From: Actinomycetota bacterium
GTDB taxonomy: Bacteria > Actinomycetota > Acidimicrobiia > Acidimicrobiales > JAMCQF01
Assembly: GCA_023379605.1 (NCBI GenBank)
Contig: JAMCQF010000161.1
Span: 1 to 40,018, forward strand
Direction: 5' to 3'
DNA: 40,018 nt
Shown here: positions 1 to 40,018 of the stretch, piece after piece
How the letters are laid out: the number at the start of each line of letters is the position of its first letter
Position numbering within the stretch: the first letter of the stretch is position 1
Position numbers and translations under genes: made by a program
Notes under the pieces: model-generated
What the model was told of the DNA's origin: nothing
Seen by the model: only the letters and a program-made list of their open reading frames with translations
The model's database searches: none

Positions 1-1
1 C

Positions 2-931
2 TCCCTGCCCGGACCCGGGCTAGGCGGGCCACCGGTCCAGCGCATGGGCACGTCAGAGCAGCGTGAGCGCCTTCTCGCCCCTTTCCGCCAGCGTGAGCGC
101 CCGGTCTGGGCCGCTTTCGCCATGACAGAGCCTGGAGCTGGGAGCGATGTTGCACGCATACAGACGCGCGCAAGGAAGGTTGGCGACGGATGGCTACTTA
201 CAGGTCAGAAGATGTATTCGTCAAACTCCCCCCGGGCCGAATGGGTGGTCGTGTTTGCCACAGTAGATCCCTCCCTTGGTCGGGCGGGGCATAGGGCGTT
301 CGTGGTGGAGCGCGAAACCCCGGGTTTTACCATCTTGCGCGTCGAGCACAAGATGGGGCTGCGCTCCTACGAAACGGCCAGCTTCGCACTAGACGGCTGC
401 CGGCTGCCGGCAGAGAGCCTCCTTGGCGGCGAGTCCTACTACGAGGACCGCTCCCAGCGCGGGTTCGAGGGAGCGATGTCAGCCTTTAATGCCACCAGAC
501 CAGTGATTGCCTCCATGGCTGTAGGCATAGCAAGGGCCGCATATGACCTGGCACGCGATGTCGTAATACAAGAGTTTCCCATGCATGCTGAGCGACGCAG
601 GAGGAGGGCACTGGAGCGCTTGGCCGGTATTCGACAGCAGATAGCCACGGCCAGGCTCGCGTGCCTCCGGGCCGGATGGCTCCTCGACGAGGGGCAGCCG
701 AACGGGCTGGCCGCTTCTATCGCCAAGGCCTATGCTCCACCTGCTGCGCTAGCGGCAGTGGAGACAGCGCAGGCCATCCTGGGCGAAGCTGGGATGCTTG
801 AGGACGCACTGCTGGAGAAGCTGGCCAGGGACGTGAAAGCCATGGACATAGTAGAAGGCACTCAGCAGATCCAAAGGAGGGTCATAGCGAAGAACGTAAT
901 AGGAGTCCTTAGCGGGGAGACGTCTGCCTAA
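2..931 (+). CDS. acyl-CoA dehydrogenase, 5' end truncated by window
   Basis: Motifs FAMTEPGAGSD, GQKMYSSNS and C-terminal MDIVEGTQQIQRRVIAKNVIG; the frame stays open upstream of ATG 44 to the window edge. Confidence 0.9.
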   Translation, partial: SLPGPGLGGPPVQRMGTSEQRERLLAPFRQRERPVWAAFAMTEPGAGSDVARIQTRARKVGDGWLLTGQKMYSSNSPRAEWVVVFATVDPSLGRAGHRAFVVERETPGFTILRVEHKMGLRSYETASFALDGCRLPAESLLGGESYYEDRSQRGFEGAMSAFNATRPVIASMAVGIARAAYDLARDVVIQEFPMHAERRRRRALERLAGIRQQIATARLACLRAGWLLDEGQPNGLAASIAKAYAPPAALAAVETAQAILGEAGMLEDALLEKLARDVKAMDIVEGTQQIQRRVIAKNVIGVLSGETSA

Positions 932-1101
932 GCCCTGGACGGGTGCCAGCCTGGCCTGGGGCTGGCCCGAGCTCGGCTGGTAGTAGTCGCCCTCGGGCCG
1001 GCGGCTTGCTCGCGCACTGGGCCGTTAGCCCCGCTATCTTCCATGATCTAATCCTCTAACGAGGAGGTTTAAGCTTCTTGGGAGTTCGATGAACTCGACC
1101 G

Positions 1102-2727
1102 CTAGTCGTGAGCTTTACTCGGCTCGACTTCGGAGCGTCCAAGCGCCTCCTCGCGGAGCACGCTTTTTAGAACCTTACCGGTGGGATTACGGGCGAGCGA
1201 GCTCACAAAAAGGATCCGGCGTGGCACCTTGTAGTCGGCAAGCAGCCCTAAGAGGTGCTCTCGCAGCTCACTCTCGCTTACCATGGCCCCTGGCCGCCTG
1301 ACAATGAAGGCCACCACATCCTCGCCCAGTACCTCGTGGGGAACTCCGACGACAGCGGCCTCCAGGACGCTGGGGTGCTCTAGGATGGCGTTTTCCACCT
1401 CTGCCGAGGCGATGTTGAACCCACCGCGTATTATCAGGTCTTTCTTGCGGTCCACGACGTATAACAGCCCACTTGGATCCCACGTACCCAGATCGCCGGT
1501 GTGGACCCACCCCTCTGTGTCGAAGGTGCCCGCGCCGTCCTCAGTCTCGCCGACGTAGGAGCGGCGGACCCCTGGCTGGCGGAGCAGGATCTCGCCCATT
1601 TCGCCAGGAGCGCACTCGTTACCGAGATCATCCACCACTTTGCATTCAGCTGGTGGAACCGGACGGCCTGCCGCTGTGGGATGTTCCAGGAGCTCGCTTC
1701 CCGCGATGGCGCACACTGCGCCTCCTCCCTCGGTTAATCCGTAGAGGTTCACGAGTGTCGCGCTCGGTACTTTCTCTGCCCACGCGCGAATTGCCCATGG
1801 AGGTGTCGGTGCCGTCCCTAGGAAGACCAAGTGAAGCTTTGGGGCCTTCAGATTCGCGAACGCCTCGTGCTTTGCCATTAGGACGGCCATGGCCGGCACC
1901 AGGAAGGTGGCCGTTGCTTCACCGATCAGCTCCAGGAAACGTTCCGGGTCAAATGGTGCCTGCACGAGCTGGGTCATTCCGGACGCGAGAGGCAGGAAGG
2001 TCATGGCCTGCGCGCCTGTGAACGTGAAGAGAGGGATGGCGTGGAGGTAGACCTCGCCACCGAAGGGCAGCGGGCTGCGCGTCAAGGTCATGATGTCGCT
2101 ATGTGTAGTTCCGACGTACTTAGGACGGCCGGTTGTCCCAGAGGTGGGCAGTATGTCGGCGAGGGAATCCCCACCTATCTCTACCTGGAAGGGGACGGTA
2201 TCGCCGTTCTCTAGCTGGGGCCACCCTCCTGCCTCTCTCACCCTCCCTGTAGCTACTGCCACCCCGAGCGGAGTGGATGCCTCGAGAATGCGAAGTGAGG
2301 GGCTCCGTGCCAGCCCAGCAGTGACGAGCACCAGCTTCGAGTTGGTATCGGTTGCTACTTGAGAGAGCTCGTTGGGTGCCATCCTAGTGTTCAGCGGGAC
2401 GGCTACTGCTCCAGCCTTGTGAATCGCGAAATGCGCCACCATGAAATCACAGGCGTCCTCGTTGGTCGCGTAGCAGGCAATCCTGTCGCCAGCCTCGATG
2501 CCGCGAGCGGCCAGGCCCCGCCCTAGTCGGTTTGAACGCCTCTCCAGCTCTGAGAAGCTGAGCTCGGCGCCACCGTCCACGCGGATTGCAGTAGTCTCGG
2601 GCCGGGCAGCCGCCTGGACGCGAAGCAGGTCGGTGGTGATTCGTGGCGCCTCGCTGCTCGCTGGCACCTTCTTGCGCACTTTAAGCTCTCTCGCACTGTC
2701 CTTAGCCCGGGAGCTTTCTCCGGTCAC
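1102..2727 (-). CDS. AMP-binding acyl-CoA synthetase/ligase
   Basis: ANL motifs LPTSGTTGRPK, YGLTEGG, GWVHTGDLG, DRKKDLIIRGGFNI, PTGKVLK; GTG start overlaps the upstream stop (GTGA). Confidence 0.92.
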   Translation of the reverse strand: MTGESSRAKDSARELKVRKKVPASSEAPRITTDLLRVQAAARPETTAIRVDGGAELSFSELERRSNRLGRGLAARGIEAGDRIACYATNEDACDFMVAHFAIHKAGAVAVPLNTRMAPNELSQVATDTNSKLVLVTAGLARSPSLRILEASTPLGVAVATGRVREAGGWPQLENGDTVPFQVEIGGDSLADILPTSGTTGRPKYVGTTHSDIMTLTRSPLPFGGEVYLHAIPLFTFTGAQAMTFLPLASGMTQLVQAPFDPERFLELIGEATATFLVPAMAVLMAKHEAFANLKAPKLHLVFLGTAPTPPWAIRAWAEKVPSATLVNLYGLTEGGGAVCAIAGSELLEHPTAAGRPVPPAECKVVDDLGNECAPGEMGEILLRQPGVRRSYVGETEDGAGTFDTEGWVHTGDLGTWDPSGLLYVVDRKKDLIIRGGFNIASAEVENAILEHPSVLEAAVVGVPHEVLGEDVVAFIVRRPGAMVSESELREHLLGLLADYKVPRRILFVSSLARNPTGKVLKSVLREEALGRSEVEPSKAHD

Positions 2728-3833
2728 ACCATTCCCCGACAGGCTGGCATGACCTCCTCGCCGAAGAGCCGAATGGACTCTCTTACCTTGTCACTGCTTA
2801 CTCCGCCGGTCTGCATCAATACGAGCATCTGGTCGATCCCAAGTGACTTGAAGCGCTTCACGACCTCTATGCATTCACCTGGATCTCCTATTGCGCAATA
2901 TCCCAGATCGACTAGCATCTGACCGATCTCACCCAGGTCTCCTTCGCTGGCCTTATCCAAGGCATCCAGGAGTGGGTTATCGAGAAGCTTGCGATACCAA
3001 CCATGGGATGGGAGCTGGGCAAGCGGGCGTATGTAGTCAATCCATCGCTGCAGGTTGAACAAGTAGCCTCGGGCGCCGAGCCTGTGTGCTTCGGCGCGAT
3101 CTTCCAGGCATAATGCGACGGTGTAGCCAGCCACCTGGCTGTTAACAAAACGTCCAGCAGGGTTCCGGGTCCGGCGAGTGCGGTCCCTGTAGTCTGCTAT
3201 GCGTGCTGCCAGCTCCTCGGGCGGCTGGAACGCGAAGCAGAGGCAGCCGAGCCCCCTGTCGCCGGCGAGCTCGAAGGATGCCGGAGAGGTGCATGCCCAC
3301 CACATAGGTGGGTGAGGTTGCTGTATTGGCTTCGGGAGGACCGTGCGCGCGGGCAGCCTCAACATGGAGCCTTCGTAGCCGGGAAACTCCCCTGGTGCCC
3401 ACATGGCGGGCAGGGACTCGACTGCCTGCATGGCAAGCTCCCGGGTGTGCTCGGGATCCATGTCGAAGCCGCGCTGCTCCAGCTCGCTGAACCCCCTGCC
3501 GAATCCGACGTCTACACGGCCACCGGAGACTATGTCGAGTGCCGCGACCCGCTCGGCTAGGCGGAAAGGATGGTTCACAGGAGGCGGCGCGACTGCGACG
3601 CCGTGACCGAGGCGTACCCGGCTCGTGCGCTGGCTGACTGCGGTGAGAAATATCTCCGGGGCAGAGCAGTGGGCGTACTCCACCAAGAAGTGGTGCTCTA
3701 CTGCCCAGATCTCGTCAAAGCCCGCTTGCTCCGCGAGCACTGCCTGGTCAATGGCTTCCAGCCATGCGTTTGCCTCGCGCCCATCCTCGAACGGGTTCTC
3801 AATCTGGATCTCGAATATAAGCCCGAATTGCAT
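2724..3833 (-). CDS. LLM-class (luciferase-like) flavin-dependent monooxygenase
   Basis: MQFGLIFEIQIENPF..., EHHF, HPFRLAERVAALDIVSGGRVDVGFGRG. The ORF track starts at 3896, but the promoter-like elements at 3868-3896 favour ATG 3833. Confidence 0.87.
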   Translation of the reverse strand: MQFGLIFEIQIENPFEDGREANAWLEAIDQAVLAEQAGFDEIWAVEHHFLVEYAHCSAPEIFLTAVSQRTSRVRLGHGVAVAPPPVNHPFRLAERVAALDIVSGGRVDVGFGRGFSELEQRGFDMDPEHTRELAMQAVESLPAMWAPGEFPGYEGSMLRLPARTVLPKPIQQPHPPMWWACTSPASFELAGDRGLGCLCFAFQPPEELAARIADYRDRTRRTRNPAGRFVNSQVAGYTVALCLEDRAEAHRLGARGYLFNLQRWIDYIRPLAQLPSHGWYRKLLDNPLLDALDKASEGDLGEIGQMLVDLGYCAIGDPGECIEVVKRFKSLGIDQMLVLMQTGGVSSDKVRESIRLFGEEVMPACRGMV

Positions 3834-3856
3834 GCCATCCCTGCCGCCTCGGCTCC

Positions 3857-3899
3857 CAATTACTGTAATTGTGCCCCAGTCTGATTGATATGTCAATCA
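3857..3899 (-). promoter_or_regulatory. Promoter with two overlapping operator-like dyads upstream of the LLM oxidoreductase
   Basis: Minus strand: TTGACA (3896-3891), 17-bp spacer, CACAAT (3873-3868). Perfect inverted repeats TGATTGA-TATG-TCAATCA (3882-3899) and CAATTAC-T-GTAATTG (3857-3871). Confidence 0.6.
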
Positions 3900-4134
3900 A
3901 TTAGAAAAGAGGAGCTACCTGCGCAGGTGGCTGGTGTGATGCCTATCGGGCTCAAGGCGAGACTGCCCCGTTGGTCAGGTCAGGGGAGCTCACAACAGCA
4001 GGCTCGGCGAGCGGCGAGCAGCTAGGAAGCACGCGTTCGATAGGTTTGTCGACTCGGCGCGGCTTGCGGTCCGGGTAGGCCTATGCGGGCTCGACGATCG
4101 CTAGAGGGACCCAGCACCTAAGCTAGCGGCACCC

Positions 4135-4722
4135 TCAGCCGGCTGCTGTGGCTCGTTTATGTTCACGATGGACAGCCTCAATTCCAATGTCAGCGTATGT
4201 GAGCATGGGAAAATACGGTACGTCAACGCTTGCGAAGAAGCCCGACGCCTCGTTGCCCCGATCGACCAGCGCCGTGGCAAAGACAACCTTTGCGCCCGCT
4301 AGGCGGGCTCGCTCATAGGCCAACTTGATAGAGCCACCTGTGGTGACGACGTCGTCTACGAGCATTACCCTCGAGCCAGCGGCGATTCGGGCACCTTCTA
4401 CCCAGAGGTTCGTTCCCCTGCCCTTTGGCTCCTTGCGAATAAGGAACCACTTGCAACGCGCTGCTTGGGATATGGCAAAGGTGAAAGGTACCGCGCCAAG
4501 CACCAGGCCCCCGACCGCGTCGAACTCGACACCAGCCTCCAAGGCCGCTGCATGCATGGCAGCACCTACGAAGTCGAGGTCCTCTGGATCATCGACAGCC
4601 AGCTTCCCGTCGATGAAATCGCAGCTCCACTCACCTGATGCCAGCTGGATCGGCTCTGGAAGGCGCTTTAGGACATCGGGCTGATTGATCAGCTCGCAAA
4701 GGCGCGCCTTGAACTGGCTCAA
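4135..4722 (-). CDS. pyrE: orotate phosphoribosyltransferase
   Basis: PRPP-binding motif VMLVDDVVTTGGS plus overall PyrE-like organisation; TTG start. Confidence 0.82.
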   Translation of the reverse strand: MSQFKARLCELINQPDVLKRLPEPIQLASGEWSCDFIDGKLAVDDPEDLDFVGAAMHAAALEAGVEFDAVGGLVLGAVPFTFAISQAARCKWFLIRKEPKGRGTNLWVEGARIAAGSRVMLVDDVVTTGGSIKLAYERARLAGAKVVFATALVDRGNEASGFFASVDVPYFPMLTYADIGIEAVHREHKRATAAG

Positions 4723-4850
4723 AGCAGAGACGCCCTTTCAGCAAGGGACTTCCAAGATTGACACCTTATGATCCTGTAGTCCCGTTGCGCCATCCCGTCC
4801 CGAGCCTTCCTGTAGACCTACGCACGCAATCTCGTGCGCTCGTATCCCTA

Positions 4851-4894
4851 AGTTTAGTCAAAGCTGGCTGGAAGTTTAGTCAAAGCTGGCTGGG
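4851..4894. repeat. Tandem 22-bp direct repeat, 2 copies
   Basis: AGTTTAGTCAAAGCTGGCTGGA / AGTTTAGTCAAAGCTGGCTGGG, one mismatch, intergenic upstream of pyrE. Confidence 0.9.
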
Positions 4895-4950
4895 AGCTGC
4901 TGTCTTCAAGGTTGTGAGCGCTAGAGTAAAGCGGCATCATCTAACCCGCG

Positions 4951-5751
4951 TCACACTGCGGGCCCACCCACCATAGGCCGCCGGCCCCCATATATTACGT
5001 GGTCGAGCTCTTTTAGGAAGACATCGATAGCCTCGAAACCAGCAGCGCCCAAGAGCTCGATCTGAGGAGCCAGGGGCATCATGTGACGAATGTGGCTCTC
5101 ATAGCGTCTCTGTTCCTCGGGGCTACGGTTGGCACGCTTTTCGGCTGCCGCAGGGTCGCGCCGGTCCATGGCTCTAAGCCAGGCAGCTTGGACCTCAGGA
5201 TCCTGAGCGATTACCGGGTCATAGTTCAGGTACCACCCTCCTGGCTCGAGATGGGCGAAGATCTCCCTGAACAGGAGCCCCTTGCGCTCATGGGGAAGGT
5301 GATGTACGCATAGAGAGCTGATCACAGCGCCAAGATCGAAAGGAATCTCGCTTCGCCAATTGCCACTGGCAAGGTCGAGCTCTACGTAGGTGTACCGGTC
5401 CTTGTAATCGGAGAGCTCCCGGTGCGCCTCGCTTATCATCTGCAATGAATAGTCGCTCAGTATTGCCTGGGCCTTTGGGTAGCGGTCGAGGACCGCCCTG
5501 GCCGCCGCGCCGGTCCCAGCCCCAAGGTCGAGAAAGGTGAACTGATCTTCGTAGCCAAATGGCAGGAGGTCAGCCATCAGCCTCCTATGGCCCACCCTGG
5601 TGCGCTCACGCTCGTCTGCTGTTGAGATCCACTGGGAGATTCCCTCGTCGGACTTCCAGATGTCATCATCAGCATCATTGCAGTGATCCATGTCAGCAAA
5701 GATAGCTCCCGAGGCCCAAGCGATGGTCCATAGTCGAGCGAGTTCAGGCAT
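4951..5751 (-). CDS. class I SAM-dependent methyltransferase
   Basis: Motif I FLDLGAGTGAAARAVLDRYP, motif II-like AVISSLCVHHLP. True start may be internal (MDHCNDADDD). Confidence 0.82.
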   Translation of the reverse strand: MPELARLWTIAWASGAIFADMDHCNDADDDIWKSDEGISQWISTADERERTRVGHRRLMADLLPFGYEDQFTFLDLGAGTGAAARAVLDRYPKAQAILSDYSLQMISEAHRELSDYKDRYTYVELDLASGNWRSEIPFDLGAVISSLCVHHLPHERKGLLFREIFAHLEPGGWYLNYDPVIAQDPEVQAAWLRAMDRRDPAAAEKRANRSPEEQRRYESHIRHMMPLAPQIELLGAAGFEAIDVFLKELDHVIYGGRRPMVGGPAV

Positions 5752-5913
5752 CTGCCTGCGTGGTTTAGAGGGCTAATCCGCACAGCTATGCGGGTGGTGC
5801 TGGGTTAACGGAGGCTCCTCTGGACCGGAGAACCATGCAACTGGTAGGCAGGAGCGGCACCAGCGAGGCCCAGGCTATGGGGATTCTCGCGGTCAGGCAA
5901 TTGGAGGTAGCAC

Positions 5914-6483
5914 ATGGACAGGCCCGTTTTGGAGATCCTCATATGCAGTACCCGACCCGGTAGGGTCGGTTTGCCCGTGGCCGAGTGGTTCAGTGAGGAA
6001 GCGAAGGCCCACGGGGCGTTCGCTGTGGAGCTAATCGACTTGGCAGAAGTCAACCTGCCCTTTTTGGATGAGCCGAGTCACCCACGGCTGGGCCAGTACT
6101 TGCACGAGCATACAAAGACATGGAGTGCGACCATAAGTCGCGCTGATGCCATAGTTATGGTGGTTCCAGAGTACAACTTCGGGTTCAACGCCGTTACGAA
6201 GAACGCCATAGACTATCTGCACCACGAATGGCACTACAAGCCGATTGGATTTGTGAGCTATGGTGGGGTTGCTGCTGGCACCCGGGCTGTCCAGATGCTA
6301 AAGCAGGTAGTGACGGCGTTGAGGATGGTTCCGGTGTACGAGTCCGTCAACATTCCCTTTGTCCAGCAGCTTTTTGACGATGCAGGACTTTTGCACGCCA
6401 ATGAGACGATGGGATCGGCAGCAGACGCAATGCTTGATGAGCTGTTGCACTTGCACAGTGCCCTTAGGGCATTGCGCAGCTGA
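5914..6483 (+). CDS. NAD(P)H-dependent FMN reductase family protein
   Basis: Flavodoxin-like ICSTRPGRVG, VMVVPEYNFGFNAVTKNAIDYL, PIGFVSYGGVAAGTRAV. Confidence 0.88.
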   Translation: MDRPVLEILICSTRPGRVGLPVAEWFSEEAKAHGAFAVELIDLAEVNLPFLDEPSHPRLGQYLHEHTKTWSATISRADAIVMVVPEYNFGFNAVTKNAIDYLHHEWHYKPIGFVSYGGVAAGTRAVQMLKQVVTALRMVPVYESVNIPFVQQLFDDAGLLHANETMGSAADAMLDELLHLHSALRALRS

Positions 6484-6687
6484 CTTATAAAGCCAGCGTG
6501 GTTCTCAATGAGGAACTTAAAAAGTCAAAGAAAAGGTCCAAACGGAGATAGCTGTTAAAGAAGCTTGCGATGGATGCCGAGATTGTCTAACATGTACCTT
6601 CCGATGAAGGCTTTACCGGCATCCCGCACGCTGCAGCCGCAGAGCTCATCAGAGATGATCTCTCCCTGCTTTGGTGCTCGAAGCTCT

Positions 6688-7857
6688 ATGCGCTTGTGGA
6701 AGGGCACATCCGATTCTCGGCTCGCCAGGTCACCAGCCAGCTCCGCCGTGACAGTCCTGGCAGCGCTTGCCTTGCTCATCCCCATGTCATTGGCACTTTT
6801 GACTGCTACAACTCAAATAGCTGGTGCCACCACCATCTCCTCTGACAAGGCACAGGTCTCCCAGATCGAGCAGCAGATCGCGCTCTACAGTGCTCAAATC
6901 GATCATTTGTCGTTCATGTACGATCAGGCTCAGAGCCAAGAGGCCACGCTTCAGGCTCAGATTGCCTCAACACAACAGAGCCTTGCCAAGACCAAAGAGA
7001 CCGAGGATGCAGCGCATTCCAGGCTGGAGCAGGCGGCCATTGACGCCTACGTGAATGAGGGAACGGGCAGCTCTGCTATGGGCCTGCTTCTGTCTTCTAA
7101 AGCTAATCAGTACACCATTGGTGTTGAATATCTAAACGTGGCGACCGGCCACCTCGAAGAGGATCTGGTCGCATACCGCCGTGAGCAGGATGCCTATACG
7201 GCTCAACAGGCGAAGCTGGACGGTGAGCAAGCTGCGGTGCGAGCGACCATGGCAACCCTGGCCAGTGATCAGGCAAGTGCTCAAGCCGAGGTCAACCGCG
7301 AAAATACCCTCTTGTCTCAGGTGAAGGGCAACCTCCAGCAGCTCCTCCAAGCTGCACATGAGCAAGAGGTGCGCCAAGCCGAAGCAGCCGCTGCTGAGCG
7401 AGCTGCTGCTGCTGCAGCTGCAGCAGCAGCACGGGCGGCTCCCACGCTCTTGCTCCCGTCTTCACCAACTTTGCCCCCGCCGGCCAACTGGCGGCAACAG
7501 GCCCAAATAGCCGTGCAGACCGCACTTGCCCAAGTGGGCAAGCCCTACCAGTGGGGTGGTGCTGGCCCGAACTCCTTTGACTGCTCTGGACTGGTCATGT
7601 ACGCCTGGGAGGCAGCCGGAGTCGACTTACCGCACTACAGTGTCTCTCAATATGACGACACCACCCACGTGCCAGAGTCCGACCTGCAACCCGGTGATAT
7701 CGTCTTCTATAACTCTCCATACGATGGCAACCTTGGCCACGAAGCGCTTTATATAGGAAACGGCCAAGTGGTTCAGGCGCCTATGACAGGTATGGATGTG
7801 CAGGTAACCTCCATTACCTGGGCTGGACCACCTGTGGCATTCGGCCAGCCGGCCTGA
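6688..7857 (+). CDS. NlpC/P60 (C40) peptidoglycan hydrolase with N-terminal coiled coil
   Basis: Signal-peptide-like N-terminus from ATG 6688, long coiled coil, C-terminal GAGPNSFDCSGLVMYAW, HYSVSQY, LQPGDIVFY, HEALYIGNGQVVQAP. The ORF track starts at 6565. Confidence 0.88.
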   Translation: MRLWKGTSDSRLARSPASSAVTVLAALALLIPMSLALLTATTQIAGATTISSDKAQVSQIEQQIALYSAQIDHLSFMYDQAQSQEATLQAQIASTQQSLAKTKETEDAAHSRLEQAAIDAYVNEGTGSSAMGLLLSSKANQYTIGVEYLNVATGHLEEDLVAYRREQDAYTAQQAKLDGEQAAVRATMATLASDQASAQAEVNRENTLLSQVKGNLQQLLQAAHEQEVRQAEAAAAERAAAAAAAAAARAAPTLLLPSSPTLPPPANWRQQAQIAVQTALAQVGKPYQWGGAGPNSFDCSGLVMYAWEAAGVDLPHYSVSQYDDTTHVPESDLQPGDIVFYNSPYDGNLGHEALYIGNGQVVQAPMTGMDVQVTSITWAGPPVAFGQPA

Positions 7858-7937
7858 TCTGGCCTGCTAGTTGCCTGCGAGAGGTCTTCCTCTGCGCTAA
7901 GTATCCCTGGATGCAGCCGATGGCTCTTAGAGAGAAC

Positions 7938-9041
7938 CTAGGCGGAGCAGCGGTTTGGTCCCAGCTCAAGTCTTCGTAGAGCCACCGGTGGTATGCGTGG
8001 GGCTCCCATGTTGGCATGGATAATCTCCACATAGTTAGGAGGGCGCTCGGTGGTTCGAGCCGAAGCCCATCGGATAAACTCCGACTGGGAGTAGCTTAGC
8101 GGAGCCAGGTCCACTCGTAGGCTCCCGATGGTTTTAGCTACAGGCTCACCGGGTCGGACCTTGACCGCATCTCCATAGTGTGCGGGCAGCACCACCGTAT
8201 CCTCGGCAAGCGTGAGCACCCTGTTGGACAGCGAGTCATGCAGGTTACGAGCGAACTCCTCGGCTCGCTCGGCTAGGTCAGGCCTACCAACGCCATCTAC
8301 GAATAGCGTGTCACCAGTTAGGACAAACTTGTCCGATACGACAAGTACGGTGGAACCCTCCGTGTGGCCCGGCGTGTGCATCGTTGTCACTGCTACCTCT
8401 ATACCACCTGGGAGGATGAACGTATCTCCATCCGCGAGAGGGATGAAGGGGAAGTGGAAAGTGTCAGCTGGGTTCAGGTACAGCGATGCACCAGTAGCTT
8501 GTGCAAGGCTGCGAGCGCCAGAGAGATGGTCCGCGTGCAAATGGCTGTCCATGACCCTTGTTATCTTCCAACCATGTCGGGCGGCGAGCTGTATGTAGAT
8601 ATCGATGTCCATAGATGGATCCAATGCGAGCGCCTCTTCACCAGATCCGAGAACATAGGAGAGACAACCTTTGGCCCTCCGGCGCACCTGGACCAAGGTC
8701 GCAGAACCGACGGTCATCTCTACCTCATCGTAGACGGTTGCCCACCCGCTCATCCCTCCAACCAGGTTTGACACTGTCCACCCAGCTCTAGCGAGCGCCT
8801 CGCTGGCAGGAGCGGAGCGGCCACCGACAGCACAAAGCACCACGACATGCTTGTCAGTGGGAATCTCCGACGCTCTGGCTGCTAGCTCCTGCAATGGGAT
8901 GTTTACAGCCCCAGGGATCGACCATGCAGAGACTTCGTCGGGCTCGCGCACGTCGAGTAGGAACGGCTCGGAATCGGTGCCGAGCATAGAGGCCAGCTCG
9001 ACGGGATCAAGCTGGCGTACCTCTAAATCTTGCAGAGACAT
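7938..9041 (-). CDS. rhodanese domain fused to ETHE1-like persulfide dioxygenase (MBL fold)
   Basis: N-terminal rhodanese with CAVGGRS active-site loop, then MBL domain with SHLHADHLSG, TPGHTEGS, LTGDTLFVDGVGRPDL, LPAHYGD. Confidence 0.88.
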   Translation of the reverse strand: MSLQDLEVRQLDPVELASMLGTDSEPFLLDVREPDEVSAWSIPGAVNIPLQELAARASEIPTDKHVVVLCAVGGRSAPASEALARAGWTVSNLVGGMSGWATVYDEVEMTVGSATLVQVRRRAKGCLSYVLGSGEEALALDPSMDIDIYIQLAARHGWKITRVMDSHLHADHLSGARSLAQATGASLYLNPADTFHFPFIPLADGDTFILPGGIEVAVTTMHTPGHTEGSTVLVVSDKFVLTGDTLFVDGVGRPDLAERAEEFARNLHDSLSNRVLTLAEDTVVLPAHYGDAVKVRPGEPVAKTIGSLRVDLAPLSYSQSEFIRWASARTTERPPNYVEIIHANMGAPRIPPVALRRLELGPNRCSA

Positions 9042-9090
9042 CTGGATCCTCCCTCTTCTTGATTCGCCAACAGCGATTCATTTACATTAT

Positions 9091-9112
9091 CATATACCCT
9101 ACCGGGTATATG
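9091..9112. promoter_or_regulatory. CsoR/CstR-like operator in the promoter of the rhodanese-PDO gene
   Basis: Perfect 9-bp inverted repeat CATATACCC-TACC-GGGTATATG; minus strand reads TTGCGC-18 bp-TATGAT with the dyad in the spacer, about 50 bp upstream of ATG 9041. Confidence 0.65.
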
Positions 9113-9224
9113 GCGCAAGAGAGGCCATCGGCTTGGTATTGGGAGGCCACAGCTCGGCGGGCTCGGTTGAGAGGCCGATTGCATGGTCGAGTGAGCCCAT
9201 GCAAGCTCTACGTTGCCCTTCCTT

Positions 9225-12200
9225 TCAGCCAATCGGCTCCATAGCCGGTCCGGAGCGGGCTATGGCGACCTCGTCAGTGCCCAGGTAGGAGGAAACCACC
9301 ATAGGGTCAGCCAGCACCTTCTCTGGGCTGCCCTCTGAAATTACCTGGCCTAGGTGCATGCAGATGAGGCGGTCTGCTATGGAGCTTATAAGGGGTATGT
9401 CATGCTCGATGACCACCATGGTGGCCCCGGTCTGCTCCCTAAAGGCCAGTATCAGTTCAGCTAACGCTTCGGACTCCCTTTGGGCTATCCCTGAGGACGG
9501 CTCGTCCAACAGCAGCACCTGGGGGCGGTGTGCCATCGCACCAGCCAGCTCCACTATGCGTCGCGTGCCTGTGGAAAGCTCCGAGATGAAAGCGTCCTGG
9601 TAGCGTTCCAGGCCCATCGCGGATATGAGATCTTCGACATGGGCTTTCAGCTCCGCCTCTGAGTCCAAAGACGCTCCCAGCCCCAGTATGCAGGCTATGG
9701 GCTCCCTAACCCTTACATGGCGGTCAAAGCCCACCGCCAGGGCCTCTTTCACCGTCATGGATGGGAACAGCCTGGCGTCTTGGAACATCCGCCCCAGGCC
9801 GTGCTCAAAGCGCAGGAAGGCAGGCAGGGCGGTGATGTCTTGTCCCCCCAGGGCCACGAGCGCGCTCGGTGAGCTCAAAAAGCCCGAGCAGAGGTCAAAC
9901 AGGGTGGTCTTGCCCGCTCCGTTTGCCCCAATAATGCCGACTATCTCGCCCTTGTTGGCATAAAAGCTCACCCCGTCAAGTGCAGCCACGCCCCCAAAGT
10001 GCAGGGTTGCTTCCATGACCTCAAAAGCAGCCGGTTCTGGGTGAGAGCTGGATGGACGAGACGGTACCCCCAGCTCTTTGTGACCAACAGGCCCTTCTAT
10101 AGGTCCATATGGCACATTTCGGTCCAAAAGGCTGCTTGCATTGGATGTCTTTCTTGCCCCAGAGCGCAAAAAGATCGATCTTGCGAGCTCGGGGCGCTCT
10201 TTTAGCTGGGCGGTGGGCCCGCTGAAGCGGACCTGGCCTCGCTCCATGAACACGGCGCGCTCCGCCAAGGCGGTAGCAACGTTTAGGGACTGCTCCACTA
10301 CCACGACAGTGGTGCCTTTCTCTGCGAGCTCTCTCACCACTGCTATCAGTTCTGCCACAACAGCTGGCGCAAGTCCCAAGGAGAGCTCGTCTACCATCAT
10401 GAGCTTGGGCTGGCACAAAAGAGCCTGCGCGATGGTGAGCATCTGCTGCTGGCCACCTGAGAGGTCTGAGGCCCTGGTTGAGAGCTGGCTGGAAAGAGAC
10501 GGGAAGAGCCTGAGCATCTCCAAGGTGTGCTCTGCTAGGTCCTGGTGATCCTTCCTTCTAAGCCAGCCTGCCAGCCGAAGGTTCTCAGCGACGGTGAGCG
10601 AGCCGAACACGCCCCTGCCCCCAGGCACGAGCACAAGCCCTGCTTTCACACGCTGTTGTGGGCTGAGCTTGGTTATGTCCTGCCCGTCAAAGATCACCTT
10701 TCCCTGCTCGGGGCTTACAAGGCCCGAGATTGCCTTTAGGACCGTGGACTTGCCCGCCCCGTTGGTACCGAGCAGGGCGAGGATCTCGCCATGGTCCACA
10801 TTCAGCTCAATGCCAAAGAGCACCTGGACCATCCCGTAGCTCGCATCCACACCTGAGCAGGTGAGCATAGAAGCTCTGCCATCGCCACCTTGGGGTCCTG
10901 GGATCTCCGCAAGCACGGCTCCCTTCGAGCCGGCCTTTGCTTGCATAGCTCCGTCTTGTGCCAAAAGGGCCCGAAGATCGCTTTCATCTGCCAGAGCGCT
11001 ACCATTGGGCGTTGGAGTAGAGGCGCTTTGGCTGAAGTGATCTTCCACAAAGGCCTGCTGGCCAAAGAGCGAGGGGACAGAGAGCCCCTTTTTCTTTGCG
11101 AGAGCTTTCAAGGTGTAATCACGTATCCCATATACAAGCTGGCCCAGCCCAGCTGGTGCGACCATTAGCAAAGCGAGCAGCCCTGCGCCTGTGGCGAGCA
11201 GCTGCGCGGCACCTGAGAGGAAGTACTGGGCGCCTTCTACGTATATGGCCCCAAGAAGGGCCCCAGGGAGCGACCCCAGCCCCCCCACCACCACCATCGT
11301 GAACACCACCAGGCTCTTCTCGGGGTTGAAACCTGAGAAGCTGATGCCTTCCAGCCCTATCGCATAAAGGGCTCCCGCCATGCCCGCAAGAGCACCCGAA
11401 AGCCCAAAGGCAGTCATGCGAGCCCTCTTTGGGCTTATCGAGTATGCAGCGGCTCCCCTTTCGTTGTCACGTGCCGCGACCACCGCACGCCCGGCTCTGG
11501 AGCGGCGGAAGTTGCGTGCGAGAAGGTAGGAGATGGCGAGTATGAAGATGCAGAACCAGTAAAAGACAGCCGGTGAACCAAGCGATATCCGCCCAAACAG
11601 ATAGGGGCGGGGCAGGAAGGAGGGTGTGAGGGCAGGAAAATAGGCGCTGTTTAGCAAGTACTCAGAGACCGGCACGGCAAAGGCAAGGGTGACCACAGCC
11701 AAGAAAAGCCCTTGGACCCTAAGGGCTGGGATGCCTACCACAACTGCACAGAGCGCCCCCACGCCAGCTGAAGCGAGTATTCCAACAAATAGGTCCGCTC
11801 CTGTGTGCACCAAAAGCGCAGCGGTTGTGGCAGCCCCCACCCCTGCAAAGGCGAACTGGCCCAGGCTTATCTGGCCGGCCCAGCCCGTCAGCACCACAAG
11901 CGATACCGCTATGACGGCGTATATGGCCATATAGGAGGCCAAGATGAGCTTGGGGCTGCCAAAGGCGACCGGGAGTGCAACTACGACTCCTGCCAGGACC
12001 AGGACCCCTGCCAGCTTGGCTACGCGCAACTCAGGCAGCGCCTTTAGAACCGCAGGCACCGGCCTTACCTCTCTAAAGGCCACATAGCTCCCCATGCCGG
12101 AGTCATCTACCCTGGTGGCCCTCGGCTTTGCTACAACCAGGGCAAGTAAAACCAGCGCGAACAGAGCCACGTCTACAAAAGCGGAGTTCGGGTATGACCA

Positions 12201-13097
12201 GAACACGGCCTGCTCGAAGACACCTATTGCTATGGAAGCTGCAAAGGTGACAGGAAGGCTTGTCATCTGGCCTACAACAGCTGCAGCCAAAGGGGCCAGC
12301 AGCATCTCTGGCCCAGCCAGCACCCCGAGCTGTGGACCCAAGATGGGAGCTGACAGCATAGAGGCGAGCCCCGACAGCCCCGCTGCTGTCATCCAGGTGG
12401 CAAGTGAGAGCCTCCTTACCGGGATGCCGAGCAGGCTGGCACGCTCGGTGGAGTCAGCAGCCCCCCTTATTGCTATGCCCAGGTCGGTGCGGCCAAAGAA
12501 CCACCACAGGCCGACTACCACCAAAGGAACTACCACTACAACCACCACGTGGTTGCCGTTGAAGACTATGGGGCCCACATGGAATGTGAAGTTAAACGGC
12601 GTGGTAAAGCTAGCAAGGGAGGACAGGTGCGGGACCAGGCTCGGAAGGCCCAGCTCGGCAGCCCCGAGCAGCTGGGCTACCCCAATGGTCGCAACCGTCA
12701 AGATAAGCCTTGGAGCGTTGAAGAACCTCCTTACCACGCTTATCTCTATCGCCGCCCCTGTGGCCACCGCAGCGATGAGCCCGATGGGAAGCGCTGCGAA
12801 GTACGGCAATCCCACACCTGCCACCAAGATCACAGCGACCGTAGCGGCAAGCCCGCCGATCTCCACCTGGGCGAAGTTGACCACCCTTGCGGAGCGGTAG
12901 ATAAGCACGAGCCCCATGGCGGTAAGGGAGCTGAGCGCGCCCAGCACCACCCCCAACAGGATCACCCCGACGGGGAGCCCGTTGGGGAGCGTCGCTGAAG
13001 CTATGGCAAGTGCTGCGAGGCCTGCAAGAGCTGCGGCGAGCCATCTGCGAGCTGAGGGGCCCACCTTTTCCAGGGCACTTATATGTCCATTGGCCAT
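9225..13097 (-). CDS. single-chain branched-chain amino acid (HAAT/LIV)-type ABC transporter: LivH-LivM-LivF-LivG fusion
   Basis: 1290-aa uninterrupted ORF: LivH-like permease (GLVLIYRSARVVNFAQVEIG), LivM-like permease (LTGWAGQISLGQFAFAGVGA), LivF-like ATPase (LLGTNGAGKST, LSGGQQQMLTIAQAL), LivG-like ATPase (IIGANGAGKTTLFDLCSGF, LLLDEPSSGI). Confidence 0.93.
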   Translation of the reverse strand: MANGHISALEKVGPSARRWLAAALAGLAALAIASATLPNGLPVGVILLGVVLGALSSLTAMGLVLIYRSARVVNFAQVEIGGLAATVAVILVAGVGLPYFAALPIGLIAAVATGAAIEISVVRRFFNAPRLILTVATIGVAQLLGAAELGLPSLVPHLSSLASFTTPFNFTFHVGPIVFNGNHVVVVVVVPLVVVGLWWFFGRTDLGIAIRGAADSTERASLLGIPVRRLSLATWMTAAGLSGLASMLSAPILGPQLGVLAGPEMLLAPLAAAVVGQMTSLPVTFAASIAIGVFEQAVFWSYPNSAFVDVALFALVLLALVVAKPRATRVDDSGMGSYVAFREVRPVPAVLKALPELRVAKLAGVLVLAGVVVALPVAFGSPKLILASYMAIYAVIAVSLVVLTGWAGQISLGQFAFAGVGAATTAALLVHTGADLFVGILASAGVGALCAVVVGIPALRVQGLFLAVVTLAFAVPVSEYLLNSAYFPALTPSFLPRPYLFGRISLGSPAVFYWFCIFILAISYLLARNFRRSRAGRAVVAARDNERGAAAYSISPKRARMTAFGLSGALAGMAGALYAIGLEGISFSGFNPEKSLVVFTMVVVGGLGSLPGALLGAIYVEGAQYFLSGAAQLLATGAGLLALLMVAPAGLGQLVYGIRDYTLKALAKKKGLSVPSLFGQQAFVEDHFSQSASTPTPNGSALADESDLRALLAQDGAMQAKAGSKGAVLAEIPGPQGGDGRASMLTCSGVDASYGMVQVLFGIELNVDHGEILALLGTNGAGKSTVLKAISGLVSPEQGKVIFDGQDITKLSPQQRVKAGLVLVPGGRGVFGSLTVAENLRLAGWLRRKDHQDLAEHTLEMLRLFPSLSSQLSTRASDLSGGQQQMLTIAQALLCQPKLMMVDELSLGLAPAVVAELIAVVRELAEKGTTVVVVEQSLNVATALAERAVFMERGQVRFSGPTAQLKERPELARSIFLRSGARKTSNASSLLDRNVPYGPIEGPVGHKELGVPSRPSSSHPEPAAFEVMEATLHFGGVAALDGVSFYANKGEIVGIIGANGAGKTTLFDLCSGFLSSPSALVALGGQDITALPAFLRFEHGLGRMFQDARLFPSMTVKEALAVGFDRHVRVREPIACILGLGASLDSEAELKAHVEDLISAMGLERYQDAFISELSTGTRRIVELAGAMAHRPQVLLLDEPSSGIAQRESEALAELILAFREQTGATMVVIEHDIPLISSIADRLICMHLGQVISEGSPEKVLADPMVVSSYLGTDEVAIARSGPAMEPIG

Positions 13098-13103
13098 GGC
13101 AGC

Positions 13104-14150
13104 TCAGCTCGAGGTGCTTGAGCCACTCGATAGCACGCTGTAGCCAGAGCCCTCTATGACGCTCCAAAGCTGTGCATATCCAGGGGAGCTCTTGGTGCTC
13201 AAGAACGCGATGCCAACAGTGAACCGATCGCCCAGATAGCTATGGATGGTGCTGGCGGCAACAAGCACGGCGGCGGCTTCGCCAGCAAGTTGAGGACCAG
13301 TAGCAGCTGAACGAGGTTCTGCTACTCCCGCGGCGACGGTGATGTTATGAGGGAGCGACTTTGCAACGGCTTTCAACCAACCTCTAAGGGTTTGGGTGGC
13401 AGCTGGGCTGGAGGTGGCAGAAGGCGACGGAACCAAGATCACCTCAACGTTTTCTCCGCTCGCAGCCATCTCAGAGATCGCCCTGGTGAGACTAGGTGAG
13501 AGGAGCCGGCCCTCTGGAAGCGCCAGTTCAGGTGCCATCTTGCCTGGTTGTGCAGCAGATCCTGGAGCAGAGCCAGGGCTCTTGTCATGGATCGAGGCGC
13601 AGGCAGTGTTGATGGCTTGGATCAGGGTCGCTGGGAGGGCAGAAGTGGGAAGCTGCTGGACCTGCACAGGGCAGGGGGACTGCGCAGCTGGTTGCGGTGG
13701 TTTTGGAGGGCTGCTTCCAGAGGAGCTCCCTGTGCTAGTTGGGCTCGAGCCGGTCGAGCTCGCTTGGACCGGTGTGTCGGAGGAGTCCGAAGAGCCGTTG
13801 GCTCCGCTAGAGGGATAGCTGGTTCCATACTGGTTCGAAATTGCTCCGTAGGGGGCAAATGCTGATCCGAGAGAGGGCGCCGACTGTTGCGAGGAAGGAG
13901 AGAGACTGCTATTGGAGCCGGTACTTCTCGAGAATCCAGCCGGCGTGGTTGTGCCGGTGTAGCCGCTGGTCGGCCTGAAGGCCAGAGGGACAGCTGGTTG
14001 GTGGGATGAGGTACTTGGGAACATGGTAACCACCAGAGCCAAGAACCCAGCCCCGAGCGCGAGCGGGTAATAGCGTCTGGCCAGCTCGCGTAGGTGTTGC
14101 CGTGCCAGCTTGGCGACGGTGGCTTCATCCAGCTTTTCAGGCTCGTCCAT
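13104..14150 (-). CDS. membrane-anchored protein of unknown function with Ser/Pro-rich linker
   Basis: One N-terminal TM (YYPLALGAGFLALVVTMF), low-complexity linker, about 190-aa C-terminal region I do not recognise; ends 6 bp before the transporter gene. Confidence 0.75.
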   Translation of the reverse strand: MDEPEKLDEATVAKLARQHLRELARRYYPLALGAGFLALVVTMFPSTSSHQPAVPLAFRPTSGYTGTTTPAGFSRSTGSNSSLSPSSQQSAPSLGSAFAPYGAISNQYGTSYPSSGANGSSDSSDTPVQASSTGSSPTSTGSSSGSSPPKPPQPAAQSPCPVQVQQLPTSALPATLIQAINTACASIHDKSPGSAPGSAAQPGKMAPELALPEGRLLSPSLTRAISEMAASGENVEVILVPSPSATSSPAATQTLRGWLKAVAKSLPHNITVAAGVAEPRSAATGPQLAGEAAAVLVAASTIHSYLGDRFTVGIAFLSTKSSPGYAQLWSVIEGSGYSVLSSGSSTSS

Positions 14151-14203
14151 CCCTGGCCTTCATTTTCGCTGTGGTTGCTCGAGCTGGCATCTGTATTCAC
14201 CCG

Positions 14204-16048
14204 CTAATGGCCAAAGCAGTTGAGCTGCTGACGAGGCCCACCATAGGCAGCCTGGTCGTCGAATGGGTACCACTTGCCTCCGTCGCAGGCTTGCCAAGCC
14301 CCCTGCTTTCCATCGAAGTTGCTTGTAGCAGACGGGCTCCACCAGCTGACTGGGCCGGTCGCCACGGGATCGAACACATCCTGACCGTAGACCCAGGTTC
14401 CGAACTCCCCGTTGCCTTCAGAGGGCGGTAGTGAGAACATGCCCTGTTCGAAGCTCTGTGGTGTGAGGTCCGGGCCTGCTGCCTGCAAGCCCGCGAAGAG
14501 CTGTATCAAGGTCTCGTAGGCTACGTAGTAGTACTGCTCTGCTGGCGGGTTGCCGTGGTCTGCCAGCTGGAAGGCCTTGTAGGCCTCGGTCTGGCTGTTG
14601 ACTGGGTACTGCGGACCGTTGGACAGCGCGTGGTCCCACTGGTCTTGAGCGAAGTTGCGGGTGTCGGGATCTCCCCAGTAGTCGGTCAGCCACTCCGGGT
14701 AGTAGTCCTGCTGGTCTGCTGCTTTCGACATGAATATGGGGATGAGCGGGTCACAGCCGCATATGACCGTGGTGACGCCAGCCGCTTTCATCTGGGCCAC
14801 CATGCTCGTGGCCTGTTGCTCGAAGGTGGTGAGGTTGATCGAGTAGCTCTCACGCTTGGCGATGCTCACGCCGCACTTGGAGAGACCATTTTGAATGTCG
14901 TTGCCGTCGTCCATGTAGACAGGGTTGACTGGGGTGATGAGGCCAAACTTACGAACGGTGCTCGAGTACTGCGGACTGAAGATGGCATTCATTCCCGCCA
15001 TGCGCTGGCAGACGGTGTTGACGAGACCCTTTGCCGAGTTGGTGCCTGTGGGCGTGTATGCAGAGTATTCATATGGCGCGTACTGCTCGTACCATGACTG
15101 TGGCATGTAAGTTCCCCCCATGGCGATAATGTGCTGCTCAGCCAAGTCCTGCTGGTAGGGCTGCGCAGAGAACAGCGGGAAGGTCACGTCCGCAAAGGCA
15201 CCCAGGCTGTATGCGGTAGCGGCGTCTGCCTGAGCGCCCTGGAGATCCTCACCCTGGTCCTCTTCTAAGTAGTCTCCCTGTGCCTGGAAGGTCTTGAGCA
15301 CCACTTTGCGACCGTAGAGCTCGTATTGGGTATTGAAGAACTTGATGTAGGTCTGCATGTCCTGTATGTAGGCGGGATCGTTGGGGAACGCAGATCCTGC
15401 CAAGGATTCGACGGCAGATTGCTGGGCAGAGTTGGGAATGGCGTAGCTGAGCGTTATGGTCGTGGGGGTCACCCCGTGTGCGGTCGCCCCGCCATTATTG
15501 CCATGGAACGCGGGCACACAGTTCGGCGCGTACACAGACCAGCTGAACTGGCGCACCCCAGGCCCGCACTTGATACCCGTTACTGCGACCCCTGAGCTTG
15601 CAGAGCCAGAGCTGGAGGTACCGTTGGAGGTCGGTCCTGAGGAGCTTGCATAACCGGCTGAGCCAGAGGAGCCGCCCGATCCTAGTGTGCTTGAGTACCC
15701 TCCTGAGCTGCTTGAGCTACCTGCTTGGTAGTTGCTTCCCTGAAGAGAGGAGCTTGAGCTTCTGAGATGGGATCCACGGAGGCTGGAGCGGCCTGACCTG
15801 GTAGATGCAGGGCCTGCCTGGTTGGTTGTCAGCTGGCCGGTCGCTCCTGGTATTGGAGCTGCCAGAGCGACGATGAGCCCTAATGCAGCCGTGCATATTG
15901 CCAGCGGGCTCCAGCGAGCAGCGACCTTTAAGAGGTAGCGACGGGTCTCTAGGTCCAAAAGGCGTGGTGAGCTTGGGTAGGAGGCCCGGCTCTTAACTCC
16001 AGGCGGCCCTTGGCTGCCATATTGTCCCCCAGAAGCTGGCTGATCCAC
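14204..16048 (-). CDS. membrane-anchored ABC transporter substrate-binding protein (LIV-type periplasmic-binding fold)
   Basis: N-terminal TM, Ser/Gly-rich linker, then a type I binding-protein-like domain (GVTPTTITLSYAIPNS..., VTTVICGCDPLIPIFMSKAADQQ, YVAYETLIQLFAGLQAAGPDLTPQSF); upstream of the transporter. Confidence 0.82.
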   Translation of the reverse strand: MDQPASGGQYGSQGPPGVKSRASYPSSPRLLDLETRRYLLKVAARWSPLAICTAALGLIVALAAPIPGATGQLTTNQAGPASTRSGRSSLRGSHLRSSSSSLQGSNYQAGSSSSSGGYSSTLGSGGSSGSAGYASSSGPTSNGTSSSGSASSGVAVTGIKCGPGVRQFSWSVYAPNCVPAFHGNNGGATAHGVTPTTITLSYAIPNSAQQSAVESLAGSAFPNDPAYIQDMQTYIKFFNTQYELYGRKVVLKTFQAQGDYLEEDQGEDLQGAQADAATAYSLGAFADVTFPLFSAQPYQQDLAEQHIIAMGGTYMPQSWYEQYAPYEYSAYTPTGTNSAKGLVNTVCQRMAGMNAIFSPQYSSTVRKFGLITPVNPVYMDDGNDIQNGLSKCGVSIAKRESYSINLTTFEQQATSMVAQMKAAGVTTVICGCDPLIPIFMSKAADQQDYYPEWLTDYWGDPDTRNFAQDQWDHALSNGPQYPVNSQTEAYKAFQLADHGNPPAEQYYYVAYETLIQLFAGLQAAGPDLTPQSFEQGMFSLPPSEGNGEFGTWVYGQDVFDPVATGPVSWWSPSATSNFDGKQGAWQACDGGKWYPFDDQAAYGGPRQQLNCFGH

Positions 16049-16314
16049 AGCACGCTCCTCTCAATCCCCCTAGGAAGCCCGCCATTGCAGGCATCTACCG
16101 AGGTAACGAACGTCGAGCAGCTATCTTGCGGTCTTCCCATTAGGGGGAGCTGATGTGGTCTTATGGCCAAGACAGGCGGGCAGGGCATCGACCACAGGCG
16201 GTCATCTAGCCAGCACGAGCTGCTGCAAAGAGGTAGCGGAGGCTATGAGTGGCAACGCACCAGAGGTAGGAATCGCTAAAGGGCACTCTCAGAGGCTCTT
16301 GGTGGCTCCGTGTC

Positions 16315-17673
16315 GTGGAAAGCCGCGCCTCGGCAGGGCTTGCGAAGTATGCTCTCATACCGGCCATGGGGAAACGAATGTCAGCTGGGCCGCGGACCCC
16401 GGTGGAACAGCGCGAGCTAAACAGGCACCGACCAGCACCTCCGCCTCGTTCCCGCAGGCGTCCCTCTAAGGCAGTAGCTCGCAGGCGGTTGACCCTTGTC
16501 ATCTTCGTAGGGCTTGGGTTGGCAGTGGGAATTGGCTGGGCAATCCCATCTCAAGGCGGTGGGGAGCTCCCGGGCCGGGACCGACATGTCAGCCCAGCCC
16601 GACCCACAATGCACGCGGCAGCAGAGCCGGCTGCTGGCGTCGCCGAGGATATCCAGGTCACCTCGGTGACCCCACCAGTGGGAAGTCCTGCCATCTCACC
16701 TTTGGCGCTTTTCACAATAGAGACCTCTAAGCCAGTGGCTCCAGGCACTCTGCACCCTCAGCTCTCTCCTCAGGTTCAAGGCACCTGGAGCCAGCCCACG
16801 CCTACGGAGATAGTCTTCGCGCCCTCTAGGCCCCTGCCGTTCGGCTCCACTGAGACCCTGACACTTCCGTTTCCAAGTGCTTCAAGCAACAGGCCATCGC
16901 AGGGGAACACGCTCTTCCAGGCCACTTACCACGTCTCGGGGCCATCAGTGGTGCTGGCCCAGCTTCTCCTATCCGAGCTCGGGTATCTACCACTGCGGGT
17001 GGTGGGTCCTCCTGGAAGTGTCCCGGTAACTAACGAGACGAGCTCCTCAGCTGCGAATCTGCAGGGATACTTCTCCTGGCGCTGGCCCGACCTCCCGGCT
17101 GCGCTAAAGCAGGCTTGGGAGCCGGGAGTGGACACTGTTCTCACCAAAGGGGCGGTGATCTCCTTTGAGAGGGTACATGGCCTCACAACTGGGAGCTGGC
17201 CTATGTATGCCGGGACGATGGGGCCTCAGTTTTGGTCGACTCTTCTCTCTGCCAGCTCAGCTGGCCAGTACGATCCATTTGGGTTCAGCTATGCCCTTGT
17301 GACAAAGGACCCTTTGCCGGAGAGGATAACAGTATGGCACGAGGGGCAGGTGGTCCTAACCTCGCCTGTGAACACTGGGATTCCAGGAGGTGCAACGCCA
17401 GACGGGACCTTCCCTGTTTACCAGAGATACCGCAGCCAGACCATGCACGGGTTCACCGCCACCGGAGCTCCTTATGTCTACCCCAACGTCCAGTATGTCA
17501 ACTACTTCAAGGGGAACTTCGCCATCCATGCCTTCAAGCGAGCGGCATACGGCTTTCCCCAGAGCCAGGGCTGTGTAGAGTTGCCAATTGCAGCTGCCGC
17601 AACGGCCTGGAACTACCTGCATTATGGAACCCTTGTAACTGTCAGTGGCCACGTTCCAAAGGGAGCGCCTTAG
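16315..17673 (+). CDS. L,D-transpeptidase (YkuD) with N-terminal TM and Ig-like domain
   Basis: YkuD signature IHAFKRAAYGFPQSQGCVELP; TM LVIFVGLGLAVGIGWAIP; Ig-like VQGTWSQPTPTEIVFAPSRPLPFGSTETLTLPF. Start uncertain (16315 or ATG 16366). Confidence 0.87.
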   Translation: MESRASAGLAKYALIPAMGKRMSAGPRTPVEQRELNRHRPAPPPRSRRRPSKAVARRRLTLVIFVGLGLAVGIGWAIPSQGGGELPGRDRHVSPARPTMHAAAEPAAGVAEDIQVTSVTPPVGSPAISPLALFTIETSKPVAPGTLHPQLSPQVQGTWSQPTPTEIVFAPSRPLPFGSTETLTLPFPSASSNRPSQGNTLFQATYHVSGPSVVLAQLLLSELGYLPLRVVGPPGSVPVTNETSSSAANLQGYFSWRWPDLPAALKQAWEPGVDTVLTKGAVISFERVHGLTTGSWPMYAGTMGPQFWSTLLSASSAGQYDPFGFSYALVTKDPLPERITVWHEGQVVLTSPVNTGIPGGATPDGTFPVYQRYRSQTMHGFTATGAPYVYPNVQYVNYFKGNFAIHAFKRAAYGFPQSQGCVELPIAAAATAWNYLHYGTLVTVSGHVPKGAP

Positions 17674-17811
17674 AGCTGGCTTTTGCCGCCAGGGAAGTGC
17701 TGTGTTTGGCGTGCTACAAAACGCTGTCGCGCGCCATGCGCTGACCTTGCTGGGCAGTCACCCGGCGTTTCTCACTGGCGAGAAGATGAGCACAGGACAA
17801 GACTTGGTTCA

Positions 17812-18585
17812 ATGTGCGGTCGGGTCGTGGTCTATTCCCCACCATCGGTCATTGCTGGGTCCATTGGGGCGCGCTCGCTTGTCGCGGACAGTGAACTGCC
17901 ACCGAGCTGGAACATAGCTCCGACAAGGCTGCTGCCAGTTCTATACACTGACCAGGTCAGCCGTGAGCTTCTTTTGGATCTGTGCGTCTGGGGCTTCAGA
18001 CCTGCTTGGGTGGGAGAGGATTCCAAAAGACCCAGGCAGCCAAGCCGTCTTGATCGTGGAGATGTAACCGGGCGTGCTGTTCAGTCAGGGCCTGTACTGT
18101 TCAATGCCCGCCTTGAGACCGCGGCGGTAAAGGCGGCATTCAAAGAGGCCTTCCGCTCCAGTCGGTGCCTGGTTGCTGTTGACGGCTTTTATGAGTGGCA
18201 CCTGGAGAACGGCACTCGCCAGCCCTACTTCTTTTGCAGGCCGGATCGAGGCCCGATATGGCTTGCAGGGCTTTGGGAACCCCCGCCCTTGCAACAAGCT
18301 GGCCTTGCAGAGCTTGCTCGTCGGCGCGGCACCTGCACGATCCTCACCCGACCTGCACAGGGGGCCGTGGCAACCGTGCATGATCGCATGCCCGTGATCG
18401 TCTCCAAACCAGCTCGCATGCCATGGCTGGACCCCAGTAGCCGCGATCCAGCTCACCTCCGCAAGGTCATAGGTGAGAGCGAGGAGACGGTTCTGGAAAG
18501 GCTGCGGGTGAGCCGTCTGGTCAACCAGATCAGCAATGATTCCCCGGAGCTCATCGCAGCCGACTGCTCCGACGCCGTGAGCTAG
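17812..18585 (+). CDS. SOS response-associated peptidase (SRAP/YedK-HMCES family)
   Basis: MCGRVVVYSP start giving the catalytic Cys2, NIAPTRLLPVL, NARLETAAVKAAFKEAFRSSRCLVAVDGFYEW, HDRMPVIV. The ORF track start 17683 is too long. Confidence 0.92.
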   Translation: MCGRVVVYSPPSVIAGSIGARSLVADSELPPSWNIAPTRLLPVLYTDQVSRELLLDLCVWGFRPAWVGEDSKRPRQPSRLDRGDVTGRAVQSGPVLFNARLETAAVKAAFKEAFRSSRCLVAVDGFYEWHLENGTRQPYFFCRPDRGPIWLAGLWEPPPLQQAGLAELARRRGTCTILTRPAQGAVATVHDRMPVIVSKPARMPWLDPSSRDPAHLRKVIGESEETVLERLRVSRLVNQISNDSPELIAADCSDAVS

Positions 18586-18781
18586 CTGTAGATAACCTTC
18601 CTTTTTTTATAGGCCTGGGTCTTAGCAACCGGCTCCTAAGGACGCTTGCGATCACTGCCAAGACCCCTGCTGCCAGCAGCCCCGTAGCCACCCACCAAGC
18701 CTCCACTGCTCAAGCCTATGCTTAAGCCATGTGCACAAGCACGATCTGTGGCAATTTAAGGCAACGCTCTGACAGGTACAT

Positions 18782-19765
18782 GTGCCTGGGCCTGCAGGTA
18801 TGACTCGGGGGGAGCCTCCGGCTGCCGAGGGCTTTGGGCATCTTGGTCCAAGAGCAGGTCCACAGAGCCCCACTCCAGACAGCCTTGGTCCACAGAGCCC
18901 CACTCCAGACAGCCTTGGTCCACAGAGCCCCACTCCAGACAGCCTTGGTCCACAGAGCCCCACTCCAGACAGCCTTGGAGCCATAGCGAGGCTCTGCTCA
19001 TCCTGCCTGCCAGATCCTCCCGACGAAGAGGAGCTGTCAGGGATCCTCTATGCACCTGACCGGCCTGCGGTTTTGCAAGGTGATCCGCAGGTTGGCATAG
19101 TGGCTACCGGCATTGATCAGGACCGTGGGTTTGTGAAGCTGTTGTGTGTCGATCCGGCACATCAGGGGAAAGGCTATGGTCACCTCCTGTTAGAAGCGGC
19201 CGAGACTGTGCTCAGAAAGGGTGGGGCTAGCTCTGTCACAGTCGGTGCAGACGCTCCTTACTTTCTCTATCCTGGGGTTGAGACCACTCAAACCTCAATG
19301 CTTTGTCTCCTGGAGCGCCACCATTACAAGCGAGTGGATGTCAACTACAACATGGCCGTCGATCTTAGGGCCATACCGCCAGATCCCGGAGGGGCAGAGC
19401 CTGCAGATCCAGGGGAGCTTGGTGAGATCTCCTCATGGATGGAGCAGCACTGGTCTTTTTGGAAGTCCGAGGTTCTCCGAGCTCTATCCAAGCGCACGCT
19501 TATGGTGACAAGGGATCGTCATGGGCTGTCCGGCTTTTGTGCGTACAACGTAAACCGCAAGGGGACCGTAGGGCCAGTGGCGGTGAGGCCTGAGCTGATC
19601 GGCAAGTCAGTGGGCACCCGGGTGCTTCTAGGAGCACTTCATAGGATGCGTCGGGATGGATATCTCTCTGCAGAGGTACTATGGGTGGGTCCGGTGGTGC
19701 CCTATGCAAGGGTCGGTGCACAGGTAAGCAGGGTGTTCTTCGTCTATAGGGCTGATCTAGGTTGA
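18782..19765 (+). CDS. GNAT-family N-acetyltransferase (tandem GNAT-like) with N-terminal decapeptide repeats
   Basis: CVDPAHQGKGYGHLLLEAAE acetyl-CoA-binding motif; second GNAT-like half GLSGFCAYN...VGPVAVRPELIGKSVGTRVLLGAL; N-terminus has 4 x GPQSPTPDSL. Start codon uncertain. Confidence 0.8.
   Translation: MPGPAGMTRGEPPAAEGFGHLGPRAGPQSPTPDSLGPQSPTPDSLGPQSPTPDSLGPQSPTPDSLGAIARLCSSCLPDPPDEEELSGILYAPDRPAVLQGDPQVGIVATGIDQDRGFVKLLCVDPAHQGKGYGHLLLEAAETVLRKGGASSVTVGADAPYFLYPGVETTQTSMLCLLERHHYKRVDVNYNMAVDLRAIPPDPGGAEPADPGELGEISSWMEQHWSFWKSEVLRALSKRTLMVTRDRHGLSGFCAYNVNRKGTVGPVAVRPELIGKSVGTRVLLGALHRMRRDGYLSAEVLWVGPVVPYARVGAQVSRVFFVYRADLG
18857..18976. repeat. 4 perfect tandem copies of a 30-bp unit
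   Basis: GGTCCACAGAGCCCCACTCCAGACAGCCTT repeated at 18857, 18887, 18917 and 18947 with no spacers. Confidence 0.97.
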
Positions 19766-21540
19766 GTGCGTCCCAAGCCAGCTCTGTTCCGTGCCTGTTT
19801 CCCCGCCCGAGAGAAGTGCACTGGGGCGAGGAGCTTGTTGGCATGAGCCAGGTGCGTATTTCACGGGACGGCTCGCTTCCCGCGCAGGGCTATCGTTTGA
19901 GAGTGAATGAAGGCGACATTACGATAGATGCTGCTGATGATGCCGGGGAGAGGTATGCAAAGATTACTCTGGACCAGATCCGGTCTGGCTCTGGGAGACC
20001 TGGAATGATCTACTCCTGCGAGATAGTAGATTGGCCCGACTTCCCTGTACGTGCAGTTATGGTAGATATATCACGATGCAAAGTACCTACCATGAAAACC
20101 CTCAAGGATCTGATAGGACGTCTGGCTGGTTGGAAGATCAATCAGCTTCAGCTCTATACAGAGCACACCTTTGCTTATCGTGGCCATGAGGAGGTTTGGC
20201 GATCGTCCAGCCCTCTTACAGCCGAGGAGGTGCTTGAGTTGGACAGGCACTGCTTGGAGCACGGAGTTGAGCTGGTTGCCAATCAGAACTGCCTGGGCCA
20301 TATGGAACGCTGGTTGGTGCATAAGAGCTACCGTCATCTCGCGATGGCACCGGAGGGGTTTACGGATCCTTTCGGGCTGAGGCGCTCGCCCAGTACCTTG
20401 GAGCCGAAGAACCCCGGGGCCATTGGCCTTATAAGAGATCTTCTCGGCCAGCTCCTTGAGAACTTCAAGAGCAGTCGAGTACATGTGGGACTCGACGAGC
20501 CATGGGAACTGGGCAGCGATCGCATAGATGATTACGCTGGCTGGCTGGAGGATCTGGTGTCACTGCAAGAGCTATCTGGCAAGGAGATACTGATCTGGGG
20601 TGACGTCCTTGCCGCCCACCCCAGCCTGTGTGCCAGGGTGCCTGGCGAGGTGACTGTCTGCGAGTGGGGCTACGAGGCAGGTCACCCTTTCGAATTGAGG
20701 CTGGAAAGACTTGCCGAGGCGGGGTGCCGAAGCTGGGTATGTGCGGGGACTTCGAGCTGGCTGTCGCTGCTTGGCAGGACCTCGAACATGCTTGCAAATT
20801 GCGCGCAGACCGCCAGGGCCGGTCTTGATCATGGCGCCGTTGGCTACATGTGCACGGACTGGGGAGATCTTGGACATCTACAGTACCTGCCAGTTAGCGA
20901 GCCCGGGTTCGCCTTCGCAGCAGGGTGTGGATGGTGTGTTGGAGCCAACGCCAATGTGAGCCGAGATGAGCTGGCCGAGGTGCTGGACCTAGTGGTGTTT
21001 GATGACCCAAACAGGCGACTGTCATCTGCCCTTTTGGATCTCGGAGATGCGTATCTTAAACTTGAATGCCAGTTCCCTAATCTCTCTACTGCCGTGGTAA
21101 ACCTTTACTTTCCTCAAATGGAGGTAGGCAAGGGTCTGACGGCGGGGATCTCCCAGGAAGGACTCGATGCGCTGGAGGGATTGCTGACCGCTGCACGAGC
21201 TGAGCTGGAGCTTGCGCGTCCTAGATCTTTGGGGGCTGGCCTTGTTGTCCAGGAGATTGAAACAGCGATAGATCTCCAGGAGCTGTGCTGCATGGACGCT
21301 TCAGCTCGCCTGGCAGGAGATGGCTCACTTGGCTCCATATCTACTGCCGAGAGAGCCCGCTTGGCGGGGCTCTTGGATGATTGCGCAGAGCGCCACAGGG
21401 AGCTCTGGTTGGCAAGGAACCGTTCTGGCGGGCTGTCTGAGAGCTTGGAGTGGTTGGCCCACCTTTTAAGCTGCTATAGAGCCGGAAGCGCTGAGCGCAC
21501 TTGGGCAGGACCGCTGTCACAGAGGTTCTTTGACGGGTAG
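19762..21540 (+). CDS. GH20-like beta-N-acetylhexosaminidase family protein
   Basis: WPDFPVRAVMVDISRCKVPTMKTLKDLIGRLAGWKINQLQLYTEHTFAY; acidic pair in VHVGLDEPWELG; TTG start overlaps the GNAT stop (TTGA). Confidence 0.82.
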   Translation: MSASQASSVPCLFPRPREVHWGEELVGMSQVRISRDGSLPAQGYRLRVNEGDITIDAADDAGERYAKITLDQIRSGSGRPGMIYSCEIVDWPDFPVRAVMVDISRCKVPTMKTLKDLIGRLAGWKINQLQLYTEHTFAYRGHEEVWRSSSPLTAEEVLELDRHCLEHGVELVANQNCLGHMERWLVHKSYRHLAMAPEGFTDPFGLRRSPSTLEPKNPGAIGLIRDLLGQLLENFKSSRVHVGLDEPWELGSDRIDDYAGWLEDLVSLQELSGKEILIWGDVLAAHPSLCARVPGEVTVCEWGYEAGHPFELRLERLAEAGCRSWVCAGTSSWLSLLGRTSNMLANCAQTARAGLDHGAVGYMCTDWGDLGHLQYLPVSEPGFAFAAGCGWCVGANANVSRDELAEVLDLVVFDDPNRRLSSALLDLGDAYLKLECQFPNLSTAVVNLYFPQMEVGKGLTAGISQEGLDALEGLLTAARAELELARPRSLGAGLVVQEIETAIDLQELCCMDASARLAGDGSLGSISTAERARLAGLLDDCAERHRELWLARNRSGGLSESLEWLAHLLSCYRAGSAERTWAGPLSQRFFDG

Positions 21541-21625
21541 TGACAGTTGATAGAGCTCTCGGAGGTTCCCTGGTGCCACCGGATGGCCTGGTGCATCCGA
21601 TGATCCTTGGCGCTCGATTAGCCTC

Positions 21626-22807
21626 TTGGTTGCAGTGGACTGGTTGGACATAGTTATTCTCGTGATCCTGGCGCTGGTGGCGATCCATGGCCTGAGGTTA
21701 GGATTAGCGGTGCAGGTGCTTTCCTTCGGCGGGCTGGTGGGGGGCCTAGTACTGGGAGCTTTCCTTGCCCCAGTGGTGGCACAGCTCATCCGATCAGAGG
21801 TCCCACGCACCATAGTCACAGTAGTGGTCGTCTTTGGGTTGGCCGCAGTTCTGGGGCTCGTGGGCAGGGTGATCGGCACGCGGTTCTCGCCTGTCCTGCG
21901 CAAGGTGCACCTGGCAGGTCTCGACGCCATACTGGGATCCCTGTTTGCCATAGGGGCAACACTGCTGGTCATATGGCTCGTGGCCGGGATCTTCGTGAAT
22001 GCCTCGATCCCGGCGCTTACAAGGGCGATCGACAGCTCCAGGATCATACGGGCGGTAGATGACACGATGCCTCCTGCCCCACCATGGATCTCGAGGGTGC
22101 AGACCCTCATGGAAGACGATGGCTTCCCAGCGGTCTTTGCCGGGATAGCGCCAAATACCGCGGGTCCAGTGGCTCTGCCGAACTCTCCGGTTGTAGCCGA
22201 GGCTGTTGCAGCCGACAGGGCCTCGGTGGTCAAGATCGTAGGGACCGGTTGCGGGCTTATCCAGGAGGGATCAGGATTTGTTGTATCTCCTGGCCTGGTC
22301 GTCACCAACGCCCACGTCGTGGCAGGAATGCATGGCATCCATGTCTACGACGAGGTGGGCTCGTACCCTGTGCAGGTTATTTACTTCAATCCCGATTTCG
22401 ATCTGGCCGTGCTAAACGTCCCAGGGCTTACAGCCAAGCCACTTGCCATGGACGACGCCAACGTGGGACGTGGGACCCAGGCCGTGGTACTTGGGTATCC
22501 CGGTGGTGGGCCGTTCACTGCTGTCCCAGCGGGCGTGATGGCTGAGTTCCGTGCCGAGGGCCGCGACATATACGGTCAGGGTCTGACCATACGCAACGTG
22601 TACGAACTGGACGCGGTGGTCCGCCCAGGCAATTCTGGTGGACCACTTGTGGAGCCAGATGGGACCGTCATAGGCGTGGTGTTCTCCAGGTCGACCACGA
22701 ACTCTCAGGTGGGCTATGCACTTGCTATGCCCGGCGTGGTGAGGCGTGTGCATCAAGCAGAGTCTACAGGGGACACCCCGGTGAGCACCGAGAGCTGCAT
22801 GAGCTGA
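21626..22807 (+). CDS. MarP-like membrane serine protease: CvpA domain plus trypsin-like protease
   Basis: N-terminal multi-TM CvpA-like region; protease motifs GSGFVVSPGLVVTNAHVVAG (His), DLAVLNV (Asp), VVRPGNSGGPLV (Ser). Confidence 0.87.
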   Translation: MVAVDWLDIVILVILALVAIHGLRLGLAVQVLSFGGLVGGLVLGAFLAPVVAQLIRSEVPRTIVTVVVVFGLAAVLGLVGRVIGTRFSPVLRKVHLAGLDAILGSLFAIGATLLVIWLVAGIFVNASIPALTRAIDSSRIIRAVDDTMPPAPPWISRVQTLMEDDGFPAVFAGIAPNTAGPVALPNSPVVAEAVAADRASVVKIVGTGCGLIQEGSGFVVSPGLVVTNAHVVAGMHGIHVYDEVGSYPVQVIYFNPDFDLAVLNVPGLTAKPLAMDDANVGRGTQAVVLGYPGGGPFTAVPAGVMAEFRAEGRDIYGQGLTIRNVYELDAVVRPGNSGGPLVEPDGTVIGVVFSRSTTNSQVGYALAMPGVVRRVHQAESTGDTPVSTESCMS

Positions 22808-22842
22808 GATGGGGGCTGCGTTCTACCAGGCTGTAGAGGGTT

Positions 22843-24879
22843 GTGGGCACCTGGGTGGAGATATGGATAAGAATGGCCCCTATGAGCCTGCCCATTGAGG
22901 ACTACGCCGTCATTGGCGATACCCACACGGCGGCTCTGGTAGGTAGGAATGGGTCCATTGACTGGCTATGCCTTCCACGCTTTGACTCCCCGGCCTGCTT
23001 TTCACGCCTCTTGGGCACAAAGGAGCATGGCTACTTCCTGCTTGCCCCGGCCCAATCAGGAGAGGCCACTCCAATGGCGTCACGCAGGCGCTACAGGGGT
23101 GACTCCCTTGTCTTGGAGACAGAGTTCGACACACCCACTGGCACGGTGCGTGTTGTGGACTGTATGGCTGTGCGCGATACCCATCCCGAGCTCATTCGCC
23201 TGGTGGAGGGGGTTAGTGGGCGGGTGGAGATGGAGATGGAGCTCGTCGTTCGCTTTGGCTACGGCTCGATCGTGCCCTGGGTCAGACGCCTTGACGGGCT
23301 TCTTACCGCTGTGGGCGGACCCGACGCGCTTTCTTTGTGGAGCCGAGTGCATACCAAAAGCAGGGATCTGTCCACCGTGGCGTCCTTCAGCGTGAGCGAA
23401 GGGCAGGTCGTACCCTTCGTGCTCTCCTGGTTTCCATCTCACCACGAACCTCCCCGTCCGACAGACGGCTACTATATGGTAGAGGACACCCAGCAGTGGT
23501 GGCAGGAGTGGGCGGCTATGTGCACCTACGATGGGCAGTGGCGTGACGCCGTGGTTCGCTCGCTCATAACGCTCAAGGCTCTCACCTACGCGCCTACCGG
23601 TGGGATTGTGGCTGCTGCCACGACCTCTCTCCCGGAAGCCCTGGGTGGCTCGCGAAACTGGGATTACCGGTACTGCTGGCTGCGTGATGCCACCTTGACC
23701 CTTGACTCGCTCATGAGAGGTGGGTATCACGACGAGGCCCTTGCTTGGCGGGACTGGCTGCTTAGAGCTGTCGCAGGCGATCCATCAAAGCTGCAGATCA
23801 TGTACGGACCCGCTGGAGAGCGCAGGCTCGAGGAGTGGGAGGTGGAGTGGCTTCCCGGTTACGAGAAGTCCTCGCCAGTGCGCATTGGGAACGCTGCCTC
23901 AGGCCAGTACCAGCTAGACGTATATGGCGAGGTCATGAACGCGTTGCACGAGGCGCGGGTGGTATGCGAGCAGGCTGAAGGCGTGGGGTGGGATCTCCAG
24001 GTGGCGCTGCTTGAGTTCCTGGAGGGCCATTGGAGGGAGCCTGACGACGGGATATGGGAGGTGAGAGGACCTCGAAGAAACTTCACCCACTCAAAGGTGA
24101 TGGCGTGGGTGGCTTTCGACAGGGCGGTCCAAGGGGTCGAGAGGTGCGGGATGGAAGGCCCCCTTGCTCGCTGGAAAGCAGCTCGTGACGAAGTGCACCG
24201 TGAAGTCTGTGAGAAGGGGTTTAATACGGAGCTTAACTCCTTTACTCAGTACTACGGGTCGAAGACTCTTGACGCGAGCCTCTTGATGATCCCTTTGGTA
24301 GGCTTCCTGCCGGGCTCTGACAAGAGGATGGTAGGCACGGTGGAGGCCATCCAGCGTGAATTGACCTATGACGGGTTCGTACTTCGCTACCGGACCGATG
24401 ATCCTGCTTCGAGCGAGGTGGATGGGCTCACAGGAAGGGAAGGAGCCTTTCTGGCGTGCTCATTTTGGATGGCGGACTGCTTGAACCTGATCGGCCGCCA
24501 CGCAGAGGCGCGCTCTCTGTTCGAGAAGCTGTTGGGGCTTCGCAATGATCTGGGCCTGCTTGCTGAGGAGTACGACCCAGTCTTGAGGCGCCAGGTGGGG
24601 AACTTCCCCCAGGCATTCTCGCACGTATCGTTGGTGAACTCTGCGTGCAACCTTTCCCGCCACCATCCCGACAGAGGAGCGCTTGGACAGCAAGCTCTGC
24701 TTAGGAGCTCCAAGCGACGTTCCTGGCAGCACGGTGGCCGTGGCATCCGAGCATCTTCTTCCGTCGAGATGAAGCTTAAAGGAGCTTCTGCTGGAGACAG
24801 TGGCCAGGGACCAGTGACCGATGGCTCAGGAAAGTCCTCGCGCCCCAGTAGATCCAAACAGCCAAAAGCGAAGGGATGA
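22843..24879 (+). CDS. GH15 family glycoside hydrolase (trehalase/glucoamylase-like)
   Basis: LPIEDYAVIGDTHTAALVGRNGSIDWLCLPRFDSPACF, SLPEALGGSRNWDYRYCWLRDA, GLLAEEYDPVLRRQVGNFPQAFSH. Confidence 0.92.
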   Translation: MGTWVEIWIRMAPMSLPIEDYAVIGDTHTAALVGRNGSIDWLCLPRFDSPACFSRLLGTKEHGYFLLAPAQSGEATPMASRRRYRGDSLVLETEFDTPTGTVRVVDCMAVRDTHPELIRLVEGVSGRVEMEMELVVRFGYGSIVPWVRRLDGLLTAVGGPDALSLWSRVHTKSRDLSTVASFSVSEGQVVPFVLSWFPSHHEPPRPTDGYYMVEDTQQWWQEWAAMCTYDGQWRDAVVRSLITLKALTYAPTGGIVAAATTSLPEALGGSRNWDYRYCWLRDATLTLDSLMRGGYHDEALAWRDWLLRAVAGDPSKLQIMYGPAGERRLEEWEVEWLPGYEKSSPVRIGNAASGQYQLDVYGEVMNALHEARVVCEQAEGVGWDLQVALLEFLEGHWREPDDGIWEVRGPRRNFTHSKVMAWVAFDRAVQGVERCGMEGPLARWKAARDEVHREVCEKGFNTELNSFTQYYGSKTLDASLLMIPLVGFLPGSDKRMVGTVEAIQRELTYDGFVLRYRTDDPASSEVDGLTGREGAFLACSFWMADCLNLIGRHAEARSLFEKLLGLRNDLGLLAEEYDPVLRRQVGNFPQAFSHVSLVNSACNLSRHHPDRGALGQQALLRSSKRRSWQHGGRGIRASSSVEMKLKGASAGDSGQGPVTDGSGKSSRPSRSKQPKAKG

Positions 24880-24883
24880 TGCC

Positions 24884-25939
24884 ATGAAAGCACTTACCGT
24901 TGTACCCGGTAAAGCGGGATCCATCAAGCTTGACGATGTCGATGAGCCACCGGAAAGTGATGGGCCGGTGCTCGTGGAGATGGTGGCTCTGGGTGTCTGT
25001 GGCACTGACATGGAGATCACTTCAGGTGCGTATGGATGGGCCCCCCCTGGAAAGGAAACCCTTGTCATAGGACATGAGTCTTTGGGTCGGGTGATGGAGG
25101 CGCCCGCGGGCTCGGGTTTGGTCGCAGGTGAGCTGGTTGTGGGGATTGTGCGGCGTCCAGACCCGGTTCCTTGTGGCAACTGTGCGGTGGGTGAATGGGA
25201 CTTCTGCCATAACGGGCTTTACACAGAACGCGGTATCAAGGAGCGCGATGGATACTGCTCTCAGCGCTATAGGATACATCCTGAGTACGTAGTAAAGATT
25301 GACCCGGCTCTTGGGGCCCTGGGGGTGCTCTTGGAGCCTGCAAGCGTGGTTGCCAAGGCATGGGAGCAGGTTGAGAAGATCGGCGGGCGCGCCCACTTCG
25401 AGCCAAAGCGTGCAGTCATCACTGGAGCGGGACCAATAGGACTTTTGGCGGCGCTCATGGGAGTGCAGCGCGGCCTGGAGGTCCATGTCATCGACCGCGT
25501 CCAAGACGGTCTCAAGCCTGAGCTCGTCAAGGATCTGGGCGCCACCTATCACACCGGCTCAGTGGCGCAGGCGTGTCCAGATACCGATGTGGTCGTGGAA
25601 TGCACAGGAGTTGGCCAGCTTGTCTTTGATGCAATGGCTCATGTGGCTCCAGGTGGCGTGGTCTGCTTGACAGGTGTGTCCTCGGGAGGCCGATCGCTGT
25701 CGGTGGACGCGGGCACCTTGAACAGGTCCATCGTGCTCGAGAACGAGGCGGTAGTGGGCTCTGTGAACGCCAACAGGCGGCACTACGAGCAGGGGGCGAA
25801 TGCTCTGGCGAAGGCCGATAAGGCCTGGCTCTCGCGCTTGATCAGCAGGAAGGTCCCCCTTTCTAAGTGGGCAGAGGCCTTTGACCGCAAGGACGACGAT
25901 GTGAAAGTGGTTATCGAGTTGGAAGGGGCATACTCCTGA
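24884..25939 (+). CDS. zinc-type MDR dehydrogenase, glucose 1-dehydrogenase-like
   Basis: MKALTVVPGKAGSIKLDDV, GVCGTDMEI, GHESLGRV, RRPDPVPCGNCAVGEWDFCHNGLYTERGIKERDGY, ITGAGPIGLLAAL. ATG 24884 follows the GH15 stop by 4 bp. Confidence 0.88.
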   Translation: MKALTVVPGKAGSIKLDDVDEPPESDGPVLVEMVALGVCGTDMEITSGAYGWAPPGKETLVIGHESLGRVMEAPAGSGLVAGELVVGIVRRPDPVPCGNCAVGEWDFCHNGLYTERGIKERDGYCSQRYRIHPEYVVKIDPALGALGVLLEPASVVAKAWEQVEKIGGRAHFEPKRAVITGAGPIGLLAALMGVQRGLEVHVIDRVQDGLKPELVKDLGATYHTGSVAQACPDTDVVVECTGVGQLVFDAMAHVAPGGVVCLTGVSSGGRSLSVDAGTLNRSIVLENEAVVGSVNANRRHYEQGANALAKADKAWLSRLISRKVPLSKWAEAFDRKDDDVKVVIELEGAYS

Positions 25940-25959
25940 GCACGCTCATAGCTTCAGGG

Positions 25960-26874
25960 GTGATCGAGATAGACACCCTGCTTGGTGGATGGGAGAGGGT
26001 GACTGCCGGGTACCTGCTGGAGGGCACGGCTCCCGTGCTGGTGGAGACCGGTAGCCAGACCTCTGTACCGGCGCTCTTGGCAGCTCTTAACGGACTTGGG
26101 ATAGGTGCGGCAGACCTTGCAGGCGTTGTGGTCACCCACATCCACCTGGACCATGCGGGTGGGGTAGGCGACGTGGCAAAAGCCTTTCCCAGCGCTGTGG
26201 TCTATGTCCATGAAAAAGGGGCTCGGCACCTGGCTGACCCCACCCGCCTTGTGAGCTCTGCCAGCCGCGTCTACGGGCCGTTGCTCGACTCGCTCTACGG
26301 GCGCCTTGAGCCCACCCCCGCCGAGCGCATCCATGTTCTTGGAGATGGGGAGGAGATAATGGTCAGCCCTGGGAGAACGCTCACTGCGGTGGACTCGCCT
26401 GGGCATGCCAAGCACCACCTGGGCATCCATGACTCGCTGAGCGGGATCCTCTTTGCAGGGGACGCAGTCGGGGTGCGCCTACCAGATCTGGGGGTGCTGC
26501 GGCCAGCTACTCCACCTCCAGACTTCGATCTGGAGCTGGCTATAGCCTCTCTGCACCGTTTTGCTTCTCGCCGGCCGACCGGACTGGCTCTGGCCCATTA
26601 CGGCCTGATAGACGAACCGCTGCCGCTTTTGGAGGAAGCCGAGTCGACCTTGCGGGCATGGGCGCATGTGGCTGAGCAAGCGTGGATGGACGGCGAGGAC
26701 ATCGCCCATGCGCTCGAGGAGGCCTTCGCTCCGGACACGGCTGGTTTGGATCCGGCTCAAAGAGAGAAGCTCGATACGCTAAACGGTTTCCATTCGAATG
26801 CCGCGGGTTTTCGAAGATGGCTGGACATGGGCGGCAGGGAGGCCCTTCAGGGGGGCTCTGAAGGCTTGGCATAG
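25960..26874 (+). CDS. MBL-fold metallo-hydrolase
   Basis: VVVTHIHLDHAGG, VDSPGHAKHHLG, LFAGDAVG, LALAHYGL metal-ligand motifs. Confidence 0.87.
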   Translation: MIEIDTLLGGWERVTAGYLLEGTAPVLVETGSQTSVPALLAALNGLGIGAADLAGVVVTHIHLDHAGGVGDVAKAFPSAVVYVHEKGARHLADPTRLVSSASRVYGPLLDSLYGRLEPTPAERIHVLGDGEEIMVSPGRTLTAVDSPGHAKHHLGIHDSLSGILFAGDAVGVRLPDLGVLRPATPPPDFDLELAIASLHRFASRRPTGLALAHYGLIDEPLPLLEEAESTLRAWAHVAEQAWMDGEDIAHALEEAFAPDTAGLDPAQREKLDTLNGFHSNAAGFRRWLDMGGREALQGGSEGLA

Positions 26875-27632
26875 CGGTATCCGATCCCCCTTACCGTCTC
26901 TATCACCTCGTCGTTGACCAGATCTGGACTCCTGCGGAGCTTGGCACGCAGCCTGCCTACGTGGACGTCTAAGGTCTTGGGATTTGCCGGGGTGTCGATG
27001 GGCCATACCCGATCGAAGAGCACTTCTCTGGTCATCACACGGCCTGGGTTGGACATGAGCAGCTCTAGAATCTTGAACTCTTTCAAGGAGAGCTCAACTG
27101 GATGCCCGCCAGCTGTTACTTCGTGGCGCTCGGGGTCCAGCCTGAGCTTTCCGAGGATCAGAGCCTTCCTGGATGTGGCAGTGCTTGGCGGAAAGGTCGA
27201 CACGGGCTGGATAGCTGCTGGACCCGCTGAGAGAGGGGCTGTACCACATCGCCGCAGGGATGCTCGGATCCTCGCCACTAGCTCGCGCAGGCGGAAGGGT
27301 TTTGTCACGTAGTCGTCGGCTCCCGCTTCCAAGGAGGCGATCGTGTCCAGCTCGTCGTCACGGCCGGTGACGATTATGATCGGCACCTGAGAGCGTGTCC
27401 TTAGAAGACGGCATAGATCCAAGCCGGACATTCCCGGCAGCATCAGGTCCACCAGTAGGAGCTGGGGCTGGCAGGCAGAGAACCTCTCTAGGGCCTCTTC
27501 GCCAGATTGTGCCCCGATGACGGTGAACCCCTCTCTTGGGAGCCCCGAGGCAAGGGCCTGCGCATAGGACGGGTCGTCTTCCACCACTAGAATGAGGGGC
27601 GCTGCCCCCTCTGAGGCCGGATCCAAGCCCAT
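26847..27632 (-). CDS. OmpR/PhoB-family response regulator
   Basis: Receiver ILVVEDD, LLVDLMLPGMSGLDLC, VTGRDD, DDYVTKPF; winged helix LKEFKILELLMSNPGRVMTREVLFDRVW, VHVGRLRAKL, VRGIGYRY. Confidence 0.93.
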   Translation of the reverse strand: MGLDPASEGAAPLILVVEDDPSYAQALASGLPREGFTVIGAQSGEEALERFSACQPQLLLVDLMLPGMSGLDLCRLLRTRSQVPIIIVTGRDDELDTIASLEAGADDYVTKPFRLRELVARIRASLRRCGTAPLSAGPAAIQPVSTFPPSTATSRKALILGKLRLDPERHEVTAGGHPVELSLKEFKILELLMSNPGRVMTREVLFDRVWPIDTPANPKTLDVHVGRLRAKLRRSPDLVNDEVIETVRGIGYRYAKPSEPP

Positions 27633-27765
27633 GGTGGTGAGGGTAAGCCTGCTGGGTAACGCCGTGATGAATGCAGGGCGAAGCTGAATTTACTAAAAGA
27701 GAAATGTTCCCCCAACTGCGACCACGCTGTTGGGGACTGCCCTGGCAGTGCGAAGAGCAGCCGCA

Positions 27766-27879
27766 GGAAGCGTGTGGACCAACCAGGTCACGCATTGCAG
27801 CCCGCGCTCGCACTGAGGCGGCCCCGGGAAGCGTGTGGTCCAACCAGGGTGGCCAATTGGCGGCTCACCCTGGTTGGAC
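27766..27879. repeat. Near-identical 22-bp direct repeats; second copy overlaps a 14-bp perfect inverted repeat
   Basis: GGAAGCGTGTGG(A/T)CCAACCAGG at 27766-27787 and 27827-27848; GTCCAACCAGGGTG (27838-27851) pairs with CACCCTGGTTGGAC (27866-27879), 8 bp from the tRNA-Ser 3' end. Confidence 0.85.
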
Positions 27880-27886
27880 GCTCAAG

Positions 27887-27973
27887 CGGAGGGAGTGGGA
27901 TTCGAACCCACGGTGCCCTTGCGAGCACAACGGTTTTCGAGACCGTCCGATTCGGCCGCTCTCGCATCCCTCC
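27887..27973 (-). tRNA. tRNA-Ser(CGA)
   Basis: Reverse complement GGAGGGATGCGAGAGCGGCCGAATCGGACGGTCTCGAAAACCG...GGGTTCGAATCCCACTCCCTCCG: 7-bp acceptor stem, CGA anticodon, long variable arm, discriminator G. Confidence 0.96.
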
Positions 27974-27983
27974 GGCCCAGAGG

Positions 27984-28451
27984 CTAGTCGCTGCGCTTGC
28001 GGCTGAAGAACCCAGTGAGCAGCTGAGCAGCCTCACTTTCCCGGACGCCCGCTATGACTTCCACTTCGTGGTTGAGCCGTGGATCGCCACAGAGGTTGTA
28101 CAGGGATCCACAAGAGCCTCCCCGGGGGTCTGCAGCGCCGAAGACCACCCGGTCCACCCGGGCTGCAACCAACGCACCCGCGCACATTGGGCAGGGTTCC
28201 AAGGTCACCACAAGGGTGGTCCCAGCAAGCCTCCAGGAGCCCATTATCTCGGCCCCATCCCGTATGGCCAGCATCTCGGCGTGGGCAGTTGGGTCTGCGG
28301 TGGTCTCGCGTTCGTTGTGGCGGCGCGCGATCACTTTGGCCACCTGTGGGTCCTGACCAAAGAGCAGCACTGCTCCGACAGGGACCTCGTTCAGCTCCAA
28401 GGCAATCCTCGCTTCAGCCAGCGCAACGCCCATGGCAGCCTCGTAGTCCAT
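27984..28451 (-). CDS. tadA: tRNA-specific adenosine deaminase
   Basis: AHAEMLAIRDGAE, TLEPCPMCAGALVAARVDRVVFGA zinc/catalytic motifs. Confidence 0.93.
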   Translation of the reverse strand: MDYEAAMGVALAEARIALELNEVPVGAVLLFGQDPQVAKVIARRHNERETTADPTAHAEMLAIRDGAEIMGSWRLAGTTLVVTLEPCPMCAGALVAARVDRVVFGAADPRGGSCGSLYNLCGDPRLNHEVEVIAGVRESEAAQLLTGFFSRKRSD

Positions 28452-28545
28452 GCGCCCAGGCTAACCGGCATGCCATAGTGACCAACTAAACGACTGACGA
28501 GTCCGAAACCTGAAGACCTCCCCGTCCAATCAGTAGGCCTCCCTG

Positions 28546-28630
28546 CGGAGAGGGGGGGATTCGAACCCCCGGTGGGTTGCCCCACACACGATTTCCAGTC
28601 GTGCCGATTAGGCCGCTCTCGCACCTCTCC
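28546..28630 (-). tRNA. tRNA-Ser(GGA)
   Basis: Reverse complement GGAGAGGTGCGAGAGCGGCCTAATCGGCACGACTGGAAATCGTGTG...GGGTTCGAATCCCCCCCTCTCCG: GGA anticodon, class II variable arm. Confidence 0.96.
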
Positions 28631-28697
28631 TTGTTGTGGGAACGCTTGGGATGGCTGCCTAAGCATTCCTGCGCCGAACGAGGCTAGCCTTGGAATG

Positions 28698-28832
28698 AGG
28701 TCGCCGTGGCGTGCGGCGACCGGGTCCTACGCAACAGGTCCCCGTGAACCGAGTCAGGGTCGGAAGGCAGCAGCTCTCAGCGGGCAGATCTGTGTGCCGT
28801 AGCCAACCTGGTCGCCGCACGGCAGGGCGATC
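28698..28832 (+). ncRNA. ffs: bacterial signal recognition particle RNA (ends approximate)
   Basis: Conserved domain GTGAACCGAGTCAGGGTCGGAAGGCAGCAGC closed by complementary arms GTGCGGCGACC / GGTCGCCGCAC; lies between tRNA-Ser and dnaX as often seen. Confidence 0.85.
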
Positions 28833-28886
28833 TTTGTCTTATGAGCTGTGTGTCGCTTTAGTGGCTCAACCCGGTAATGTTCGCCC

Positions 28887-30704
28887 GTGGTCTCAGCTCA
28901 GAAACCCTTCCAAGCCCTTTACAGGCGCTATAGGCCCCAACGTTTCAATGAGGTCGTTGGCCAGGACCATGTAGTTGTGGCATTGCGCAATGCGGTGCGG
29001 GACTCCCGGGTCGCTCATGCCTATCTTTTCAGCGGACCACGCGGTACAGGCAAGACCTCTACTGCTCGGATACTGGCCAAGGCCCTAAACTGCGTTGACC
29101 CTGACGGCGGCGAGCCGTGTGGCGTTTGCCAGTCATGCACCGACATCGCAGACGGTAGATCCCTAGATGTGCACGAGCTGGACGCCGCTTCCAACAACGG
29201 TGTGGAAGCGATGCGGGACCTGGTTTCCAGGGCGGCTCTGGGCACGCCGGGCCGGTGGAAGGTCTACATAGTCGATGAGGTTCACATGCTCTCGGCCGCA
29301 GCTGCGAACGCACTTTTGAAGACGTTGGAGGAGCCCCCTGCGCATGTGGTCTTCGTGCTCGCCACAACAGACCCCCAAAAGGTGCTTGCCACAATCCGCT
29401 CCAGGACCCAGCACTTCGAGTTCCATCTGCTCAAAGCTGAGGTGCTGAGAGGCCTATTGGAGGGCATCTGCGCTGATGGCGGCCTGGCGGCTCCTGAGGG
29501 CGGTGTGGAAAGAGCTGTGCGGCAGGCGCGTGGCTCGGCCAGGGACGCCCTGAGCGTCTTGGACCAGGTGCTGGCGGCAGGCCGGCTGGACGAACCCGGA
29601 GCCGGCTTGGAGGAGATAGCAGATGCCCTTGGAACCAGAGATATTGGCCGGGTCCTCTCACTGCTGGCAGTAACGCTTGCATCTGGCCAGGATCCAGCCA
29701 GGATAGCGACGGACCTTGCGGAGTACCTTCGCCAAGGGTTTCTCGCTACGGTGGCGCCGGAGCTGGTCGAGCTTGACCCGGCTGGAGTGGTAAGAGCGGC
29801 TGGATTGGCCAAGCAGATGGGTCTGGCGGCGCTGGTGAGGGGCATGGAGGTACTGGGCAGAGCCCAGATCGAGATGCGCGATGCCTTGGAGCCCAGGCTC
29901 CAGCTCGAGGTCGCTCTCACGCGCTTGGCCAGCCCTGAAGCAGACGACTCCACTGCTGCCCTGCTGGAGCGTCTGGAGCGTCTGGAGCGAGCTGTGAGGT
30001 CGTTCGGTGATGTCGCTCAGGGATCAAGCCCGGGATCGCGCTCCGCCCAGCCTGACCCGCCCGCTCCATCTGTGCAAGCGAGGGGCGCTCCCAGCTCAGG
30101 TCCTGAGCCGAGTCCTTTGCCAGGCTCTGCGCTGGGGGCCTACCGCTCCAAGCCAAAGATCCCTACGGATACCAAGCCCGAGCCGGCAGCTATCTCCATG
30201 GGTGCCACAGAGCAGGTTGGCTTAGGGTCAGGAGAGCTTGAGGGGGCCCAGCAGGTCGCTGCTGGAACTGTAGTACCCAGCTTCCCCAGCAGAGATGACC
30301 TTGTAGCCGCCTGGGGCGATACCGTGCTCGCAGCCCTGGGCCCGCGTGCCAGAGCTCGCTTTCGGGCTGGTCGCTTTGTGGGTGCAGCAGATGGCGTGGC
30401 AGTCTTTGCACTTCCCAATCCAGTACATCTATCCTATTGCGAGCCCATGCGGCGAGAGGTGGAGCAAGCCCTCTCGGATCACTTTAGTGCCAGGATCTCC
30501 CTACGCCTGGTAGTTGAGGGTGACCAGGTCATCGAGGGTGAGCAGTCTGGCGAAGGCGATGCTTTGCCCGAAAGCTCGCTGGGTGCTGAGACCGATTTGC
30601 CACAGGGAGCCGACTTTGGTGATCGAAGCAGCCTGGAAGTACCGCCAGCACCAGAGGAGCGCCTCATGCAGGCATTCCCCGGGGCGCGTGAGGTGGATCG
30701 GTAG
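28887..30704 (+). CDS. dnaX: DNA polymerase III subunit gamma/tau
   Basis: [42 protein letters not shown], four-Cys zinc motif, [26 protein letters not shown] start. Confidence 0.96.
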
Positions 30705-30712
30705 CTCTGGAG

Positions 30713-31321
30713 TTGGCAACTTTGTACACAGAGCCGCTGCAGATATTGATCGACGAGCTGGGCAAGCTTCCCGGCATAGGGCCCAAGTCCGCGCAGCGGT
30801 TGGCTTTTCACCTCCTCAGGGTCTCAGACGAGGATGCCTTGCGACTGGCTAGAGCGATAGCGGTCATGAAGGAGAAAACTACGTTCTGCGAGCGGTGCTT
30901 CAACATTGCCGAAGGCACGTTGTGTGCTTACTGCAATGACCCTGGGCGGGAGGGGAGCGTCATCTGTGTGGTTGAAGACCCGCGAGACATCGTTGCTGTG
31001 GAGAGGACCCATGAGTTCAGGGGTAGGTACCACGTGCTCCAGGGAGCCATAAGCCCGATCGAGGGCATTGGGCCGGAACGTCTTCGTATAGGAGAGCTCC
31101 TCAGCCGCATAGAGCCCGAAGCGGTTCAAGAGGTGATCCTTTGCACCAATCCGACCATTGAAGGGGAGGCCACGGCAATGTACCTGGCAAGGCTGCTCAA
31201 GCCCCTAGGGCTGCGTGTCACGCGTATAGCCAGCGGCCTTCCGGTGGGGGGAGACCTCGAGTACGCAGACGAGCTCACCTTGGGCCGGGCCCTCGAGGGT
31301 CGTCACGAGGTCCAAGCCTAA
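30713..31321 (+). CDS. recR: recombination mediator protein RecR
   Basis: [24 protein letters not shown], zinc finger [16 protein letters not shown], Toprim [20 protein letters not shown] start 8 bp after dnaX. Confidence 0.96.
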
Positions 31322-31384
31322 GGAGGCATCGCATAGCACCTCCCGTATTCAAGTTCGCCAGGCCATGCAAGATTTGTGGCCGCG

Positions 31385-32566
31385 TCAGACCTTTAGAAGG
31401 ATCGCGTCTCCCTGGCCGCCGCCCCCGCACAAAGCGGCTGCTCCAAGCCCGCCGCCTGCTCTGCCGAGCTCGTAAAGCAGGGTGAGAGCGACGCGGGTTC
31501 CCGACATACCCACAGGGTGGCCCAGCGCAATTGCCCCGCCATTGACGTTTACTATCTCCTCGCTTATCCCAAGATCCTCCATTGACGCAAGCGCCACAGC
31601 TGCAAACGCCTCGTTTATCTCGAAGAGGTCCACGTCGGCAACCGTCTTGTTGGCTTTGTCCAGCGCTTGGCGAATGGCCCTGGAGGGCTGTGTCAAAAGC
31701 GAGGTATCCGGGCCTGCCACCTGGCCGTATGAGACTATCTCACCCAATGGCCGGATCCCTAGGGACTCGGCCCGAGCTTTCGACATAACGACCACGGCAG
31801 CGCCACCGTCTGAGATCTGGCTTGCGTTGCCAGCCGTGATGGTCCCGTCCTTGTCAAAGGCAGGGCGGAGCTTTGCGAGCGATTCGAGGGTGGTTTCCGG
31901 TCGCACCCCTTCATCTGTGTCCACGACCACTGGCTCGCCTTTTTTGCTCGGGACCTGGACGGGAACTATCTCCTCTGCGAACCGTCCGGTCTTTATCGCT
32001 GCAGCTGCCCGCTCGTGGGAGGCGGCAGCCACGGCGTCTTGGCGCTCACGTGTCAGCCCGCCATGCCCAACGCAGTAGCGCTCCGTGCCAAGACCCATCG
32101 CACAGCTATCAAAGGCGCAGGTCAAGCCGTCGAACATCATGGAGTCCACCACAGTGGCGTCGCCCAGCCGGTAGCCAGACCTGGCGCCGGGCAGTAGGTA
32201 TGGGGCTTTGGTCATGGACTCCATTCCGCCCGCGACCACGATGTCTGCTTCTCCCGCTCCAATTAGCATGTCAGCTAGATAGATGCTGTTCAGGCCGGAT
32301 AGGCACACCTTGTTAACCGTAGTGGCAGCCACGTCCATGGGTATTCCGGCTTTGTACGCAGCCTGGCGTGCGGTGATCTGACCTTGTCCCGCCTGGATCA
32401 CATGGCCCATGAAGACGTAGTCAACCTGGTCTGGAGCCACGCCGGCGCGCTTTAGAGCTTCCGCAATGGCAAATCCACCGAGCTCCATAGCAGTGAAGCT
32501 GGCCAGGGCGCCCGACAGCTTGCCTATGGGTGTTCTGGCGCCGGAAACTATTACTGAGCCGGACAT
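31385..32566 (-). CDS. acetyl-CoA C-acetyltransferase / thiolase
   Basis: ARTPIGKLSGALASFTAMELGG, NKVCLSGLNSIYLADMLI catalytic Cys, NVNGGAIALGHPVGMSGTR, CGGGGQGDAILL. Confidence 0.93.
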   Translation of the reverse strand: MSGSVIVSGARTPIGKLSGALASFTAMELGGFAIAEALKRAGVAPDQVDYVFMGHVIQAGQGQITARQAAYKAGIPMDVAATTVNKVCLSGLNSIYLADMLIGAGEADIVVAGGMESMTKAPYLLPGARSGYRLGDATVVDSMMFDGLTCAFDSCAMGLGTERYCVGHGGLTRERQDAVAAASHERAAAAIKTGRFAEEIVPVQVPSKKGEPVVVDTDEGVRPETTLESLAKLRPAFDKDGTITAGNASQISDGGAAVVVMSKARAESLGIRPLGEIVSYGQVAGPDTSLLTQPSRAIRQALDKANKTVADVDLFEINEAFAAVALASMEDLGISEEIVNVNGGAIALGHPVGMSGTRVALTLLYELGRAGGGLGAAALCGGGGQGDAILLKV

Positions 32567-32740
32567 GGCGGCCTCCCTTTTGTCGTTCCAATGAGAGATG
32601 ACTTTGGGCCGCTAAGGCTGGAACTTGACCGCCTTCTCACCGTGCTGTGGTGGCTTTTGCCTGGCACTGGCAGGATAGGTTTGCTCAAAAACACAGCTTA
32701 GCCGCAGCCCCAGTGTAGCTCTCGGGCTAGATTTACGCCC

Positions 32741-34081
32741 ATGCGCGAGATCCTCGAAGCCATTCAGGCAGGTGCGAGCGGTGAGGAGATATCCCAGCTC
32801 CCGATACCGCAGCACTACAGGGCTGCTTTCGTCCGTAAAGAAGAGGTGGGAATTTTCGAGGGGCTTGCCTCCCAGGAGAAAGACCCCCGTCTTTCTCTCC
32901 ATGTAGGAGAGGTCGCCACCCCTGAGCTCGCTCCTGATGAGGCCTACGTAGCGGTCATGGCTAGCGCCATAAACTTTAATACCGTCTGGTCAGCCATCTT
33001 CGAGCCGATCTCGACCTTTGCCTTCCTCGAGAGGCTGGGAAGGGAGAGGAAGTGGGGGGCACGTCACAATCTCCCTTACCACGTGGTCGGCTCTGACGCC
33101 TCGGGCGTCGTGGTCAGGGTGGGCTCTGCGGTGCGCAATTTCAAACCCGGAGATCGGGTTGTGGTGCACTGTAACTACGTCGATGACCAGGATCCCGATG
33201 GCCACGACGACTCGATGATGGCAGCCAACCAGCGGATTTGGGGATTCGAGTCCAACTTCGGGGGTCTGGCAGATCTGGCCTTGGTCAAGGCGAACCAGCT
33301 CATGCCCAAGCCAGCGCACCTGTCATGGGAGGAAGCTGCGTGCAACGCTCTCACCAACTCCACCTCATACCGCATGCTCGTATCTCGCAACGGTGCGCAG
33401 ATGAAGCAGGGCGACACAGTGTTCATATGGGGCGCTACAGGCGGCTTGGGAGGATACGCTGTCCAGTACGTGCTGAATGGGGGCGGGATCCCCGTAGGTG
33501 TGGTGAGCTCAGCGGCGAAGGTGAAGCTGCTCAAGGATCTAGGATGCGAAGCAGTCATAGATCGTTCCGAAGCTAGGTACCGGTTCTGGAAGGACGAGCG
33601 CACCCAAGACGAGTCGGAATGGCGCCGGCTGGGCAAGGACATCAGGTCTCTCGTTGGCCAGGATCCAGATATCGTCTTTGAGCATCCAGGGCGCCAGACC
33701 ATGGGAGCGAGCGTCTTTATAGCCAGGCGAGGCGGTACGATCGTCACCTGCGCTGCCACCACCGGTTATATGATCGAGTACGACAACCGCCATCTTTGGA
33801 TGAAGCTGAAGACCATAAAGTCCAGCCACTTCGCCAACTACAAAGAGGCTTGGGAGGCCAACCGGCTCGTGTGCCGAGGGGTCATCCAGCCAACGCTCTC
33901 GATGGTGTTCCCCCTGGAGAAGGTGGGGGAAGCTGCTTACCAGGTTCACCACAACCTCCATGAAGGAAAGATCGGCGTGCTTTGCCTGTCACCAGAGGAA
34001 GGGCTTGGGATAGATGACCCTCAGCTACGGGCAAAGGTTGGAGAAGACCGGATCACGCTTTTTAGAAGGCATCAGGGATGA
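32741..34081 (+). CDS. ccr: crotonyl-CoA carboxylase/reductase
   Basis: MDR reductase with INFNTVWSAIFEP, GSDASGVVVRVG, VHCNYVD, IWGFESNFGG, IWGATGGLGGYAVQY, NRHLWMKLKTIKSSHFAN. Confidence 0.92.
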   Translation: MREILEAIQAGASGEEISQLPIPQHYRAAFVRKEEVGIFEGLASQEKDPRLSLHVGEVATPELAPDEAYVAVMASAINFNTVWSAIFEPISTFAFLERLGRERKWGARHNLPYHVVGSDASGVVVRVGSAVRNFKPGDRVVVHCNYVDDQDPDGHDDSMMAANQRIWGFESNFGGLADLALVKANQLMPKPAHLSWEEAACNALTNSTSYRMLVSRNGAQMKQGDTVFIWGATGGLGGYAVQYVLNGGGIPVGVVSSAAKVKLLKDLGCEAVIDRSEARYRFWKDERTQDESEWRRLGKDIRSLVGQDPDIVFEHPGRQTMGASVFIARRGGTIVTCAATTGYMIEYDNRHLWMKLKTIKSSHFANYKEAWEANRLVCRGVIQPTLSMVFPLEKVGEAAYQVHHNLHEGKIGVLCLSPEEGLGIDDPQLRAKVGEDRITLFRRHQG

Positions 34082-34506
34082 GCGCCCCCCTCCTGACAGA
34101 GATCGATCACATAGCCATAGCTGTCTTTGATCTGGACTCTGCCCTGGCGTGGTACAGCAGCGTGCTCGGTGCTGAGGTGGTTCATCGTGAGGTCGTAGAG
34201 AGTGACGGTGTGGAAGAGGCGCTCTTTCGAGTTGCCCAGTCCTATATCCAGCTGCTCACGCCTACAGGAGCGGGTTCACCAGTGAGGCGATTCCTGGAGC
34301 GCAAGGGGGAGGGGCTGCACCACGTTGGATATCGTGTGACTGACTGCGCAGAAGCTTTGGCGGCCTTCAAGGCAGCGGGGTGCAAGCTTATAGACGAGGT
34401 GCCAAGACCGGGGTCCAGAGGCACCACGGTGGGTTTTGTGCACCCTAAAGGTGCGTTTGGCACGCTCATTGAGCTGGTCGAAGAACCATCCCAAGCAGCC
34501 TTCTAG
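34078..34506 (+). CDS. mce: methylmalonyl-CoA/ethylmalonyl-CoA epimerase
   Basis: IDHIAIAVFDLDSALAWY, GEGLHHVGYRVTD, HPKGAFGTLIELVE; ATGA overlap with ccr. Confidence 0.92.
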   Translation: MSAPLLTEIDHIAIAVFDLDSALAWYSSVLGAEVVHREVVESDGVEEALFRVAQSYIQLLTPTGAGSPVRRFLERKGEGLHHVGYRVTDCAEALAAFKAAGCKLIDEVPRPGSRGTTVGFVHPKGAFGTLIELVEEPSQAAF

Positions 34507-34535
34507 CCAGGCCGGGCACTCGGGAGATGGCCTGG
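34507..34535. terminator. possible convergent-gene stem-loop
   Basis: Perfect CCAGGCC...GGCCTGG dyad (34507-34513 / 34529-34535) directly after the epimerase stop; only a weak T-rich tail. Confidence 0.4.
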
Positions 34536-34542
34536 TCTCTTG

Positions 34543-34971
34543 TCAGGTCGGGCTTCCGCTTACATGAGCCTTGCCCACTGCCACGCCAAAGAGCACCACG
34601 ATTGTGACAAGTATCGACAGCGAGCCAAGGATGATACCTGCGAGCGCCATCCCGTTACCGGTCTCCGCACCCTGTGACATGCGTATCCTGTTCCTGGCCA
34701 TCACACCTGTGATGACCGCAGGTATGCCAGCAAACACTCCGAAAAGGACGATCCCTATCCCGCACACCAATGACGCGATCGCTAGCCCGCTTCTCTTTGG
34801 GGGACCTCCCCATCCCCCTGGCTGCCAGTTTCCCTGCGGGAAACCGCCTGGGTGCTGCCCGTAAGACTGGTCGGGGGGTAGGTTCCAGTACGGGTTTGCC
34901 TCTGGGTAGGGTGGCGGCTTGTCCCACCCACCGGCTGGCCCTGAACCTGGATACTGTGACGGATCGCTCAT
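34543..34971 (-). CDS. DUF4190-like small membrane protein with Pro/Gly/Tyr-rich N-terminus
   Basis: MSDPSQYPGSGPAGGWDKPPPYPEAN...; two TMs with SGLAIASLVCGIGIVLFG...GNGMALAGIILGSLSILVTIV. The ORF track start 35547 is an over-extension. Confidence 0.8.
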   Translation of the reverse strand: MSDPSQYPGSGPAGGWDKPPPYPEANPYWNLPPDQSYGQHPGGFPQGNWQPGGWGGPPKRSGLAIASLVCGIGIVLFGVFAGIPAVITGVMARNRIRMSQGAETGNGMALAGIILGSLSILVTIVVLFGVAVGKAHVSGSPT

Positions 34972-35090
34972 GTCAATGAATGCTCCCTCCGGTGCCTTGG
35001 AGCAAACGAGCTGTCCAAGGTGCCGGGCTGTCTGCCGGCGCGTGCCGAAGCCACTTTTACCCCACCAGGTTAGCTTTGCCACCTTCGTCG

Positions 35091-35171
35091 TGGTAGGGCA
35101 GGCGGATGAATCAGGAGCATGGAGGGAGCCTCGAGGGCGAGCGAAGCGTCTTGTTGTGGTAGGGCAGGCGG
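35091..35171. repeat. two 15-bp direct repeats in the pccB upstream region
   Basis: TGGTAGGGCAGGCGG at 35091-35105 and 35157-35171 (66-bp period). Confidence 0.8.
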
Positions 35172-35208
35172 TATGGACCGAGGGAAAGCCTTGGTAGCCT
35201 GAGCTTCC

Positions 35209-36765
35209 ATGGAGCATCCTATGAGAGAGCGCCTGGCCGATCTGCAGGCACGCAAGGACCAGGCTCTGCACGCTGGATCCGAGCGGGCGGTGCAGCGCCA
35301 GCATGCCAAGGGCAAGATGACAGCTCGCGAGCGGCTTGACTATCTCCTCGATGCAGGCTCTTTTCAAGAGTTGGACATGCTGGCCAGGCACAGGGCTCAT
35401 GGCATGGGGTTGGAGGGGAACAGGCCCTACACTGACGGGGTCGTCACTGGTTTTGGAACCGTAGATGGTAGGCGCGTATGCGTTTTCAGCCAGGATTTCA
35501 CTGTCTTTGGCGGTGCGCTGGGCGAGGTCTTTGCCGAGAAGATCCACAAGGTCATGGATCTAGCCTCCTCCATAGGGGTGCCGATGATCGGCATAAACGA
35601 TGGCGCAGGTGCCAGGATCCAAGAGGGCGTGGTCTCGCTTCATTCCTACGGGGGCATATTCCATCGCAATGTCCAGTCCTCAGGAGTGATCCCACAGCTC
35701 AGCATCATCATGGGTCCGTGTGCGGGCGGGGCCGTGTACAGCCCAGCCATGACGGATTTCATATTCATGGTGGCCGAGACCAGCCACATGTTCATCACTG
35801 GGCCGGACGTTGTAAAGACCGTCACGGGCGAAGAGGTGACCTTAGAAGAGCTCGGTGGTGCGATGAGCCACGCCACAAAGTCAGGTGTCGCAACTTTCGT
35901 ATCTCCTGACGAGAAAGCTTGTTTGGACTCGGTACGCTACCTGCTCAGCTTTTTGCCGGCCAATAATCTAGAGGAGCCTCCGAGCATAGTGCCCTCTGAC
36001 GATCCCGATAGGCTTGTGCCAGAGCTGAACGGGTTGGTGCCCACCAGCCCTAACCAGCCCTATGACATGAACCAGGTGATAGAGGCCGTGGTCGATGACG
36101 GGGAGTACTTTGAGTACCACGCGCATTGGGCAAGGAACATTACCTGCGGGTTTGCTCGCCTGAACGGCAAGGTGGTTGGCATCGTTGGTAACCAGCCATC
36201 AGTTCTGGCGGGGGTCTTGGATATCGACTCCTCAGAGAAAGGAGCCCGTTTTGTTCGTACATGCGATGCGTTTAATATCCCGATAGTCACCTTCGTAGAC
36301 GTTCCTGGATTCCTGCCCGGGACAGACCAGGAGTATGGCGGGATCATCCGTCACGGGTCCAAGCTGCTCTATGCCTACTGCGAGTCGACTGTACCTAGGG
36401 TACAGATCATCACGCGCAAAGCTTACGGAGGCGCTTACGTGGTTATGAACTCGAAGTCCATAGGAGCGGACCTGGCTTATGCCTGGCCTTCAGCAGAGCT
36501 GGCCGTCATGGGGCCCCAGGGGGCAGTCGAGATCGTCTATCGAAGAGAGCTCGCAGAAGCCGCCGACCCGGTGCAACGGCGGGCAGAGCTTGTTGAGGAG
36601 TACACAGAGCGCTATGCCAACCCCTATGTAGCTGCTGAGAGAGGATTTGTGGACGACGTGATAGACCCTGCCGAGACGCGGCGGATCCTAGTGCGGAGCT
36701 TGGCTCTTCTAGCCTCCAAGCAGGAAGATCTCCCCAAGCGCAAGCATGGCAACGTGCCGCTGTGA
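35209..36765 (+). CDS. pccB: acyl-CoA (propionyl-CoA) carboxylase beta/carboxyltransferase subunit
   Basis: [93 protein letters not shown]. Confidence 0.94.
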
Positions 36766-36998
36766 GCTCTGAGCGCCCGCCAGTCTCTGAGCGGCTTTAT
36801 AATGGGGAGCCCTCCAGGCTTGCAGAGGAGCTCGTCGTGGCACTCGTCGCCGCAGCAGAGGCTTGCTGGCCCCGGCCGGCACCGTGCGACCGTGAGGCTG
36901 AGGAGCCGGTTGACCACACGAAGTGGAGGTTCGCTGGACGGTGGTGGAACGCGCCATTGGTGCTCCGCCGCCAGCGCCCCTGGGCGGCGCCTCGTTGA
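36762..36998 (+). CDS. probable acyl-CoA carboxylase epsilon-like subunit
   Basis: 78 aa, GTGA overlap with pccB; epsilon-like [20 protein letters not shown] helix and Trp-rich C-terminus. Confidence 0.6.
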
Positions 36999-37019
36999 TG
37001 GTGACTTTGGCGAGAAGGC

Positions 37020-39014
37020 CTAGCTTGGAACGTGCTCGGCGTTTCGAGCATGCTCGGCAATGGTCACGATCTCATCCATGATGCGGCCCAACTGGTAGTC
37101 CTTCGGGGTGTAGACAGCGGCCACACCCTTTTTCATCAGGATCGCCGCGTCATCTTGGGGGATGATGCCGCCTACGATCACCGGTGCTTGGACTCCGGCA
37201 GCACGCAGCTTGTCGACGAGCTCGGGAACTATCTCCATGTGGCTTCCAGATAGGATCGAGATACCCACCACGTCTGGATCTTCATGAAGAGCTGCTGCTA
37301 CTATATCGTCTGGGGTGAGACGGATCCCTTGGTATATGACCTCCAACCCGGCGTCTCTGGCTGCCACAGCGATCTGCTCGGCACCGTTTGAGTGACCGTC
37401 GAGTCCTGGCTTGGCAACCAGAAGACGTGGAGGCCCGCCTTCCATGCCAGCTGCGCGCTTGCGAACCGAGGAGATGTCCTTTGGGCGCGGACCGGTGCTC
37501 GCTGATATCCCAGTTGGCGCCCTGTACTCGCCAAAGATCTCTCGTAGCACGCCCGCCCATTCCCCGGTGGTGCCACCAGCATGGGCCAAGGCGATGGTGG
37601 CGGGCATGATGTTTGTGCTTGGATCTGCGGCCGCCCTTGCCAGCTCTGAGATCGCTCTGTCCACACGATCCGGGTCCCTTTGGGCACGCCAGGCGACAAT
37701 GTCAGCTTTCAAAGCTTTCTCCACAGCGGGGTCCACCTTGAGGATGGTCTCGCCTCCCTCTGCATCCACAGCTAGTGGCGACGGCTCGGCTTGGGTGTAG
37801 CAGTTGACTCCCACCACCTTGAGCTCGCCGGACTCTATTCGCCGGACGCGCTCGGACTGGCTGGTAACCAGGCGCGCCTTCAGCTCGTCTATCGCGGCAA
37901 AAACCCCTCCCATCTGCTCCACCTCATCCAGCTCGTGCCAGGCCATCTCGGCCAGCTCGGCAGTCTTGGTCTGTATTACCCTGGAGCCTTCGAAGATGTC
38001 CTCGTACTCGAGCAGGTCGGTTTCGTAGGCGAGTATCTGCTGGATCCTAAGGGACCACTGCTGGTCCCATGGCCTGGGAAGGCCCATTGCCTCATTCCAT
38101 GCCGGTAGCTGTATAGCTCTGGCACGAGCGTCCCTGCTCAAAGTGACCCCCAGGGCCTCCAGTGTGATACGGGGAATGTTATTCTCTGGCTGGGACTCGG
38201 TAAGGCCGAGAGAGTTGACCTGGACCCCATAGCGGAAGCGACGCAGCTTTGGATCCGTGACACCATAGCGCTGTGCACAGATACGATCCCACAGAGAGGT
38301 AAATGCCCGCATCTTGCAGGTCTCTTCCACGAAGCGTATCCCAGCGTTCACGAAGAACGATATCCGTCCCACGACCTTTGGAAAGTCATCCGGGCTAACC
38401 TTTCCAGAGCTTCGCACGGCATCTAGAACCCCTATTGCGGTCGCTAGAGCGTAGGCCAGCTCCTGGGCGGGAGTGGCCCCGGCCTCCTGAAGATGATAGC
38501 TGCAGACATTTATGGGGTTCCATCTTGGAACGTGAGTGACGGTGTAGGCGACCATGTCGACGATGAGTCGCGCTGAATGAGCTGGGGGGAAGATGTAGGT
38601 TCCTCTAGAGAGATATTCCTTGACTATGTCGTTCTGTGTAGTGCCTGACAAGCTTGCTACGTTGACGCCTGTCTGCTCTGCGTGGGCAATGTAAAGCCCT
38701 AAGAGCCATGCCGCGGTCGCGTTTATGGTCATCGAGGTGTTCATCTCTGCCAAGGGGATGCCGTCCATGAGCTCTGCCATATGCCCCAGGTGGTAGACCG
38801 GGACCCCCACCTTGCCGACCTCACCGGCTGCTAGAGGAGAGTCGGGGTCGTAGCCGATCTGAGTGGGAAGGTCAAAGGCTATCGACAAGCCCGTCTGGCC
38901 CTTTGCCAGGTTGGCCCTGTAGAGCTCGTTGGAGGCTCTTGCTGTCGAGTGACCCGAATAAGTCCGCATCACCCACGGGCGGTCCAAAGGTGCGCTCACG
39001 CTCTTATTGTGCAC
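37020..39014 (-). CDS. ecm: B12-dependent acyl-CoA mutase, ethylmalonyl-CoA mutase (MeaA/Ecm) type
   Basis: MRTYSGHSTARASNELYRANLAKGQTGLSIAFDLPTQIGYD, GTTQNDIVKEYLSRGTYIFPP, VCSYHLQEAGATPAQELA; B12 domain KPGLDGHSNGAEQIA. Confidence 0.88.
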   Translation of the reverse strand: MHNKSVSAPLDRPWVMRTYSGHSTARASNELYRANLAKGQTGLSIAFDLPTQIGYDPDSPLAAGEVGKVGVPVYHLGHMAELMDGIPLAEMNTSMTINATAAWLLGLYIAHAEQTGVNVASLSGTTQNDIVKEYLSRGTYIFPPAHSARLIVDMVAYTVTHVPRWNPINVCSYHLQEAGATPAQELAYALATAIGVLDAVRSSGKVSPDDFPKVVGRISFFVNAGIRFVEETCKMRAFTSLWDRICAQRYGVTDPKLRRFRYGVQVNSLGLTESQPENNIPRITLEALGVTLSRDARARAIQLPAWNEAMGLPRPWDQQWSLRIQQILAYETDLLEYEDIFEGSRVIQTKTAELAEMAWHELDEVEQMGGVFAAIDELKARLVTSQSERVRRIESGELKVVGVNCYTQAEPSPLAVDAEGGETILKVDPAVEKALKADIVAWRAQRDPDRVDRAISELARAAADPSTNIMPATIALAHAGGTTGEWAGVLREIFGEYRAPTGISASTGPRPKDISSVRKRAAGMEGGPPRLLVAKPGLDGHSNGAEQIAVAARDAGLEVIYQGIRLTPDDIVAAALHEDPDVVGISILSGSHMEIVPELVDKLRAAGVQAPVIVGGIIPQDDAAILMKKGVAAVYTPKDYQLGRIMDEIVTIAEHARNAEHVPS

Positions 39015-39066
39015 CTTTCAGTTGGATCTGCATCGCCAGCCTCAAGGTTGGGCTGTCCCGGCCAGC

Positions 39067-39939
39067 TCAGCTCTTGCGGTAGTCATAAAAGCCCATTCCG
39101 GATTTCCTACCGAGCTTCTCTGCTGAGACCATGCGGCGCAGGAGTGGAACAGGAGCGTAGTTGGGGTCGCGGTACTCTGCATAGAGGGCGTCCAGGATAG
39201 CCAGAGAGGTGTCCAGGCCGACCAGGTCCAACAGAGCGAATGGACCCATGGGGAACCCGCACCCCCCCTTCATCGCAGCGTCTATATCCTCTTTGGAGGC
39301 GAGTCCCTGCTCGAGTAGGCGGACGGCGTTATTCAGGTAAGGGAAGAGCAGGGCGTTGACAACAAAGCCTGCCTGGTCCTTTACCTCCACTGGAGTCTTT
39401 CCACAGGCCTCGGCAAAGGCCTTAGCGGTGGCAATGGTCTCATCGCTTGCAGTAAGGGGGCGCACGATCTCTACCAGTGACATTACCGTGGCAGGGTTGA
39501 AGAAATGAACTCCGCAGACCTTCTCCGGGCGCCCTGTCTCCATCGCCATGTCGACGACAGGCAGCGTGGAAGTGTTCGTGGCCAAGATAGCTTTCGGCTG
39601 GCAGATCCGGTCCAACTCGGTGAAGAGGTGTCGCTTTACTGCGATGTCCTCCACCACCGACTCGATCACGAGGTCGACATCGGCAAGGAGCCCGAGATCT
39701 GAGGTCGCAGACACCCGTTCCAAGGCGGCGTCTCTCTCTTGTGGGGTTATGGAGCCCTTGTCAACGCGCTTGGCCAGTGACTTCTCCAGGGATGCCATCA
39801 TGGCATCCGCGCTGGACTGCGCCCGCGATCGCAGTACCACCCTGTGACCGGCAAGGGCAGCTGCTTCGGCGATGCCCGAGCCCATGATCCCAGAGCCAAC
39901 CACTCCAAGTGACGCGATCCGTGCAGGCTTGCTAGACAT
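39067..39939 (-). CDS. 3-hydroxybutyryl-CoA / 3-hydroxyacyl-CoA dehydrogenase
   Basis: LGVVGSGIMGSGIAEAAALAGHRVVL, ATNTSTLPV, GVHFFNPATVMSLVEIV, FVVNALLFPYLNNAVRLLE; start at ATG 39939 (MSSKPARI). Confidence 0.93.
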   Translation of the reverse strand: MSSKPARIASLGVVGSGIMGSGIAEAAALAGHRVVLRSRAQSSADAMMASLEKSLAKRVDKGSITPQERDAALERVSATSDLGLLADVDLVIESVVEDIAVKRHLFTELDRICQPKAILATNTSTLPVVDMAMETGRPEKVCGVHFFNPATVMSLVEIVRPLTASDETIATAKAFAEACGKTPVEVKDQAGFVVNALLFPYLNNAVRLLEQGLASKEDIDAAMKGGCGFPMGPFALLDLVGLDTSLAILDALYAEYRDPNYAPVPLLRRMVSAEKLGRKSGMGFYDYRKS

Positions 39940-40018
39940 GGAGGCGTATGTTAGCCATTCCTTTTCTCTCCAGCACACCTGGTCTGCCAGCAGCGGCTAA
40001 AAGACGCCGGTCAACTCG

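Follow-up and report, generated by a model that had tools for sequence, protein, structure and literature searches.

This study points to an anchored protein, here called X, as a probable ancillary subunit of a Liv-type ABC importer. X is encoded between an anchored binding protein (SBP) and a fused transporter (T) in the window, i.e. the whole stretch of 40,018 nucleotides analyzed, which belongs to a draft genome (G000) of 2.5 Mb and 74% completeness. We give about an even chance to the reading that X is a pseudo-glycosidase held by an anchor of the SBP type, with a structural rather than a hydrolytic role. Through the matched anchor, both X and the SBP would be docked next to the fused permease. 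The ectodomain would play no part in sugar hydrolysis; it might stabilize or space the complex, keep the SBP near the permease, or tether the assembly to the cell envelope.

The three genes follow one another on the minus strand in the order SBP, X and T, separated by 53 bp and 6 bp (Table 1), a spacing that is operon-like. The TGA codon of X is followed by GCTGCC and then by the ATG of T at 13097. This confirmed the original prediction of a protein of this size between the binding protein and the fused transporter, 6 bp upstream of the latter. Judging from its sequence, X is a real gene, because its C-terminal domain scored 54 bits against a family HMM built without window X, compared with at most 9.4 bits for 500 shuffles; a chance ORF was ruled out by the same comparison. 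The flanking genes encode a rhodanese/metallo-beta-lactamase protein downstream of T and, divergently oriented upstream of the SBP gene, a YkuD L,D-transpeptidase. A metabolic tie of either to the importer is not obvious.

Table 1 Features of the window and of related loci, with residues or nucleotide positions
Feature	Position	Strand	Basis or remark
SBP gene, 614 aa, anchored binding protein	14204-16048	-	no Pfam match
SBP anchor, residues about 33-68, judged homologous to the X anchor	15845-15952	-	anchor HMM
X gene, 348 aa, ATG start	13104-14150	-	ORF call and translation
X residues 1-50, N-terminal anchor (ELARRYYP, TM, FPST)	14001-14150	-	SBP-anchor HMM
X TM, residues about 28-46	14013-14069	-	within the anchor
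X residues 51-159, Ser/Pro/Gly/Thr/Ala-rich linker	13674-14000	-	composition
X residues 160-184, Cys pair (CP...C)	13599-13673	-	cysteine positions in X
X residues 205-348, predicted degenerate half TIM barrel	13107-13538	-	alignments and AlphaFold2
T gene, 1290 aa, LivH-LivM-LivF-LivG fusion	9225-13097	-	Pfam and NCBIfam matches
T LivH domain	residues 21-330		
T LivM domain	residues 381-690		
T LivF domain	residues 741-970		
T LivG domain	residues 1021-1285		
Rhodanese/metallo-beta-lactamase gene	7938-9041	-	
YkuD L,D-transpeptidase gene	16315-17673	+	Pfam
L036, paralogous SBP-X-T cassette			same genome, another contig; X full-length
L038/L112, X-T with divergent SBP			sister genus
L043/L109, X relative			beside cassette
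L053/L116, X relative			beside cassette
L021/L120, X relative			beside cassette, cut by contig end
L073/L146, X relative			order SBP-T-X
L118, SBP-type anchor, linker only, 286 aa	11334-12194		adjoins T; no recognizable ectodomain
L152, SBP-type anchor	5345-5659		adjoins T; no recognizable ectodomain
L163, SBP-type anchor	9903-11900		adjoins T; no recognizable ectodomain
L178, SBP-type anchor	15630-16376		adjoins T; no recognizable ectodomain
L098 enzyme-type gene	9206-10435		
L099 enzyme-type gene	8923-10239		
L102 enzyme-type gene	8362-11988		fusion with additional domains, among them another glycosidase-like region
L103 enzyme-type gene	4594-5889		
L104 enzyme-type gene	8720-9865		
L105 enzyme-type gene	8761-9984		
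L107 enzyme-type gene	8898-10013		

With regard to the transporter, BPD_transp_2 was found in two stretches of T and ABC_tran in two others (Pfam), and the ATPases best match LivF/UrtE and LivG/UrtD (NCBIfam), so that T has the two permease and two ABC ATPase domains that mark a Liv-type importer. The four-domain fusion is common in the order, being present in 43 of the 78 named SBP loci within the stretch examined. The SBP family itself occurs in 129 of 298 genomes of the order, and in many loci its gene accompanies T; the named loci that contain it come almost entirely from Actinobacteria/Acidimicrobiales MAGs. Its members form a large conserved family whose shared features are a TM anchor, a long linker of Ser and Gly and conserved cysteines, yet neither Pfam nor the PDB yielded a sequence match, even for an 11-member profile. 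T has an extra N-terminal TM. Compared by eye as a possible anchor module, this segment was rejected, being absent from the second cassette type described below.

X has a cytosolic N-terminus of ~27 residues preceding its single TM, followed by the linker and the C-terminal domain, as the original prediction had described. C160 and C184 are the sole cysteines of window X. A first Cys after the linker, mostly in a CP or CP.P context, and a partner Cys 22-121 residues further on were present in all 14 X relatives examined. At a threshold as lenient as E <= 1, window X matched nothing in Pfam or NCBIfam; it also had no PDB sequence match, and searches of families and the PDB with X and X-family profiles returned nothing significant. 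Related-locus searches from P0001 and alignment A2 either yielded nothing or lacked a conserved stretch to work with, and a literature search retrieved no paper describing such an importer component.

The layout that X was predicted to share with the binding protein extends to homology of the anchors. An HMM built solely from the SBP anchors of four-domain cassettes placed window X at rank 5 among 274 decoy N-terminal TM proteins (E 2.2e-8) and recovered it with E 2.5e-7 among 3818 ORFs. X proteins outrank nearly all of these decoys, and the interposed L152 and L181 themselves adjoin T. An HMM derived from SBP anchors in the second cassette type matches only the X of that type (E 1e-10 to 1e-11), and these X (L095-L101) were found only by the HMM of their own, different SBP anchor; the two aligned anchors read FRLWWRRAS...WIAVP and FRLWWRGAS...WIAVP. 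On sequence comparison, the anchor of X is homologous to that of its partner SBP, beyond a mere similarity of plan. Since the second cassette type pairs X and SBP with a different anchor, the anchors are, by the same comparison, cassette-matched in two cassette types. Most simply, the X anchor would have arisen when the 5' portion of the SBP gene was reused. Anchored proteins in cassettes also occur without an ectodomain (L118, L152 and L178). Because some T-adjacent anchored proteins lack it, the anchor seems to be the retained part and may matter more than the barrel. These proteins, together with L163, consist either of a linker only or of a Pro/Gln-rich cytosolic part with a C-terminal anchor.

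The C-terminal domain, which had been left unassigned, still has no significant family or PDB sequence match; profile comparison and AlphaFold2-Foldseek analysis of a relative place it in a TIM-barrel family. In hhalign, the X-family profile scored 62.5 (E 3.8e-8) against the profile of a set of enzyme-type lipoproteins, compared with 18.5 for the best of 60 column shuffles and 10.6 for the reversed profile. A second X set scored 59.0 (E 4.1e-7), compared with 20.9 for shuffled columns. The window C-domain alone reached 4.3 bits against the enzyme-type profile, which is below significance, and the kinship of window X to the enzymes is therefore drawn from its family. The AlphaFold2 model of the domain of L125, a full-length relative, comprises seven alternating beta/alpha units (pLDDT 74.3, pTM 0.73), and Foldseek returned 83 PDB matches for it at E <= 1e-3 with TM of about 0.4-0.55; the 50 listed include triosephosphate isomerases, GH5, GH10 and endoglycoceramidase, among others. 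The model thus suggests that L125 is likely a (beta/alpha) barrel, with no particular GH family assigned. The window C-domain (149 aa) was modeled as a half barrel (pLDDT 72.7, pTM 0.65), for which Foldseek gave no PDB match at E <= 0.001 and weak leads that are mostly TIM barrels. According to the alignments, window X ends where its relatives continue with beta5-beta8. There is a small chance that the truncation stems from misassembly in the window, as the relatives all come from draft genomes, nearly all of them MAGs; nevertheless, T is intact and begins 6 bp after the end of X. A second SBP was rejected as an identity for the C-domain, which shows kinship to the barrel family instead of similarity to the SBP core.

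The enzyme-type set, which also includes L189 and L191 and comes from the same order as the window host, is invariant for NE in beta4 (N177-E178), E in beta7 (before GW), W in beta8 (near the end) and Tyr-Pro after beta6. These residues follow the pattern of retaining glycosidases in clan GH-A; for the two Glu, see the work on GH148 (PMC5725463). Most of these proteins have a lipoprotein-like N-terminus without a long linker. No Pfam model covers the family, and a PDB sequence search with its profile gave only non-significant leads (E 0.37-1.4), namely the pollen allergen CJP38 (6jms), in which ESGWPS was aligned, and three xylanase chains. We take CJP38 to be a GH17-type protein and the xylanase chains to be of the GH10 type. 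The sequences suggest an uncharacterised GH-A-like family, named from its motifs rather than from a structure of its own.

In X, the acid/base NE is replaced in all rows examined. The ectodomain is thus, on the evidence of these alignments, a degenerate TIM barrel akin to the glycosidase-like lipoproteins that lacks the acid/base NE. That X could be an active glycosidase, releasing the importer substrate with unconventional catalytic residues, is very improbable in our view. Its kinship to the NE/QE lipoproteins would fit such an activity, as would the Glu that the L095-L101 subset keeps in alignment with the beta7 nucleophile and the enzyme-type gene L105, the sole member of the initial seven to adjoin an SBP gene. 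Against these points stand the loss of the beta4 NE in every X protein examined, the additional loss of the beta7 Glu in L125 and L146, and the end of window X before beta7, which removes the nucleophile half.

The original prediction's association with the transporter was borne out by the distribution of X. Besides the window, X relatives were found beside four-domain cassettes in six places. When the C-domain profile A2 was run against 298 genomes irrespective of location, all 12 barrel-bearing X genes lay in SBP/permease cassettes, and seven enzyme-type lipoproteins were also returned; L106, a weak match, was not convincing as a family member. In addition to the 12 there is L125, an X whose gene immediately follows that of an SBP. 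Five of the 12 (L095, L096, L097, L100 and L101), found in a single genus (three genomes), represent the second cassette type, which comprises a diverged SBP, then a LivH-LivM-LivG fusion in the four in which the contig continues, and a separate LivF where the contig extends far enough. Because the other seven were first found by looking beside SBPs, the location-blind evidence consists of these five and of the absence of barrel-bearing X elsewhere. Searches at the level of the class (395 genomes) and of the phylum (297 genomes) revealed no further anchored X, type being judged by eye from translated frames. No close orthologue of window X was found in other genomes. L002 is the true orthologue locus, and L003-L005 are weak matches. 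The cassettes and the matched anchor make the predicted accessory subunit likely; the alternative offered with it, a second ligand-capture domain, is not supported, the domain appearing to be a degenerate TIM barrel rather than a binding-protein fold.

Most four-domain cassettes lack X, which is therefore dispensable to the transporter. This bears on the main rival for the window copy, according to which X is a decaying relic. On this view an anchored protein akin to glycosidases would have lost its catalysis and, in this genome, half of its barrel, and would be disappearing, with only the co-transcribed anchor and linker surviving. We consider this rather unlikely. Besides the sparse distribution, the relic reading draws on the length of window X, which is shorter than the paralogue L036 and than L109, L112, L116 and L125, on a degeneration series from full barrel through the half barrel of the window to the linker only of L118, and on the codon-position G+C of the C-domain, which is flat compared with that of T and SBP. 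Nevertheless, window X has kept an intact frame, anchor and Cys pair, the operon spacing is tight, and the genome also encodes a full-length paralogue. The pairing of the same architecture with a different importer type through a different matched anchor further argues for a function of the family.

Inactive glycosidase domains are known in general to serve in binding. The dead barrel could accordingly be a lectin that still binds a cell-wall polymer or a carbohydrate and thereby either supplies the importer or keeps the complex at the envelope, a possibility that we judge quite unlikely. Full-length members keep the glycosidase-related fold with the catalytic residues lost, and a long linker suits a reaching domain. 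However, a half barrel offers no closed cleft, the cassette belongs with branched-chain amino acid importers rather than with those for sugars, and the poor conservation of the barrel among relatives (about 20-30% identity) is not what a conserved binding site would show.

The usual description of Type I ABC importers comprises permeases, ATPases and a binding protein. The Liv/HAAT and Urt importers resemble the present system in having two BPD_transp_2 domains, LivF/UrtE and LivG/UrtD ATPases and a clustered binding-protein gene. In contrast to them, the four transporter domains here form one polypeptide, the SBP, for which Pfam gave no match, is TM-anchored with a long linker, and one more anchored protein, X, is inserted. 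An additional anchored part that copies the anchor of the binding protein would extend the importer scheme, and it was seen in two differently built Liv-type cassettes. Relative to clan GH-A (GH5, GH10 and GH17, with GH148 as a divergent member; PMC5725463), the modeled L125 shares the fold, whereas the acid/base NE is missing from X and, in the window copy, so is the nucleophile half. The enzyme-type lipoproteins have the barrel family in common with the X ectodomain, but they keep NE, E and W, whereas X lacks NE and has a long linker and an anchor.

The closest parallel to X, read as an ancillary structural subunit, is found in metazoans. The ectodomains of the SLC3 proteins 4F2hc and rBAT are glycosidase-like barrels of the GH13 alpha-amylase family with no demonstrated catalytic role; they stabilize and localize an amino acid transporter, the disulfide-linked SLC7 carrier, independently of catalytic residues (PMC8537225). 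X has in common with them a cytosolic N-terminus, one TM, a glycosidase-related barrel outside and a link to an amino-acid-type transporter. It differs in being bacterial, in having an ABC importer as partner, and in its GH-A-like barrel, of which the window copy has half; it gave no Pfam GH13 match and shows kinship to the NE/QE family instead. By analogy, X may have reached the same plan independently, from a different glycosidase clan and without homology. We propose tentatively, as an idea that we doubt somewhat more than we believe, that bacterial importers recruited a dead glycosidase barrel independently as an anchored subunit on an SBP-type anchor, the window representing a late stage in which half of the barrel was already dispensable. 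If true, a dead glycosidase barrel would have become a transporter subunit a second time and independently, and the purpose of the 'fake glycosidase' ectodomains of 4F2hc/rBAT could be studied in bacteria. The new, uncharacterised GH-A-like family and the set of four-domain Liv fusions are named here as targets.

A minor observation concerns the reading frame. X and T share one frame, with only a TGA and two codons between them (13097-13106), and a common frame was found in four of five X-T pairs, compared with 8 of 28 SBP-T pairs. Readthrough to an X-T fusion was considered and rejected as weak, as SBP-T pairs are also in frame in those eight cases and no recoding sign was seen; the shared frame is probably due to chance.
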